64,000 bases of DNA from Methanobacteriota archaeon (GCA_016841955.1 JAENYE010000003.1:1-64000), one strand, 5' to 3'; positions 1 through 64,000 are shown, numbered from the stretch's first letter. Numbers and translations are program-made. The notes: a model not told the origin generated them from the letters alone.

Positions 1-141
1 GGGGACAGGGGAGGGGGGTCTCCCCCCTCCCCGCAAGGGAATACCCGTATCCCCACCCCGCCCGGCCTCCGGCCTCCTCCCCCGCCCCTCGGGGCGGGGG
101 CAGTGCGTGGCGATAGCCGATGGAAATCCGTGTATGGGGTT
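1..141 (+). repeat. Dispersed intergenic repeat, copy 1 (GC hairpin plus tail)
   Basis: Positions 8-32 form a perfect 11-bp GC-rich stem with loop TCT. Positions 81-141 carry a tail (GGGCGGGGGCAGTGCGTGG, then GATGGAAATCCGT and ATGGGGTT) that recurs at 33944-34050 with few mismatches and partly at 29938-29963. Open reading frames drawn across it run antisense through thiI and look like shadows. I see no gene before 218. Confidence 0.7.
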
Positions 142-217
142 ATGCGAATTTAGAGAAATTGACAGTTTTCCAAGAACAATCGGGGATCAACATGCATTCA
201 ACGGTCGAGGACGTTCC

Positions 218-1396
218 TCACCACCCTTCCTCGATCTCCCCGTTCTTCGCGCGGTACCGCCGCACCGTCCCCGCCGCCCGGGCCGCGAGGCTCGCGACGT
301 CGATCATCTCCTCAAGCTGCGCGATCGTCGCCGCGGGTGCCGCCGTCGAGGGGTAGCGGGGGGCGACCGTGCACCCGACGCTCCCCGGATGTGCCTCGAA
401 TGTCCCGATGGCGCGGGCGCGCTCGACGATCTCCTCCTTGTCGAACCCGATCAGGGGCCGGAGCACCGGAACGGTCGCCGCCGGGGCGATCACCGTCATG
501 TTCGCGAGCGTCTGCGAAGCCACCTGCCCCAGGTTGTCGCCGTTGACAAGCGCATAGGCACCGCGCTCTCCCGCAAGGATGCCCGCCACCCGGAGCATGA
601 ACCGCTTGCAGAGGATGCACCGATAGCGGGGCTCCTTCAGGCCCGTGATCACCTCAAAGAACGGCTCCATGTCCACGACCAGAAGGTCGAGGGGGTGTCC
701 GGGGATCCAGCGGGAGAGACGGGCATGGTTCTGCAGGACGTTCTTCTCCGAATCCGCCCCGCCGAACCGCCCGCTTCGCATATGGACGTGCACCATCAGG
801 CATCCCCGGCGCATCATCAGCCACGACGCAACGGGCGAGTCGATCCCCTCCGAGAGCAGGGCCATCACCTCGTCCTGTGTTCCGTAGGGGAGCCCGCCCG
901 GCCCGGCGATCTTCTCGTCGTAGACCAGGCCGCCGAACTCCCGGGCTTCCACGAAGACCTCGTAATCGGGCGCCGTCAGGTCCACCCTGGCCTCCGGAAT
1001 CCGGTCGAGGACGGCCGAGCCGACCGCCGCCGCGAGTTCCTGGCTGTTGAACCCCGCGACGCCCGACCGCCGCGCCCTGACCGCAAACGACATCCCCGGC
1101 CGGAGGTGCCGCTCTGCGTGCTCGACGGCTGCGGGCGCGATCCCGTCGATATCGGCGGAAGTCACCGTGCAGACACTGACGCTCACCACCCCGAAGGTCC
1201 TCGCGACCACCGCGGCGATGCGCCGGGGCTCTTCGCCGAAGATCAGGACCCGTCCCCGGGGGGTCTCAAAGCGGTGGGAGAGCCCCTCGGCCTCCAGCGC
1301 GAGGCTGATGTTCCCGGTCATTATCGAGATGAACCGCCGTTTCACCGGCTCGCTCTTGAGAAAGATCTCGCCGTACCTGATCATCACCGCTTCCAT
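218..1396 (-). CDS. thiI: tRNA sulfurtransferase ThiI
   Basis: ThiI activates tRNA U8 with ATP and transfers sulfur to make 4-thiouridine; in some organisms it also serves thiazole synthesis. The 392-residue product has an N-terminal ferredoxin-like/THUMP part (about 1-165) and a PP-loop ATP-binding domain beginning with LLSEGIDSPVASW near residue 180, then NGDNLGQVASQTLANM. The PP-loop reads SEGIDS where SGGxDS is usual. CILCKR supplies cysteines, and there is no rhodanese extension, as in many archaeal forms. GGAGGTG lies 8 bases before the ATG at 1396. The start overlaps the end of the upstream larE-like gene, so the two are probably one operon. Confidence 0.9.
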   Translation of the reverse strand: MEAVMIRYGEIFLKSEPVKRRFISIMTGNISLALEAEGLSHRFETPRGRVLIFGEEPRRIAAVVARTFGVVSVSVCTVTSADIDGIAPAAVEHAERHLRPGMSFAVRARRSGVAGFNSQELAAAVGSAVLDRIPEARVDLTAPDYEVFVEAREFGGLVYDEKIAGPGGLPYGTQDEVMALLSEGIDSPVASWLMMRRGCLMVHVHMRSGRFGGADSEKNVLQNHARLSRWIPGHPLDLLVVDMEPFFEVITGLKEPRYRCILCKRFMLRVAGILAGERGAYALVNGDNLGQVASQTLANMTVIAPAATVPVLRPLIGFDKEEIVERARAIGTFEAHPGSVGCTVAPRYPSTAAPAATIAQLEEMIDVASLAARAAGTVRRYRAKNGEIEEGW

Positions 1397-2160
1397 GAAT
1401 CCGCACCTCCCTCTCTGTAGCCCCCGGGAGCGATCGCTACATCCTCGAACCCGAGTTCCTTCACCGCACCGAGCAGCCGCTCCAGCCTCCGGTGGTGTGC
1501 CGGGTCGACCTCGATGGAGGCCCGGGCGTGCCTCCCGGTGCACCGGACCCGTATCTTCCCCGGGATCTCCTGCGCGAGGAGGGCTTCGGCGGCCGCGACG
1601 AGCGCGAGACACTCCCGGGTGACCGCATCGCCGGTGGGGATGCGGGTGGCGAGGCATGCGGACGGCGGGCGGACAGGCACCCCGAGTTCCCCCGCGAGGA
1701 CCTCGACATCCTCCTTCCCCATACCGCACTCGGCGAACGGGCTCCTGATGCCGAGTTCGGACAACGCCCGCATTCCGGGCCGCATCGCGGGCCTGTCGTC
1801 GGCATGGGTCCCGTCGACCACCGTCCGGCATCCCCGCCGCTCTGCCTCCGCGGCGACCGCCTCCATCATCGCCCGCTTGCAGACGTAGCACCGGTCCGGC
1901 CGGTTCTCCCGGACAGCGGGGATCTCAAGCATATCGAGCGATATCACGACGTGCGGGACGCCCAGGCGATCCGAGAGCTCCCGCGCCGCTGCGAGTTCCC
2001 CCGGGGGGGTAAGGCCGGTATCGACGCTGATGCCGATCGCCCGGACGGTGTGCCGCCGGGCAAAGGCCAGCAGGACCGAACTGTCCGTCCCCCCGGAGAG
2101 AGCGACCGCAATCGGCTCATAGGATTTCAGGAGTGTATCAAGCCCGCAAACTCTCGCCAT
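1384..2160 (-). CDS. larE: LarE-like ATP-dependent sacrificial sulfur transferase
   Basis: 258 residues of the LarE/TIGR00268 PP-loop family. LarE adenylates pyridinium-3,5-biscarboxylate mononucleotide and donates sulfur from its own cysteine during synthesis of the nickel-pincer cofactor. Visible: PP-loop SGGTDSS (22-28), RCYVCK (90-95), and PPSACLATRIP with Cys169 at the place of the sacrificial cysteine of LarE. A larB homologue lies at 24818, supporting this pathway; no larC is in the window. It overlaps thiI by 13 bases, so a general sulfur-transfer role linked to ThiI is an alternative. Confidence 0.83.
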   Translation of the reverse strand: MARVCGLDTLLKSYEPIAVALSGGTDSSVLLAFARRHTVRAIGISVDTGLTPPGELAAARELSDRLGVPHVVISLDMLEIPAVRENRPDRCYVCKRAMMEAVAAEAERRGCRTVVDGTHADDRPAMRPGMRALSELGIRSPFAECGMGKEDVEVLAGELGVPVRPPSACLATRIPTGDAVTRECLALVAAAEALLAQEIPGKIRVRCTGRHARASIEVDPAHHRRLERLLGAVKELGFEDVAIAPGGYREGGADSWKR

Positions 2161-2274
2161 CTGCTCTTCTTATGCTCGCTCGTCCTACATGAATGTTGGG
2201 AAATCACGGCGATTCCGGCTCTCTGCACGAAGAGCAAATGATTTTTAACAGAGGCACTCCGAATGTGTACTGAT

Positions 2275-2901
2275 ATGGCGAAGAAAGCGAGTGCCAAACA
2301 GGCAGAACCCATGAAACTCTTCTATATTTTTTACAATCAGGAGCGCTGGGACAACTGGATAAAAACACTGGAGAGTGCTAACTTCGAGCCGGCCGAAGGC
2401 GAAGAGGTCTCGGAAGGCGAGCAGATGCTCTACGGTTTCACCGAGGACATCACCCTCTCGGTCTTAAAGATCATCCGCCTCTACCAGAACGGCCGGTTCA
2501 CGAAGGAGGAGGCCATCGAGAAACTCGACGACGTGGAACTGATCGTCATGACCGGACTTCCCGAGGGAGAACTCGAGGATATCGTCGGGTCGATCCAGCT
2601 CTCCCTGCTGGTGCTCTTCACCGCCTGCCGGAAGTACCTCGAGGGCGAGTTCGACAAGGATATCAAGACGCTCGTGAAGAAGGGCCGTGGTATCGACGAG
2701 GAGAACCTCGAGGAGGCGCTCGAGGTTGCGGCGAATATCGGGGCCGCCGTGGTCGACGGCGCCACCTGCTGCGCGAAGTACATCAAGGACGACGCGGAGA
2801 ACCCCGGCCTCTTCGACGAGTGGCTCATCGAGATCGAGACCATGAGCAACGCCATGAAGTCGCTCGCGAAGTTCGACGAGGAGCCCGGAGAGGCGTCTTG
2901 A
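2275..2901 (+). CDS. Conserved archaeal protein, DUF2150-like
   Basis: About 208 residues, acidic and helical, without membrane segments or signal peptide. The sequence (MKLFYIFYNQERWDNWIKTL near the N-terminus) resembles the DUF2150 family of methanogens, whose function is unknown; this assignment is from memory. Two starts are possible: ATG 2263, with GAGG eight bases upstream, or ATG 2275, which fits a TATA-like ATTTTTAAC at 2239-2247. I chose 2275. Its stop overlaps the TTG start of the next gene, so the two are likely co-translated. Confidence 0.8.
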   Translation: MAKKASAKQAEPMKLFYIFYNQERWDNWIKTLESANFEPAEGEEVSEGEQMLYGFTEDITLSVLKIIRLYQNGRFTKEEAIEKLDDVELIVMTGLPEGELEDIVGSIQLSLLVLFTACRKYLEGEFDKDIKTLVKKGRGIDEENLEEALEVAANIGAAVVDGATCCAKYIKDDAENPGLFDEWLIEIETMSNAMKSLAKFDEEPGEAS

Positions 2902-3350
2902 TTGCAGATAAGGCCCGGTTCCGGGCGGCACGGAAGCTGGAGCGGGCTGCAGGGTTCCGGCTCCCGGACCATGTCTTCTCGGGTGCGTTTCTGGAGTCGC
3001 TCGGGAGGGCGATCAACTTCGAGAACCTCGACCGGCGGATGCACGAGCAGCTCCTGGCTTTTTTCCGCGACTTCATGGACTGCAAGTGCAAGAACGCACC
3101 CTTCTGCGGGTGCCCGGAGCGGAAGTTCACCCTCACCATCATTGAGTTCCGGGAGATGGGGCTCGATCATCGCCAGATCAGCTCTCATCTCCTCGATGAA
3201 TACGGGATCGACCTCTACCCCGCCGACATCCTGAGTTTCCTCGAAGACTCCGTCCACATGCTCGAGGCGATACGGGACGTCGCCGAGCTGCAGGAACGGG
3301 AGAGACTGGCGGAGAACGCCATCGACCACATCAAGAAGATCGAGCACTAG
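2898..3350 (+). CDS. DUF5814-like conserved archaeal protein
   Basis: 150 residues with a Cys-rich motif (CKCKNAPFCGCPERKF, about residues 57-72) followed by a helical region, EFREMGLDHRQISSHLLDEY. This resembles the C-terminal domain of some methanogen helicases (DUF5814, recalled and not searched), but here stands alone. The Cys cluster could bind a metal. The start is a TTG at 2898 with GGAGAGG at 2887-2893; it overlaps the stop of the upstream gene (TTGA). No ATG lies early enough to keep the conserved N-terminal part. Function unknown; the gene pair is probably an operon. Confidence 0.72.
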   Translation: MIADKARFRAARKLERAAGFRLPDHVFSGAFLESLGRAINFENLDRRMHEQLLAFFRDFMDCKCKNAPFCGCPERKFTLTIIEFREMGLDHRQISSHLLDEYGIDLYPADILSFLEDSVHMLEAIRDVAELQERERLAENAIDHIKKIEH

Positions 3351-3740
3351 GGCCTGTCCTCGTTTCTCCGGTGATACCGAGGGCTGTCGGCACTCAAGCC
3401 CCGGGGTTTCACATCATGGGGGGCGACGTTGCACCCCGCCATCTCCCCGAAGCAGAAGATGAATCGCTCCCTGATGCTTGTCGGCAGTCTCGCCTCCCAG
3501 ATGGGTTCGAACCCGATCCTGCGTCGGGTCTGCCTTCTGGACGCACTATCGCGGCCAGACCTGCTCTGCAAGCAGGAACTCTTCATGCTCCAGTTCGCGA
3601 GCCTCTTTCCTCATCGTCTTCCTCGAGTGTAGCCACACATTGCAGCATCTGCTATTTCAACCGGACGGGCAGGACATCACCGGCGTTCAGGGTGGAGAGG
3701 ATAGCCCTGTCCGGTGAACCGGTGAAGCGTCCCATCGGGA
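3351..3740. other. Gene-free stretch, possibly with decayed coding sequence
   Basis: No reading frame here has credible coding features. Short frames on both strands (for example 3429-3632 plus and 3347-3586 minus) give low-complexity products that I do not recognise. The palindrome GGGTTCGAACCC near 3507 imitates a tRNA T-arm, but no acceptor or anticodon arm can be drawn around it. Confidence 0.5.
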
Positions 3741-5186
3741 TCAGAGCACGCCGGGCCAGGGAATGCCGAGATTCACGGTCAGTTCCTTCAGTTCGTCGTG
3801 GATACCCCGGTCGATTTTGAGGAGGACCAGGAGATAGACCAGTCCGCCGAGTGCGACCGCTCCGAGAACGACGAAGACGTTCGAGAGCGGGATGACGAAC
3901 GAGTAGGCCATGACGACGGCGCCCATCACGAGCGCGGCAAGGACGATGTTGCCCACGGCCCGGGGCTCTATCCGCACCCGGATGCTCCGGGAGAGGGCAC
4001 GACGGGCGAGCACCGCGTTCAGCACCATGGTGCCGAGCGTGGCCGCCGATGCCCCGACGATGCCGTATGCCGGGATGAGGAGGACGTTTAAGCCGACGTT
4101 TACGGTAACCGCGATTGCCGTTACCCGGAACGCGTCTTTCGGCCGGTCGAGGGCGCTCAAGCACATCGTCTGGAGGAACATGAAGACGTGGGCTACCTGG
4201 ACGAGCAGGAGTATCGAAAGAGCCGCTGCCCCGGCGGAGAACGATGCCCCGTAGAAGAAGTAGAGGAGCCGTTCGCCGAGGAGCCAACCCCCGGCAAGGA
4301 CCGGGACCGCGAGCAGGAGCGAGTAGGTGAAGGCACGGGCAAGCGCGTTCTCCGCCGAAGAGAGGTCGTCCTTTTTCCCCCAGTAACTGACCTTCGGGTA
4401 GAGGGTGGTACGGAGCGCTACGGTGACGAACGTCGCGATTGATGTGAGCTGGAGTGCCACACGGTAGATGCCGACGTCGGCGTCCGTCATGAACTGACCG
4501 ATCAGGATGGTGTCGGCGTATGAGAAGACGAGGTAGCCGCTTGCGCTGAGGAACGTCCAGAACGAAAAGGCAAAGAGGCTCGAGATATGGGAGCGGGCAA
4601 ACGGCGCCAGCGAGAGATCGAGGAAACGGAAGGCGAAGACCCCTCCTGCAAGGAGCCCGGCGACGAACCCGCCGGCGAGGCCTGCAACACTGTAGCCGAG
4701 GACGACCGCGACGACCTGGACGGCTACCCGGATCACGTTGTTGAGCAAGCCACTGATCTGGTTGACGCCGACCTTCCCGGTGCCGTAGACCGCATTTGAG
4801 GCGATGTTCGTGAAGACGCTGACGACCAGCGCGAGGACCAGCCAGGGAAAGACTCCCGATGAGGTGAGGTCGGTGAGGTATGGCTGTGCAATGAAGAGGA
4901 AGCCCACCGAGACGGCCACCAGCACCACCCGGAGAGAGATAAATGCGGTGAAGAATGCGTTCTGGTCCTCGCCCTCGCTGATCCGCTTTACCGCGGCGCC
5001 CCCGAATCCGCCGTCTCCTATCAGGTTGAACACGCTGAAGTAGGCGACAAAGAGAAAGTATGCGCCCAGTATCGACGGACCGACCGTATGGGCGAAGAAC
5101 ATCGTGGAGAGGAACCCGACCGCGGTGAGGCCCAGCGTTGAGGCGAGGCTGATGAGACTCTGGCGCTGGATGGGGTCGATGCGCAT
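3741..5186 (-). CDS. Polysaccharide/oligosaccharide flippase (Wzx-like, MOP superfamily)
   Basis: 481 residues with about 12-14 hydrophobic segments, starting MRIDPIQRQSLISLASTLGL, typical of RfbX/Wzx flippases that move lipid-linked glycans across the cytoplasmic membrane. The frame stays open upstream to 5516, but that extension is not hydrophobic and overlaps the divergent promoter region. ATG 5186 is preferred; ATG 5225 would add 13 residues. It is transcribed away from the sugar-nucleotide genes starting at 5416 and is probably the exporter of the glycan built by this locus. Confidence 0.88.
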   Translation of the reverse strand: MRIDPIQRQSLISLASTLGLTAVGFLSTMFFAHTVGPSILGAYFLFVAYFSVFNLIGDGGFGGAAVKRISEGEDQNAFFTAFISLRVVLVAVSVGFLFIAQPYLTDLTSSGVFPWLVLALVVSVFTNIASNAVYGTGKVGVNQISGLLNNVIRVAVQVVAVVLGYSVAGLAGGFVAGLLAGGVFAFRFLDLSLAPFARSHISSLFAFSFWTFLSASGYLVFSYADTILIGQFMTDADVGIYRVALQLTSIATFVTVALRTTLYPKVSYWGKKDDLSSAENALARAFTYSLLLAVPVLAGGWLLGERLLYFFYGASFSAGAAALSILLLVQVAHVFMFLQTMCLSALDRPKDAFRVTAIAVTVNVGLNVLLIPAYGIVGASAATLGTMVLNAVLARRALSRSIRVRIEPRAVGNIVLAALVMGAVVMAYSFVIPLSNVFVVLGAVALGGLVYLLVLLKIDRGIHDELKELTVNLGIPWPGVL

Positions 5187-5415
5187 GACACGGGCAAGAT
5201 ACCCGGAAGGGCGGAACACAGGCATTGGTTTCGCCGTGAAAAACCTTATTGGTTTTGAACCGAAGCAGGCGAGGGGGCCGCGATCCGGCAGGCCGGATAT
5301 GTCCCTGTCCCGGAACGAGGGCCGCGATAACGTCATAGCGGAGCGGTGCCAATGTATAGTATTACTATCCAGTACTCCGGGAAAGGGCACGTACAATACT
5401 ACCGGTGGTGAGATC

Positions 5416-6330
5416 TTGGACGTAGGGGTAATCGGTGTCGGAATGATGGGCAGGAACCATGCCCGTGTATACTCGGAATTGAAGGCTGTGGACTCGCTCC
5501 ACCTGTTCGACCTCAACCTGAAGGCTGCCGGCGAACTTGCCGGGGCATTCGGGGCAACGGCCTCCCCGACCGTTGAGAGCCTGCTTGAGCGCGTGGACGC
5601 GGTGAGCGTCTGTGTCCCGACGCCCTACCACTTCGGGGTTGCGGAGACGATCCTCGACGCCGGGGTGCCGCTGCTGATCGAAAAGCCCATCTGCGCGACG
5701 GCGGAAGAGAGCAGGCAGCTCATCGGGAAGATCCCCGACGGCCTTGTCGTCGGCGTCGGGCACATCGAGCGGTTCAACCCGATCGTCCCCGAGATCAAAA
5801 AGATCGTCCGAAACCCCCTCTACATCGAGATGAAGCGGCATAACCCGGCCTCTTCCCGGGTGAGCGGCTCCTCGGTCGTCGAGGACCTGATGATCCACGA
5901 TGTGGATATCATGCGAAACGTTCTTCTCCCCGACGGGGCCTATCGGCTCGCCGGCAGCGGCAACGAGGATGTCTGCAGCGCCCTCTTCTCCTTCGGAGGG
6001 ACCCCGGTCTACCTCTCCGCAAGCAGGAAATCCTCAAAGAAGATTCGGATGATCTACATCGAGGAGGAGGAGTTCACCGTCGAGGGCGACTTTATGGCCC
6101 AGGAGATCTACATCCACCGTAAACCCGGGCAGTACGCGGTCGAGGACGAGCGTTACGTGCAGGAGAACATCATCGAGAAGGTGCTCGTGAACAAGCAGGA
6201 GCCGCTGAAACTCGAACTCTCGACGTTCCTCGACTGCGCGGCCCAAGGAAGGGAGTTCCCGGTCAGCCCCGCACAGGCGCTGCTGAATATGGAGATATGC
6301 GAGGATGTCGCGCGATGTTTTGCTATGTAG
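5416..6330 (+). CDS. Gfo/Idh/MocA oxidoreductase, probable UDP-GlcNAc(A) 3-dehydrogenase
   Basis: 304 residues. Rossmann motif GVIGVGMMGRNH near the N-terminus, EKP at about 89-91, and the family motif MIHDVDI near 160. Members next to wecB, wecC and a DegT aminotransferase oxidise C3 of a UDP-N-acetyl-hexosamine or its uronate, the first step towards 3-amino sugars (Methanococcus N-glycan ManNAc3NAcA-type sugar; WlbA in bacteria). The substrate here is inferred from neighbours. Start is TTG 5416, preceded by GGTGGTGAG; the frame extends to 5104, but that part is antisense to the flippase gene. Confidence 0.85.
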   Translation: MDVGVIGVGMMGRNHARVYSELKAVDSLHLFDLNLKAAGELAGAFGATASPTVESLLERVDAVSVCVPTPYHFGVAETILDAGVPLLIEKPICATAEESRQLIGKIPDGLVVGVGHIERFNPIVPEIKKIVRNPLYIEMKRHNPASSRVSGSSVVEDLMIHDVDIMRNVLLPDGAYRLAGSGNEDVCSALFSFGGTPVYLSASRKSSKKIRMIYIEEEEFTVEGDFMAQEIYIHRKPGQYAVEDERYVQENIIEKVLVNKQEPLKLELSTFLDCAAQGREFPVSPAQALLNMEICEDVARCFAM

Positions 6331-6342
6331 GGTGGTTTTTGC

Positions 6343-7788
6343 ATGAATAGCAGGTTACAGTCGATCATCGACAGGAGAGGGCCGATCCGGAATATCGGTG
6401 TTGTCGGGATGGGGTACGTCGGCATTCCCGCCGCGGTGCTCTTTGCGGACGCACCCGATTTCGAGTCAGTCCGGGGATTCCAGCGCGACTCTCCATCCTC
6501 CGGTTACAAGGTCGCTCTGCTCAACCGGGGGGAGTCCCCGCTCAAGGGCGAGGAGCCGGGGCTTGAAGAACTTCTTTTGAAGGTCGTCGGCGCGGGTAAG
6601 TTCCGGTGCACATCGGACTTCTCCGAGGTCGCGGAGTGCGATGCGGTAACCCTTGCCATCCAGACCCCGTTTAAAGACCCAAAGGACCTCATCCCCGACT
6701 TCTCGGCCCTGATCGAGGGGCTTAGGCAGGTGGGAAGGCACCTCTCGGATGGCACGCTCGTGGTGCTTGAGTCGACGGTCACCCCCGGCACGACCGCCGG
6801 GATGGCCCGCGAGATCCTCGAAGAGGAATCGGGTCTTGTCGCCGGCGAGGAGTTCTGCCTCGCGCACGCCCCCGAGCGGGTGATGGTCGGCAGGCTGCTC
6901 AAGAACATCCGGGAACACGACCGGATCGTCGGCGGGATCGACGATGTCTCCACGGCGCGTGCGGTCGAACTCTACCGGCCGGTGCTCACGACGGGGAAGA
7001 TCATCCCGATGACCGCGACCGCGGCCGAGGTGACGAAGACCGCAGAGAACGCCTTCCGCGACCTCCAGATCGCCGCCGCAAACCAGCTCGCCCTCCACTG
7101 TGAGGCGATGGGCGTCAACGTCTACGACGTCCGCGCGGGGATTGACTCCCTCAAGGGCGAGGGGATCACCCGGGCCATACTCTGGCCGGGCGCCGGTGTC
7201 GGCGGCCACTGCCTCACGAAGGACTCCTGGCACCTCGAGCGGGGCGCACAGGTACTCGGACATGGCGATCTCTGGTACCCGCACGGGTCAGAGTCGATCT
7301 TCGGCGTCGCAAGAAGGATCAACGAGTTCATGCCCCGGCACATGGTCCACCTGACCCTCGAAGGGCTCAAGCGGACGGGTAAGTCCCCGGAGGGCGCGAA
7401 GGTCGCGCTCCTCGGGTGGGCGTTCATCCAGAACTCGGACGACACCAGGAACACCCCGGCGGAGCCCTATCTCGCGGCGATGGAGGAGGCGGGCGCGGAA
7501 GTCAGGGTCCATGACCCGTTCGTGAACGACTACACGGGGATAGAGGTCTCGCACGACCTCGAGGGGACCCTCGCGGGCGCGGACGTCGTCACCATCTTCA
7601 CCGGTCACCACCATTACCTCTCCCTCGACCCCGCCCGGGTAAAGGAACTCTCAGGCCGGGAGCATCCGGTGGTCATCGACGGCAGGAACGTCGTCGACCC
7701 GGACGCATTTATCCGGGCGGGATTCGTCTACAAGGGCATCGGCCGGGGCGACAAAAACAGCCACGAGGTCGCTCCCGGGCGGCGATAG
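6343..7788 (+). CDS. wecC: UDP-N-acetyl-D-mannosamine dehydrogenase WecC-like
   Basis: 481 residues of the UDP-glucose/GDP-mannose dehydrogenase family. N-terminal NAD motif GVVGMGYVG (19-27), catalytic Cys290 in GAGVGGHCLTKDSW, and a C-terminal UDP-binding domain with LGWAFIQNSDDTRNTP. The enzyme oxidises UDP-ManNAc twice to UDP-ManNAc-uronate. It lies 12 bases after the dehydrogenase gene and 2 bases before wecB, so it is part of one operon. UDP-GlcNAc dehydrogenase activity cannot be excluded from sequence alone. Confidence 0.9.
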   Translation: MNSRLQSIIDRRGPIRNIGVVGMGYVGIPAAVLFADAPDFESVRGFQRDSPSSGYKVALLNRGESPLKGEEPGLEELLLKVVGAGKFRCTSDFSEVAECDAVTLAIQTPFKDPKDLIPDFSALIEGLRQVGRHLSDGTLVVLESTVTPGTTAGMAREILEEESGLVAGEEFCLAHAPERVMVGRLLKNIREHDRIVGGIDDVSTARAVELYRPVLTTGKIIPMTATAAEVTKTAENAFRDLQIAAANQLALHCEAMGVNVYDVRAGIDSLKGEGITRAILWPGAGVGGHCLTKDSWHLERGAQVLGHGDLWYPHGSESIFGVARRINEFMPRHMVHLTLEGLKRTGKSPEGAKVALLGWAFIQNSDDTRNTPAEPYLAAMEEAGAEVRVHDPFVNDYTGIEVSHDLEGTLAGADVVTIFTGHHHYLSLDPARVKELSGREHPVVIDGRNVVDPDAFIRAGFVYKGIGRGDKNSHEVAPGRR

Positions 7789-7790
7789 CC

Positions 7791-8870
7791 ATGAAGATCG
7801 CATCGATCGTCGGCGCCCGGCCGCAGTTCATCAAATGCGCTCCCGTCTCCCGGGAACTCAGGAAGGAGCACGAGGAGATCCTCATCCACACCGGCCAGCA
7901 CTACGACCACGGCATGTCGGAGGTCTTCTTTGAGGAGCTCCGCATCCCGAAGCCCGACTACAACCTTGGTATCGGCTCCGGGACCCACGGCCACCAGACC
8001 GGGGCGATGCTCGGGGCGATCGAGGACGTCCTCAAAAAGGAGCGTCCGGACCTTGTCCTGGTCTACGGCGACACGAACTCGACCCTCGCGGGCGCGCTTG
8101 CGGCGGCGAAACTCCATATCCCGGTCGCCCACGTCGAGGCAGGGCTCCGGAGTTTTGATCGCCGTATGCCCGAGGAGGTCAACCGGGTGCTCACCGACCA
8201 CGCATCGGATCTCCTCTTCTGCCCGACGGAGACCGCTGTTGCGAACCTCGCGGCCGAGGGGGTCACTGGGGGTGTCCACCTCGTCGGAGACGTGATGCTT
8301 GATGCGATGAACTACAACCGTATGGTCGCGGAAGAGCGCTCCCGGATCCTCGATGAGGTCGGGGTCGAACCGGGGGACTACCTCGCCATCACCGTCCACC
8401 GGCCCTCGAACACCGACAGCAGGGAGAACATGACCGCCATTCTCGGCGCCCTCGGGGAGGCCGATAGACCGGTCGTTTTCCCGGTCCACCCCCGGACGCG
8501 GAAGTGCCTCAGCGAACACGGTCTCCTCGCGGAGGTGCCGGAAAACATCCGGGTCGTCGAGCCGCTTGGCTACCTCGACATGATCCGCCTGATGGCGCAC
8601 GCGGAAAAGATCCTCACCGACTCCGGCGGCGTCCAGAAAGAGGCCTACATGCTCGGCGTCCCCTGCATCACCCTCCGGGAGAACACAGAGTGGGTCGAGA
8701 CCGTCGAGGCCGGGTGGAACGTGCTCGTAGGGGCCGACAAAAAGTCCATCGTCAAGTTTGTGAGTGAGTTTATGCCGCCCCGAGAGCGACGCTACATCTT
8801 CGGAAATGGAGATGCGAGCAAGGAGATCCTTAGGAGTCTCTCAGAATACAAAGGAGTCCGATATGGATAA
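7791..8870 (+). CDS. wecB: UDP-N-acetylglucosamine 2-epimerase (non-hydrolysing)
   Basis: 359 residues. Shows KCAPVSREL near the N-terminus, HVEAGLRSFDRRMPEE in the middle, TVHRPSNTDSRENM and the C-terminal DSGGVQKEA and LRENTEWVET motifs of the WecB/MnaA family (GT-B fold). It interconverts UDP-GlcNAc and UDP-ManNAc and supplies the substrate for the adjacent WecC. It overlaps the next gene by 8 bases, indicating translational coupling. Confidence 0.93.
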   Translation: MKIASIVGARPQFIKCAPVSRELRKEHEEILIHTGQHYDHGMSEVFFEELRIPKPDYNLGIGSGTHGHQTGAMLGAIEDVLKKERPDLVLVYGDTNSTLAGALAAAKLHIPVAHVEAGLRSFDRRMPEEVNRVLTDHASDLLFCPTETAVANLAAEGVTGGVHLVGDVMLDAMNYNRMVAEERSRILDEVGVEPGDYLAITVHRPSNTDSRENMTAILGALGEADRPVVFPVHPRTRKCLSEHGLLAEVPENIRVVEPLGYLDMIRLMAHAEKILTDSGGVQKEAYMLGVPCITLRENTEWVETVEAGWNVLVGADKKSIVKFVSEFMPPRERRYIFGNGDASKEILRSLSEYKGVRYG

Positions 8871-9984
8871 AATTCCTCTTACAAGACCTTATTTCGGCCA
8901 GGAAGAGATCGATGAGATCCGGAAAGTGCTTGAATCCGGCTGGGTCGCACAGGGGCCGAAAGTACAGGAATTTGAGACAAACGTAGCTGAGCACCTTGGT
9001 ACCCGGTATGCCGTTGCCGTCACAAACTGTACCGCTGCGCTCCACCTGGCCCTTCTTGCTGTCGGCATTACGGGAGGCGATGAGGTTCTGGTCGCCGATT
9101 ATACTTTCCCTGCCACCGGGCATGCTGTCCTCTACTGCGGGGCGACGCCAGTCTTTGTGGATATCGATCCGAAGACCTACAACATCGACCCGGAAAGGAT
9201 CGAAGATGCGATCACCGATCGGACGAAGGCCATCATTCCGGTTCATACCTTCGGTCAACCTGCTGATATGGATCCGATCCTGCAGAATGCCGCCGATCAC
9301 GGGCTTACAGTGATCGAGGATGCGGCATGCGCACTGGGAGCCCGGTATAAAGAGCGCTATGCCGGGACAATCGGGGATGTCGGCTGTTTTTCATTCCACG
9401 CCAGAAAGGGGATCACCACTGGTGAGGGAGGCATGCTCGTGACGGACAACCGGGATATTGCCGCGAAGGCCAGGCACCTTGCTACCTTTGGTATGACAAC
9501 TGCGTGGACTCGGGAGCAGAGCGATGCCTTTACCATCCCGGCCTTCACCGATGTTGGTTACAACTACAAAATGAGCGACATCACGGCTGCGGTGGGTGTT
9601 GCACAATTGCGGCGCCTAGATATCATCATCGAGCGGCGGGGTGCCCTTGCCCGGCACTGGGACCGGTGCCTCGAGTCGATCGACGGGATCGCTCCACCTT
9701 ACGTGGACCCGGGCGTAACAGCAATCTACCAGACTTATGTTGCTCTCGTCGATCCGGGCATCGATAGGAACCGGCTCATCTCTGAACTCCAGCGCCGGGG
9801 TATACAAACACAGATTGGCACCTATGCCTCCCATATCCAGCCGGTATATGGTTCACGTGAACTGTGCAGCCATTCGTTGGATATATACAACCGCGCAATC
9901 GCTCTCCCGCTCTATGTCTCATTGACGGAGAATGAAATCGATATAATTGCTCGGACACTCAAGGATATACTCGGAGAGTTATAA
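8863..9984 (+). CDS. DegT/DnrJ/EryC1/StrS sugar aminotransferase
   Basis: 373 residues. PLP-binding Lys182 in SFHARKGITTGEGG, acidic motif IEDAAC near 151, and N-terminal PLTRPYFGQEEIDEI. These fold-type I aminotransferases convert a keto-sugar nucleotide to an amino sugar with glutamate. With the upstream 3-dehydrogenase and downstream acyltransferase this fits a 3-amino-3-deoxy uronate branch. ATG 8863 has AAGGAG 8 bases upstream and overlaps the wecB stop; the longer frame from 8764 only reads over wecB. Confidence 0.9.
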   Translation: MDKIPLTRPYFGQEEIDEIRKVLESGWVAQGPKVQEFETNVAEHLGTRYAVAVTNCTAALHLALLAVGITGGDEVLVADYTFPATGHAVLYCGATPVFVDIDPKTYNIDPERIEDAITDRTKAIIPVHTFGQPADMDPILQNAADHGLTVIEDAACALGARYKERYAGTIGDVGCFSFHARKGITTGEGGMLVTDNRDIAAKARHLATFGMTTAWTREQSDAFTIPAFTDVGYNYKMSDITAAVGVAQLRRLDIIIERRGALARHWDRCLESIDGIAPPYVDPGVTAIYQTYVALVDPGIDRNRLISELQRRGIQTQIGTYASHIQPVYGSRELCSHSLDIYNRAIALPLYVSLTENEIDIIARTLKDILGEL

Positions 9985-10952
9985 TGTGTTTGAAGAACCG
10001 ATCGGTGCTGGTCACAGGCGGGGCCGGATTTATCGGGAGCCACCTCGTGGATGCCCTTGCCCGGGAGGAACTCGAAAACCTTGTCGTCGTCGATAACCTG
10101 TTTCTCGGGAAAGATGAGAACTTAGAGGAGGCCCGTAGTGCCTATTCCGGCCTGAAGATCTATCACGACGATGCGGCCGATTACGAGCGAATGAAGACCC
10201 TGATGGAACGTGAGAGTATCGATGTCGTCTTCAACCTGGCTGTTATCCCCCTCCCCGCTTCACTCGAACGGCCGGTCTGGACATTCCGCCAGAACATCGA
10301 TATGGTTGCCACCATGTGCGAGCTCGCCCGCAACGACGTGTATGAAACCCTGATCCACTTCTCCTCGTCGGAGGTCTACGGCAGTTCGATCTACGCGCCG
10401 ATGGACGAAAACCACCCCCTGAACGCGACCACCCCGTATGCTGCAAGCAAGGCCGCAGGGGATCTGATGATATCCTCCTACTGCCGAACGTTCGGGCTGG
10501 ATGTATCTCTTATCCGTCCCTTCAACAATTATGGGCCGCGGCAAAACGATAGGAGCTATGCCGGAGTCATCCCGCTCACCATACAGCGGATCCTCCGGAA
10601 AGAACCACCGGTCATATACGGTGATGGAAAACAGACCCGGGATTACCTCTACGTAACCGATACCGCACGGGCGGCGATTGACGTGTACAACACACCGAGC
10701 ACCCGCGACCGGGTGCTGAACATTGCCAGCGGGAAAGAGGTCTCAATCGAGTACATCATCCAGTCTATTGCCCGATATTTTGGATGCGAAGATAAGATTC
10801 TTTATCAGGCCGAACGTCCGGGAGATGTCAGGCGACATATTGCAAATGCATATATGGCCAAGGATCTGATCAATTTTAGGCCTTGCGTGACCTTCGACGA
10901 AGGACTGGTGCGCACGATCGAGTGGTACGAACAGTCTATGCGCCAGAAGTAA
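9984..10952 (+). CDS. NAD-dependent epimerase/dehydratase (nucleotide-sugar SDR)
   Basis: 322 residues of the extended SDR family. TGGAGFIG at 11-18 binds NAD, FSSSEVYG contains the catalytic serine region (127-133), and Tyr152-x3-Lys156 is in PYAASK. RPFNNYGPRQ is typical of dTDP-glucose 4,6-dehydratases, UDP-glucuronate decarboxylases and 4-epimerases; I cannot decide which. Its start shares one base with the preceding stop (TAATG), so it belongs to the same operon. Confidence 0.87.
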   Translation: MCLKNRSVLVTGGAGFIGSHLVDALAREELENLVVVDNLFLGKDENLEEARSAYSGLKIYHDDAADYERMKTLMERESIDVVFNLAVIPLPASLERPVWTFRQNIDMVATMCELARNDVYETLIHFSSSEVYGSSIYAPMDENHPLNATTPYAASKAAGDLMISSYCRTFGLDVSLIRPFNNYGPRQNDRSYAGVIPLTIQRILRKEPPVIYGDGKQTRDYLYVTDTARAAIDVYNTPSTRDRVLNIASGKEVSIEYIIQSIARYFGCEDKILYQAERPGDVRRHIANAYMAKDLINFRPCVTFDEGLVRTIEWYEQSMRQK

Positions 10953-10979
10953 CGCGATCCGAGGAGCAAGAGAGAACCA

Positions 10980-11516
10980 ATGAACTTCGAGGGAATCCGC
11001 CAGCACAGAAGCCATGGTAGCGGTGCCTTTCGTCTCGAGGATTTTGCCAATCTCGGAACTAACGTTATCTTTGAAGATGGTGTACGGGTATTCCATCCCG
11101 AACACATTGAGATCGGGGAGAACGTCTATATCGGCCATGGGACTGTCCTCAAAGGCTATTACCGAAATAGAATGGTCATCGGTGACGATACCTGGATAGG
11201 CCAGTCTTCTTTTCTTCATAGTGCAGGAGGGATCAGAATAGGGCAGGCAGTTGGTATCGGACCCGGTGTATCCATCCTCACATCGGTGCACACCGAAGGA
11301 AATCTCTCCCGGCCAATCATTCTGAACGACCTTGAATTTGGTGAGGTCGTGATCGAAGACGGATGCGACATCGGCATCAACGCGATCCTTTTGCCCGGTC
11401 TCGCTATCGGGGAAGGGACCATCATCGGTGCGGGTTCAGTCGTAACCCGGGATATACCGGCGTATAGCGTTGCAGCTGGAAACCCCTGCCGTGTCCTCAG
11501 GAGTCGAAAGGGGTAA
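10980..11516 (+). CDS. Left-handed beta-helix (hexapeptide) acyltransferase
   Basis: 178 residues with repeated hexapeptides (IEIGENVYIGHGTVLKG, IGDDTWIGQSS, IEDGCDIGINAILLPG, IGEGTIIGAGSVVTRDI) forming a LbetaH trimer domain. Probably acetyl-CoA-dependent N- or O-acetylation of a sugar or sugar nucleotide; in this context it could acetylate the amino group placed by the DegT enzyme. A purine-rich stretch (GAGGAGCAAGAGAGAA) lies before the ATG. Confidence 0.85.
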   Translation: MNFEGIRQHRSHGSGAFRLEDFANLGTNVIFEDGVRVFHPEHIEIGENVYIGHGTVLKGYYRNRMVIGDDTWIGQSSFLHSAGGIRIGQAVGIGPGVSILTSVHTEGNLSRPIILNDLEFGEVVIEDGCDIGINAILLPGLAIGEGTIIGAGSVVTRDIPAYSVAAGNPCRVLRSRKG

Positions 11517-11527
11517 CTGCGATACCC

Positions 11528-12805
11528 ATGACGCATCCAAGGATCTTCATCGGCCTAACCGAAGTTGCAGGGTACCACGCCAACCTGAAACGGGGCTTGG
11601 AGAACCTGGGATATGCCTGCACATTTATCAACCTGCGCCCGCATCCGTTCGGTTATGGGGGCGACGATGTACCGTTCCCATCCGTCAGGGTTCAACGGTG
11701 GGCAAACCTTCATCTTGATGCGTCATCATCAAGCCTGGTAAGAATTCTTCTCTTCGGTATCATTCAGCTCTGCAATATCCCTCTCTTTCTCTGGGCTCTC
11801 GCCAGACACGATGTCTTCATCTTCGGATATGCCTCCACCTTCTTCGGTTTCTTCGAGCTGCCAATCCTCAAACTCTTTGGCAAACGGATCATTTTCATCT
11901 TTTTCGGTTCCGATGAACGCCCGGCATTTCTCGACGGTGCACTCATGTCAACTCATATCGGGAGTACCATCGCGGATTGCATCCGGCATACGGCAAAGCA
12001 GAAACGGAGGCTGAAACGTATCGAGCGGTATGCGGATGTTCTTGTCAGCAACCCGGCATCGGCTCACCTGCATGAGAAGAAGTTTGTCCAGTGGCTTGCA
12101 ATCGGGATCCCATTCTCCTCTGCTGAAGAGGAGACACAAGAGATGCATCGGGTGCCGCAAGGGGTACGAATCCTCCACGCTCCTTCAGCCCCAAAGATGA
12201 AAGGAAGTGACAACATCCGGGCGGTAATTCGGACGCTTCAGGAGAAGGGATACTCGATCGAATATGTTGAGGTTGCAGGGAAGCCGCACGATGTGGTGCT
12301 TGAAGAACTGCAGGCATGCGACTTTGTGATCGATCAGACCTACTCTGATACGCCGATGGCTATGTTTGCAGCCGAAGCGGCGGCATTTGGGAGACCCGCT
12401 ATCGTTGGGGGATATTATGTGGATCATATCCATGGCAATGTCTCAGAACAACTGATTCCTCCCGTCATCTACTGCCATCCGGACAAGATCGTCGAAGCTG
12501 CGGAACGCCTGATAATCGACGAGACGTTCCGGCTGGATCTCGGAAGGAAGGCAAGGGCGTTCGTCAGGGAGAGGTGGAATCCCACTGCGGTGGCCGAGCG
12601 GTATGCTCGGATGATCGAGGGGACGACACCGGATATCTGGTTCTTCGATCCTCTCACGATCATCTATCTTCATGGTGCTGGGATGCCCGAAAGCCAGGTG
12701 CGCGACCGGGTCAAAGCGACCATCGAGGTTGGGGGAGTGGGTGCTCTCCAGTTGACCGACAAGCCGGATCTTGAGCAGAGGTTCCGGGAGTTCTGCGGGA
12801 GTTAG
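11528..12805 (+). CDS. Glycosyltransferase-like protein (GT-B type, family unclear)
   Basis: 425 residues. N-terminal half has GYHANLKRGLENLGY and a hydrophobic stretch around residues 70-130 that may sit in or on the membrane. The C-terminal half has the layout of a nucleotide-sugar binding domain: DFVIDQTYSDTPMAMFAAEAAAFGRPAIVGG, where an acidic residue and a glycine-rich turn resemble GT1/GT4 enzymes. Within the glycan operon it is probably a sugar transferase; donor and acceptor are unknown. Confidence 0.7.
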   Translation: MTHPRIFIGLTEVAGYHANLKRGLENLGYACTFINLRPHPFGYGGDDVPFPSVRVQRWANLHLDASSSSLVRILLFGIIQLCNIPLFLWALARHDVFIFGYASTFFGFFELPILKLFGKRIIFIFFGSDERPAFLDGALMSTHIGSTIADCIRHTAKQKRRLKRIERYADVLVSNPASAHLHEKKFVQWLAIGIPFSSAEEETQEMHRVPQGVRILHAPSAPKMKGSDNIRAVIRTLQEKGYSIEYVEVAGKPHDVVLEELQACDFVIDQTYSDTPMAMFAAEAAAFGRPAIVGGYYVDHIHGNVSEQLIPPVIYCHPDKIVEAAERLIIDETFRLDLGRKARAFVRERWNPTAVAERYARMIEGTTPDIWFFDPLTIIYLHGAGMPESQVRDRVKATIEVGGVGALQLTDKPDLEQRFREFCGS

Positions 12806-12927
12806 TTGCCGTATTCTAACGTACCTTTTCAGCGTGAATAACAGCAATTTAGAACCCGGTGTATTCTGCCCCCCCATACGAACGATTTTTAGTGTTGTAC
12901 TAGAAGCGATCACTCAGGATCCTCGCC

Positions 12928-12996
12928 ATGTGTGGGATTGCAGTACTCATCAATCCGGCCCCCCCTTATTCCCGTTACACCTCCGATTCGCCATGA
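12928..12996 (+). pseudogene. Possible remnant of an asparagine synthetase (glutamine amidotransferase) start
   Basis: A 22-codon frame begins MCGIAVLINPAP, matching the start of class II glutamine amidotransferases such as AsnB, where Cys2 is the nucleophile. It stops at 12996. AsnB homologues are common in surface-polysaccharide loci. A TATA-like GATTTTTAG lies near 12879. A chance match is possible because only about eight residues are diagnostic. Confidence 0.4.
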
Positions 12997-12999
12997 TAG

Positions 13000-13007
13000 T
13001 TATATAT
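13000..13007 (+). promoter_or_regulatory. TATA box upstream of glycosyltransferase at 13076
   Basis: TTATATAT in AT-rich context 69 bases before the GTG start; predicts transcription starting near 13030 with a leader of about 45 bases. Confidence 0.45.
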
Positions 13008-13075
13008 CCCTCCACATAGATGCAGCCCCATCACATGGCTCTGGAGCCGGTCCAGCAGAGTCCGGGGGAACTCAA

Positions 13076-14083
13076 GTGGAGCAGCAAAAGAAGATATTCC
13101 TGGTGTCTCCTTCTCCATCCACGTTCACGCAACGCGACCTGGAGGCACTCAGGCAGGAATACCTGGTCCGAGAGGCCGTTATCAGTAGTTACCAGGGGAG
13201 AAACGGCCTGAAACGGTCCCTCCTGATCGCATTCGAGATCCTGCGGGGAGTCCTCTGGGCCGATCTCACCTACTCCTGGTTTGCCCACAACCATTCGTAT
13301 CTTGCCGTAATGCTGGCAAGCCTCCTCGGGAAGAGAACCATCGTTGTCATCGGCGGATACGAGGTCGCGAGAGAGCCGGAGATCGGGTACGGTGCCCTGC
13401 TCGACCCAAAACTCACAAAGAGAGTGAACTACATCATCCGGAATGCAGACCACATCCTCGCGGTATCGGAGTTCAACAGACGGGAGATACTGGAACTGGG
13501 CGATCACCGCCACGTTGCGGTCGTCTATAACGGGATCGACTGCGCGCAGTTCACCCCGGGAGAGGAGAAAGGCGACCTCGTCATCACGGTATGCCAGATT
13601 AACCGGAACAACATCACGCTCAAGGGCCTCGATACGTTCCTCAACACCGCAAGACGCCTCCCGGACCTCCGGTTCGCCATAATCGGCCGCGTTCTCGACG
13701 GGAGCATCGAGGACCTGAGACGAGATGCTCCCGATAATGTCGAGTTTGTCACGTCCCCTTCTCAGGACGAACTCCTGCAGTGGTACCGCCGGGCAAAGGT
13801 CTACTGCCAGCTCTCCTACCGGGAATCGTTCGGTGTGGCACTTGCCGAAGCGATGTCCTGCGAGTGCGTCCCCGTGGTGACGGACAGGGGGGCTCTCCCG
13901 GAGGTGGTGGGAGACGCGGGATTCGTGGTGCCGTACGGCGATGTGGAAGCGGCGGCGGCGGCGATATCCAAGGCCCTGCAATCAGATAGGGGCAGGGCGG
14001 CAAGAGTTAGAGTTGAGAAGGAATTTTCCCTTGAGGGGAGAAAGCAAAAGATCCAGGGCATTATCGAGGAAAAACCCGCATGA
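13076..14083 (+). CDS. Glycosyltransferase family 4
   Basis: 335 residues, GT-B fold. NGIDCAQF and VITVCQINRNNITLKGLDTF mark the domain linker and donor site; ESFGVALAEAMSCECVPVV is the EX7E motif of retaining family-4 enzymes. Start GTG 13076 has GGGGGAA 6 bases upstream; the frame stays open to 12932, but that part overlaps the putative asnB remnant and a TATA box. Probably adds a hexose-type sugar to the lipid-linked glycan. Confidence 0.85.
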   Translation: MEQQKKIFLVSPSPSTFTQRDLEALRQEYLVREAVISSYQGRNGLKRSLLIAFEILRGVLWADLTYSWFAHNHSYLAVMLASLLGKRTIVVIGGYEVAREPEIGYGALLDPKLTKRVNYIIRNADHILAVSEFNRREILELGDHRHVAVVYNGIDCAQFTPGEEKGDLVITVCQINRNNITLKGLDTFLNTARRLPDLRFAIIGRVLDGSIEDLRRDAPDNVEFVTSPSQDELLQWYRRAKVYCQLSYRESFGVALAEAMSCECVPVVTDRGALPEVVGDAGFVVPYGDVEAAAAAISKALQSDRGRAARVRVEKEFSLEGRKQKIQGIIEEKPA

Positions 14084-14191
14084 TCCGGATCTTTGCGGCG
14101 CTCAACGGAGCCATCTTCCACGACGAACGGAACTGGTCTCCCGCATATACGAAGATCCTGTTTTCTGCTTTCAGGACTTGCCGGGATCGTT

Positions 14192-15169
14192 TCAGGACGG
14201 CCTCCTGATGAGCGTGTCGACAGACTTCCGTACGTTATTGTTCCCGCTCAGTACATCGTAAACAAATTTTGCAATGGGCATATCGACATCATGGTTACTT
14301 GCCAGCTCAATTATCCCTTTAACAGACTTAGACCCCTCAAATGTCACACCGGACCCTAAATACGGAGTTTTTATTATATTCTTTCCGACCATCAGCCCCA
14401 ATGTTCGATTACGGCTTTTATCCACGTTGGCAGTCAGGTTAAAATCTCCAAAGCAGCAGAATTTTGTGAATATATCCTTGTCAAGAGAGACTACCTTCAG
14501 AAATGCGCACATCTCCTTATAGCACATATTCAAGAAAGTGTAGTGTTCGTTATAGTTGCTGTAAACCGAATCCCACATTCCTGTTCCGATGGCGTATACG
14601 TTCTTCAGCACACCGCACAACTCGACCGCCCTGAGGTCATACGAAAAATCCAGGATGAATTGACCGAACAGGTCCGATATCGTTGTTTTTAGCGATGGAT
14701 CGTCGCCGATACCTATTGTAGCACCGGCAATATGGCCGTATGCAATCTCATCGGCGAAGGTTGGCCCCGAGAAACAGGCTATATCCGGGTTGTCCGTTTC
14801 GTCGAGAATAATTTCGCTCATTGTTTTTAGTGACGGATATTCAAGCCCTTTGGCTACGGTGACAAGGATCTTGCCTGCAAGTTCGTCGCGGATAGCGTTA
14901 ACGACGGATCGAACTTCGCTGGAGGGCACGGCGATAATTATGGCCTTGCAGTCTGTGATATCCGATATATCGTTCATCAGTCTTGCACGGATATTGGGGT
15001 TCAAACGCAGACCCGGGAAGTAATTCGTATTATGGTTGTCGACGTTAATCGAATCGACAACCTCTCGTTTCCTTCCGAATATGATTACTTCTCCGGCCCT
15101 CCTGGAGATACTCTGTGCGATGGCGGTACCCATGCTCCCGGCGCCGATGACCCCTACTTTCGATATCAT
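14192..15169 (-). CDS. NAD(P)-dependent glycerol-3-phosphate dehydrogenase-like (GpsA family)
   Basis: 325 residues. N-terminal GVIGAGSMGTAIA (GxGxxG 9-14), VAKGLE (105-110), SGPTFADEIA (134-143), and the catalytic-lysine segment CGVLKNVYAIGTG with Lys189, all in GpsA order. GpsA reduces dihydroxyacetone phosphate to sn-glycerol-3-phosphate. Archaeal lipids use sn-glycerol-1-phosphate, so a different use is expected. It overlaps the nucleotidyltransferase gene by 4 bases (ATGA). The DNA is clearly more AT-rich than its neighbours, suggesting transfer. A related polyol-phosphate dehydrogenase is possible. Confidence 0.85.
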   Translation of the reverse strand: MISKVGVIGAGSMGTAIAQSISRRAGEVIIFGRKREVVDSINVDNHNTNYFPGLRLNPNIRARLMNDISDITDCKAIIIAVPSSEVRSVVNAIRDELAGKILVTVAKGLEYPSLKTMSEIILDETDNPDIACFSGPTFADEIAYGHIAGATIGIGDDPSLKTTISDLFGQFILDFSYDLRAVELCGVLKNVYAIGTGMWDSVYSNYNEHYTFLNMCYKEMCAFLKVVSLDKDIFTKFCCFGDFNLTANVDKSRNRTLGLMVGKNIIKTPYLGSGVTFEGSKSVKGIIELASNHDVDMPIAKFVYDVLSGNNNVRKSVDTLIRRPS

Positions 15170-15954
15170 CCGAACCGCCCCCGTGTGCCTTCACATATGC
15201 CTGCAATGGTTCTGGCATACTTTAGATCGTGCAGATCATCAATTTCCGTCCATTTGAGCCCGTTCGTGAACGAGTATGCAAGGTTCCTGCTCTTTGATAG
15301 GGATTGGTATATGAAATCGTAATAATTGTTTAAATTATCTGAAACCAATATTTTCAGCAATCTTTTTGCTTCCCGAAGGTCGGCAGAAGAGATCTTCGAG
15401 ATGCCGATAAACTCTCCAGTCGCTTTTTCTATCGGGACGGTTTTTCCCATCTCTTCAATCCGGTCGTCGATTATCCTCAATTTGAATGATTCTTCGGTGA
15501 GCATTTTCTTATTATCAACTGAAATTGCTGTTTGATTCAGTTCTAATAAATTATTCAAGATTGTATAATCATACAGCACATCGCCGTTAAAAATAACAAC
15601 ATCATCGTGCACGTCATCTAACCCAATATGGAGAGAATAGGCCGTATTCGTTGACAGATAGTCGTTATTGTGAACTAAGTTTAAATCAGTACCATACTTT
15701 CTCCCCAGTGTCGCGCACGCTTCCCGTACCATATCCGCTTTATACCCGACGACGATGGTGATTGCGTCCACATTGAAAGACACCAGATCCGAGACCATTC
15801 GTTCCAGTAGCGTGTAACCGTCGATAGTAAGCAGGCATTTCGGGCCGATCTTCTCGAGATCGATGTCTCTACCCAATCGTCGCCCACGCCCTGCTGCTAG
15901 AATCACCCCGATCAAAATGAAACACCGAGCTGGTTTATCGAGGGTTACACACAT
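15166..15954 (-). CDS. Sugar/polyol-phosphate nucleotidyltransferase
   Basis: About 262 residues of the NTP-transferase superfamily: GVILAAGRGRRLG with PKCLLTIDG (nucleotide and metal site), VVGYKADMV, and NGDVLYDYTI, whose aspartate binds Mg. It resembles LicC-type cytidylyltransferases. With a GpsA-like enzyme downstream and a CDP-glycerol transferase homologue upstream, it may make CDP-glycerol from glycerol-3-phosphate; this is inference, and other NTP or polyol-phosphate pairs are possible. The start may be ATG 15954, or TTG 15915 closer to the conserved motif. Very AT-rich around 15540-15610. The 274 bases upstream (15955-16228) hold a TATA box but no gene that I can support. Confidence 0.78.
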   Translation of the reverse strand: MCVTLDKPARCFILIGVILAAGRGRRLGRDIDLEKIGPKCLLTIDGYTLLERMVSDLVSFNVDAITIVVGYKADMVREACATLGRKYGTDLNLVHNNDYLSTNTAYSLHIGLDDVHDDVVIFNGDVLYDYTILNNLLELNQTAISVDNKKMLTEESFKLRIIDDRIEEMGKTVPIEKATGEFIGISKISSADLREAKRLLKILVSDNLNNYYDFIYQSLSKSRNLAYSFTNGLKWTEIDDLHDLKYARTIAGICEGTRGRFG

Positions 15955-15960
15955 CGTCCG

Positions 15961-15975
15961 GTTATAAGAATATTT
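15961..15975 (-). promoter_or_regulatory. TATA-like element for nucleotidyltransferase gene
   Basis: Minus strand reads AAATATTCTTATAAC just upstream of ATG 15954. The spacing is short, so transcription would start close to or inside the annotated start; this favours the TTG 15915 start if the element is used. Confidence 0.35.
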
Positions 15976-16228
15976 GGCTGTTGAATGAGTGCAACCTCTT
16001 GTGCTGTTGCGGATATCCCAAAACGGTCTGCAAACCTTTAGCTTACCCTGGCAGAAAAATCCTGTGCGGCGTTTCTGCCATGCTGGCTATAACTGGGGTC
16101 TGAAGCGGACACGCTTTTACCCTGGTATCGCCTCGTGGAGGAGGAGGGTGCTTGAGAAGATCAAAGGTCTTCGAGCGGATCCACCCCCTCCCGCCGGAAG
16201 ATTCTGGGACGACTTCAACCGAATCATG

Positions 16229-17416
16229 TTAACGTTGGCCGATCAACCCGCAGACTCTTTCGCATGCAAGCCCATCGGCGTACCTGAACGCCAATCTTCT
16301 TATCCTGGTTCTCTTCGGTTCCCATCTCCCCGGACTGGCAAGGGAGCTCGTAAGGGCCTCTATCAATTCATCAACATTAGTCGAAATATCTCCCGGGGCC
16401 CAATCGCGAAACGGTTCGACAATAAATCCCCTTCGCTTCCGGTAATCCTCACTGTCGGGCACATGGAAGACGATAGGCCGGTTCAGGTGCAGGAAATCAA
16501 AGTACACCGAAGAATAGTCGGTAACCAGGATATCAACAACGTTCAGGAAATCGTAAATCGTGTTGTCCGTTTTCTGCAGGTCAGCATTTAATAATATACA
16601 AATGTGCTCTCCATTGTACACTTGAAACAGATTCTCGTCATGAGAGTGCGGTTTGCAGACAAACAACAGGTTCTCGTCCTTCACGAACCGGTGAAATTTT
16701 TCACTTGCAAGGATTTCTTCCAGAACTCTACGGCTCGCATCGGCATCATATTCCCGGAAAGTCGGAAGATACAGTACAATCCTCTTTTCAGGAATACCCT
16801 CCTGACCGAGAATACGATAGAGTACATTCACCCCGGAATCTCCAGACCTGTAAAGAGCGTCGCAACGGGGCTGCCCGAGGATCAAAATTTTTCTGGCATT
16901 GATCAGGAAAACGGAAGAGAAGACCAGCCGCTCGAATTCCGAGGTTGTGATGAGGTAGTTCACGGAATTCGCAAACCTCCGCAATCTCTGTGCTGCGGAG
17001 AATCTCGCGATGGTGCTCGGATAGTCAGTATTGGCAAAGTACCCAATCGTCTTTAGCGGGAGACCGTGCCACAACTCGATGCTGACCTGGTTTTTGGACT
17101 TCCAGGCGGGTGTGCCGTGAGTACTGATGATGTACTTTGCCGTCAACGCGTGGTAGATATACTCGCGCGATCGCCGGATGACGTAATTTGCATGAACGGG
17201 CGAATAAACGCACCAGATCAACTGGTGGGTTTCACCGAAACCTGATTCGAGCATTTTGTCGTAGACGTATTTCGCATTATCTGAGAAATCGGGTACCGAA
17301 AAAAACAGGATCTTATGCTCGTTTTTTGGCACGAGTCGGGACAATGCTGAGAAAATGAGTGTAACAATATCGTAGATCAGCGATCGAATATCATTGACGA
17401 TGTCGTGAGAGATCAT
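16229..17416 (-). CDS. CDP-glycerol glycerophosphotransferase-like (TagB/TagF family)
   Basis: 395 residues. HKILFFSVPDFSDNAKYVY begins the family core, followed by LWHGLPLKTIGY, LPTFRE, KPHSHDEN and the signature VTDYSSVYFDFL near the C-terminus. In bacteria these membrane-associated enzymes transfer glycerol-phosphate or ribitol-phosphate from CDP-polyols to build teichoic acids. The frame continues to 17662, but the upstream part is GC-rich with no family match; ATG 17416 follows a TATA box (17449-17460) at a distance suiting a short-leader mRNA. Its two downstream neighbours supply a plausible donor pathway. It could also transfer another polyol phosphate. Confidence 0.85.
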   Translation of the reverse strand: MISHDIVNDIRSLIYDIVTLIFSALSRLVPKNEHKILFFSVPDFSDNAKYVYDKMLESGFGETHQLIWCVYSPVHANYVIRRSREYIYHALTAKYIISTHGTPAWKSKNQVSIELWHGLPLKTIGYFANTDYPSTIARFSAAQRLRRFANSVNYLITTSEFERLVFSSVFLINARKILILGQPRCDALYRSGDSGVNVLYRILGQEGIPEKRIVLYLPTFREYDADASRRVLEEILASEKFHRFVKDENLLFVCKPHSHDENLFQVYNGEHICILLNADLQKTDNTIYDFLNVVDILVTDYSSVYFDFLHLNRPIVFHVPDSEDYRKRRGFIVEPFRDWAPGDISTNVDELIEALTSSLASPGRWEPKRTRIRRLAFRYADGLACERVCGLIGQR

Positions 17417-17733
17417 CGGATCGAGTAGGGTATACTCACATCCTAGTTGTTTAAGTAAACGGTCTGGGTTGCCGGTCGACACGACGGTTCCGGATGCGAT
17501 CGCGGAGGCGGTCGGCTGCCTGCCGGAGCACCGGGTGGGGCCTGAAGGATATAGGAGAACGAGTGGAGGGCGGTTGAGGAGAGGCATGGGAGATAAAGAC
17601 GCGGCTGCTGGAGGTGTACCGGGCAGAGAGGACAAGCGGGATATACCATGGAATCGGATCATTATGCAGGACGAACTGCACCTCCTGAACTCACAATATC
17701 GGTAGAGATCCCACTAATCCAGTCGGTACAGCC
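17417..17733. other. Intergenic stretch with promoter, no supported gene
   Basis: A sharp change in composition falls near 17460: AT-rich towards the cassette, GC-rich towards the plus-strand glycosyltransferase. A TATA element GTTTACTTAAAC (minus strand, 17449-17460) serves the TagF-like gene. Short frames on either strand give no recognisable product. Confidence 0.5.
17449..17460 (-). promoter_or_regulatory. TATA box of the teichoic-like cassette
   Basis: Minus strand GTTTACTTAAAC, about 33 bases before ATG 17416, in a local AT-rich patch. Confidence 0.45.
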
Positions 17734-18870
17734 ATGAAAATCTGCATGCTTGCATCCACTCATGGACCAAATGACGGTCGGATATTCCAGAAAGAGGCAA
17801 AGAGTCTTGCAAAGGAGCACGAGGTTACGATCGTTGCCCCTTCGGACGGGAGCGGCATCAGCATCGCCGACGGTATCCGTATTGTCACCGTAAAGCGGCC
17901 GGACTCCATCGCTCTCCACCCTCTCACGCTTCTCCGGCTCTTCCGGGCATGCCTCGCTCAGGATGTCGATGTCTACCACTGCCATGAGCCTGACGCCCTT
18001 CTCATCGGAGTCCTTGCGAAGTTCCTCAAAGGGAAACGGGTCGTCTACGATATCCACGAGCACTGGCCGAGCGAGATCCCGTACGACATCGGAATCCGGA
18101 ACGGTACGGTGATACAGAGGACACTGTCTGCACTTGTCTCAGGCGTGGAAATTGCACTGGCTCGCCGCGCAGAGAGCACATTCGCCGTAAGCGAGAGCGT
18201 TGCCGCGAGATTCAGGGAGAAGGGACTTAAGCCGATCATTCTCTCAAACTACTCCATCACCGACCTCGATATCCCTTATAATCTGAACAGGAGCGGCCGG
18301 AAACTTATGTTCGTGGCGGGAAACATCCACTCCTTCCACGGTGTCGGAGAATGCATCCAGGCGGTCTCCCGGGTCAGGGAACGCTATCCCGATGTGGTGC
18401 TCACGCTCGTCGGGAACGTTCGGGAGGACCTTAACGAACGTATCAGCGGATCCGACCAGAATGCGTTCATCAACTCCACCGGATTCCTCCCCTACAGGGA
18501 GATGTACGAGAAACTGAACGAAGGCGTCGCTGGTCTTCTTGTTTTCCAGCCGACATACTACAACATCTCCATCGGTCTGCCGAACAAGCTCTTCGACTAT
18601 ATGCTCCTCGGGCTCCCGGTTATTGCAAGCGACCTGCCGGAGATCCGTAACGTCGTCAGCAAGGCAGACTGCGGCATCCTCGTCGACCCGGAGAGCGTGA
18701 GTGATATCGCCGATGCAATCGCATACCTCTTCGATCACCCGGAAGAGGCGCAGAGGATGGGCGCGAACGGAAGACGGGCGGTTCTTGAGAAGTACAACTG
18801 GTCCGCGATGGAGGCAGATCTTCTGCAGGCATACCGGAACCTGGATGACACGCTCTCTAAATCCACATGA
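17734..18870 (+). CDS. Glycosyltransferase family 4
   Basis: 378 residues, GT-B fold. MKICMLASTHGPNDGRIFQKEAKSL and YHCHEPDALLIG form the acceptor-side Rossmann domain; NIHSFHGVGECIQAV and LPNKLFDYMLLGLPVIASDLPEI form the donor domain. The EX7E region is changed to NKLFDYMLLG, as in a subgroup of GT4 enzymes. It closes the glycan locus and lies about 80 bases before a HAD phosphatase. Sugar specificity unknown. Confidence 0.85.
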   Translation: MKICMLASTHGPNDGRIFQKEAKSLAKEHEVTIVAPSDGSGISIADGIRIVTVKRPDSIALHPLTLLRLFRACLAQDVDVYHCHEPDALLIGVLAKFLKGKRVVYDIHEHWPSEIPYDIGIRNGTVIQRTLSALVSGVEIALARRAESTFAVSESVAARFREKGLKPIILSNYSITDLDIPYNLNRSGRKLMFVAGNIHSFHGVGECIQAVSRVRERYPDVVLTLVGNVREDLNERISGSDQNAFINSTGFLPYREMYEKLNEGVAGLLVFQPTYYNISIGLPNKLFDYMLLGLPVIASDLPEIRNVVSKADCGILVDPESVSDIADAIAYLFDHPEEAQRMGANGRRAVLEKYNWSAMEADLLQAYRNLDDTLSKST

Positions 18871-18950
18871 CCGGCAGCCAACAGAACCACCTGTCGAGCC
18901 CCCACCTGCCGTTAGGTACTAGTAGCTGGCAATCGATGTGAGTATTCAGT

Positions 18951-19625
18951 ATGCTCACCACCCTCATCCTTGACTTCGACGGCGTTGTCGTTGAATCCCT
19001 CCCCCTAAAGACCGCTGCATTCAAAAAGGTCTTCTCCTTTACGCCCGAGCACCTTGACGAGATCATCGAGTTCCACCTCGAGAACGGCGGCATGTCCCGG
19101 TACGACAAGTTCCGCCACATCTACAAAAACATCCTCAACGAGCCCCTCACCGCCGAACAGGAGGAGCGGCTCGCGGGCGAGTACGCCGGGCTGATATTTG
19201 GCGCAATGCTCACCGTGCCGTACGTCCAGGGGGCGGAGGGACTCCTCAGGGACTGCTCCCGGGCACTTCCGCTCTACATCGTCTCCGCGACCCCCGAGGG
19301 CGAGATGCAGGAGATCGCCCGCCGCCGGGACCTGACCGGGTACTTCGTCCGGATCTACGGCTCGCCGAAGACGAAGGCCGAATGCATCCGGGAGATCCTC
19401 GACGAGACCGGCGCCTCACCGGGCGAGGCCCTCTTCGTCGGCGACGCCCCGAACGACTGGCAGGCGGCGTACGAGACCAATGTCCGGTTCGTCGCGAGGA
19501 TCCCGCCCGGCGACCCGAACCGCTTTGCCGGCCGTCCGGGGGTGGAGGGGATCATAGAGAACCTTCATGACCTCCGGGAGTACCTACGGGAAAGTATATG
19601 CTCATCCCGATCTCGTACCCCCTGA
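18951..19625 (+). CDS. HAD-superfamily hydrolase (phosphoglycolate phosphatase/beta-PGM-like)
   Basis: 224 residues. Motif I LDFDGVVVES with Asp8 and Asp10, a helical cap (about 15-90), motif II in YIVSATPEGE, motif III Lys in GSPKTKAEC, and motif IV VGDAPNDWQAA. Substrate probably a small phosphorylated sugar or sugar acid; near the glycan locus it may serve a hexose phosphate. It overlaps the next gene by 28 bases. Confidence 0.82.
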   Translation: MLTTLILDFDGVVVESLPLKTAAFKKVFSFTPEHLDEIIEFHLENGGMSRYDKFRHIYKNILNEPLTAEQEERLAGEYAGLIFGAMLTVPYVQGAEGLLRDCSRALPLYIVSATPEGEMQEIARRRDLTGYFVRIYGSPKTKAECIREILDETGASPGEALFVGDAPNDWQAAYETNVRFVARIPPGDPNRFAGRPGVEGIIENLHDLREYLRESICSSRSRTP

Positions 19626-20266
19626 ACCGGGGAACCCCGCTCTACCCCGGCACGGAACCGCTCGCGATCACCCGCACGAAGTCCTTTGAAGGGGGTGACG
19701 CGGAGGAAAAAAGCCTGATCACCTTCTCCAGCCACGCCGGGACGCACATCGACCTCCCCCGGCACTTCTGCCCGGGCGGGAGCTCAGTCTCCGGCCTCCT
19801 CGCGCCGGAGGCGGTCTTCGAACCCGCGCGGTGCATCGCGGTCCCGAAGACCGGGGCGGAACCGATCCGGATCTACGACCTCCTCGGGCACCTCGACGCG
19901 ATCCGGAACTCACGTGCGCTCTTCATCAGGACCGGCAGCGGCCGGACCCGGGAGAGCGACCCGGGCGCCTACGCGGAGAGGCACCCCTGGGTGCACCACG
20001 AGGTTCCGGGCTTCCTCCGCATGGAGAACCCGGCTCTGAGGCTGTTCGGGATCGATACCATATCTATTGCCGTCCCTGCAGAGCCGGGGGAGGGCGCGGA
20101 GACCCACCGCGCGTTCCTCTGCGGATCCCCGCACATCTTCCTGCTCGAGGACGCGGACCTCTCCTATGGGCGGCTGCTCGAGGAGCCCTGGACTCTGCGG
20201 ATCTACCCGGTGGTCTTCGACGACCTGGAGGCGGTGCCGGTAGCGGCGCTCGCGGAGTTCGGGTGA
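19598..20266 (+). CDS. Cyclase-family protein (kynurenine formamidase-like amidohydrolase)
   Basis: 222 residues with the signature HAGTHIDLPRHF (46-57), the metal-binding HxGTHxDxPxH motif of the cyclase family (formamidases, isatin hydrolase, polyketide cyclases). MLIPISYPLNRGTPLYPG at the N-terminus is also typical. The physiological substrate in methanogens is not known. Its start lies inside the end of the HAD gene, so the two are likely translationally coupled. Confidence 0.82.
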   Translation: MLIPISYPLNRGTPLYPGTEPLAITRTKSFEGGDAEEKSLITFSSHAGTHIDLPRHFCPGGSSVSGLLAPEAVFEPARCIAVPKTGAEPIRIYDLLGHLDAIRNSRALFIRTGSGRTRESDPGAYAERHPWVHHEVPGFLRMENPALRLFGIDTISIAVPAEPGEGAETHRAFLCGSPHIFLLEDADLSYGRLLEEPWTLRIYPVVFDDLEAVPVAALAEFG

Positions 20267-20318
20267 GACCAGGGACCAACCTGGGCTGAAAAAGCGTGAA
20301 TATTACCGGGGGAACCCC

Positions 20319-21407
20319 TCAGATAACTCCCATCTCCGACAGCCGCGTCGGCAGGTACTCCTTCGTCACGAAATCGAGCCCCCGGCTCGCGAACGCCTGC
20401 TGTTCCGACTTCAGTTTCATCTCGAGCTGCAGGTGGATCTGGTTGCGCCAGTAATCGGTCGCAAACCGGGGATCGGTCAGCTCCGCCTTCAAGGCGTTGA
20501 TGTCCTGCTCGGTGAGTTTGTCGGAGGGGAGATTGTAGTCGGAGATGTCGGAGGGCTGCACGCCGATGAACTGCGCCTGGGGGGTCGCCAGGAGTTCCGA
20601 CATGTGAGCGCTCTTGATCGAGCCGTAGGCGACGCTCGCGTAGATCCGGTAGGACCAGGGGTCGCCGTCGGTGAAGACGACCACCGGGAGGCCGAGCGAG
20701 TCGTTGAGTTTCCGCAGGACCCGCCGCGTGGAGCGGGCCGGCTGCCCCTTTAGGTGGACCAGGATCGCCCCGTACTCCTCGTCGAACCCGTTCTCCATCA
20801 GACGGGCGTACATACCGCCGGTCTCGATGGCGATGACGAACTTCGCGTCGTGGTCGATGAAGTCGAGGCTGTCGACGTTGTTCGGGATGGGGTAACCCGC
20901 CTCCCCGACGTCCTCCTGGCAGTGCATCTCCCGCACCCCGCGCCGGGTGGTCTCCCGGATCCGCAGGGGCCCGAAGATCGAGGCGCCGTCCTCCTCGGGC
21001 CGGAGGTGGAACGCCTCCCGCTGCACCTCGGTGATGATCTCGAGGTCCTCGATGAGATGGTTGCTCTCGTCCTGGGCGGCGAACTTCGCCTTCTTCCAGC
21101 CTTCGGAGATGTAGTAGAGCTCTCTCAATGTCGATGACCGGTTCTCCACGAGCTGCTTTTTTAAGAACCAGATTATGTAGGCCATCTTCAGGAGGTGAGC
21201 CGCGCTCTTCTCGGTCGCCGCCGACCGGGTACTCTCCTTATCGCCGTACTTCCAGACCTCGCTTGCATCGTCGTACTCGATATTCTGTTTCGTCCGCGTC
21301 GGCAGCCGGATGAACGGCACGATGCCGTCCCGCATCTGGTCGTACCACCCGCGGGCGATACCCACCAGCCGCTCTTTTGCAAGTGCATCCATCTCTTCCC
21401 TAGACAT
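20319..21407 (-). CDS. top6A: DNA topoisomerase VI subunit A
   Basis: 362 residues. Winged-helix/CAP domain with catalytic tyrosine in [12 protein letters not shown] (Tyr98 or 99), and Toprim domain with [11 protein letters not shown] and [14 protein letters not shown] providing Mg-binding acidic residues. With subunit B it forms the A2B2 type IIB topoisomerase that makes ATP-dependent double-strand passage. The start overlaps the end of top6B by 8 bases. Spo11 is the eukaryotic relative. Confidence 0.95.
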
Positions 21408-23202
21408 CGAGATCCACCACCACTTTCATGCCGTCCTCCACGCCGCGGAGGTCGAGCGACCCGTCGCCCGCCCCCGTGTAGACAACCTGCCAGGCCGAGC
21501 CCGGGGAAAGCGTGCACCGCCAGACCTTGTTGTATTCCCCGTCGATATTGTCCGTGAAGTCCGGCCGGGGCTCCGCATCCTCCGCCGCATCGCGGGAGAG
21601 GTTGTAGAGGATGAACGCAACCTCCCGTGCGGTGTAGTTGTTCACGTCGATACGGACCTTCCCGTCGTGTGTCCGCTTCTTCGCGACGACTTTGCGCATG
21701 ATCTTTCCCTCGATCGGGGAGGTATCCACCAGGGGGAGCTCCACGATCTCGCTCACTTTCGCGGCGATCTCGGGGATGATCGAGCATATCGCCCGGGCGC
21801 GGTCGTCCTGCTGCTTCCTCTTGTCCCTGCGGGAGATGTAACTTTTGAGTTCACGACCGAGTTCCTGGAGGACGAGGACGACCTCCCGCTCGATCTCCGG
21901 GATGGACGCGACCGCGTCCTTGCTCTCGCTCGTGAAGGGAACGTTCGTGGACGCCACGTGGACCATGATCAGCGCCGGGCCCATGGGGAGGCCCTGCTGC
22001 GAGAGGCCGTAACTCTTCCAGTTCACCTGTGATACGCAGTTCGTGATCGCGCAGGCGCCCTGCTGGTAGAGGAGCGGGACGCGGTTCGCGAACCGGAAGA
22101 TCTGGGCGTTCCCTTCGGCGGCTATCTTGCCGCCGTAGCCGATCGCCGCCTCGATGATGAACGAGTGCCCGCCGTAGACCGTGCTCGGGCGGGTACGGGC
22201 TTTGATGAAGTCGAGCTGGATCTCTTTCTCGAGCCCCTTGCAGATCAGGTCCTCCCCGATGGGGGAGAGGCACTGCTGCGCCGGCGGGGCCGGGACCTTC
22301 ACGGCCTGCATGGCATCCAGGAGCCTTTTCAGTTCTTCAGATTCGAGTTTGCTCACCTTCCGGGAGGGTTTGAGTTTGGCAAGAGCGATCATCTCGTCCG
22401 CGGTCTTCTTCCCGACCCGGGAGAAACTGCCGACCAGGAACTCCTCGACGGTCCCGGTGCTCGCGGCCGCGATCCTTTTGAGCGCCCCGAACTCGATCCC
22501 GTGCGGGTGGGGGAGGATGGGCTTCGGGCACGGCGGAACCTCGTTGCTCACCCGCTCGAACGTCGTCACCTCGCCGTCGATATCGGCCGTGATCCGGGCA
22601 TGCGGGTTGACGATCGCGGTGAGGCGGAGGTAGTCCACCAGCCGCTTCTTCGCGGCAAGGCTGCTCTTGAACTGGATCTCGATCCTTGTGCCGTGCGTCC
22701 GGTCCCAGTCGATCTCCTCGTGGCTGACGACCTCCGGTTCGTTGGTCTCGGTCCGGATCAGCAGTTCGAACCGGTGGGCCAACGCCCTCGCCCCCGTCCG
22801 GGAGGTGACCCGCGCCGGGATGCCGGTGGTGAGCTGCGCATACAGCACCGCCGCCGATATCCCGATACCCTGCTGCCCCCGGCTCTGCCGGATCTGGTGG
22901 AACCGGGACCCGTAAAGGAGTTTCCCGAAGACCAGGGGGACGTTCTCCGGCACGATCCCCGGGCCGTTATCCTCGACCGTTATCCGGTAGACCTCGGCAT
23001 CGACCTTCCTGATGCCGACAAAGATGTCGGGGAGCACCTCCGCCTCCTCGCAGGCGTCGAGCGCGTTGTCCACCGCCTCCTTGATGGTGGTGATGATGCC
23101 GCGCGTCGGGGAGTCGAAACCGAGCAGGTGCTTGTTCTTCTCGAAGAACTCCGCGACGCTGATGCTCCGCTGCTGTTTGGCGAGGTCTTCAGCAAGCACC
23201 AT
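21400..23202 (-). CDS. top6B: DNA topoisomerase VI subunit B
   Basis: 600 residues. GHKL ATPase motifs: [11 protein letters not shown] (N box), [20 protein letters not shown] (G1) and [12 protein letters not shown] (G2 lid), followed by the H2TH and transducer domains; [21 protein letters not shown] marks the middle linker. The order hisS-top6B-top6A with 14-base and 8-base overlaps indicates one operon. Length matches archaeal homologues. Confidence 0.95.
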
Positions 23203-24421
23203 ACCGTGCTACCTCAGCGATGGCGTCCTCGAGGCTCCTCTCCTGCTGCTCGCCGGAGTGGAGGTTCTTGAGGGTCACCGTGCCCGCCTCGACCTCGCGT
23301 TTCCCGATGACCACGGCAAAGTCCGCGGTCTTTGCGGCGTGGGAGAGTTGGGCGCCCATCCCCCGCTGCATCAGGTCGGCTTCCGCCCGGACCCCCGCCT
23401 CCCGGAAGGTCCGGGCGACCTCGAGCGCCCGCGCCCGTCCTTCGGGCGTGCAGACGACGCCGACGACGGGCTCGTGCACGAGTGCAAAGTCCCCGATCGA
23501 GACCATGACCCGGTCGAAGCCTATCGCAAACCCGCAGGAGGCGACGTCGTCGCCGCCGAAGAGGTGGGCGAGCCGGTAGGTGCCGCCGCCGAGGATCTGG
23601 TTCTCCGCGCCGAGGTTTTTGGCGAACCCCTCAAAGACCATCCCCGTGTAGTAGTCAAGGCCCCGGGCGATCCCGAAGTCCGGCCGGTAGTTGATATTCA
23701 GGGAGTCGAGGAGCGCGAACGTCTCTTCGATCCGCGCGCGCTCCGGAACGTCGCCCGCGATCTCGAAGACCTCCGGGACGGTGCGGCATTCCGAGAGGGC
23801 CGCGAGCGGCTCGGCAAGATGCGTAAGGCCCTTCGCGACAAGCGCCGCCTCGAGCCCTGCCGGGTCGTGCTTGTCGAGGAAGGCCATGATCGCCCGCTGG
23901 TCGCCGGGGGCAAGATCGGAGAGGAGATGCTTCATCGGCGCGAGGTGGCCGACATGGAGGTCGAAGGTGACGCCGCTCGACCGGAGCGTATCGTCGGCGA
24001 GCATGATCACCTCGGCATCGGCGCTCGCCGTGTCCGCACCGATCAGCTCGACGCCGAACTGCCAGAACTGCCGGTAACGGCCTTTCTGTGGGCGCTCGTA
24101 GCGGAAACAGTCGGCGAAGTAGCACCAGCGGATCGGTTTCGGGAGGACTTTGCCCTCGTTGACGTACATCCGCAGAACCGCCGCCGTCACTTCGGGCCGG
24201 AGCGTCATCTGCCTGCCGCCCTTGTCCTCGAAGACGTACATCTCCTGGACGATCCCTTCGCCGGATTTCATCGTGAAGAGTTCGAGGTGCTCGAAGTCGG
24301 GCGTGCTGACCTCCCGGTATCCCCACCTGCGGGCCGCTTCCCGCATCCGCACCTCGATCAGCCGCCGCCGTTCCATCTCGTCGGGTAAAAAGTCCCGTGT
24401 TCCCCGTGGTTTCTGAAGCAT
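23189..24421 (-). CDS. hisS: Histidyl-tRNA synthetase
   Basis: 410 residues, class II synthetase. N-terminal KPRGTRDFLPDEMERR, motif 2 CFRYERPQKGRYRQFWQFGVE, histidine-specific RGLDYYTGMVFE, motif 3 GFAIGFDRVM, and a C-terminal anticodon-binding domain. ATG 24421 is chosen because AGGAGAA lies about 7 bases upstream; the open frame to 24511 overlaps the upstream membrane-protein gene. Confidence 0.95.
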   Translation of the reverse strand: MLQKPRGTRDFLPDEMERRRLIEVRMREAARRWGYREVSTPDFEHLELFTMKSGEGIVQEMYVFEDKGGRQMTLRPEVTAAVLRMYVNEGKVLPKPIRWCYFADCFRYERPQKGRYRQFWQFGVELIGADTASADAEVIMLADDTLRSSGVTFDLHVGHLAPMKHLLSDLAPGDQRAIMAFLDKHDPAGLEAALVAKGLTHLAEPLAALSECRTVPEVFEIAGDVPERARIEETFALLDSLNINYRPDFGIARGLDYYTGMVFEGFAKNLGAENQILGGGTYRLAHLFGGDDVASCGFAIGFDRVMVSIGDFALVHEPVVGVVCTPEGRARALEVARTFREAGVRAEADLMQRGMGAQLSHAAKTADFAVVIGKREVEAGTVTLKNLHSGEQQERSLEDAIAEVARYGAC

Positions 24422-24437
24422 TCGGTATTCTCCTGAA

Positions 24438-24770
24438 CTAAAGTCTCTTGCGCGAACCCTTATCTTTTGTGCGCTCCGCCCTGCCGAAGAACCGCTCGCC
24501 GGCGCCTTCACCGTGCCAGACGTTCTCCCGGTCGACCCGGCCCTGGAGGTAGAGGGCTAAAAGGACCAGGCCGAGACCGAGGTACTCCCACGCTTCGGCA
24601 TACGCGGTGACGAAGAAACCCAGCAGTGCGAGCGCCGTATAGGGAACGCCCCGATAGGCCGCCGTCCGGTAGCCGGGAAGGCCCGTCCGGTAGAAGATCC
24701 GCAGGTCGCGAAGCCACAGGAAAGCGGTGACGGCAACGCCGAACCCTGCGACGTAGGCAAGATAGGACAT
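24438..24770 (-). CDS. Small conserved membrane protein, function unknown
   Basis: 110 residues with three hydrophobic segments (about 4-20, 43-60, 62-77) and a charged, basic C-terminal tail (FFGRAERTKDKGSRKRL) that should be cytoplasmic. No family recognised. It lies 16 bases before hisS and is probably the first gene of the hisS-top6 operon; a TATA-like element on the minus strand near 24797-24806 fits. Confidence 0.65.
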   Translation of the reverse strand: MSYLAYVAGFGVAVTAFLWLRDLRIFYRTGLPGYRTAAYRGVPYTALALLGFFVTAYAEAWEYLGLGLVLLALYLQGRVDRENVWHGEGAGERFFGRAERTKDKGSRKRL

Positions 24771-24780
24771 GAGATGAAGT

Positions 24781-24806
24781 AATATTATACTTCCACCCCT
24801 ATTTTT
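24781..24806. promoter_or_regulatory. Divergent TATA elements between the 110-residue gene and larB
   Basis: AATATTATAC (24781-24790) is correctly spaced for plus-strand larB at 24818, and AACAAAAATAGG on the minus strand (24797-24808) for the gene starting at 24770. The two core promoters would overlap, so they may interfere with each other. Confidence 0.45.
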
Positions 24807-24817
24807 GTTACCGAACT

Positions 24818-26094
<1,277 letters not shown>

Positions 26095-26138
26095 GAGGCG
26101 GAAGCCTGATGGGGACAGCAGTCATAATCGGGGGAATC

Positions 26139-27440
26139 ATGTTTAAGCAACTACGAGACATCTTTCGGCGAACCGAACCGGTGGAAGAGAACCTGGAACT
26201 CTCTTTTGACGACCTCCCGGAATGGCTGGATGCCCGCGAGGAGGAGATCGGACGCGAACTCTCCGGTGCGACGGCTCCGTCCCGGGAGGCGATCAGCGGC
26301 ACCCTCGACCATCTCAGGGAGGCGGTCGCCCGTATGGAAACCGCCGAGGGTGACAAGGAGGTTCACCCCCGGCTCCGGGATATCTCCAGAAAGGCGCTTC
26401 CGGGGTTCACGAAGTCCATGGCCCAGATCCTCTCCCGCGAGCCTTCCGGCGACCCGGAGACCTTCTACGCAACCGCCAGCGAGACCCTGAAGAGCGCGCT
26501 CAAGGCACTGAAAGGGCAGGGGAAGTACCTCTCCTCTTCCTACCCGGATGAGATGAAGGAGGTGCGCACCGCCGTCAGGGACCTCGGGAGAGAGATAAAT
26601 TCCATGACGGAGGCGGTCGCCCGGGCGCGGACAGACCGGCAGCAGGTAAAAGATGTCCGGGAGTCGTACGAATCGCTCTCCCGGACTCGTGAGGAGTATA
26701 TCGCCGTCACCGGCCAGGTGCAGGACCTTGGGGCGGCGCTTGCGGAGGCGGAGAATGGGATCCGGGAGGCCGAACAGGACATTGCCGCCCTCAAACTGCG
26801 CCCGGATTACGCCCGCCAGCAGGAGATCGAGGAGAGGATCCGGGAACTTGATGCCGCGGACGAAGAGGCCGGGCGAGAGCTCGCAGCTCTACGGACCCCT
26901 GCCGTCCATGTCTTCCGGAAGGCCGGGAAGGTGGCCGAAAAGGCAGGAGATGGCGTAGCGGCCGCGGCAATCGGCCGGGTCCTCGATGCGTACACGGGCA
27001 GCCTCCCGGACGGCGGGGAGGACCCGGTCGGCCTGACCGAAGCGGTGATGCCGGCAACGCTTGCCATGATCCGCCGGGGCGACCTTGCCCTCAAGAACCA
27101 GGATGAGGTCCGCCTCTTCTCGGACCCCGATACCCTGCCCGCCGGGATGAAACGGGTCCTGCACCGGCAGAGAGAGGTCCGGGAGCAGCGCGCAACACTG
27201 CAGGAGAACCACGCCGTGCTCCCGGGCGTGATCGGGGAGCAGCGTCTCGCGGTCACGCTCGCGGAACTGCGGCGGGAGCGCGAGGCAAAGGCTGCCGCGA
27301 AGACCCGGTCGGAGAGCCAGCTGGAGGCGTTGCAGGCTTCGTATGCCAGAGAATGCGAGAACCTCCGCTTCCGCATGGCAGCTCTTGCCGGCCGGGATGT
27401 GGAGGTCGGCGCGCCCGACCTTCCGCCTCCGGCCTCCTGA
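26139..27440 (+). CDS. Coiled-coil protein, function unknown
   Basis: 433 residues, rich in Glu, Arg, Ala and Leu, with long heptad-like helices (about 130-270 and 350-410) and no membrane segment or signal. No domain recognised. GGGGGAA sits just upstream of ATG 26139, preferred over ATG 26109. Similar long coiled coils in methanogens act in cell structure or stress, but nothing here proves it. It lies 44 bases after NMNAT. Confidence 0.7.
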   Translation: MFKQLRDIFRRTEPVEENLELSFDDLPEWLDAREEEIGRELSGATAPSREAISGTLDHLREAVARMETAEGDKEVHPRLRDISRKALPGFTKSMAQILSREPSGDPETFYATASETLKSALKALKGQGKYLSSSYPDEMKEVRTAVRDLGREINSMTEAVARARTDRQQVKDVRESYESLSRTREEYIAVTGQVQDLGAALAEAENGIREAEQDIAALKLRPDYARQQEIEERIRELDAADEEAGRELAALRTPAVHVFRKAGKVAEKAGDGVAAAAIGRVLDAYTGSLPDGGEDPVGLTEAVMPATLAMIRRGDLALKNQDEVRLFSDPDTLPAGMKRVLHRQREVREQRATLQENHAVLPGVIGEQRLAVTLAELRREREAKAAAKTRSESQLEALQASYARECENLRFRMAALAGRDVEVGAPDLPPPAS

Positions 27441-27477
27441 CCGGGAGGAAGCCGCTCTCCCCGGCAAATGCGACGGG

Positions 27478-27565
27478 TCATCAGAGCCGGAGCAAAAGCA
27501 CCGTCAGGTGCGAGTTGCGATGGTTCGCCAGAGCCGGAGCACGAGCACTCGAAGAGTGCAAAGAG
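27478..27565 (+). repeat. GAGCACC-type hairpin module, duplicated
   Basis: AGAGCCGGAGCA is present twice (from 27483 and 27530), each followed by a small hairpin (GCACC...GGTGC, then GCACTCGAAGAGTGC). The linker GGTGCGAGTTGCGATGG recurs on the minus strand at 33882-33898. Confidence 0.55.
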
Positions 27566-27610
27566 AAACCCTGTTTATGCCTGTGCACAAACTATTCCTG
27601 AGCATAGTCG

Positions 27611-28444
27611 ATGAAGACAAACACCACCACGTCCGGATTTAAATCACGCCTCTGGATAGCGGTTCCTGCAGTCTCGTTCGGGGGAATCGGCATTGAGTTG
27701 CTGCTCTCCCCTGTTGGCTTCCCGTACGCCGCCTGGCCGGGCATCGCAGGATGTGTAGCCGCCTCGTGCATCCTCTGTTACCAGGCTTACCTCAAGCCGC
27801 GGCGGGATCTCGTCTCGCTGTTCACGCCGCTCTTTGCGTTTCTCATCTTTATCATGCCCAACGATCTCAGCTCGGGCGTGATTATGCAGACGATCTTCGC
27901 GGCGACGATCTCCCTCCTCGCGGTTCGGGTAGAAAAATTGTTTAATGCACCGAAAGTAGAGAAGAAGACAATGAAGCAGATACTCAACGAATACACCGAC
28001 CGGATCGAGCCGACCCTCGCCCTGATCGACGAGGAGACCGGGCACCTGGTCGCACAGTCCCTGCTGACATATAAGTTCGGGCTCTACCAGAACGCGGCAG
28101 AGAAGAGCACGGAGGCGCTTGCCCGGCTCGACGCGATCACCCCGCGCCCCGGTGCGCTGGAGCGCGCCCTCCTGATCCTCCGGGAGCGTGCCGGCGGCTT
28201 CGCCGAGTCCCGGGTGACGGCCAACCCCGAGCACTCCTTCACGGAGGCGGACTACGACAATCTCGCCATCCGTCTCCGCCCGGACCAGATCGAAGACCCT
28301 GCGGCGCTCGACCTCGACAACGCGCTGGTCCTGCTCTACGCCGTCGGGATCGAAACCTCCCCCGACGACGAGCAGGCGCTGGAAGAGCACCAGCGCTTTA
28401 TCACCCAGATCCTGGAATCGTATAAAGATAAACTGGCTGCATGA
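27611..28444 (+). CDS. Membrane protein with cytoplasmic C-terminal domain, function unknown
   Basis: 277 residues. Hydrophobic segments near 13-35, 42-58 and 66-100, then about 170 residues of soluble, helical sequence, suggesting a C-terminal cytoplasmic domain. No family recognised. Its stop overlaps the MATE exporter start by 4 bases (ATGA), so the two are probably co-expressed. The region before it contains only hairpin repeats. Confidence 0.62.
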   Translation: MKTNTTTSGFKSRLWIAVPAVSFGGIGIELLLSPVGFPYAAWPGIAGCVAASCILCYQAYLKPRRDLVSLFTPLFAFLIFIMPNDLSSGVIMQTIFAATISLLAVRVEKLFNAPKVEKKTMKQILNEYTDRIEPTLALIDEETGHLVAQSLLTYKFGLYQNAAEKSTEALARLDAITPRPGALERALLILRERAGGFAESRVTANPEHSFTEADYDNLAIRLRPDQIEDPAALDLDNALVLLYAVGIETSPDDEQALEEHQRFITQILESYKDKLAA

Positions 28445-29778
28445 CCGAGCTGACCGAAGGCGACCTCTTCCGGGGCCTCATAGCGGTAGCCGCGCCGATC
28501 GTGGCCGGGAACGTGCTGCAGAGCGGCCTCGAGCTGGTCGACCTTTTCTTCGTCGGCCGGCTTGGAGCGGAGGCTATCGCCGGTGTCGCCATGAGCACCT
28601 CGATCGTCATGGTCCTCATGACCGTCATAATCGGTATCGTCACCGCAAATACCGCCTTCGTCTCGCGCCATTACGGGGCAAAGAACCTTGATATGGTGGC
28701 AAAGGGGGTCTCGCACACCCTGATCCTCGGGCTCGTATTCTCGTTGGTCCTCAGTGTCGCGGGCATCCTCTTTGCCGAGGACATGCTTCTCCTCCTCGGC
28801 GCCGAACCACCTGTGGCGCTGCTCGGGGCATCCTACCTGGCGGTCCTCTTTACCGGCAGCGTGACGCTGGTCGAGCTCTGGGTGATCAACTCTTCGTTCC
28901 AGAGCTGCGGCGATGCCACCACGCCGATGCTCCTCGTGGTTCTCGCGAACGTCCTCAACATCGTCCTTGACCCGCTCCTGATCTTCGGCTACGGGGCGGT
29001 CCCCGCCTGCGGCGTTGCCGGGGCGGCATACGCCACCATCATATCCCGGAGCGTGGCATTCACCATAGCGTTTGCCCTGCTCCTCTCGGGAAGGACGCCG
29101 ATCCCCTTCTCGTTCCGGACGAAGTTTGAGTTCCCGCTCGCCTGGAGGCTGATCAGGGTCGCCGTTCCGAACTCCGTCCAGTCCGGGCTCCGGAGCGTGA
29201 CGTTCCTTGCGATGATGGCGATCGTGGCGGTCTTCGGCACGGCAGCCCTCTCCGCCTACGGCATCGTGGGCAGGCTCGAGCTCGTCGCGCTCATGCCGGG
29301 GTTCGGGGTCGCGACCGCCACCGCCGTGATCGTCGGCCAGAACCTCGGCGCCAAAAAGCCCGATCGGGCGGAGGAGGGCGTCCGGCTCTCCGCGCTCATG
29401 AACGGGGGGTTCATGGCGCTCGTCGGTGCGGTCTTCTACTTCGCCGCGCCCGCGATCGTCGAGGTCTTCGACCCGAGCGGCGCGAGCACGGAGATCGGCG
29501 TCTCGTACATGCAGACGGTCGCGCCGTTCTACATCTTCATCGCCGTCGCGATCATCCTCGCGTTCGCACTCAACGGGGCGGGAGACACGAAGAAGCCTAT
29601 GTACGCCACGCTCATCTCCATGATCCTCTTCCAGGTACCGCTCGCGTGCATCCTCCCTGAATTCCTCGGGATCGGGATTGCCGGGGTCTGGATTGCGGTG
29701 GTCTCTGGGGCCATCCTGCAGACGGGTATACTCTTCTCGATGTACCGGCACGGGGGCTGGAAGACGACCGCGATATGA
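28441..29778 (+). CDS. MATE-family multidrug/sodium antiporter
   Basis: 445 residues with twelve hydrophobic segments. LIAVAAPIVAGNVLQSGLELVDLFFVGRLG is the classic MATE N-terminus, and the second half repeats the layout (RVAVPNSVQSGLRS). MATE proteins export organic cations or other small molecules using sodium or proton gradients. The substrate cannot be predicted. Confidence 0.9.
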   Translation: MTELTEGDLFRGLIAVAAPIVAGNVLQSGLELVDLFFVGRLGAEAIAGVAMSTSIVMVLMTVIIGIVTANTAFVSRHYGAKNLDMVAKGVSHTLILGLVFSLVLSVAGILFAEDMLLLLGAEPPVALLGASYLAVLFTGSVTLVELWVINSSFQSCGDATTPMLLVVLANVLNIVLDPLLIFGYGAVPACGVAGAAYATIISRSVAFTIAFALLLSGRTPIPFSFRTKFEFPLAWRLIRVAVPNSVQSGLRSVTFLAMMAIVAVFGTAALSAYGIVGRLELVALMPGFGVATATAVIVGQNLGAKKPDRAEEGVRLSALMNGGFMALVGAVFYFAAPAIVEVFDPSGASTEIGVSYMQTVAPFYIFIAVAIILAFALNGAGDTKKPMYATLISMILFQVPLACILPEFLGIGIAGVWIAVVSGAILQTGILFSMYRHGGWKTTAI

Positions 29779-29840
29779 GGGGGGCGGGGATTGTCTCTCC
29801 TTTGCTTTTCGTTTGAAACCTTTTCACTCTCCATGCATCG

Positions 29841-30103
29841 TTCACGCGAAGCCGCGAAGAGGAGCATTAACAACTAGAGGTTGTCCCCCTAAACACTGCT
29901 ACCGGGAGGGGGACACCCCCTCCCGGACCCTCCCCCGAGTGGCGATATCCAATGGAAAGCCGTTTCACCATCCCTTCTCAGAATATGGTTCAGACGGTAG
30001 AACCTCTGGATGAAAGTGCCCCAATCAGCGTGTACCAAAGGTTCAGAGATCATTTTGGGACGAACTCCTATGTAGACTTCGCGCCTTCGCGCCTTCGCGT
30101 GAG
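29841..30103. repeat. Inverted-repeat-bounded element, 263 bp
   Basis: The left end TTCACGCGAAGCCGCGAAG (29841-29859) is matched in inverted orientation at the right end 30077-30103 (CTTCGCG units, ending CTTCGCGTGAG). Inside lie a perfect GC-rich hairpin (29901-29925) and part of the tail seen at the start of the window. No transposase or gene is present in the interval 29779-30249. Its nature as a mobile element is inference. Confidence 0.55.
29901..29946 (+). repeat. GC hairpin repeat, copy 2
   Basis: CCGGGAGGGGG/ACA/CCCCCTCCCGG forms an 11-bp perfect stem; the 46-base block matches the inverted copy at 33737-33782 with about five differences. Confidence 0.65.
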
Positions 30104-30249
30104 ATATTGCAGGAGACTGCCGCTAAAAGGGGTGTGAGCACCGCCAGATATTAACGCCCTAAGGGCGGGATAGCCGAAGGCCATTGAAGAGAGAGACCCC
30201 TCATCGAGAGACCGCCAGGTGGTCAAATGGCCATCTCCGGGAAAAATTA

Positions 30250-30570
30250 TCAGAGCGAGTCGAGGCTGATCCCGCTGAACTCGTCGGCGACCGTGTTGAC
30301 GTCTTTCACGCCGAACGCGGTCTGGACCGTGGCGAGTTCGATGTCGCGCGCCACGTCGCACATATAATCGATGATATCGACCGAGAGTTCCCGCCTCTGT
30401 TTGGACTTGCGGAGCTGGTCCACGAGGAACGTCATCCTCTCGGGAGACTCCATGCGGAGCTTGGCGAGGCTCATCACGCACATGTAGATCCGGGTCAGGT
30501 TCCTGTCCGTTCCGGTGATGGTGTCGAAGAAGTTCCGGAGGACCTGCGCCTGGTAGACCTCGCCACTCAT
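30250..30570 (-). CDS. Small conserved-looking soluble protein, function unknown
   Basis: 106 residues, all helical, no membrane segment, codon usage like neighbours. A TATA-like TTTTATGC at about 30590-30598 stands 20-28 bases before the ATG, with no Shine-Dalgarno, so the mRNA may be nearly leaderless. I do not recognise the family. It lies between the repeat element and the ychF-like gene. Confidence 0.62.
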   Translation of the reverse strand: MSGEVYQAQVLRNFFDTITGTDRNLTRIYMCVMSLAKLRMESPERMTFLVDQLRKSKQRRELSVDIIDYMCDVARDIELATVQTAFGVKDVNTVADEFSGISLDSL

Positions 30571-30690
30571 AATGATCGAATATTTCTCAATTCCGCATAA
30601 AAGCCTGCCGGTTTGTTTCCGCCTATGTGGGCCGCCGGTTCGCCTCCCGGGGCACGGAGGGGAGGGGGCCGGCCCCTGTGTGCCCGAGGC

Positions 30691-31860
30691 TCACTTCCGG
30701 ACGCTGACGATCTTGATTATGTCGCCGTTCTTCAATTCGTGGCTGTCCTTGACCCGCATCCCGGTCTTCGCATCGATGGCGTACAGGAACCCCTCGCCGA
30801 TATCGGTATGGACCTGGTAGGCAAGGTCGCGGGGGGTCGACCCGCGCTTCATGAGGAACGCATCGGGGAGCACCCGGCCCTTGCCGTCGGTGAGTTTGTG
30901 CTCGTCCTCGACCGGAAAGACGACGATCCGGTCGAGGAGGTTGTAGACCGCGGCATCCAGCGCCTGCTGGACACCGGTGCCGCCGAACGTCTGCATGAAC
31001 TCCGCCACCTTCTGCAGCCCGGCACGCTGCGCGGCGCTGAGGTTCGCCTCCGGGCTCTCGGTGAAACTCCGGTCGCCGGGGAGGTAGCGGACGAACTTCC
31101 CCTCCGCGGCCATCCGGAGCGCAAGCTCGCCTGCCGCGCTCGCAAAGATGACGTCGTGCTTCGCGAGCCGGTCAAGGCACTCTTTGGGCGCCTGGTCGGC
31201 CTTGTTCCCGACGATCAGCATCGGTTTGCTGATCGTCATCAGCTCCCGGCAGAACCGGATCAGGTCCTCCTCCCCGGCGGTCCGCAGTTCCACCCCGACC
31301 GCCTCGCCGGCATCGCGGACGTGCTCGAACGTTATGCCGAGACCGCCGAAGACCTCGGCGATCGCCTCCTGGAGAGAGAAGTCTCTCCCCTGGGCCTGCC
31401 GCACGAGCTTCGCCCAGTTTCGCGAGAGGATGCCGTACATCCACATCGACATCTCGTACTGGAGGAACTCGATATCCTTCACCGGGTCGCGCGAGCCGAT
31501 ATCGACCGGGTTCCCTTCGGCGTCCGTCGCCCCGCTGGCATCGACGATCTGGAGGATCGCGTCCGCCTGCCGGAGATTGTCGAGGAACTGGTTCCCGAGC
31601 CCCCGCCCCATGTGCGCCTCGGGGACGAGGCCCGCCACGTCGATCAGCCCGACCGGGACAAACCTGACCCCGTCCCGGCAGTTCTCGCACGGGACGTGCA
31701 TCTCCTGGCAGGGGCAGGTTGTCCGGACATACGCGACGCCGTGGTTGGCGTCGATGGTCGTGAACGGGTAATTGGCGATCTCTGCCTGGGCCAGGGTCGC
31801 CGCCCTGAAAAATGTCGATTTCCCACAGTTGGGTTTTCCTGCAATGGCCAGTGTGATCAT
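30691..31860 (-). CDS. YchF/Obg-related GTP-binding protein with TGS domain
   Basis: 389 residues. P-loop IAGKPNCGKSTFF (6-18), switch region TTIDANHG, G3 in DVAGLVPEAHMGRGLGNQFLDNL, G4 NKAD, and a C-terminal TGS-like domain. An insert with CPCQEMHVPCENC carries four cysteines between switch I and G3, a feature of archaeal members. Probably a ribosome-associated NTPase. Start ATG 31860 has AGGAG 6 bases upstream; TTG 31866 is not needed. Confidence 0.88.
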   Translation of the reverse strand: MITLAIAGKPNCGKSTFFRAATLAQAEIANYPFTTIDANHGVAYVRTTCPCQEMHVPCENCRDGVRFVPVGLIDVAGLVPEAHMGRGLGNQFLDNLRQADAILQIVDASGATDAEGNPVDIGSRDPVKDIEFLQYEMSMWMYGILSRNWAKLVRQAQGRDFSLQEAIAEVFGGLGITFEHVRDAGEAVGVELRTAGEEDLIRFCRELMTISKPMLIVGNKADQAPKECLDRLAKHDVIFASAAGELALRMAAEGKFVRYLPGDRSFTESPEANLSAAQRAGLQKVAEFMQTFGGTGVQQALDAAVYNLLDRIVVFPVEDEHKLTDGKGRVLPDAFLMKRGSTPRDLAYQVHTDIGEGFLYAIDAKTGMRVKDSHELKNGDIIKIVSVRK

Positions 31861-32081
31861 GAGCAACTCCTATACCGCACCGTTCGGTTGAGAGTAGTGT
31901 TGGGTCATACACCATTTATCACCTTCTTTCTCCGGTAGTGCGGCCCGGGCTGTGCCGTTGTGCCTGCTGCCGCCGGTACGCCGGGCTCGCGGTCACGATC
32001 CTGCGCTCCATCCCGTCTCCCCGGAAATCCCCCTGCCGCCGGAACGGGGGATTCAATTAGGAGCAAAGACAACATGACTGC

Positions 32082-32672
32082 ATGGGCTTCGTAACCCGGA
32101 ATACCTATTATTTCGATGCCCCGGGCGCAGGGAACACTTCCGACGCCGCCCGGTTCGCCGTCGAGCGGGCGCGGGAACTCGGCGTCAAAAAGATCGTAGT
32201 CGCGAGCACCAGCGGCCGGACGGCACTTGCCTTCCGGGACGCCATGTTGGGGACGGACCTTGAATTGATCGTCGTTACCCACGCGGTCGGTTTCTCAAGA
32301 CCCGGCGAGTGGGAGTTCGCAGAGGAGGCGGCCGAGACCCTCCGGGCAGAGGGTGCAAAGATAGTCACCGGGACGCACGCGCTCTCCGGGCTCGAGCGCG
32401 CGATCTCCCGCTCGCCGAAACTCGGCGGGAGTTCCCGCACGGAAGCGATCGCCGAGGCGTTGCGGCGCACCGTCGCGGTCGGCCTGAAGGTCGCGGTGGA
32501 ATGCGTCCTCATCGCGGCGGACCAGGGTGCGGTCGGCGTCGACGAGGAGGTGATCGCGGTGGGGGGTACCGCAACCGGTGCCGATACCGTCTGTGTCATC
32601 CGTCCGGCGCATACCGCGGCGTTCTTCGACCTGCAGGTGCGCGAGATCGTCGCCATGCCGAGGAACCGGTGA
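32082..32672 (+). CDS. Pyruvate kinase C-terminal-like domain protein
   Basis: 196 residues corresponding to the alpha/beta C-terminal domain of pyruvate kinase as a free-standing protein: TSDAARFAVERARELGVKKIVVASTSGRTAL, GTHALSGLERAISRSPKLGG, ECVLIAADQGAV. Such single-domain proteins are frequent in methanogens and of unknown role; the catalytic TIM barrel is absent. A six-codon frame (MTAWAS) starts at 32074, just before the start. Only two bases separate it from the next gene. Confidence 0.78.
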   Translation: MGFVTRNTYYFDAPGAGNTSDAARFAVERARELGVKKIVVASTSGRTALAFRDAMLGTDLELIVVTHAVGFSRPGEWEFAEEAAETLRAEGAKIVTGTHALSGLERAISRSPKLGGSSRTEAIAEALRRTVAVGLKVAVECVLIAADQGAVGVDEEVIAVGGTATGADTVCVIRPAHTAAFFDLQVREIVAMPRNR

Positions 32673-32674
32673 GC

Positions 32675-33502
32675 ATGACGCTCGAATCGGTCGCCAGTGC
32701 CGCCGCACTCCTCCGGCAGCACCCCGTCCTCTGGTCGGTCGGCCTCGTCATGGGCGCTCTCGCAGTCCTCGATCTCATCATCCCCGTATACGGCGGGGCC
32801 TTCTACGCAGAGTCCCTGGTACTCCTGCACGCCCTCGTGATACCGTTCCTGGCCGGCGGCGTCTACGGCACAATCAGGGCGGAGACGTTCTCCGCCGGGG
32901 AGTTCGTGCAATCGGGCAAGACCTACTACTTCCGGATACTCCTGCCCGCGCTGGTCATCTTCTTCGGGGTTGTCCTGACGGTCTTTTTGCTCGCGATCCC
33001 GGTCGCGCTCCTGGGCGCCGATGCCGCCGCAAACATGGCCCCGCTCCTCTTCGGGGTGCTCATCTCGATCGCCTTCTTCACGTTCTTCTACGATACCGCG
33101 GCGGTCTTTGAAGAGACGAACGTCTTTGAGTCGATCCGGCGGAGTATCGAGTTCGTCATGAACAACCTCGGCGCCGTCCTCGTCTTCTACCTGGTAAACA
33201 TCGTCGTTCTCGCGGTGCTCGGGTTCGCGGCCCTCTTTGCCTGGTCCGCCCTGCTCGTGGACAAACTCGAGCCGGTCACCCGCATGAGCCCCACCGAACT
33301 CCAGACGGTGATGCCGGAGGATATCCTCGCCCTCATCGGGACCGAGGGGATATGGATCACCGCAGTCGTCTATGCGGTCGTGATCGTGCTCTTCTCGGCG
33401 TTCCTGTACGCCTACAAGGCGAGTTTCTTCCGAAACCACGCAGGCGCGCCGCAGATGCAGCAGGGCGAGTACGACGAGAAGGGCCGGTGGTATAAGTATT
33501 GA
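32675..33502 (+). CDS. Multi-spanning membrane protein, DUF7847-like
   Basis: 275 residues with six hydrophobic segments, including VIFFGVVLTVFLLAIPVALLG and VLVFYLVNIVVLAVLGFAALF. Helices containing VFESIRRSIEFV separate membrane pairs, as in the archaeal membrane family related to YesK/YciC-like proteins. Function unknown. It follows the pyruvate-kinase-like gene with two bases between and probably shares its transcript. Confidence 0.62.
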   Translation: MTLESVASAAALLRQHPVLWSVGLVMGALAVLDLIIPVYGGAFYAESLVLLHALVIPFLAGGVYGTIRAETFSAGEFVQSGKTYYFRILLPALVIFFGVVLTVFLLAIPVALLGADAAANMAPLLFGVLISIAFFTFFYDTAAVFEETNVFESIRRSIEFVMNNLGAVLVFYLVNIVVLAVLGFAALFAWSALLVDKLEPVTRMSPTELQTVMPEDILALIGTEGIWITAVVYAVVIVLFSAFLYAYKASFFRNHAGAPQMQQGEYDEKGRWYKY

Positions 33503-33736
33503 CAGGTGTCCGGCGGACACTACATTCCTTTTTTCGTGCCCTGTTCGAGTGATTAAGTTCTCCTGGAACACTGGTTATCTCACCACGGGCATAGATCCTA
33601 TTGAGTTCTGCAGTTCGCACCTTCGCCCTGGCGCAACTCGCACTTCTGGTGTTCGTATTCCGTTCCGTCCGGGGGTATTACTGTAGGAGAGCAGTGCGGG
33701 TTCCCCCGGCTCGCCCGTATACCGGACCGTGGGATT

Positions 33737-33782
33737 ATCGCCACGCGGGGGAGGGACCGGGAGGGGGACACCCCCTCCCGGT
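33737..33782 (-). repeat. GC hairpin repeat, copy 3 (inverted)
   Basis: Reverse complement of 29901-29946 with about five differences; perfect hairpin with ACA (TGT) loop. Confidence 0.65.
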
Positions 33783-33840
33783 TACAAGGTGACATTCTTA
33801 AACTTCCCCCTGCGAACCCACCCCGCCCGCGCTTCGCGCT

Positions 33841-33920
33841 CCTCCTCCGCACCTGCGGTGCTCATGCTCCGGCCCTATGGTCCATCGCAACTCGCACCTG
33901 CGATGCTCAAACTCCCGCCG
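33841..33920 (-). repeat. GAGCACC-type hairpin modules
   Basis: On the minus strand: GAGCATCGCAGGTGCGAG, TTGCGATGG, CCGGAGCATGAGCACC and GCAGGTGCGG. Matches the unit at 27478-27565 and the one at 42768-42808. Confidence 0.55.
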
Positions 33921-33943
33921 TTCGCTACGCTCCGGCAGTCGTT

Positions 33944-34050
33944 CCCCGCCCCTAGGGCGGGGGCAGTGCGTGGCGATATGCGACGTTCCGACAGGAACGG
34001 AGCACGAGCACCGGAGGTGCGTAGTCCGATGGTAATCCGTGCATGGGGTT
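33944..34050 (+). repeat. Start-of-window tail repeat with 47-base insertion
   Basis: 33944-33978 matches 81-115 (GGGCGGGGGCAGTGCGTGG) and 34026-34050 matches 117-141 (CCGATGGTAATCCGT). Between them, 33979-34025 is an extra 47 bases containing two hairpins (GTTCC/GGAAC and GCACC/GGTGC). Confidence 0.6.
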
Positions 34051-34252
34051 GAGCGACGTCTCAAAGGACGGTACTTTGCGAGAACTGAGTTCAAAATATA
34101 GAAGATGTAACGTTTTGGTCGTGCCTATGCCCGTCATGGCTTCATAGGTTTTTAGAGATATGGCATTCTGCTCCATGACCCCGCACGGAAACCTGCCAGT
34201 CGACCCGGCCGGTAATCTTCTCAAAAAAACCACAGCGAATCCCGTGCGCCCC

Positions 34253-35449
34253 TCACCCAAGCATATAGATCAGCATCCCCGAGACCCCGCCCGAGAACGT
34301 AGCGACCAGGTTCGTGCCGGAATTTCCGATCCTGCCGCTGTTCTCGAGCGTTGCGCCCACGAGGCTGTCGATGTTGGTGCCTATGAAACCGGCGGCGACC
34401 GTGACGACGACCATCCAGGGGTCGGCAACGCCCATGATCCAGGCGACGGCGGCGACGAGGACGGCGGCGACGATGGATGCCGCCTCACCCCGCAGGGTCA
34501 CCCCGCCGTTCGTCCCCCGGGGCACCGGCCTGAGCGTCGTGATCAGGTACGGCGTCTTCCCCGTGACCCCGATCTCGCTTGCGGCGGTATCGGCGGCGGC
34601 AGAGGCAACGCTCCCCATGAAGAGCACCACGAAGGCCGCCTGGCCGGTTATGCCATAGAGGATGGCGGCGCCGGTCGCCACCAGGCCGTTCGCAAAGACG
34701 TTGAAGTAGCCGCGCACGCCCCCGTGCTCCTGGGCGACCCCGATCTTCTCCTTCTCGGCGTAGCGGTACCGGGTAGCCCCGGCACCGATGATAAAGAAGG
34801 CGAGCATGATCAGGAACCACCGGACGTCCGCGAAGACGATGAGGATGATCCCGATCATGGCAGCCGAGAAGAGGCCGCTGATATCGGCCACCCGGAACCG
34901 GTAGGAGGCGTATCCGAACCCGAACGCTATCGCGGCCGCCGCGACGAGGATGGTCAGGTCGACCTCGAAGTTGAGCTCTTCGAAGAGGAACATGGTCATC
35001 GCGACACCGAGCGCTTCGATCATCAGGGCATCGTCCCTGCCGCGGAGAGCCGCCCGGAGCAGCACCGCGGCGACCACGCCCATCACGACGACGAGCGGCG
35101 CGGTATATCTGAGGTAGAGCATCACCGCAACTGAAATGCCGATGGCGGCAACCAGGTGGTAGAGATACGACGCGTGCTTCCCTCCGGTGAGGCGGAATGC
35201 CACTTCCCCGATCACGACGATGCCGAGCGTGCAGGTGAAGACGAACGTCGAGAGCCAGCCGAGCCCGTAGAGCAGGGCAAGTGCGATGATCGAGAGCGAC
35301 ACGTACCGGGTATCCCTGATGAGGAAGAGGACGAGCGAGAACGGAATGAGGAAGAGCGTGAGCAGCCATGCCGGCTGGAGCAGGGGGGCAAGGCCTATAA
35401 AGGCGAGGGTGAGGACCGATGCCAGAACCAACCCCTGCGGCTTTGTCAT
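34253..35449 (-). CDS. DUF92 membrane protein (phytyl-phosphate kinase VTE6-like)
   Basis: 398 residues, about eleven hydrophobic segments. The C-terminal half holds the DUF92 signature: GSVASAAADTAASEIG, RPVPRGTNGGVTLRGEAASI and GFIGTNIDSLVGATLE. Plant and cyanobacterial members phosphorylate phytyl phosphate; in archaea a role in isoprenoid-phosphate metabolism is plausible but unproven. The N-terminal membrane part (1-180) is longer than in bacterial DUF92 proteins. Confidence 0.85.
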   Translation of the reverse strand: MTKPQGLVLASVLTLAFIGLAPLLQPAWLLTLFLIPFSLVLFLIRDTRYVSLSIIALALLYGLGWLSTFVFTCTLGIVVIGEVAFRLTGGKHASYLYHLVAAIGISVAVMLYLRYTAPLVVVMGVVAAVLLRAALRGRDDALMIEALGVAMTMFLFEELNFEVDLTILVAAAAIAFGFGYASYRFRVADISGLFSAAMIGIILIVFADVRWFLIMLAFFIIGAGATRYRYAEKEKIGVAQEHGGVRGYFNVFANGLVATGAAILYGITGQAAFVVLFMGSVASAAADTAASEIGVTGKTPYLITTLRPVPRGTNGGVTLRGEAASIVAAVLVAAVAWIMGVADPWMVVVTVAAGFIGTNIDSLVGATLENSGRIGNSGTNLVATFSGGVSGMLIYMLG

Positions 35450-35593
35450 TCATATATAATGGGCAATGCAGGAAGAAAGCCTTTAGGGTTGGAACGCCCG
35501 TGTCCGCTGGTGAACGTCCCGGCAGATCCGCTGTTGGGCCTGCAGTATCGCGTCCTGCACGGGCTACCCAGATAGGGGAAAGCCCCGTCGAAC

Positions 35594-35602
35594 AATATAT
35601 TT
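35594..35602 (+). promoter_or_regulatory. TATA box of valS
   Basis: AATATATTT 31 bases before ATG 35633, giving a short leader; a purine-rich GAAGAGAGAG follows it. Confidence 0.5.
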
Positions 35603-35632
35603 CACTGGGAAGAGAGAGATTATACGCTGAAA

Positions 35633-38224
35633 ATGTCGCCGTCACATCAACTACCCAAAAACTACGATATCGAAGAAGTGGAGAGGCGCTGGCAGAGTAC
35701 CTGGCGGGATGAGGACAACTATTTCGACCCCGACTCGCAAAAGCCACGGTTCATCATCGACACGCCGCCGCCGTACCCCACCGGCAACTTCCATATCGGG
35801 AACGCCCTGAACTGGTGCTACATCGACTTCATCGCGCGGTACAAGCGTATGCGCGGTTACAACGTCATGTTCCCGCAGGGGTGGGACTGCCACGGCCTCC
35901 CCACCGAGGTGAAGGTCGAGGAGACTTACGGGATCACCAAAAACGATGTACCGAGGGAGGAGTTCCGGGAGATGTGCCGCGACCTTACGCTTTCGAACAT
36001 CGAGAGGATGCGGGCGACCATGCGGCGGCTCGGGTTCTCCACCGACTGGAGCCACGAGTACGTCACCATGCTCCCGGATTACTACAGAAAGACCCAGGCG
36101 TCGTTTCTGCAGATGCTCAAAGCCGGCGACATCTACCAGAGCGAGCATCCGGTGAACTTCTGCACCCGGTGCGAGACGGCCATCGCGTTTGCCGAGGTCA
36201 ACTACGCCCCCCGCACCACCAAACTCAACTATTTCGACTTCGACGGCATCGAGATCGCCACCACCCGGCCGGAACTGCTCGCGGCCTGCGTTGCGGTGGC
36301 GGTTCACCCCGATGACGAGCGGTATCGCGGCATGAAGGGGAAGAAACTCACGGTCCCCATCTTCGGGCACCAGGTGCCGGTCATCGAGGACGTCGTGGTC
36401 GACCCGGGTTTCGGCAGCGGTGCGGTGATGATCTGTACGTTCGGGGACAAGACGGACGTCTACTGGTGGAAGCAGCACGACCTGGACCTCCGGAAGGCGA
36501 TCGACCGGCAGGGCATGATGACCGCGACCGCGGCCCCTTACGCGGGGATGTCGTCGGAGGCCTGTAGGGAGGCGATCCTCCGCGATATGGAAGAAGCGGG
36601 GATCCTGAAGCGGCAGGAGGTACTCGAGCAGCGGGTGGGGACCTGCTGGCGGTGCAAGACCCCGATTGAGATCCTCTCGGAGCGGCAGTGGTTTGTCCGG
36701 GTCCACCAGGACGAGATCCTGGATGCGGCGCGGAGGGTTTCCTGGACGCCGGAGCACATGTTTACCCGGATGGAGAACTGGGCGAACTCCATGGAGTGGG
36801 ACTGGTGCATCTCCCGGCAGCGGATCTTCGCGACCCCGATCCCGGTCTGGTTCTGTACCGCCTGCGGCGAGACGGTCCTCCCGGCCGAGGAAGACCTCCC
36901 GATCGACCCGACCGTCGATAAGCCGAAAAATCCCTGTCCGCGGTGCGGCGGGTCGGACTTCACCGGCGAGACGGACGTGCTCGACACCTGGATGGACTCG
37001 TCGATATCGGTGCTCCAGGTCACCGGGTGGGACGGGACCGGCAAACCACCGTTCTTCCCGGCGCAGATCCGCCCCCAGGGCCACGACATCATACGGACGT
37101 GGGCGTTCTACACGATCCTCCGTGCGAACGCCCTGGTCGGCGGTCATCCCTGGGACGAGATCCTTGTTAACGGCATGGTGCTCGGGGAAGACGGGTTCAA
37201 GATGAGCAAGAGCCGCAACAACATCATCTCCCCCGAGGAGATCGTCGTGACCTACGGCGCGGACGCGCTACGGCAGTGGGGAGCGGGAGGCGCGGCGACC
37301 GGTTCGGATATCATGTTCAACTGGAACGACGTCGTCGCGGCGTCCCGGTTCCAGACCAAACTCTGGAACATCTTCCGGTTCGTCATGGGGCACCTGGACT
37401 CCGGAACGGAGAGTCCGGCACCGGTGACGGAACTCACCGACCGGTGGCTGCTCGTCCGGCTCTCCGAGACCGTCGCGGAGGTCACCGCCGCGATGGAAGG
37501 CTACCAGTTCGACCGGGCGCTCAGGGCGATCCGGGAGTTCGCCTGGAACACGCTCGCCGACGACTACATCGAGATCGCGAAGGGCCGCCTGTACGCGGAG
37601 GACAGCAGCAGGGCCAGCGCCTGCAGCGCACTTCGGACGACCGTGGACGTTCTCTGCCGCCTCCTCGCCCCGATCATCCCGCACTTTGCCGAGGAATGCT
37701 ACCACAACCTGACCGGGAGGAGTGTGCATGAAGAGGCCTGGCCGGACTTTGCGTATGCCGACGATCCGGCGCGGCGCCACGGCGACCTTCTCGTGAAGAC
37801 GGTCGCAGAACTCCGGCGCTACAAGCACGACCGGGGCATGGCGCTGAACGCGCCGCTCGGCCACGTGATGATCTACGCGCCTGAGCCGGTCGACGACGCC
37901 GGCGACGCCGGGCGTGCGCTCGCCGCCGATGCCCGGTGGAGCACCGGCACGCCCCGGCTCGAGGAGGTCACGAGCGGCGTGAATTTCAACATGGCGGTCA
38001 TCGGGCCAACGTTGCGCAAGCAGGCCCGCGGGTTCATGGAGGCCGTGCAGGCGCTCCCGCCGGAGCAGCTCAAAAACCCGCCCGCAACCGTCACGGTCGA
38101 CGGCGAGGAGATCCCGGTGCCGCCCGGCTCATTCACGCCGAAGGTCGCCTACCAGGTGGCGGGAGAAGAGGTGGACGTCCTCACGCTCGGGGACGTGGTC
38201 GTGACGATCGGACATTCGTCCTGA
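35633..38224 (+). CDS. valS: Valyl-tRNA synthetase
   Basis: 863 residues, class I synthetase. HIGH motif in [15 protein letters not shown]1 editing domain with [13 protein letters not shown], zinc-like cysteine pairs (CRCGGSD region and CWRCKTP), KMSKSRNN, and a C-terminal anticodon domain ([12 protein letters not shown]). Its last 44 bases overlap the end of the convergent tmk gene. Confidence 0.95.
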
Positions 38225-38798
38225 TCTCGTCGGCGATGAACCGGGCGACCTCCTCTTTTTGGAGCAGCGCATCGACGACGACAAACCGCGCAGGGTCGGT
38301 TGCCGCAAGGTCCAGGTAGTTCTCCTGCACCCGCGCGAGGATTCCGGCGTTCTCGAAATATTCTCTTTTCTTCTCAGGATCGAGCCTTGAGACGGCATCC
38401 TTGATGGGCAGGACCAGGAGGAACGTCCGATCGGGCCGGATCGACCATCCCTCATGGATCCGGCGGAGCCAGAGGAGCGGGTCGGGGAGGACGCCGTCGA
38501 GGACGACCGGCTGGTAAGCGAACCGCGAGTCGGCGTAACGGTCGGAGATGACGAGTTTCCCCTCGTCAAGCGCAGGCCGGATCACCGTATCGACGTGCGC
38601 GGCGTGGTCGGCGCAGAAGAGCAGTGCCTCGGTGATCGGGTCCATCCGCTCCGCAACCGCCCGCCGCACCGAGTCGCCGACCCAGGTGGCCCCGGGCTCG
38701 CGGGTGAAGAGGGGGTCGAGGCCGGCGAGCAGTTCCCGGAGACGGGATAGAAGCGTGCTCTTGCCGCTCCCGTCGATGCCCTCGATGGTGATCAGCAT
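38181..38798 (-). CDS. tmk: Thymidylate kinase
   Basis: 205 residues. P-loop [12 protein letters not shown] (6-17), substrate motif [22 protein letters not shown] and lid segment [12 protein letters not shown]. Phosphorylates dTMP to dTDP. ATG 38798 is used because the frame upstream is antisense-like sequence of the HisA-related gene. It overlaps that gene by 7 bases and ends inside valS on the opposite strand. Confidence 0.92.
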
Positions 38799-39472
38799 GT
38801 GTGTCCCCTCCGGACCCATTCGAGCGGCACCGTGCCGTGGTGAACGGCGGTCGCGACGATCGCCCCGTCGAACCCTGCGTCGGCGAGGAGACGGATGTCG
38901 TCGATCCCGGCGACCCCGCCCCCGTAGAGGAGGCGGCCGGGGTAGCAAGCCCGCATCTCTTCGAGGTCCTGCCGGACGAGGCCGCGCTCGGTCCCGACGG
39001 CGCCGATGTTGAGGATGATGCACCCCTCAAACGGGAGCGCTGACGCGTGGCGCAGCATCTCCGCCGGCCGGATGCCCCAGGGGAGCACCCGGTCTCCTTT
39101 GATGTCGATGCTCAGGTAGCCGGTCCGGTAGGCCGCAAGGTCTTCGATCGCTGCTGCGGCCGTCTCGGTGCCGACGACCGGCGTCACCCCGGCGACCGCG
39201 GTGCACTCACCCGGCGACCGACAGCCCCGGTCGAGGTAGCACCGCTCGACCAGAGCGGCGCAGCGCCGGACGAGCTCGTCCTGTGGTGTTCCGCCCTGGA
39301 TGCTCTCGAGATCCGCGATGTACAGAAACCGGGGCTGCAGGGCGGATAAGTAGGCCTCCGGCTCGGCCGAGGGGGCGATCCCCCAGGTCAGCGGCCGGTA
39401 GCCGGCACGGTCTCCGGACTTCCCGTGCACAACCAGACCGCCTGCCAGATCGACTGCAAGAATCAGTTCCAT
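38792..39472 (-). CDS. HisA/HisF-related TIM-barrel protein
   Basis: 226 residues related to HisA but distinct from histidine enzymes (TIGR00734-type archaeal family, recalled). Features: LAVDLAGGLVVHGKSGDRAGYRPL, an IADLESIQGG in place of the HisA D-x-D motif, SIDIKGD, and a phosphate-binding LLYGGGVAGIDDI. GAGGAC lies before ATG 39472. It is divergent from mfnB with only 44 bases between starts, suggesting shared regulation and perhaps a role near methanofuran synthesis; that is inference. Confidence 0.78.
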   Translation of the reverse strand: MELILAVDLAGGLVVHGKSGDRAGYRPLTWGIAPSAEPEAYLSALQPRFLYIADLESIQGGTPQDELVRRCAALVERCYLDRGCRSPGECTAVAGVTPVVGTETAAAAIEDLAAYRTGYLSIDIKGDRVLPWGIRPAEMLRHASALPFEGCIILNIGAVGTERGLVRQDLEEMRACYPGRLLYGGGVAGIDDIRLLADAGFDGAIVATAVHHGTVPLEWVRRGHTC

Positions 39473-39516
39473 GTCCTCAACGCAATCACTATTAGGGTGA
39501 AGGATCATTAATTTCT

Positions 39517-40206
39517 ATGCAATTGCTCGTCAGTCCAAGCAGCATTGAGGAGGCAAGAAGCTCGCTTTCCGCTGACATTATTGATGTAAAGAAACCCTCA
39601 GAGGGCTCGCTGGGTGCGAATTTTCCCTGGGTCATCCGGGATATCAAGACCCTCGCCGGCAAAAAGCCTGTCAGCGCTGCAATCGGGGACAATGAGTATA
39701 AGCCAGGAACTGCGGCTCTTTCGGCCTACGGTGCCGCGCATGCTGGTGCTGATTTTATCAAGGTCGGCCTGATGTTCGACGGTGTCGACCGTGCCCGTGA
39801 CGTCATCGAAGCGGTGACCACGGCGGTGAAGCGGGATTTTCCCGAGAAATACGTCGTTATCGCCGCCTATGCCGATTTTGAGAGAATGGGTACGATCTCA
39901 CCGCTCGCCATCAGTTCGCTGGTTGCGGCTGTCGGTGCCGACGTTGCCATGATCGACACCGGTATTAAAGATGGGAAGAGTCTCTTTGAGTTCATGGACG
40001 AGGAGACACTGACCAGGTTTGTCGGGCAGAACCGGGAACTCGGGTTGCAGACGGCCCTTGCCGGTTCACTGAAGTTCGGAGACCTCGATGCCTTAAAGCG
40101 GATCGACCCGGAGATCATCGGCGTCCGGGGGATGGTCTGCGGGGGCGACCGGTCAACCACGGTCAGGACCGAACTGGTGGAGAAAGCAATGATGATGCTC
40201 AGGTGA
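39517..40206 (+). CDS. mfnB: 4-HFC-P synthase MfnB (methanofuran furan precursor)
   Basis: 229 residues, (5-formylfuran-3-yl)methyl phosphate synthase. MQLLVSPSSIEEARSSL and DVKKPSEGSLGANFPWVI place the catalytic lysine near residue 25-27; FIKVGL and AAYADFERMG are further TIM-barrel strands. It condenses two glyceraldehyde-3-phosphates to the furan ring precursor of methanofuran. This is one of the strongest methanogen markers in the window. It is followed after 3 bases by guaB. Confidence 0.95.
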   Translation: MQLLVSPSSIEEARSSLSADIIDVKKPSEGSLGANFPWVIRDIKTLAGKKPVSAAIGDNEYKPGTAALSAYGAAHAGADFIKVGLMFDGVDRARDVIEAVTTAVKRDFPEKYVVIAAYADFERMGTISPLAISSLVAAVGADVAMIDTGIKDGKSLFEFMDEETLTRFVGQNRELGLQTALAGSLKFGDLDALKRIDPEIIGVRGMVCGGDRSTTVRTELVEKAMMMLR

Positions 40207-40209
40207 TGT

Positions 40210-41676
40210 ATGTATATCGAGAAGATGGAGATGGAAACGACATTTACATTCGACGACGTGCTGCTTGAGCCCGCCGAATCTTGGGTCGAGCCCGACGAGG
40301 CCGACGTCAGGTCGCGATTCTCGCGGAACATTCCCCTGAATATCCCTCTCGTGAGCGCCGCCATGGATACGGTGACCGAGTCGGTGATGGCGATAACCAT
40401 AGCCCGGGAAGGCGGCATCGGCGTCATCCACCGGAACATGACCCCGGACCGCGAGGTCGCCGAGGTCCGGGTCGTCAAACAGGCCGAGGACCTGATCGAG
40501 CGCGAGGTCGTGGCGGTCGGTCCCGAGGCCACGGTCACCGATGTGGAACGGGTCATGAGGCAGTACGGTATCGGCGGCGTGCCCGTTATCGAGGACGACA
40601 GAGTGATCGGTATCGTCAGCCGCAGGGATATCAGGGCGATCCTGCCCAAACGGGGCGAGGCGAAGATCACCGGCTACATGACCAAGAAGTTGATCACGGC
40701 CTCCGAGGACATCACGGCGGAGAATGCGCTCGAGACCATGTATGCGAACAAAGTCGAGCGCCTTCCGGTTGTGGACGCGGAGGGGTGCCTCGTCGGTATC
40801 ATCACAATGCGGGATATCCTCGAAAAAAGGCAGTACCCCCGCGCGAATCGCGATGCGAACGGGAAACTCCGGGCCGCCGCCGCGGTGGGCCCCTTCGACT
40901 TCAACCGGGCGATGATGCTCGTCGAGGCGGGCGTCGACGCCCTGGTGGTGGATTGCGCTCACGGCCACAACATGAACGTTGTAAACGCTGTCAGGGAGAT
41001 CAAGGCAAGCGTAGCCGTCGATGTGGTGGCCGGGAACATTGCGACAAAGCAGGCGGCCCTGACCCTGGTCGACACCGTCGACGGGCTGAAGGTGGGCATC
41101 GGGCCGGGCTCCATCTGTACAACAAGGATCGTCGCGGGTGTGGGCGTGCCGCAGGTCTCTGCGATAGCAAACGTCGCGGAGGTGGCGCACGAGGCCGGTG
41201 TCCCGGTGATCGCCGACGGCGGCATCCGTTTCTCCGGGGATATCGCGAAGGCGATCGCCGCAGGCGCGGACTGTACCATGGCGGGCAGCCTCTTTGCCGG
41301 CACCGACGAGGCGCCTGGGAGGGTTACGACGATCAAGGGCCGACGCTATAAGCAGTATCGCGGAATGGGGTCGCTCGGTGTCATGAGCAGCGGCGAGTCG
41401 AGCGACCGCTACTTCCAGAAGAAGGAGATCGGCCGGACCAAGTTTGTTCCCGAGGGCGTCGAAGGGGTCACCCCCTACGTCGGCCGGGTGTCGGATGTCA
41501 TCTACCAGCTCGTCGGCGGCCTGAAGTCCGCGATGGGCTACACGGGATCGAAGACGATTGCGGATCTGAAGAAGAACGGCAGGTTCCTCAGGATCACGCC
41601 CGCAGGCTATGGCGAGAGCCACCCGCATAATATTATGATCACCGATGAGGCGCCGAACTACCGCCTCTTCGAGTAA
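40210..41676 (+). CDS. guaB: IMP dehydrogenase
   Basis: 488 residues. TIM-barrel core with FDDVLLEPAES at the N-terminus, two CBS domains (about 93-150 and 155-212), Cys303 in GIGPGSICTTRIVAGVGVPQ, and the flap GMGSLGVMSSG. Oxidises IMP to XMP in GTP synthesis. Three bases after mfnB, so likely co-transcribed with it. Confidence 0.95.
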   Translation: MYIEKMEMETTFTFDDVLLEPAESWVEPDEADVRSRFSRNIPLNIPLVSAAMDTVTESVMAITIAREGGIGVIHRNMTPDREVAEVRVVKQAEDLIEREVVAVGPEATVTDVERVMRQYGIGGVPVIEDDRVIGIVSRRDIRAILPKRGEAKITGYMTKKLITASEDITAENALETMYANKVERLPVVDAEGCLVGIITMRDILEKRQYPRANRDANGKLRAAAAVGPFDFNRAMMLVEAGVDALVVDCAHGHNMNVVNAVREIKASVAVDVVAGNIATKQAALTLVDTVDGLKVGIGPGSICTTRIVAGVGVPQVSAIANVAEVAHEAGVPVIADGGIRFSGDIAKAIAAGADCTMAGSLFAGTDEAPGRVTTIKGRRYKQYRGMGSLGVMSSGESSDRYFQKKEIGRTKFVPEGVEGVTPYVGRVSDVIYQLVGGLKSAMGYTGSKTIADLKKNGRFLRITPAGYGESHPHNIMITDEAPNYRLFE

Positions 41677-41678
41677 CC

Positions 41679-41712
41679 CTTTTTATAGTCGAACCACTAA
41701 CGTTTAGTAAAC
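41679..41712 (+). promoter_or_regulatory. TATA box and overlapping palindromes before arsR-like gene
   Basis: CTTTTTATAG (41679-41688) is 25 bases before ATG 41713, so the mRNA is probably leaderless. Two inverted repeats lie between them: ACTAA-CGT-TTAGT (41696-41708) and GTTTA-G-TAAAC (41702-41712). They cover the predicted start site and are candidate operators for the regulator itself. Confidence 0.55.
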
Positions 41713-42336
41713 ATGCTTGAGGGCAGCGAGGTTTCCCGTCTCCTCGATATCCTGGGAAACCGGAACAGGCGGCGAATAATAGAACTGCTGAGGCAGAAAC
41801 CGTGTTTCGTGACCGAGATCTCCGAACGCCTGGTACTCAGTCCGAAAGCGGTGATAGAACACCTGCAGTTGATGGAGCGCGAGCAACTCCTCATTTCGTG
41901 CCAGGACGAGCGCAGGCGAAAGTATTACTACCTCTCGCATGACATCAATGTCATCGTAAACCTGCAGAAGCAGGACGGGGTTACGCTTCCCTCCGTTGAA
42001 GAGAACCAGAGAACACGATTTACAAGAAACCTTGAGGCATTCAGGAGAATGGTCAGGGCTCGTGACGAACTTCTGGATAGCCTCGAACAACTGGAGCGGG
42101 AGATCGAATCGAGGTTCGCCGAGGTCATACGCATGCGGGGGGGCTTCGTCACGGATGACGGGGATCTGGGGATCATCCTCGCCCTCTCCCACGCTGATCT
42201 GGCCTTCGCGGAACTCGAAGAAGTGAGCAGCCTGTCCACGGATGAGCTGAAACAGAGACTGGGCAACCTCATACACGTGGGGATTGTCGAGCGCATCAAC
42301 GACCGATACAGGATACGTGGTACACATGGCGAATAA
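41713..42336 (+). CDS. ArsR-type winged-helix regulator, HSR1-like
   Basis: 207 residues. The N-terminal winged helix (ILGNRNRRRIIELLRQKPCFVTEISERLVLSPKAVIEHL) is followed by a coiled-coil-like region (about 95-140). An Hsp20-like gene begins within its last 11 bases. In Archaeoglobus the heat-shock regulator HSR1 is co-transcribed with hsp20 and cdc48; here an hsp20-cdc48 operon lies 3 kb away. I infer a related heat-shock regulator, likely autoregulated via the palindromes upstream. Confidence 0.7.
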   Translation: MLEGSEVSRLLDILGNRNRRRIIELLRQKPCFVTEISERLVLSPKAVIEHLQLMEREQLLISCQDERRRKYYYLSHDINVIVNLQKQDGVTLPSVEENQRTRFTRNLEAFRRMVRARDELLDSLEQLEREIESRFAEVIRMRGGFVTDDGDLGIILALSHADLAFAELEEVSSLSTDELKQRLGNLIHVGIVERINDRYRIRGTHGE

Positions 42337-42745
42337 TCCATACGACGAAATGTTTAGAGATATCGCGCGGCTGATGGAGAGGATCTTGAGCGAGATGCCC
42401 CTCCAGGACCCCAGGATCATCGGGTTCACCATCATCAGCGGATCGCCCGAAGGGACGCCCTACCTCGATCTCTCCGAAGATGAGGATGGAGAGTCCGATG
42501 TTGAGGTGGTCGAGGGGGATGACTGCATCTACATCACCGCGGTGGCGGATGCCCGGGCGGACGGCGCCCCATACGTCACGTTCCAGGAAGACTCCGTGAC
42601 CCTCTGCACCGGGGGTGACGAGGAGACGGTCATCGATCTCGAATGCGAGATTGATGTCCTGCACAGTTTCTACAACGTGCAGCACGGCGTGATCGATGCT
42701 GTCTGCCCGAAGAAGAGCGCGCTTGGCGAGATTGCCGGGTTCTGA
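42326..42745 (+). CDS. Diverged Hsp20/alpha-crystallin-like protein
   Basis: 139 residues. N-terminal NNPYDEMFRDIARLMERIL and a C-terminal region, IDLECEIDVLHSFYNVQHGV, aligning by eye with the Hsp20 motif IDLPxxVDxxxxxAxxxNGVL. The GVL motif is changed to GVI, and the acidic middle lacks the usual IxI tail, so it may be a chaperone paralogue or regulator partner. ATG 42326 overlaps the preceding gene by 11 bases. Confidence 0.65.
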   Translation: MANNPYDEMFRDIARLMERILSEMPLQDPRIIGFTIISGSPEGTPYLDLSEDEDGESDVEVVEGDDCIYITAVADARADGAPYVTFQEDSVTLCTGGDEETVIDLECEIDVLHSFYNVQHGVIDAVCPKKSALGEIAGF

Positions 42746-43184
42746 ACCGGCTTCCCACTTTTCTGCAGCGGGTCGCACCTTCGGTGCTTGAACTCCGGTC
42801 CTTCGGCCCATCGTTTTTCGCGGCTTCGCGTTCTTCGCGTGAGGCTCTATCATTGTCCCTGTACTTTACCTCACGCGAAGCCGCGAAGAACGCGAAGAAC
42901 GGTTGGTTGTTGTGGCAGTTCCCTTCGCACCTCGCACCTTCGGTGCTCGAACTCCGTTCCTCTAGGAACGTCGTTCCTACCGGTGCTCACGCGCCCCCCT
43001 TTGAGGAGGCCGCACTTCGGGGAAGTCGCAAGTCGAAGACCTTCGGTCTTCTCGAACTCCTTCCCCTTTCCCCTTCGGGGAAGTCGTTCTTCGCGTGAGG
43101 CCACAACACCAACCTCTGTTGGTAACCGGGTGTTATCTGGAGGTTGTGGAAAGCATTTCAACAGGGCCGAAAAAAAGGGATGCT
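42746..43184. other. Gene-free region of hairpin repeats
   Basis: Minus-strand GAGCACC-type modules at 42768-42808 and 42922-42990, three CTCACGCGAAG-type arms (42817-42844, 42869-42899, 43087-43100) and a GAAGACC/GGTCTTC hairpin near 43040-43060. ORFs across it are repeat-derived. No gene seen. Confidence 0.6.
42869..43100. repeat. CTCACGCGAAG-bounded element, 232 bp
   Basis: Left end CCTCACGCGAAGCCGCGAAG at 42869-42888 and inverted right end TTCTTCGCGTGAGG at 43087-43100. A second arm in opposite orientation lies at 42817-42844, separated from the left end by 24 bases. Interior is hairpin modules, no transposase. Confidence 0.5.
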
Positions 43185-43526
43185 TCACTCCTGATACTCT
43201 TCAAGAGCAAGCTGGTACATCCAGTCGAGGAGGAGCGCGCACTCTTCCGGGGTGCACTCCTGATCGCAGCCGATGCACGGGAGAACCTCTCCTCCCGCAA
43301 GGATGACGCAAGGATCGATCGCCCGCTTCTTCGCCCGCAGAAGGTAGGTCTTGATGCCGTCACTGCGGAACTCGATACGTTCGATCAACCCGGCATCCAG
43401 CAGGCGCTTCACAATCCTTGAGCACTTCCTGCTGTCGATCTCGAGGAGTTTCCAGAGCTCGCTCTGGAGGACTCCCTGACGGTGGGACTGGATTACCTTG
43501 AGTGCTTCTTCCTCCTGGTCGGACAT
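43185..43526 (-). CDS. Winged-helix regulator with C-terminal Cys cluster
   Basis: 113 residues. MarR/Lrp-like winged helix (GVLQSELWKLLEIDSRKCSRIVKRL) followed by a short C-terminal CIGCDQECTPEEC, which could bind an Fe-S cluster or zinc. Such proteins in methanogens may sense redox or metals; target unknown. It lies five bases after the LSm gene, so the two are one operon. Confidence 0.78.
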   Translation of the reverse strand: MSDQEEEALKVIQSHRQGVLQSELWKLLEIDSRKCSRIVKRLLDAGLIERIEFRSDGIKTYLLRAKKRAIDPCVILAGGEVLPCIGCDQECTPEECALLLDWMYQLALEEYQE

Positions 43527-43531
43527 GGCTA

Positions 43532-43768
43532 TCAGAGCAGAGGTGCAATGGTCAGGATATTATTGCCGCGGATGACGACGGTCCCGAGGGTGCGGCCCCG
43601 CTGCTCTCCGGTATACTCGGTGGTTTCATCCATATGCAGATTCAGGTGTTCATCCACCGCCACGAGCCGTCCCTGGAGTTTCCTGCCGTCATCCTTGATC
43701 TCAACGATGACTTTAGAGTCTACGAGCGAAAAAACCTTCTTTACAGGGAGTACGATGCCGTTAACCAT
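43532..43768 (-). CDS. LSm (Sm-like) RNA-binding protein
   Basis: 78 residues with Sm1 (VFSLVDSKVIVEIKDDGRKLQGRLVAVDEHLNLHM) and Sm2 (RTLGTVVIRGNNILTI) motifs. Forms heptameric rings on U-rich RNA. Its coding end is 5 bases before the winged-helix gene, indicating a shared transcript. Confidence 0.9.
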   Translation of the reverse strand: MVNGIVLPVKKVFSLVDSKVIVEIKDDGRKLQGRLVAVDEHLNLHMDETTEYTGEQRGRTLGTVVIRGNNILTIAPLL

Positions 43769-43964
43769 CTGTTCTTATGTGGTTATATTCATGCATTAAG
43801 TTTTCCTATAGGCGACCAGTGAGCGCCGCAGCACCATCAGGTGCTGCTGGCGATCAGTGGGAGCCGGGGCACCGCCAGGTGCCGTGAGCAACCGCCCGGT
43901 AGCACCACAACATCATAGCCAAGCCCGGCACCGGCCTGCCGGTCGATCCGAAAAGAAGGGAGGG

Positions 43965-45062
43965 TTACTCGGGAAGGTCTTCCCAGCGGTCCTTGAACTG
44001 CTTCTCGACGCCCGGGAGGGTGGTATACTCCATCTCCTCGAGCGAGAGGCGGTGCGGTTCAAATGGCCCGTGGGCCCGAAGTACGTCGGAGAGCTCGCAG
44101 CACCGGTCGCGGACGCGGTTGAACGCCGGGTCGTCGAACATGTCTGCAGGCCCGATCAGCTTCCCGTTGCTGACCTGGAACCCGAGACAGACGACCCGGG
44201 GCGGTCCGTCAAACGCGGTGCAGTTTGCGTCGCAGACGCCCACCGGCATGAACGGCCCGTGGTGCGAGCCGCGCATCCAGCCGGCCACGAGGATGGGTGT
44301 CCTGAAGGGGTCGATGACTTCACCGACCGACGGGAACCCGCTCTGCGCCCTGATGACCATGACCGGGTCGTCCTTGCCGACGTACCGGCCGGCCATCAGG
44401 TTCAGCCGCTGGGTGCTTGTGGATGCCGCAATTTCGCCGTTCCTCTTCCAGATGTACTTGATCACATAGCGGCTCGGTGCTCCGATATAGGCAAGGAGGC
44501 TGTAGGACTCTTCGGGTGTGTTGAAGAGGATCCTCCGCTTCTCCATGACGTCGTGGACCTCGAAGGTGAATCCGTCATGCATCGACGGGTCGATGACGAG
44601 GCCGGACGTGCTGAAGGGGTCGGCGAAGATCCTGTAGAGGAAGTAGTTCCATGCTCCCGGCTCGGTCTTATCGGCCATGAAGACCAGGACCGGGTCGGAG
44701 CCGCGCTCTTCAAACTCCATCTCGGCAACACCGGGTCCCATCCCCTTGACGTTGCCGCTGAACGCATCTCCGAGCAGGTCCTGACCGGCGCCGTAGAGTT
44801 TCATCTCCTTGGCGAGCCCGGCGCATTCCATGAAGATATCCCACGCCAGCTTGTGGATCTCTTCATTGTCCTCACCCTTGGTGTGCGTCATGATCAGCTC
44901 GAGATCGTCACCGCAGTGGGTGACGTACGAGTCGATGATGGTGCTGCCTTCTACTTCCTTGAGTCTCCGGGCGGCCACCTCAAGGATCTTCGGGTGGGTG
45001 CGGGAATGCCCCGGAAAACTGCCTACATCTGCTTTAATTACGGACACGGTGGTCTTAACCAT
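43965..45062 (-). CDS. fbp: Class V fructose-1,6-bisphosphate aldolase/phosphatase
   Basis: 365 residues. MVKTTVSVIKADVGSFPGH, with metal-binding acidic residues (HCGDDLELIMTH) and GDAFSGNVKGMGPG. This bifunctional enzyme condenses DHAP and GAP and dephosphorylates the product in gluconeogenesis. A minus-strand TATA (ACATATACAG) lies at 45118-45127; GGTGAT precedes the start. The gap 43769-43964 contains GCACC-type hairpins only. Confidence 0.93.
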   Translation of the reverse strand: MVKTTVSVIKADVGSFPGHSRTHPKILEVAARRLKEVEGSTIIDSYVTHCGDDLELIMTHTKGEDNEEIHKLAWDIFMECAGLAKEMKLYGAGQDLLGDAFSGNVKGMGPGVAEMEFEERGSDPVLVFMADKTEPGAWNYFLYRIFADPFSTSGLVIDPSMHDGFTFEVHDVMEKRRILFNTPEESYSLLAYIGAPSRYVIKYIWKRNGEIAASTSTQRLNLMAGRYVGKDDPVMVIRAQSGFPSVGEVIDPFRTPILVAGWMRGSHHGPFMPVGVCDANCTAFDGPPRVVCLGFQVSNGKLIGPADMFDDPAFNRVRDRCCELSDVLRAHGPFEPHRLSLEEMEYTTLPGVEKQFKDRWEDLPE

Positions 45063-45534
45063 ATAATCACCACTACCTGGACGGGCGTAGCCCTTACGAC
45101 TAGTAGATAGGTATTACTGTATATGTAGGTGTTGTCGCCTTGAAAAAAGGTTGGCTGCGGCAACCAATTTTCGGGATCGTCCTTCTTGACTATCCTTCAC
45201 GTCACATGTGCCCGACAGTAACGTCGAGACTGTTATACTGCCGTTTAGCCTTTTTATTGTTTTAACCGGGCCTGACGGCGGTAGGAGTGTCGCCGGGAGC
45301 AGCATTTCAGGGGGATCGCGTGTGGTGACCCCGATGGCGGTCGCGCGTTCTCTCCGGGAGGTATCGTCCTGGTGTCGCCGGGAGGAGGGCTGGAAAGAAT
45401 GGGATACAGAAAGAAAGGGTATGTTTTTTGCGGCCTCCCGCCCGGTACCTGCCGGTCTGCTCGCTGGCGGATACCGCTATCGGCGAAAAGTATTGTGGCC
45501 CTGCCGGGTTTGGGCCGGCAGACGCTTTGTCGTT
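45063..45534. other. 470-bp intergenic region with promoter, terminator-like hairpin
   Basis: Minus strand: TATA-like AACAATAAAAAGG (45249-45261), then about 85 bases later a GGTTG/CAACC hairpin (45149-45165) with TTTTTT at 45143-45148, then the fbp TATA. ORFs of this region have no support. A small RNA is possible but not shown. Confidence 0.4.
45143..45165 (-). terminator. Hairpin plus T-run, minus strand
   Basis: GGTTG-CCGCAGC-CAACC followed by TTTTTT. It would end upstream minus-strand transcription (hsp20 side) before the fbp promoter. Confidence 0.45.
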
Positions 45535-45987
45535 TCAGTCGATCCTGATCGACTTGCCCCGGGAGAATTTGACCTCCAGGACACCGTGCTTGTAGTTCGA
45601 CTGCATGGAATCGGCATCCACGGCCGGCACCTCCACCGAGGTCAGCTGGTTGCCGCCTGCGATGATCGTCAGCGTACCGTTGATGAGTGACAGGTGAATA
45701 TCCTCCTTAGCGACACCCGGGAGATCGATCGCCACCGTCACGTCGTCATCGGTCGTATACATCTCTGCTATCGGCTCGATGGTCCCCTCGGAGGAGGGTT
45801 CTTTCGGCTCCGCTGCGGGAACCGCTTCTTCCGCCGGGGTCTCCGTCTTGCCGGCGTCATGGAGGACGATCTTGAATCCGTAGGCAAACGGCCTGTTCTG
45901 ATCTCCCTGCTCTTTGAGCCCCTGCTCCATGAGGCGTTTCATCAGTTCGTTGAGTTGCTGGAAGATGTCTGCTGGGCTGTCACTCAT
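45535..45987 (-). CDS. Hsp20/alpha-crystallin small heat-shock protein
   Basis: 150 residues. DIFQQLNELMKRLMEQG at the N-terminus, an acidic middle, and the alpha-crystallin core (EMYTTDDDVTVAIDLPGVAKEDIHLSLINGTLTIIAGG) ending YKHGVLEVKFSRG. Binds unfolded proteins. It follows cdc48 after 83 bases on the same strand; the gap has a GC-rich hairpin but no TATA, so cdc48-hsp20 is probably an operon. Starts at 45996 and 45993 are alternatives. Confidence 0.85.
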   Translation of the reverse strand: MSDSPADIFQQLNELMKRLMEQGLKEQGDQNRPFAYGFKIVLHDAGKTETPAEEAVPAAEPKEPSSEGTIEPIAEMYTTDDDVTVAIDLPGVAKEDIHLSLINGTLTIIAGGNQLTSVEVPAVDADSMQSNYKHGVLEVKFSRGKSIRID

Positions 45988-46070
45988 GTGCATCACGTAG
46001 TTTCTGTCTCTGCTGATGAGAGGGTCGCATTACCCCTCCTGGGGGGAGCGCCCCATGGGGGGCACTCCCG

Positions 46071-48494
46071 TCAGAACGCCGTAGCCGCCTGTGGCAGCGG
46101 GCGTTCTATCCTGGTCTTCAACTCCTTTGTGAGGCGCTTGATCTCGCCGAAGTCTTTCTTTCTCTGGTAGACCGCATCTTTCAGGGCCTTTGTGAGATCC
46201 TTGACTTCCTGCTCGATTTTCCCTGTCTCCCGCATCCCTGCACGGTTGATGGTCGAGACGGCATCTTCGAGTGCCGACCGCTGCTCCTGGTTGTAGAGAA
46301 TCTGCCAGGAGTGGCGTTCGTTCTCTTCCAGCCGGTCGATATCGAGCGTGCCTCTCACGCGGGTGAGAGCATCCTCGAAGTGCTTTTTGGTGATCCGTAC
46401 GTTGCCGATCGCCTGGCGCCGTTCTTCCTCGGTCTTCCCCCCCATCGCAGCGATGAACTCGCGCATGGCGGATATCTTTGCTTCGCGGACCAGTGCCTCG
46501 ATATCGGCTCCGACGTACCCCTCGGTCCTGTCGACCAGTTCCTCGATGTTCACGTCGTTTGCAAGGATCTCTTTGTTTTTGAGGTACACTTCGAAGATCT
46601 TCTTTCTGCCTTCCCGGTCAGGCGGGGGAACGTAGATGATCCGGTCCAATCTGCCGGGGCGAAGCAGCGCCTCGTCCAACATGTCCGGGCGGTTGGTAGC
46701 GCCGAGAACCACGACATTGTTGAGCTCTTCGAGGCCGTCGAGCTCTGTCAGGATCTGGCTTACCACACTTTCAGTTACGTGCGACGATCCTATATAAGAT
46801 CCGCGTTTAGGTATAAGCGCATCAATCTCGTCGAAAAAGATAATCGACGGCGCTGCTTGCCTGGCTTTCCTGAACACCTGGCGAACGCCGCGTTCGGACT
46901 CTCCAACCCATTTCGAGAGTAGTTCCGGGCCCTTTACGGAGATGAAATTGCTTTCGCTCTCGTTTGCGACCGCCTTTGCAAGGAGCGTCTTGCCCGTCCC
47001 GGGGGGGCCGAAGAGCAGGATGCCACGGGGGGGTTCGGTGTCCAGGGAGGCAAATATCTCCGGATATTTGAGCGGCCACTCAACGGCCTCGGCCAGTTCG
47101 GCCTTTACATCTTCGAGACCTCCGACGTCCTCCCATTTGACATCGGGGATCTCTACGAGCACCTCTCGCATCGCGCTCGGCTCGACGTGCTTATGCGCTT
47201 CGATGAAGTCTTCGTTCGTCACGCGAAGCTGGTCGATGATCTCGGCGGGGATCTCCTCCTCGATCTTGATCTGCGGTATGATCCCGCGAAGCGCGTGCAT
47301 CGCCGCCTCTTTTGCAAGCAATGCGATGTCGGCGCCGACGAAACCGTGCGTGGAGCGGGCGTAGTCGTCGAGGTTCACGTCATCGGCAAGCGGCATGCCC
47401 CGCGTGTGGATCTGAAAGATCTGCTGTCTCCCTTTGGTGTCCGGGATGCCGATCTCGATCTCGCGGTCGAACCGGCCGCCGCGCCGGAGGGCAGGATCGA
47501 TTATGTCCGGGAGGTTCGTTGCGGCGATCACCACCACCTGGCCCCGGGTCTTCAACCCGTCCATCAGGGCGAGTAACTGGGCGACGATCCGGCGCTCGAC
47601 CTCGCCTTTTACCTCTTCACGTTTGGGCGCGATCGAGTCGATCTCGTCGATGAAGACGATCGAGGGCGCGTTCTCCTGCGCTTCCTCAAAGACCTCCCGC
47701 AGGCGCTCTTCGGACTCGCCGTAGTACTTGCTCATGATCTCGGGGCCCGAGAGCGTGATGAAGTGAGCGTCCACCTCGTTTGCCACCGCTTTTGCGATCA
47801 GTGTCTTCCCCGTTCCGGGCGGGCCGTAGAGCAGGACGCCTTTCGGGGGCTCGACGCCGAGGCGTTCGAAGAGTTCGGGGTGCCGGAGCGGGAGCTCGAT
47901 CATCTCGCGGACGAGCTGCAGCTCGCGGTCTAGGCCGCCGATGTCCTCGTAGTGGACGTCGGTCGCCGCCTCGCGCCGCCCTTCAGTGGGTTCGTACGGG
48001 GTCTCTTTCAGCTCGATCTCGGTGCTGTCGGTGACGATGGCGATGCCTTTCGGGGCCACTTTGGCGATCGCGAACGTGAGCGGGTTGCCGAGGATGCTGA
48101 CCCGGATGAGTTGTCCTTGGGTGACCGGCCTGCCGCGGAGAATCCTCCCCAGATACTGCTCGCCGCCCACCAGGCGGATGGGCTGGGTAGGCTGGACGGT
48201 CACCTTCTTTGCGTATCCTGCCTCGGTCTTCCTGATCCGGACGTTGTCGTCGATCCCTGCCCCGACGTTGCTCCGGGTGCTGCCGTCGATGCGCAGAATC
48301 GCCTTGCCGGTGTCCTGCGGGAACCCGGGCCATATGAGCGTCGCCGCCTTCTGGCGTCCCTCGATCTCGACAACGTCGCCGCTGACGAGGCCGAGAGCCT
48401 TCATGGTGTCGATGCTCAGTCTGGCGATTCCCCGGCCGGCGTCTTCGTGAGCCGCCTCCTTGATGGTTACCTCAACGGATTCGGTATTGGCCAT
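46071..48494 (-). CDS. CDC48/VAT AAA ATPase
   Basis: 807 residues. N-terminal double-psi-barrel and CDC48 domain 2 (about 1-180), D1 with [12 protein letters not shown] and [13 protein letters not shown]2 with [12 protein letters not shown] and [11 protein letters not shown], both followed by SRH arginines. Unfolds substrates, often with the proteasome. ATG 48494 has AGGAGGAG 8 bases upstream; the frame continuing to 48536 is not needed. Confidence 0.95.
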
Positions 48495-48517
48495 GTGAAC
48501 AATCTCCTCCTGTAGGT

Positions 48518-48551
48518 TTACCATAGGTAAGTGCAAAATAGTATTTATACC
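48518..48551 (-). promoter_or_regulatory. cdc48 TATA and short inverted repeat
   Basis: Minus-strand GGTATAAATAC at 48541-48551, inside the end of the cyclo-ligase gene. Downstream, TTACC-ATA-GGTAA (48518-48530) overlaps the predicted transcription start and could be an operator. Confidence 0.5.
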
Positions 48552-49132
48552 TTTTCCTGGCTCTCTCTCCCGTTGTGCTGGATAATCCCCTTTTCTGTAA
48601 CGATGTAATCCATCTTCACATCGTTATCGTCGGCAGGAATGCTCTGTGCCCGCTGGCAGGAGAACGCGATGCCGATCTTCTGCGGGTGCGGGTAGCGGCA
48701 GAGGAAGCGGTCGTAGTACCCCGCACCGTAGCCGAGCCGGTTTCCTTCGGCGTCGAAGGCGAGCATCGGTATGACGACCGCCTGGACGTCCTCGGGCCGG
48801 GCCGGGAGTTCGTGGCCGATCGGTTCGGGCACGTTGAACGTGCTCGGGACGAGGACCGCGGGGTCCGGGAGGTAGGAGAGGCGGAGGCTGCAGGTCTCCC
48901 GTTCGATGATGGGCACGACGACCCGCACTCCGCGGCGGTTCAGGTCCGCGATCAGGCCTCTGGTCTCGGCCTCCGGAGGTTTTGAGACGTAGACCATGAC
49001 GGTCGTAAAACCGTTGAGGAGGCCGAGGAGTCTCTGTTCGATGATCGCGCTATTCTCCGTGATCTGCGAGGGTGAGAGAAGGGATCGGGCCTCCTTTGCC
49101 TGCCGGCGGAGGGCCGCCTTTGTCTGGCTCAT
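48545..49132 (-). CDS. 5-formyltetrahydrofolate cyclo-ligase family protein
   Basis: 195 residues. N-terminal [16 protein letters not shown], and the ATP/substrate loop [15 protein letters not shown] are diagnostic. In bacteria the enzyme converts 5-formyl-THF to methenyl-THF. Methanogens use tetrahydromethanopterin, so the true substrate here is uncertain. It ends 51 bases before cdc48 and its end overlaps the cdc48 promoter. Confidence 0.88.
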
Positions 49133-49207
49133 TGCATGAGTGTTTGGCTCAATCAGACCATAAAGTATGCATGCCCACGGGGTGGGGGCGGCCTACTTCT
49201 CCGTCCC

Positions 49208-49608
49208 CTACCCCTCGTCGCAGACCTCCCGGAACCGGCGGAGGGAGGAGGCAAGGACCCTGGTCTTCCCGATCATGGCGGGATCAGGAGAACATCGAGG
49301 ATCTCGTCGCGGGACGCGCCTTCCTTCAGGGCAGCCCCCATGTGGACCTTCAGGCAGCTGTCCGCACCGGCTCCGGCGGCGGCCGCAACGGCGACCAGTT
49401 CCGCGGTCTTTGCGTCGAGCGAGTCGGGCCGGGAGATCCGGTAATCGGCGATGGTGGAGAGTGCGAAGGCGTCGGGCCGGTCCCGGAGGATGGGGAAGAT
49501 GAACGGCACGACGCCGAGCATCCCCCCTACGTCCTCCGTGATGTCGTCGCCGAGGTCGTCGGCGTGGGCGAGGAAGTCGTCTATGAGTTTTTCGTTTTCG
49601 GGTTTCAT
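49208..49608 (-). pseudogene. Frameshifted carboxymuconolactone-decarboxylase-family protein
   Basis: The first frame (49608 to 49273) gives 111 residues with the AhpD-like segment GADSCLKVHMGAALKEGASRDEILDVLLI and stops early at PP. In the next frame the sequence continues AMIGKTRVLASSLRRFREV and ends at 49208, exactly the usual family C-terminus. A one-base loss near 49277-49284 (a run of C/G) explains this. It could be a real mutation, a programmed shift or a sequencing error. The single Cys-x3-His differs from the CxxC of AhpD peroxidases. Confidence 0.7.
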
Positions 49609-49710
49609 TGGGCTGTCCTCTTATGTGGAATGTGGATGGCGAGGAGGATAATGGTGCGGTTTTTCCTTCGCGCTCTTCACCTGATGCTCTATCGCTTCCT
49701 GTAATGAAAA

Positions 49711-49791
49711 CTCACGCGAAGACGCGAAGCCCGCGAAGTTCGGCAGGAAAGTGTTGCAGTCCCCTTCGCGGGCTTCGCGTCTTCGCGTGAG
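49711..49791. repeat. 28-bp perfect inverted repeat (CTCACGCGAAG family)
   Basis: Arms 49711-49738 and 49764-49791 are exact reverse complements made of CTCACGCGAAG and CGCGAAG units, separated by 25 bases. The element sits between the CMD and thiC genes in a 257-bp gap. Could fold as a cruciform or as a long RNA hairpin. Confidence 0.75.
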
Positions 49792-49865
49792 AATAAGTTG
49801 TCTGCGTTGTAAAAGAAAGGTGAGAACCCGGGGAGCGTCCCGCTGGACCCCCGATTCTCTCCCTA

Positions 49866-51140
49866 TCAGAAATTAAAGTGACGGCCGACGATCTTCAACG
49901 CGCAATAGTCCCCGCACATCGTGCAGCCATCGGTATCGGCCGGCATCCGCTCGGTCCGGATCGCCCGGGCGCGCTCGGGGTTGATTGCGACCGCAAACTG
50001 CCGCTCCCAGTCGAGGTCCCGGCGGGCGTGCCCCATCTCGAGATCGGCATCCCGCTTCTTGAGTTTGATCATATCCCCGACGTGAGCGGCGATCCTCGAA
50101 CTGATGACGCCCTCGTAGACCTCCTCGGGGGTGGGGAGCGCCAGGTGCTCCGCCGGCGTCACGTAGCAGATGAAGTCCGCGCCGTAGGAGGAGGAGAGCG
50201 CGGCCCCGATGGCGGCCACCCGGTCGTCGTAGCCGGGCGCGATGTCGGTGACGAGCGGGCCGAGCATGTAGAACGGTTTCCGGTTCGTGACCCTTTTTTG
50301 CAGGACGACGTTGGTCTGGATCTCGTCGACCGGGATATGCCCCGGCCCCTCGACGATGGCCTGAACGCCCTCGGCATGCGCCTTGTCGGCGAGTTCCGCG
50401 TTGATGAGCAGCTCCTGGATCTGGGCACGGTCGGTCGCGTCGTGGACCGCACCCGCCCGCATCCCGTTGCCGAAGGAGAGGGTGACCTCGTGCTCCTTGA
50501 GGATCTCGACCAGGTAGTCGAACTCCGAATAAAGCGGGTTCTCTTTCTCGTTGTGGAGCATCCACGCGGTCATGAAGGCCCCGCCACGGGAGACGAGCCC
50601 GCCGTGCCGCCCCTGGTTCTGCAGGCGCTTCATCGTCTCGTAGTTGATCCCGGTGTGGATCGCCATGAAGTTGGTCCCGAGCTTCGCCTGCTCCGCCGTG
50701 ATCCGGAAGAGGTCGTCCTCTTCCATGTTGACGACCGCCCCGTGCTTCCGGGCGGCCTCGATGAACGCCTGGTAGAGCGGGACCGACCCGACCGAGAGGG
50801 TGGTCGCCTCGACGACCCGGCGCCGGATCTCCGCAAAGTCGCCGCCGGTGGAGAGCTCCATCAGCGTATCGGCACCGGCGAGCTCGGCCTGCCGGACCTT
50901 CTCGATCTCCATATCGACATCGACGATATCCGACGACGTGCCGATGCTCGCGTTGACCTTCGTGCGGAGCCCTTCGCCGATACCGCAGATCTTCACCTTC
51001 CGGTAGGGGGAGACCGGGATGACGATGTGGCCCTCGGCCACGCCGCGCCTGACGAACTCTTCGGATACACCTTCATCTGCTGCAACGATCCGCATCTCTT
51101 CGGTGACGACGCCGCGCCGGGCGTCTTCTATGAGACCCAT
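49866..51140 (-). CDS. thiC: Phosphomethylpyrimidine synthase ThiC
   Basis: 424 residues, short archaeal form. LMELSTGGDFAEIRRRV, FMAIHTGINYET, EGPGHIPVDEIQ, and the C-terminal radical-SAM-type cysteines CTMCGDYCALK. Converts aminoimidazole ribotide to HMP-phosphate in thiamine synthesis. ATG 51140 is taken; the frame to 51218 is upstream AT-rich sequence. I see no clear TPP riboswitch, only TATA-like elements such as CTTATTTTAGC upstream. Confidence 0.94.
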   Translation of the reverse strand: MGLIEDARRGVVTEEMRIVAADEGVSEEFVRRGVAEGHIVIPVSPYRKVKICGIGEGLRTKVNASIGTSSDIVDVDMEIEKVRQAELAGADTLMELSTGGDFAEIRRRVVEATTLSVGSVPLYQAFIEAARKHGAVVNMEEDDLFRITAEQAKLGTNFMAIHTGINYETMKRLQNQGRHGGLVSRGGAFMTAWMLHNEKENPLYSEFDYLVEILKEHEVTLSFGNGMRAGAVHDATDRAQIQELLINAELADKAHAEGVQAIVEGPGHIPVDEIQTNVVLQKRVTNRKPFYMLGPLVTDIAPGYDDRVAAIGAALSSSYGADFICYVTPAEHLALPTPEEVYEGVISSRIAAHVGDMIKLKKRDADLEMGHARRDLDWERQFAVAINPERARAIRTERMPADTDGCTMCGDYCALKIVGRHFNF

Positions 51141-51315
51141 GGCCCTATATTTGAGGAAAAGAATTGATAAAGGCTTGTTTTTGGAATCCCGGCTAAAATA
51201 AGATTGTTCTCTCAACAAGTAAACTTGACTTGCCCTTATTCAGATCTTTTTTCGTAGCCGGAAAGCCAAGGCTTACAAGAAATAAGGGAGCACCTCTTTA
51301 CCGCCTGGTGATTAT

Positions 51316-52014
51316 TTGTACGTCAATTTCGGAGGTTTTGTCCCGATCAGCACCGTCGACTGGCGGGGACGGGCGGCCTGCACCGTCTTCTTCAGGGGGT
51401 GCCCCGCGCGCTGCTTTTACTGTCATAACATCGCCATCCAGGACGGCGAGGACTTTCGCGATACGGACGAGATCCTCGCGATGATCCGGGATTCCCGCAC
51501 GGTTGCAGGCGCCGTGGTATTCTCGGGCGGGGAGCCGACCCTGCAGGGGCCGGCGCTCATCCATCTCGCCGCCGCCGCCCGGGAAATGGGATTTTCCGTC
51601 GGCCTGCACACGAACGGCATCTTTCCCCGCGTGCTCGAAGACCTGACCGGCCGGCACCTGGTGGACATGATCGCGCTCGATATCAAGACGACGTGGGAGC
51701 GTTACGACGACCTCCTGGAACTTGCTGCCGCCGGTGCGGTGAAGCAGTCGCTCGCCGTCTGCAAACGGGCGAAGGCCGACGGCAGCCTTGAGACCTGCGA
51801 GATCGTGGTCACCCTCTTCCGGGGCCGCGAGGGCGATCTCCCGTCCATCGCGGAGGCGACCCGCGGGCTGGACCTCGTACTCCAGCAGGGGGTGGCCCCG
51901 GGGTTCGTTCCCCTGACCCGGCAGGAACTCGAGGCCGCAGCGGCACCGCTCGGGCGGAGAGTCCGGATACGGACCCGGGAGGGCGGCGAGGTCGGGTACG
52001 ATCCGGAGCAGTAA
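51316..52014 (+). CDS. Radical SAM activating enzyme (NrdG/PflA-like)
   Basis: 232 residues. CPARCFYCHN (CxxxCxxC) near residue 29-38, FSGGEPTLQ (GGEP motif), and HTNGIFP. Small size and N-terminal GFVPISTVDWRGRAACTVFFRGC point to anaerobic ribonucleotide reductase activases or pyruvate-formate-lyase activators. The start is TTG 51316 with GGTGAT upstream, since no ATG precedes the motif. The partner glycyl-radical protein is not in the window. Confidence 0.83.
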   Translation: MYVNFGGFVPISTVDWRGRAACTVFFRGCPARCFYCHNIAIQDGEDFRDTDEILAMIRDSRTVAGAVVFSGGEPTLQGPALIHLAAAAREMGFSVGLHTNGIFPRVLEDLTGRHLVDMIALDIKTTWERYDDLLELAAAGAVKQSLAVCKRAKADGSLETCEIVVTLFRGREGDLPSIAEATRGLDLVLQQGVAPGFVPLTRQELEAAAAPLGRRVRIRTREGGEVGYDPEQ

Positions 52015-52162
52015 CCGTTCCGGTGACGTTAAGCATAATATCGTCGGGAACGCACGTTTATGAAGACGTTTGTGGCGGCCGCCGCAACCTGCACCGCCGG
52101 GACCCTGCAGCCGGTCTCTCGCCGGCACGGCCCGCTGTTCTGGATATAAATGGAGGAACCAG

Positions 52163-52714
52163 ATGAAGGTCATTGGAATCGTTGGTATGCCGGCAAGCGG
52201 GAAAGGAGAGGTGTCACGGATCGCCCGGGACCTCGGGATTCCGGTCGTGGTCATGGGGGATGCGATACGGGAACGGGTGAAAGAGGCCGGGCTCCTCCCG
52301 ACAGATGCGAACTGTGGCGCGATCGCGGGGAAGTTGCGCGCGGACCTCGGCATGGACGCCATCGCCCGGATCACCATCCCGGCCATCGAGGCCCGGGCCG
52401 CTCAGGTGGTCCTGGTGGACGGTATTCGGGGGGACTACGAGGTGGCGGCGTTTAAGGAGCACTTCCCCGACTTCACGCTCATCGGGATCGTCTCGTCGTT
52501 TGAGACGCGTTACCGGCGGCTCGCGAACCGGGGCCGGTCCGACGACTCCCTCACCGCCGAAGAACTCCGGGTCCGCGACGAGCGGGAACTCGGGTGGGGG
52601 CTCGGCCGGGCCCTCGCTCTCGCGGACTGCCGGGTCGTGAACGAGGGAACGCTCGAGGAGTTTGCCGTAGAGGTCCGTGCCCTGCTCTGCCGCCAGGGAG
52701 GGATAGAAGAATGA
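52163..52714 (+). CDS. UPF0200-type P-loop kinase
   Basis: 183 residues of the archaeal UPF0200 family, related to adenylate and dephospho-CoA kinases. P-loop GIVGMPASGKGE (5-16), VMGDAIRERV, and DGIRGDYEVAAF. Phosphoryl acceptor unknown. GGAGGAACCAG directly before ATG 52163. Overlaps the next gene (ATGA), starting a three-gene operon. Confidence 0.83.
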   Translation: MKVIGIVGMPASGKGEVSRIARDLGIPVVVMGDAIRERVKEAGLLPTDANCGAIAGKLRADLGMDAIARITIPAIEARAAQVVLVDGIRGDYEVAAFKEHFPDFTLIGIVSSFETRYRRLANRGRSDDSLTAEELRVRDERELGWGLGRALALADCRVVNEGTLEEFAVEVRALLCRQGGIEE

Positions 52715-53484
52715 GTCTTGCCCCGTACTTTTCATCCTCATCAAAAGTCTGGGAATCCCGGGACTGGGTCTTCGGGCTCGAGGAACTCGGGTATACCGGC
52801 TGGGAGATCGTTGCCGACGGGAAGTACCGCCTGGACAACCCCGAGAACTTCGCCGCTGTCCGGGAGAACCTCGAGAGCACCGGCCTTCTCGCGACCGTGC
52901 ACGCGCCCTATAGCGATTTGAACCTTGCATCGTTAAACTACCCGATCTGGCGCGAGTCCATCCGCCAGACCTGCTGCTGCATCCGTTACGCTGCCGAACT
53001 GACCGACCGGGTGACGGTCCACCCCGGGTTCGTCTCCCCCGTGGGAAGACTCGTCCCCGAGAAGGTCTGGGAGATGCAGAAGACCGCGCTCGTCGAGATC
53101 GGGAAATACGCGGAGGACCACGGCGTCCTTGCGTGCGTCGAGAACATGATCAGCATCAGGGACTTCCTCTGCCGTTACCCCGAGGAGATCCTCGGCCTCA
53201 CGGAAGGGATAGTAGGGATCGGGGTCACGCTGGATGTCGGGCATGCCAACACCAACGGTCAGGTCGATGCGTTCCTTGCGCATGTTCGGGAGATCAGCCA
53301 CCTGCACATCCACGATAACCACGGGCAGTCGGACGAGCACCTTGCGCTCGGCGACGGCACCATCGCCTGGGAGAAGGTCGGGCGGGTCATCGCCCGCGAC
53401 TACTCCGGCCCGGCCGTTATCGAGGGCCGGACGCTCGAAGAGGCAAAGCGGAGCCTCGCGGCATTCAGGAAGTGGTTCGTATAG
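52711..53484 (+). CDS. AP-endonuclease-2-type TIM-barrel (sugar phosphate isomerase/epimerase-like)
   Basis: 257 residues, TIM barrel of the Nfo/xylose-isomerase-like superfamily. HAPYSDLNLASLNY, HPGFVSP, CVENMISIRDFL and LDVGHANTNGQ give metal-binding His, Glu and Asp residues. Substrate unknown: may act on a sugar phosphate or on DNA. Its coupling to UPF0200 and RNase Z suggests a nucleotide or RNA context, which is inference. ATG 52711 overlaps the previous stop. Confidence 0.78.
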   Translation: MSLAPYFSSSSKVWESRDWVFGLEELGYTGWEIVADGKYRLDNPENFAAVRENLESTGLLATVHAPYSDLNLASLNYPIWRESIRQTCCCIRYAAELTDRVTVHPGFVSPVGRLVPEKVWEMQKTALVEIGKYAEDHGVLACVENMISIRDFLCRYPEEILGLTEGIVGIGVTLDVGHANTNGQVDAFLAHVREISHLHIHDNHGQSDEHLALGDGTIAWEKVGRVIARDYSGPAVIEGRTLEEAKRSLAAFRKWFV

Positions 53485-54425
53485 CCGGCGAGACCCTGCA
53501 CGTCCACTTCCTCGGCACGGCGGGAGCGCTCCCCTCGCCGCAGCGCAACCCCTCCTCGGTCCTGATCCGGCGGGGCTCCGATACCCTGCTCTTCGACTGC
53601 GGGGAGGGCGCCCAGCAGCAGATGATGCGTGCCCGAACCGGGTTTACGGTGAACGCCGTCTTCATCACCCACTGGCACGCCGACCACTTCCTCGGCGTCT
53701 TCGGGCTCGTCGAGACGCTCGCGTTCATGGGAAGGACCGACCCGCTCCCGATCTACGGCCCGCCCTGGGTCGGTGAGTTCGTCGACCTCGTGCATAAGAT
53801 TAGCCGCCACACCCGGGGTTTCTCCGTCACCGCCCACGCACTCGAGCACGGCTCGGTCGTGCCCTTCAACGGCTACACCGTCAGAGCGTTTGCCACGCTC
53901 CATGGTATTCCCGGGCTCGGCTACGTGATGGAGGAGGACGAGCGGCCGGGAAGGTTCAACCGCGAGCAGGCAATCGAGCTCGGCGTCCCGCCTGGCCCGC
54001 TCTTCGGGCGGCTGCAGCGCGGGGAGTTGGTCCGCGTCGTCCGCGACGGCGTCGAGACCGACGTCCGTCCTGCCGATGTTATGGGCGAGCCTCGCCCGGG
54101 GAGGAAGGTCGTCTATACCGGAGACACCCGGCCGCTCCAGAACCAGCCCGAGATCGCGGCGGTGATCCGGGATGCGGATCTCCTGATCCACGACGCCACG
54201 TTCGACGACCAGGAGAGCACCCGCGCCCGGGAGGTCCTGCACTCCACCGCCGGGGAGGCCGGCGAGGCGGCGGCGGCCTTAAACGCCCGTATGCTTGCCC
54301 TGATGCACATAAGCTCCCGGTATACGAGCACAGTAAACCATATACGCGATGCAAAGCGACATTATGAGGGAGACGTGATTCTGCCGGCCGATCTGGCGGT
54401 GCTGGAGATCCCGTATCGGAGTTGA
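53472..54425 (+). CDS. rnz: Ribonuclease Z
   Basis: 317 residues, metallo-beta-lactamase fold. HFLGTAGALPSPQRNPSS, the THWHADHFLG (HxHxDH) zinc motif, and GDTRP, HDATFDD and MHISSRY. Removes tRNA 3' trailers. GTG start at 53472 is supported by the need for the N-terminal HFLGT segment; it overlaps the TIM-barrel gene by 13 bases. Confidence 0.93.
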   Translation: MVRIAGETLHVHFLGTAGALPSPQRNPSSVLIRRGSDTLLFDCGEGAQQQMMRARTGFTVNAVFITHWHADHFLGVFGLVETLAFMGRTDPLPIYGPPWVGEFVDLVHKISRHTRGFSVTAHALEHGSVVPFNGYTVRAFATLHGIPGLGYVMEEDERPGRFNREQAIELGVPPGPLFGRLQRGELVRVVRDGVETDVRPADVMGEPRPGRKVVYTGDTRPLQNQPEIAAVIRDADLLIHDATFDDQESTRAREVLHSTAGEAGEAAAALNARMLALMHISSRYTSTVNHIRDAKRHYEGDVILPADLAVLEIPYRS

Positions 54426-54446
54426 TCGTTATGGACGGTGATGGTG

Positions 54447-55643
54447 ATGGAGCAGGGCCTATCCAGCCGGAGCCGCCTGATCCTGACCGGTCTCGGCGCC
54501 CTGCTCGCCAGTGCCGCGGTCTCGAGCATCACGGGCATCTATCTTGGTTCCGTACGTGAAGTGCTCGCGCTGATCCCCGGCTTGCTGGTGCTCCTGCCCT
54601 CAGCCATCCATATGCGGGGGAGCATCGCCGGTGTTTTTGCCTCCCGCCTCTCCTCGTCGATGCACCTCGGGGAGTTCTCCATCGACTTTGAGGAAGGCTC
54701 CGTCCTCGGCGACAACATCCGCGCCTCGTTCATGATAACCGTTCTCACGGCATTCGCCCTCGGCATCTTCGCATACATGACGAGTCGCGTCTTCGGATAT
54801 CCCGTGATAGGCGTCACCGATCTCGTGCTGATCTCGGTCACGAGCGGCGTTGTCGCAGGGCTTGTGGTGACGGGGATCACCCTGGTCGTCTCCCTTGCCA
54901 GCTACCGTTACGGCCTCGACCTCGACATGATCGCCGCCCCGACCGTCACCACCTTCGGGGATATCGTCACGCTCCCCATCCTCGTGCTCTCTGCGGTCTC
55001 CGTCATGCTCCTCTCCCCCTGGGCACGTCTGGTGCTCGGTGCGGTCGTGGTCGCCACCGCCGTCGTCGTCGTCGTCTACACCCGGCGCCGGCCGGAAGGG
55101 ATCGGGCCGATCGTCCGGGAGAACCTCCTCCTCCTCATCCCGCTCAGCGTCCTCGGCACGCTGGCAGGTCTGATCTACTCGCTCAACCTCGACCGTCTGG
55201 TGGCGCTCGCGGTCTTTCTCGTCCTGATACCGCCGTTCATGGGCGGTCTCGGGTCGATTGGCGGCATCCTCGGATCGCGCCTCTCGACGGGGATGCACAC
55301 CGGCGAGCTCAACCCTTCGTTCCTCCCCGAGCGCGGCGTTGTGCATCATTTTATTATTTCCTATCTCTATACGTTGATACTGCTTCCACTGCTGGCGCTC
55401 ATCGCGCATGGTGCGGCGATGCTCATGGGGTTGAGCAGCCCCGGCCTCGGGGTGCTGGTCACGATCAGCCTTGCGGCGGGTCTGGTTGTCATGACACTGG
55501 TGAACGGCGTGGCGTACGTCACTGCGAGCCTTTCATTCAGGTACGGTCTCGATCCCGACAACTTCGGAATCCCTATCGTCACAAGCCTGATCGACCTGAT
55601 CGGTGCAGCGGCGCTCGTGGCAGTGATAGACCTGCTGTTGTAG
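54447..55643 (+). CDS. MgtE/SLC41-like divalent cation transporter
   Basis: About 398 residues, ten or so hydrophobic segments in two similar halves. Each half has the MgtE membrane-domain hallmarks (LPSAIHMRGSIAGVFASRLSSSMHLGEF and IPPFMGGLGSIGGILGSRLSTGMHTGEL). There is no cytoplasmic N or CBS domain, unlike bacterial MgtE, so gating may be done by the downstream PhoU-TrkA_C protein. Possible starts at 54441 and 54447; 54447 chosen. Confidence 0.83.
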   Translation: MEQGLSSRSRLILTGLGALLASAAVSSITGIYLGSVREVLALIPGLLVLLPSAIHMRGSIAGVFASRLSSSMHLGEFSIDFEEGSVLGDNIRASFMITVLTAFALGIFAYMTSRVFGYPVIGVTDLVLISVTSGVVAGLVVTGITLVVSLASYRYGLDLDMIAAPTVTTFGDIVTLPILVLSAVSVMLLSPWARLVLGAVVVATAVVVVVYTRRRPEGIGPIVRENLLLLIPLSVLGTLAGLIYSLNLDRLVALAVFLVLIPPFMGGLGSIGGILGSRLSTGMHTGELNPSFLPERGVVHHFIISYLYTLILLPLLALIAHGAAMLMGLSSPGLGVLVTISLAAGLVVMTLVNGVAYVTASLSFRYGLDPDNFGIPIVTSLIDLIGAAALVAVIDLLL

Positions 55644-55675
55644 TGAAAGAACATGAGAACGACGGTTACTAAACC

Positions 55676-56878
55676 ATGATGGAACATGAATACCAGCCGA
55701 TCAGCTTCAAAGACGTCCTGATCGAGATGAAGGACGTCTCCGAGCTGATGGTTGATCTCTCTTACTCCGCGATACTCTTCGACAGTAAAGAGATAGCCCT
55801 CGAGGTGATCAATCTCGAGGAGAGTATGAATAAGCTGGTCTATCAGGCCAGAATTCAGAGCGTTCTTGCCGCGAGAAGGATCGAAGAGGCGGAGGCGATG
55901 AGCGGCATGCTCCAGGTGGCCGAGGCCGCAGAGAGAATTGCGAACTCGGCTTCGGATATAGCAAAACTCATCCTGAAAGACATCCGATTTCCGGCAAAAC
56001 TCAAGCGCGTCTTCCCTGAGGCCGAAGAGATCGTCACCCGGGTTATCGTCAGCCAGGGAAGCGAGCTTGCCGGCCACACGCTCGGCGACCTCAAAGTCCA
56101 GAGCACGACGGGTATGCAGGTGATTGCCATCCGGCGTGGAAAGGGCTGGATCTACGATCCCGACAAGACCACCCGGGTGGAGAGCGGGGATATCCTGATA
56201 TCGCGGGGTCCGGAGGCCGGAGAGGATATCCTCTCCCTGATGGCAGGGTCGGCGGAGCGCCCCCGGGGCGAACCCTCGCACGCGGGTGAGGTCGACGACC
56301 TTGACCGGGCGGTTCAACTGATCATCGAGATGAAGAACCTCTCGGAGCTCTCCGTCGGGCTGGCGTACACCTCCCTCCTTTTCAACAACAAGGAGGTTGC
56401 GCACGAGGTGGTCGCCCTTGATTCGACGCTTGATGATATGCGCTACGACCTGGACCTCTGGATCCTCGAGGCGGCACGAAAGATCGACGATGTGCGCTAC
56501 CTCCGGGGCCTTCTGTACATGTCCTCGTTTGCACAGGCGATCAGCGATTCGGCTCATGCTATCGTGGACGTCCTGCTGCGCGACATCGAGATCCCGCCGG
56601 TCTTCAAGAAGATTGTCCGGGAGTCGGATGAGATCATCACGCGGATACCCGTGGCGGAGTCGTCACCGCTTGTGGGGAGGACCCTCAAGGAGGCGTCGCT
56701 CGGGACGGTGACCGGGATGGTTGTGCTCGCCATCAAGCACGGCGACCGGTGGGTCTACCGCCCGGGAAAGGGTGTCCGACTGGAGAACAGCGATATTATC
56801 ATAGCAAAGGGCAGGCGGGATGGTGAATGCCGGCTGTATGAACTCGCCGGATACGCCGTCGAGATGCCCGAAGAATAA
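55676..56878 (+). CDS. Tandem PhoU-TrkA_C protein, probable regulator of the adjacent transporter
   Basis: 400 residues built of two similar halves. Each starts with a PhoU-like helix pair (DVLIEMKDVSELMVDLSYSAILF and LIIEMKNLSELSVGLAYTSLLF) and ends with a TrkA_C-like beta domain (GMQVIAIRRGKGWIYDPDKT and GMVVLAIKHGDRWVYRPGKG). TrkA_C domains bind nucleotides or ligands and control ion channels. No membrane segment. It follows the MgtE-like gene by 32 bases, so I infer it regulates that transporter. Confidence 0.83.
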   Translation: MMEHEYQPISFKDVLIEMKDVSELMVDLSYSAILFDSKEIALEVINLEESMNKLVYQARIQSVLAARRIEEAEAMSGMLQVAEAAERIANSASDIAKLILKDIRFPAKLKRVFPEAEEIVTRVIVSQGSELAGHTLGDLKVQSTTGMQVIAIRRGKGWIYDPDKTTRVESGDILISRGPEAGEDILSLMAGSAERPRGEPSHAGEVDDLDRAVQLIIEMKNLSELSVGLAYTSLLFNNKEVAHEVVALDSTLDDMRYDLDLWILEAARKIDDVRYLRGLLYMSSFAQAISDSAHAIVDVLLRDIEIPPVFKKIVRESDEIITRIPVAESSPLVGRTLKEASLGTVTGMVVLAIKHGDRWVYRPGKGVRLENSDIIIAKGRRDGECRLYELAGYAVEMPEE

Positions 56879-56892
56879 TTGGGAGAATTACT

Positions 56893-58728
56893 ATGGGAGA
56901 TACGGAAGATACAATCGTTTACCGCCTCGCGGCGAACTGCGATCTCGACGAGGTGGAGGAAGGAAAGACCTATCTGGGGCGGGTGCAGGGTTTTGCCCCG
57001 TTCGGCGTCTTTGTCCAGCTAAACGACCGGGTCAAGGGGCTCGTTCATAAGAGCAACGTGAAGGTGCAGCATACCGAGCGCGATCCGATCATCGTTCACG
57101 TCCTCCAGATCAGGAGCAACGGCAATATCGACCTCGAGGAGGTCACGCCGACCGTCTACCAGACGGAGAACGTGACCAAGAAGACGACGAGCGTGCTTAT
57201 TGCCGATATCGGGAAGAAGATCGGCAGGACGGTGCTGATCGAGGGCGAGGTCGCCCAGATCAAGCAGACGTCGGGGCCGACGATCTTTACGATCGTGGAC
57301 GAGTCGGGCACCGCGAACGCGGCCGCGTTCATCGAGGCGGGCGTCCGTGCCTATCCTTCGGTCGAACTCGGGGATATCGTCGCCCTCACGGGTGAGGTGA
57401 TGCAGCGCAACAACCAGCTCCAGATCGAGGTCGCGTCCATGACGGTCATGGAACCGGAGGATGCGGCGCGGGTCAGGGAGCGTATCGATGCGGCGCTCGA
57501 TGAGCGGGCGGAACCGGTCGACCTCCCGTTCCTCGTGGAGAGCGAGGTTCTTGAAGCCTTGAGACCGCAGATGCGCCGGGTGGCAAAGGAGATCCGGAAA
57601 GCGGTCCTGACGGCGCGGCCGATCATCCTCCGGCACCACGCGGATGCGGACGGCATATGCGCAGCCGTCGCTGTCGAGCAGGCGGTGACCGCGCTGCTCC
57701 GGGAGAGCGGCGGGGACTTCGACGCGGAGTATTTCCTCTTCAAGCGGTCTCCGTCCAAGGCTCCGTTCTATGAGATCGAGGATATCACGCGCGATCTCGA
57801 CTTCGCCCTCAAGGACAACGTCCGCTACGGGCAGAAGATGCCGATGATCCTCCTGATGGACAACGGGTCCACCGAGGAGGATATGCCGTCGCTGAAGGTG
57901 ACCCGGATCTACGGTCTCCCGGTGATGGTCGTGGACCACCACCATCCCGACGAGGTCGTGGACGAGTACCTGATCGGGCACGTCAACCCCTACCACGTGG
58001 GCGGCGATTACGGGATCACGGCCGGGATGCTGGGGACGGAGGTCGCCCGCATGGTCAATCCGGCGGTCGAGAACCAGATCCGGCACCTGCCGGCGATCGC
58101 GGGGGTCGGCGACCGGAGCGAAGCGCCGGAGCGTGCCCGCTACCTCGCGGTGGCCGCGCCCGAGTACTCGGAGGACGACTGCCGCGACATCGCGCTGGCG
58201 CTCGACTACGAGCAGTTCTGGCTCCGGTTCAGCGACGGAAGGGAGATCGTCAAGGATATCCTGAACCTCTCCGGCGATCCCGAACGCCATGAGCGGTTCG
58301 TCGACCTGCTGGTCGAAGAGGCGAACCGGGCGATCGAGGAGCAGATCGAGACCAACATGCCCCACGTCGAGAGCCGGATGCTCCAGAACGGCGCTCACCT
58401 CTTCATGCTCGACGTGGAACTGTTCGCCCACCGGTTCACGTTCCCGCCGCCCGGCAAGACCTCGGGGGAGGTGCACGACCGTCTGGTCCGGCAGCACCCG
58501 GGAGAGCCGGTCGTCACGATCGGGTTCGGGCCGGACTTTGCCGTCCTGCGTTCCCGGGGCGTCATGATGAACATACCCCGGATGGTGCGTGAACTCCATA
58601 GCGAGATCGTCGGCGGCGGGGTGAGCGGCGGCGGTCATCTTGTCGTCGGGAGCATCAAGTTCGTGGAAGGGATGCGCGATGTGGTGCTCGACAACCTGAT
58701 CCGGAAGATTGGTGAAGCACCAATCTGA
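56893..58728 (+). CDS. RecJ-like DHH phosphoesterase with S1 and OB domains
   Basis: 611 residues. An S1-type domain (GRVQGFAPFGVFVQL, about 30-80), an OB/tRNA_anti domain (VLIEGEVAQIKQTSGPTIFTIVDE, about 115-200), then DHH with RHHADADGICAAVA and VDHHHPDEVVDE and a C-terminal DHHA1 part with GGGVSGGGHLVVG. Archaeal relatives act in DNA replication or RNA decay as 5'-3' nucleases. Starts 14 bases after the PhoU-TrkA gene, so possibly co-transcribed. Confidence 0.88.
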   Translation: MGDTEDTIVYRLAANCDLDEVEEGKTYLGRVQGFAPFGVFVQLNDRVKGLVHKSNVKVQHTERDPIIVHVLQIRSNGNIDLEEVTPTVYQTENVTKKTTSVLIADIGKKIGRTVLIEGEVAQIKQTSGPTIFTIVDESGTANAAAFIEAGVRAYPSVELGDIVALTGEVMQRNNQLQIEVASMTVMEPEDAARVRERIDAALDERAEPVDLPFLVESEVLEALRPQMRRVAKEIRKAVLTARPIILRHHADADGICAAVAVEQAVTALLRESGGDFDAEYFLFKRSPSKAPFYEIEDITRDLDFALKDNVRYGQKMPMILLMDNGSTEEDMPSLKVTRIYGLPVMVVDHHHPDEVVDEYLIGHVNPYHVGGDYGITAGMLGTEVARMVNPAVENQIRHLPAIAGVGDRSEAPERARYLAVAAPEYSEDDCRDIALALDYEQFWLRFSDGREIVKDILNLSGDPERHERFVDLLVEEANRAIEEQIETNMPHVESRMLQNGAHLFMLDVELFAHRFTFPPPGKTSGEVHDRLVRQHPGEPVVTIGFGPDFAVLRSRGVMMNIPRMVRELHSEIVGGGVSGGGHLVVGSIKFVEGMRDVVLDNLIRKIGEAPI

Positions 58729-58950
58729 TCGCTACTTCTTTCTCGCCGGTATTACGGCTGGGTTACTGTCTGTTTGAGGACCGCAGGCGGGGATCCGCGC
58801 CCCGGCCCGGCCACGGTAAAGGGCCTTCCGGGTGCCGAGGTGGAACCGCCGTATCGTTTTTGGATGTTTGCCGCTGTGTAACGTGTATGGCACCGCCACA
58901 TTGTGAGGCAGTACCAGGTAATTTACCGATGGTACGATTTTGACAACGAC

Positions 58951-58963
58951 CGAAATATAAAAA
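58951..58963 (+). promoter_or_regulatory. Strong TATA box of sequon-rich protein gene
   Basis: CGAAATATAAAAA is 27-39 bases before ATG 58990, with a purine-rich BRE-like upstream sequence; transcription would start just before the ATG. Confidence 0.6.
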
Positions 58964-58989
58964 TACAGTTATGCCAAATCGGAGTCCTC

Positions 58990-59538
58990 ATGGTAGGAAA
59001 CCGATGGACATGGAGAGGACTTCTGGTCGTGCTGCTTGTGGCGGCAGCGGCCAGTGCGTTCCCCGTAGCGGCCCAGAGCGCGGCATCTGCGGAACCCCTG
59101 ACCTGGACCCTCCCTCCGACACCCGACGAGACCCCTGAGGAGACTCCGGAAGAGACCCTGACGGAGACCCCTGTGGAGACCCTGGAGGACGAAAACCCTG
59201 TGGAAACCCTGGAGGACGAAACCCCGGTAGAGACCCTGAACGAAACTACCAACGAAACGACTAACGAGACTATCAACGAGACAACTAATGAGAGTATCAA
59301 CGAGACAACTAACGAGACGGCCAACGAGACAACTAACGAGACCGCCCCTCCCGTCGTAATCGGGACGGATGAGGTGACGGCCGAGGCGACAACGGCTGGT
59401 CTGCCGACGTTCACGCCGATACAGGCAGCCCAGGTTAACGCAAGCCCGACACCGGCAGCCCCTCTCTCGCTCATCGGCGTCATCCTGGCCGTTGCAGTCG
59501 CCGGGCTCCTTGTCGTGATCCGGAGGAGCAGGAAGTGA
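58990..59538 (+). CDS. Sequon-rich surface protein with membrane anchor
   Basis: 182 residues. N-terminal signal sequence (RGLLVVLLVAAAASAFPVAAQ), a linker of PETPEET units, then a run of NETT/NETI/NESI/NETA tetrapeptides: nine N-x-T/S sequons within about 45 residues. The C-terminus (PLSLIGVILAVAVAGLLVVIRRSRK) is a membrane anchor. Probably an N-glycosylated cell-surface mucin-like protein, perhaps a target of the glycan system at 4-18 kb. No PGF motif seen. Function unknown. Confidence 0.8.
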   Translation: MVGNRWTWRGLLVVLLVAAAASAFPVAAQSAASAEPLTWTLPPTPDETPEETPEETLTETPVETLEDENPVETLEDETPVETLNETTNETTNETINETTNESINETTNETANETTNETAPPVVIGTDEVTAEATTAGLPTFTPIQAAQVNASPTPAAPLSLIGVILAVAVAGLLVVIRRSRK

Positions 59539-59735
59539 TGGTGGGACAGCGGGCGACCCCGACAGAAGCGGTGAGAGCAGCAACCGGAGCATGAGGCCGG
59601 CCCCCACACCGGGCGGCGACGGGGGACATCGGGGGTGGCCCCCTATCTCCCCGGTATCTGCGCTGGACATGACCGTTCACGCTGTCCGGGTTGCAGATCA
59701 TGCTCCTCACCCTACCGATCGAAACGCCGATGCCC

Positions 59736-59758
59736 ATTTATATACAACGATTTGTATA
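59736..59758 (+). promoter_or_regulatory. Upstream TATA box with 7-bp inverted repeat
   Basis: ATTTATATAC overlaps TATACAA-CGAT-TTGTATA (arms 59741-59747 and 59752-59758, exact). A repressor bound here would block this promoter. Confidence 0.45.
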
Positions 59759-59793
59759 CTCCTCGTACGATTATACAGTTGCAAATGGGCAGG

Positions 59794-59803
59794 TTTATAT
59801 ATT
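59794..59803 (+). promoter_or_regulatory. Proximal TATA box for the DUF7123-like gene
   Basis: TTTATATATT, 41-50 bases before ATG 59844; GAGGGA at 59831-59836 is a good ribosome-binding site. Confidence 0.55.
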
Positions 59804-59843
59804 GATCTGGACAAAAAGCACTTGCTCACGAGGGAATCAGTCG

Positions 59844-60095
59844 ATGTCGACAAAGGACCGTATCAAAGAGAAATATAGCGATACCCAGCGAAAGATCCTG
59901 TACCACCTCAAATCCGGGTTGAGAGCGGGCAAATCCTACTTCAAATCCAAGTATATCGCAACCGATCTTGGCCTTTCCGCGAAAGAGGTCGGTATCAACC
60001 TTGCCATCCTCTCGGAGATCTGCGATGAACTGGATATCAGGCGCTGGAGTTACTCGAACAGTACGACGTGGCGCGTCACCTCCCGTGCATCATAA
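59844..60095 (+). CDS. Small HTH-type protein, DUF7123-like
   Basis: 83 residues: STKDRIKEKYSDTQRKILYHL, then FKSKYIATDLGLSAKEVGINLAIL as a helix-turn-helix. The family seems conserved in haloarchaea and methanogens (recalled, not searched). Likely DNA-binding regulator; the palindrome 100 bases upstream could be its operator. ATG 59844 with GAGGGA upstream; the frame is open to 59691. Confidence 0.68.
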   Translation: MSTKDRIKEKYSDTQRKILYHLKSGLRAGKSYFKSKYIATDLGLSAKEVGINLAILSEICDELDIRRWSYSNSTTWRVTSRAS

Positions 60096-60124
60096 TTTTA
60101 TCCTGGAACGCTCTATTTTACGGC

Positions 60125-60310
60125 ATGAAGATCATCGAGTTCGAAGCACCCGTCGAGTTTGTGGCCACCATCAACGACCACAAAGACTGCCTCATGTCCC
60201 AGGACAAGAGCCATGAGAATCCGGATGTGCTCTGGTTCAACATCGATGTCCCCAAGGGGCATGGCGTACGGGCCGGAGATCGGGTCAGGGTCACCGTCGA
60301 AAAGATCTGA
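60125..60310 (+). CDS. Small acidic protein of unknown function
   Basis: 61 residues: KIIEFEAPVEFVATINDHKD and GVRAGDRVRVTVEKI, resembling a small beta-barrel domain. A TATA-like CATAATTTTATCC at 60089-60101 is suitably spaced for a leaderless mRNA. No family recognised; similar codon use to neighbours. Confidence 0.55.
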   Translation: MKIIEFEAPVEFVATINDHKDCLMSQDKSHENPDVLWFNIDVPKGHGVRAGDRVRVTVEKI

Positions 60311-60408
60311 ATCCGGGATCGTCGTGGCCGGCCCGGGTCGTGGGGGAGGGGATCGGCCACCGGAGCAGCATCACACCACGGTCGCTTGCACAGGGCATGC
60401 CCGCGGCT

Positions 60409-61008
60409 TCAGTCGAGGGGAGTCGACAGGTACCCGGGGAGCGTCTCCAGGGTGATACGATATGAATCGATCTCATCCACGCTGACGATGAGGTAGAAGT
60501 CCTTTCCTCCCCTCTCGACGTTTTTGACGATGCTGCCCGGATAGCGCAGGTCGGCCCCCTCCACGATAGTTCCGCTCTCCAGCTCCACAAGTGCCATCCG
60601 AAAGTGCGCCGCCTCGGGCCTTATCGTTGCAGAGACACTGCAGTTAAGCCTCCATACCGCGTACGGCACGTGGAATGCCTCGGTGATGCCTCCTCGTCCC
60701 TCCTCGATGTAGGCGAACGGGATGATGCCCCGGGTCTCCTGCCAGGGCGGGTCGGAACCTCCGTAGAGCGTGAGGTTGGCAGGGAGGCGACAGCAGGGGT
60801 AATCCCAGATATTGGTCACATAGGAGAGCCTGGCGGGTTCGAGCGGCACGGGCGATGTCGGGACGGGGGCAGCGGTGATGGGAGGTGTCGGGGCGGGGCT
60901 CTCCGGAATCTCCGGCCCGGCCTCCGTTACGGGCGGACGAAATACCAGTGCTATTACGGAGACAATGATCAGGGCGGCAAGAATGGTGAAGACGTCGCCT
61001 TTATCCAC
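60409..61008 (-). CDS. Membrane-anchored extracellular protein of unknown function
   Basis: 199 residues. N-terminal anchor (VFTILAALIIVSVIALVF), a Pro/Thr/Ala-rich linker (about 30-57), then a soluble domain of mostly beta strands with a WDYPCCRLPANLTLYGG segment. No family recognised. Probably exposed on the outside. Monocistronic; divergent from the 86-residue gene at 61192. Confidence 0.6.
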   Translation of the reverse strand: MDKGDVFTILAALIIVSVIALVFRPPVTEAGPEIPESPAPTPPITAAPVPTSPVPLEPARLSYVTNIWDYPCCRLPANLTLYGGSDPPWQETRGIIPFAYIEEGRGGITEAFHVPYAVWRLNCSVSATIRPEAAHFRMALVELESGTIVEGADLRYPGSIVKNVERGGKDFYLIVSVDEIDSYRITLETLPGYLSTPLD

Positions 61009-61191
61009 AGTTTTAGAGGGATTTACAAGGTAAAAAGTCCTTCGGGTTTGACTTCGTATTCCCGCCCGCAGACAGTCGAAGATCGCCGTCCGGGGTCTGA
61101 GTTACCCCAGTTTCTGCGCGTTTCCCCTCTCAGGTGAGATTCTAAAACGGAACCGTTAATATGAAGCCGGGACCACCGTCCTGATGAGAGC

Positions 61192-61452
61192 ATGGAAATC
61201 ACTGAGGTGCGCACGTGGGTGATGTTTTATCTTCTCTCGTTCGTGGTGCTCCTTGTAGCGATCTTCATCACAACCCAGAACGACAGCCAGCTCTGGATCA
61301 GTCTCATGCTCATCATCATCGTCGTCGGCGTAAACTTCTACCTGCTCTTCTCCGAGTTGAAGCGCTACCAGGCCAGGAAGGCCTTCATGCGCCGGATGTC
61401 GAAGTTCGACGACACCGAGACGGATACGGACTCTTCCGGCTACCGCTGGTAA
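61192..61452 (+). CDS. Small two-span membrane protein
   Basis: 86 residues with hydrophobic segments at about 9-26 and 34-53 and a charged tail (KRYQARKAFMRRMSKFDDTE). No family recognised. Its stop lies just before the end of the convergent cheR gene (3 bases apart). Confidence 0.6.
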   Translation: MEITEVRTWVMFYLLSFVVLLVAIFITTQNDSQLWISLMLIIIVVGVNFYLLFSELKRYQARKAFMRRMSKFDDTETDTDSSGYRW

Positions 61453-61455
61453 CAT

Positions 61456-62268
61456 TCAATCGGTACGCCCGCGTTGCGCGGCCTTCCGCAGTATCTTCTG
61501 CATGACGTTGTACGACGTAAAGAGGTGCTCCACTTCTCTTGCCAGGTACTCGGTCTTGCCCATGACATAGTAGCCGTCGACGGCAAGTGCAGAGTAAAAA
61601 AGGTGCGTAAGATCGTTCTTCTGCTTCTCGGTAAAGTAAATGGTGACGTTTCGGCAGGTGACGGCGTCGAGGTACCGCGCCGCGGGAATGCCCGACATCA
61701 GGTCGTGCTGCCGAAACTTAACGAGTTCCTTGATGTGGGGGCGGACCTCGAAGGTACCGTCATCGTGGCTGATGAAGTGCTTCCGGATTCTCTTCTCGTC
61801 CACATTCTCGAGCGCCTTTCTGTCATAGATCCCGGCTATGGCTTTCTGCAGCACCACGGCGTCGATATCGGTCGCGTATATCGTTACGCGGACATTTTTA
61901 TGGAGCGTCATCAGTTCATGCACGAGGATGGCGATCGAGTAGGGTTCTTCACCCGTGGCGCAGCCGGCACACCAGATCCTGATCGACCCCCTGCGACGGG
62001 CGAGATCCGGCAGTATCTCCCGCCGTATCACTTCGAAGACTTCCGGGTCCCGGAAAAATTTGGTGACGTTGATGGTGAGAGCGTTGCGGAGCAGGTCGAG
62101 TTCCTGTGGATTTGCGAGGAGATACTTATGGTAAGCCTCGAAATCTTCGGTGTTTGTCAGGCGCATCCGGGAGAGGATGCGACGTTTGATGTAGTCCTCC
62201 TTGTAGTTTGAGCACTTGATCCGGACCAGTTTCTCGATGGTCTTCTGGAGCGATATAAATTCGTCCAT
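61456..62268 (-). CDS. cheR: Chemotaxis protein methyltransferase CheR
   Basis: 270 residues. N-terminal helical domain, then SAM-binding GCATGEEPYSIAI and the RNVTIYFTEKQK motif. Methylates glutamates on chemoreceptors. Last gene of the mcp-cheW-cheR run, 28 bases after cheW. Confidence 0.93.
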   Translation of the reverse strand: MDEFISLQKTIEKLVRIKCSNYKEDYIKRRILSRMRLTNTEDFEAYHKYLLANPQELDLLRNALTINVTKFFRDPEVFEVIRREILPDLARRRGSIRIWCAGCATGEEPYSIAILVHELMTLHKNVRVTIYATDIDAVVLQKAIAGIYDRKALENVDEKRIRKHFISHDDGTFEVRPHIKELVKFRQHDLMSGIPAARYLDAVTCRNVTIYFTEKQKNDLTHLFYSALAVDGYYVMGKTEYLAREVEHLFTSYNVMQKILRKAAQRGRTD

Positions 62269-62296
62269 GGGATAATCTACTCTCGCCGGAGTTGAT

Positions 62297-62776
62297 TTAC
62301 TGGGTGTTCTGGTAGTATCCGAGGTCGCTGATCACTTTCTGGATGTCGAGCCAGATGATAAGGGTCTTTGTTTTCTCGTCTTCTTCGTCCCCTATCTTGA
62401 TGATCGCTTTGACGTAACCGCTGATGGATGACGTGATATCGTCACTGATACGTTCGATCTGCTCGTTATTGATTGAAATAACGCTGTGGACGTCATCCAC
62501 GATAATCCCTACGTTCGACCCGCTTGCCACATCCGGCATCAAAACGACGATCTTCCTGTTCTCGGCCTCCGCGGATGCAGGGAGCCCGAGGAGGTCCCTG
62601 AGGTCGATGATGTTCGTGATCTCGCCTCGCAGGTTGATGATGCCCGCGAGGTATTCGGGAGCACGAGGAAGGGGAGTGATCGGCATCATCTCCACGATCT
62701 CCCGTGCTATCTGGATGTCCAGTGCGTAGTGCTCCTCCCCGAGCTGGAACTCTACCACGTCTACGGATGCTGCCAT
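62297..62776 (-). CDS. cheW: Chemotaxis coupling protein CheW
   Basis: 159 residues, SH3-like CheW domain: VVEFQLGEEHYALDI, LPRAPEYLAGIINLRGEITNIIDLRDLLG. Couples receptors to CheA. It lies 12 bases after the receptor gene. Confidence 0.93.
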   Translation of the reverse strand: MAASVDVVEFQLGEEHYALDIQIAREIVEMMPITPLPRAPEYLAGIINLRGEITNIIDLRDLLGLPASAEAENRKIVVLMPDVASGSNVGIIVDDVHSVISINNEQIERISDDITSSISGYVKAIIKIGDEEDEKTKTLIIWLDIQKVISDLGYYQNTQ

Positions 62777-62788
62777 CGTCTCCTCCTT

Positions 62789-64000
62789 TTAGTTGATCTT
62801 GAACTGCTTCATTACCGACTGGAGCTGTTCGGCCATACCTGCCAGTTCGTGAGATGCGCTACCGACCTCTTCGGTCGATGCGCTGACCTCTTCCGCGAGT
62901 GCCGCCATATCCTCGGTGCGGTCCAGGCTCTCCTTGGTCATGTGGGTGGACTCGTCCATCTTCTGCATGACGTTGTTGGTGGAGCCTGCCTGGTCCTCGG
63001 TGGCCTTTGTTATCTCGGTGATACCGTGGGCGACCACTTCCACACTGCTGACGATCCGGTTTAAGCCCACGATGACCTTGTTGACGCTCTCGATGCCCGC
63101 CTGGATCTCCTGGTGGGACGCCTGCATCGAGCCTGTGGTCTTTTCGGTGCTTGCCTGGATCGTCCGGATCAGGTCTTCGATATCCTGGCTCGCCCGTTTG
63201 GATTCCCCGGCAAGGTTTCTGATCTCGCCTGCGACCACGGCAAACCCGCGGCCGTGCTCCCCGGCACGGGCGGCCTCGATTGCGGCGTTCAGCGCAAGGA
63301 GGTTGGTCTGGTTCGCGATGTCGGCGATCAACTTGACGATGTTGTTGATCTCCCGCATCTGGTTGTTGAGGGTGCTGATCTCATCCACGGTCTGTTTGGA
63401 GATCTCCTCGACGAGCTGCATCTTTTTCGCCGCGACTTCGCCGAGCGAGGCCGCATCGTTCCCTTCCTTCGACGCCTTCGAGGCCTGCTCCATGACCTCC
63501 TGCGATGTGCTTGCGATCTCCTCGATGGATGCCGAGAGGTCGTTGACATCCGTCCCGATCTCCTCGATCTTCTCGAGCTGGTGTCGTGCATCCTCCGACG
63601 ACTGCTGCGTCGAGGCGGCGACCTGCTCCGTGGCCCTGATGATCTCTTCGGTACTCTTGCTGACCTCTTTCGTCGTCATATCCACCTGGTGGGCCGCTTT
63701 TGCCACGTCGGCGAGGAGCGTGCGGATGGCGGTCAGCGAGACGTTGTAATCGCTCTTCACCTTCTGGAGAGGATCGCTGGTCTCTGCGTCCACGAACGCC
63801 GTCAGGTCGCCCTTTGCCATGGCGGCGAGTGCGGTTCCGAGTTCTTCGGCGCTTTGGGCAAGTCTCTCGCCCTCCTGCTTTGCGGTCTCCATCAGGTCCC
63901 GGATCTGGTCCTCCCTCTCCCGCTGCTCGGTCCAGTCGTTCCAGACGTAAAAGGCCATTTCGATATCGCCGTTTGCATCCAGGATCGGGATGGCGTTCAA
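62789..64000 (-). CDS. Methyl-accepting chemotaxis protein, partial
   Basis: At least 403 residues; the start lies beyond the window. The visible part begins with the end of a PAS-like domain ([20 protein letters not shown]), a helical linker with a HAMP-like segment ([14 protein letters not shown]), then the signalling domain with the conserved tip [35 protein letters not shown]. No transmembrane segment is seen here, so it may be a soluble receptor. Followed by cheW and cheR. Confidence 0.9.

Follow-up and report, generated by a model that had tools for sequence, protein, structure and literature searches.

We identified, in a 64,000-nucleotide stretch of archaeal DNA (the window), a cassette of three genes that probably serves as a glycerol-phosphate decoration module within a surface-glycan locus. 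Its parts belong to known families, and its proposed workings parallel the teichoic acid pathway, yet curated cut-offs do not make it a Tag/Tar system. This reading draws on homology and, more strongly, on comparative evidence.

Three genes in a surface-glycan locus

The cassette consists of three intact open reading frames on the minus strand (14192-17416), as an earlier note on this DNA had claimed; the Pfam families matched and the signature VTDYSSVYFDFL was found. The archaeal setting also described there agrees with the named relatives, which place the window in the genus Methanoculleus. The genes of the locus are:

3741-5516, minus strand: Wzx/MurJ-type flippase (PF13440, E 3.6e-19; PF01943, 4e-15)
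6343-11516, plus strand: nucleotide-sugar genes (Pfam), namely UDP-sugar dehydrogenase, UDP-GlcNAc 2-epimerase, DegT aminotransferase, SDR dehydratase and hexapeptide acetyltransferase
11528-12805, plus strand: probable glycosyltransferase (weak NCBIfam match, 5e-7)
12932-14083, plus strand: GT4 glycosyltransferase flanking the cassette (Pfam; kept beside it in several relatives)
14192-15169, minus strand: predicted GpsA-clade sn-glycerol-3-phosphate dehydrogenase, 325 aa (PF01210/PF07479)
15166-15954, minus strand: nucleotidyltransferase (NTPT), predicted COG1213/LicC-type CTP:phospho-alcohol cytidylyltransferase, 262 aa, or 249 aa from TTG 15915 (PF12804)
16229-17416, minus strand: predicted PF04464 CDP-glycerol:glycan glycerophosphotransferase, TarF-sized, 396 aa (Glyphos_transf)
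17734-18870, plus strand: GT4 glycosyltransferase flanking the cassette (Pfam; synteny)
18951-19625: HAD gene, beyond the flanking glycosyltransferase

The UDP-GlcNAc 2-epimerase passed the NCBIfam cut-off for WecB. Within the cassette, the genes for NTPT and GpsA share an overlap of 4 bp, and conservation indicates that NTPT probably starts at TTG 15915 rather than at 15954. The PF04464 frame runs on to 17662; as the alignment with most relatives does not begin until about 17416, we discarded the longer version. The GC content of the cassette genes is 0.44-0.48, compared to 0.61 for the window. Orthologues within the genus are ~75-88% identical, with dN/dS values of 0.09-0.19 for each gene. 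Therefore, all three are real genes under purifying selection.

Predicted activities of the three proteins

The earlier note had asked for HMM comparisons with the GpsA, LicC and Tag/Tar families and for structure predictions, and had named two findings that would speak against its pathway, a dehydrogenase without G3P-binding residues and an NTPT from a sugar-1-phosphate family. We observed neither of them. GpsA matched both GPDH Pfam domains (NAD_Gly3P_dh_N, 3e-33; NAD_Gly3P_dh_C, 5e-30), but stayed below the curated NCBIfam GpsA cut-offs (212.9 bits vs 257 for the best model) and therefore represents a divergent clade. In the alignment it retains K107, K189, N190, D242, T246, R253 and N254, all seven of which are invariant in the cassette clade. 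They align with K125, K210, N211, D263, T267, R274 and N275 of L. mexicana GPDH, the established DHAP/G3P-binding residues of that enzyme. The cassette clade departs from housekeeping GpsA at stretch 199-220, which is otherwise conserved. The predicted model (pLDDT 92.6) matched DHAP-binding GPDHs, its closest folds being C. burnetii GpsA (3k96), LmGPDH with DHAP (1n1e) and the human GPD1 ternary complex, with TM values of about 0.87-0.90 against solved GPDHs. Residues and fold, rather than equivalog models, thus suggest that the enzyme reduces DHAP. GpsA is encoded by a single copy in the genome (E<=1e-10).

NTPT carries an NTP_transf_3 domain (PF12804, E 4e-14). The four best full-length matches of its family profile among solved relatives were PntC (98 bits), LicC (79 bits) and two inositol-1-phosphate cytidylyltransferases (IPCT; 65 and 63 bits), with sugar-1-phosphate enzymes ranking below and matching mainly in the N-terminal half. 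In a Foldseek search with the NTPT model, PntC and LicC came first and RmlA-type folds followed close behind. By profile and fold, NTPT groups with the CTP:phospho-alcohol cytidylyltransferases PntC, LicC and IPCT. Residues R13, K26, D112, E224 and D226 are invariant in the family, the first three being the R, K and D named as critical for COG1213 cytidylyltransferases, the substrates of which include phosphocholine, inositol-1-phosphate, phosphoglutamine and phosphoglycerate (PMC12275187). We propose that NTPT could act as a CTP:glycerol-3-phosphate cytidylyltransferase.

Other identities were considered for NTPT and rejected. The sugar-1-phosphate nucleotidylyltransferases RmlA, GlmU and AglF all scored far below cut-off and mainly in the N-terminal half, and a TarI/IspD-like identity was not supported by Pfam or profile search. 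TagD belongs to another superfamily, a difference that the earlier note had passed over, and NTPT has no TIGR01518 or cytidyltransferase-like domain. No TagD over cut-off was found in the genome either, the best TIGR01518 match reaching 29 bits vs 165, with only weak matches to the superfamily.

The third protein is a clear member of PF04464 (Glyphos_transf, E 2.5e-75; 254 bits vs a cut-off of 22.1). The catalytic residues H444 and H584 of TagF align with its motifs WH117G and KPH257, and VTDYSSVYFDF is kept. It stays below all Tar equivalog cut-offs (TarF 114/550, TarL 90/1000, TarB 47/500 bits), TarF being the nearest model and also similar in size. PF04464 also includes ribitol-phosphate transferases (TarL). 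Furthermore, two loci from the same genus/order combine PF04464 with a different COG1213 enzyme and without GpsA (L023, 13651-14463 and 9567-10823; L035, 8825-10012 and 10433-11176), and the surface glycans of these related methanogens probably receive a different alcohol activated with CDP. Therefore, PF04464 alone is not proof of glycerol. The earlier note had read the cassette as a full route from DHAP to a polyol-phosphate polymer: families and residues support the route, in which glycerol is the presumed polyol, whereas the product may or may not be a polymer, given that the transferase has the size of TarF and reaches none of the Tar equivalog cut-offs.

Linkage of the cassette genes in other genomes

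Among 61 related genomes, PF04464 occurs in 21 and the cassette GpsA in 15, all of which belong to the 21 and carry both genes on the same contig (hypergeometric 8e-10, ignoring kinship). The order PF04464-NTPT-GpsA is kept in most of the 15 genomes. In G025 and G043, NTPT-GpsA lies beside a PF04464 gene just 34-35% identical to that of the window, and in G022 a gene of this divergent sort is found about 8 kb from the pair. When the whole collection was searched for the GpsA clade, 80 loci were retrieved, 15 of the cassette clade (L061-L075) and 65 with ordinary bacterial gpsA. NTPT lies beside gpsA in all 14 cassette-clade loci in which the contig covers the NTPT side, the exception (L072) being cut at a contig end. 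By contrast, neither NTPT nor PF04464 was found within 9 kb of any of the 65 housekeeping genes, as far as the contigs reach. The cassette GpsAs form one group in the tree (support 100/100), and this single clade is the partner of three NTPT subtypes, one of them fused to a phosphatase domain. Only 9 of 394 genomes of the phylum contain the cassette GpsA (E<=1e-20), which is therefore not a housekeeping gene there.

The NTPT-GpsA pair was also detected in Gastranaerophilales, Deltaproteobacteria, an alphaproteobacterium, Methanobacteriaceae and another archaeal family. PF04464 usually accompanies these distant pairs in the locus or genome (seven of the eight such genomes tested were positive). 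A Gastranaerophilales locus contains PF04464, Wzx, an NTPT-HAD fusion and GpsA; that of a Methanobacteriaceae archaeon has the pair, Wzx and, at the contig end, PF04464; and in another family of the same phylum (L142) the order is NTPT-GpsA-PF04464. In the fusions, seen in one archaeon of the Methanomicrobiales and one bacterium of the Gastranaerophilales, NTPT carries an added phosphatase domain of the HAD-IIA (NagD-like) type, and GpsA follows directly (L021, 5010-6512, the same as L069; L070, 7478-8986). Searches of plasmids with the bacterial fusion and its GpsA returned only separate domains or GpsA with at most ~30% identity. In a deltaproteobacterium (L074, 1667-3316), a Stealth-family phosphotransferase adjoins the pair, and a PF04464 gene lies elsewhere in the genome.

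Within the Methanobacteriales, the order of one cassette-clade locus (L075), GpsA relatives were detected by profile search in 67 of 151 genomes. A COG1213-type NTPT is located beside or <=2 kb from GpsA in 16 of the 20 loci read, often with PF04464 and, where GpsA belongs to the close subgroup, also with Wzx. The other four (L174, L176, L177, L187) carry a sister GpsA subgroup in which T246 is changed to A. Three of them have a D-ribitol-5-phosphate cytidylyltransferase-type gene (over cut-off) and LicD-like genes nearby, and in the remaining one a LicD-like gene is accompanied by a TagD-like domain that scores 109 bits, less than the cut-off; one LicD-like gene was checked by HMM and the rest were called by eye. 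The dehydrogenase group of this order thus repeatedly teams with cytidylyltransferases of different superfamilies, which supports the pathway logic, yet the polyol may vary. Given the ribitol-type or TagD-like partners, the group is possibly not uniform in substrate, and the T246A enzymes might make another polyol phosphate.

Proposed route and competing explanations

In the route that we propose, GpsA would convert DHAP to sn-glycerol-3-phosphate, the enantiomer not used by archaeal lipids, and NTPT would combine this product with CTP to CDP-glycerol, in place of TagD. With CDP-glycerol as donor, the PF04464 enzyme would then add a single glycerol-phosphate or a chain to a glycan that the adjoining glycosyltransferases assemble, probably on a lipid, and that the Wzx flippase subsequently exports. 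The final acceptor could be a lipid-linked glycan, an S-layer glycan or a free polysaccharide. We lean slightly towards regarding this as a widespread archaeal route, shared by a few bacteria, in which CDP-glycerol is made by a TagD-unrelated COG1213-type enzyme together with a dedicated GpsA, so that such archaea use both enantiomers, the sn-1 form in lipids and the sn-3 form in surface glycans.

It is unlikely, though worth weighing, that the CDP-polyol made by the cassette is a different one, with the GpsA-like enzyme reducing for example ribulose-5-phosphate and NTPT activating a ribitol-type polyol phosphate. The ribitol-type partners of the sister subgroup in Methanobacteriales, the deviating stretch 199-220 and the inclusion of TarL in PF04464 would fit such a pathway, but the window's clade keeps all DHAP-binding residues, including the T246 lost in the sister subgroup, its closest folds are DHAP-binding GPDHs, and its NTPT is not TarI/IspD-like. 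A quite improbable variant is a CDP-2-glycerol route, in which glycerol-2-phosphate instead of sn-glycerol-3-phosphate is activated. The pneumococcal gtp1-gtp2-gtp3/wchX genes, which include a dehydrogenase, nucleotidyltransferase, phosphotransferase and transferase by wzx, resemble the cassette by gene names (PMC3493582), and the NTPT-HAD fusions of some relatives would also be in line with it. However, the window cassette contains no HAD or kinase, the HAD gene at 18951-19625 being outside, and the sn-3 ester is the product of GpsA chemistry.

Slightly more doubtful again is the transfer of a non-polyol phospho-alcohol, for instance a phosphonate or amino-acid alcohol, to a glycan sugar, with GpsA supplying an unrelated precursor. 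The best relative of NTPT is the phosphonate enzyme PntC, and for C. difficile a role of both families in phosphothreonine addition has been proposed (PMC10714395). Nevertheless, no phosphonate or amino-acid phosphate gene was seen next to the cassette, and all three NTPT types are partnered by GpsA. Very improbable, finally, is a GpsA for bacterial-type lipids or general glycerol metabolism that is placed by the transferase genes incidentally. Phospholipid supply is the usual task of GpsA, but most relatives have no GpsA, PF04464 is always there when GpsA is, and the pair, with its 4-bp overlap here, is conserved across phyla. We rejected a lipid role because a genome search that covered the PlsC family of acyltransferases found none. 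Together with the G1P-dehydrogenase-family gene and the two STT3/AglB-like genes of the genome, this supports the claim of the earlier note that a dedicated G3P supply suggests glycan decoration.

The proposed glycerol-phosphate route has the same steps as the Gram-positive wall teichoic acid pathway (TagD, TarB/TarF/TagF and housekeeping GpsA), leading from DHAP via G3P and CDP-glycerol to PF04464 transfer, and the catalytic histidines and the TDYSS motif are shared. It differs in being archaeal, in having a dedicated GpsA clade in a glycan locus and a COG1213-type cytidylyltransferase from a superfamily other than that of TagD, and in reaching no Tag/Tar equivalog cut-off. Peptidoglycan is not expected in the genus of the window, which is not known to have pseudomurein either. 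The Gram-negative TagF-like capsule polymerases Cps3D and Bcs3 also have a PF04464 domain in a surface-polysaccharide locus, but are large multi-domain enzymes, whereas the cassette protein stands alone with 396 aa. The nearest precedent for the cytidylyltransferase-transferase pair acting on a glycan is the proposed function of CD0242/CD0244 in the C. difficile flagellin Type A glycan, a LicC-like (COG1213) cytidylyltransferase and a TagF-like phosphotransferase, although phosphothreonine rather than glycerol is involved and no GpsA is mentioned (PMC10714395). With LicC, PntC, IPCT, Cj1416 and CpgD, NTPT shares fold and catalytic residues and presumably the CTP/phospho-alcohol chemistry, but its operon partner GpsA predicts sn-glycerol-3-phosphate, which was not given as a natural substrate in the COG1213 literature searched. 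That literature search also returned no description of the archaeal NTPT-GpsA-PF04464 set or the NTPT-GpsA pair, which is not proof of novelty.

If the proposed route is correct, archaea use a self-contained gene module to make surface glycans that carry phosphate and resemble teichoic acids, and both mirror-image glycerol phosphates serve separate purposes in one cell. CTP:glycerol-3-phosphate cytidylyltransferase activity would then occur in two independent enzyme superfamilies, that of TagD and that of NTPT, and the high wall phosphate of some Methanobacteriales would have a gene-level account. For Methanobrevibacter ruminantium, a high wall phosphate comparable to that of teichoic-acid walls is reported, which fits such polymers, and teichoic-acid-like genes include archaeal PF04464 members; this is a pseudomurein archaeon, however, and the passages cited do not describe an NTPT-GpsA-PF04464 cassette (PMC2812497). 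In one of the four T246A loci of the Methanobacteriales (L187, 5824-7152), a cytidylyltransferase domain appears by eye to be fused to a PEP-mutase-like domain, which suggests a phosphonate-bearing glycan.
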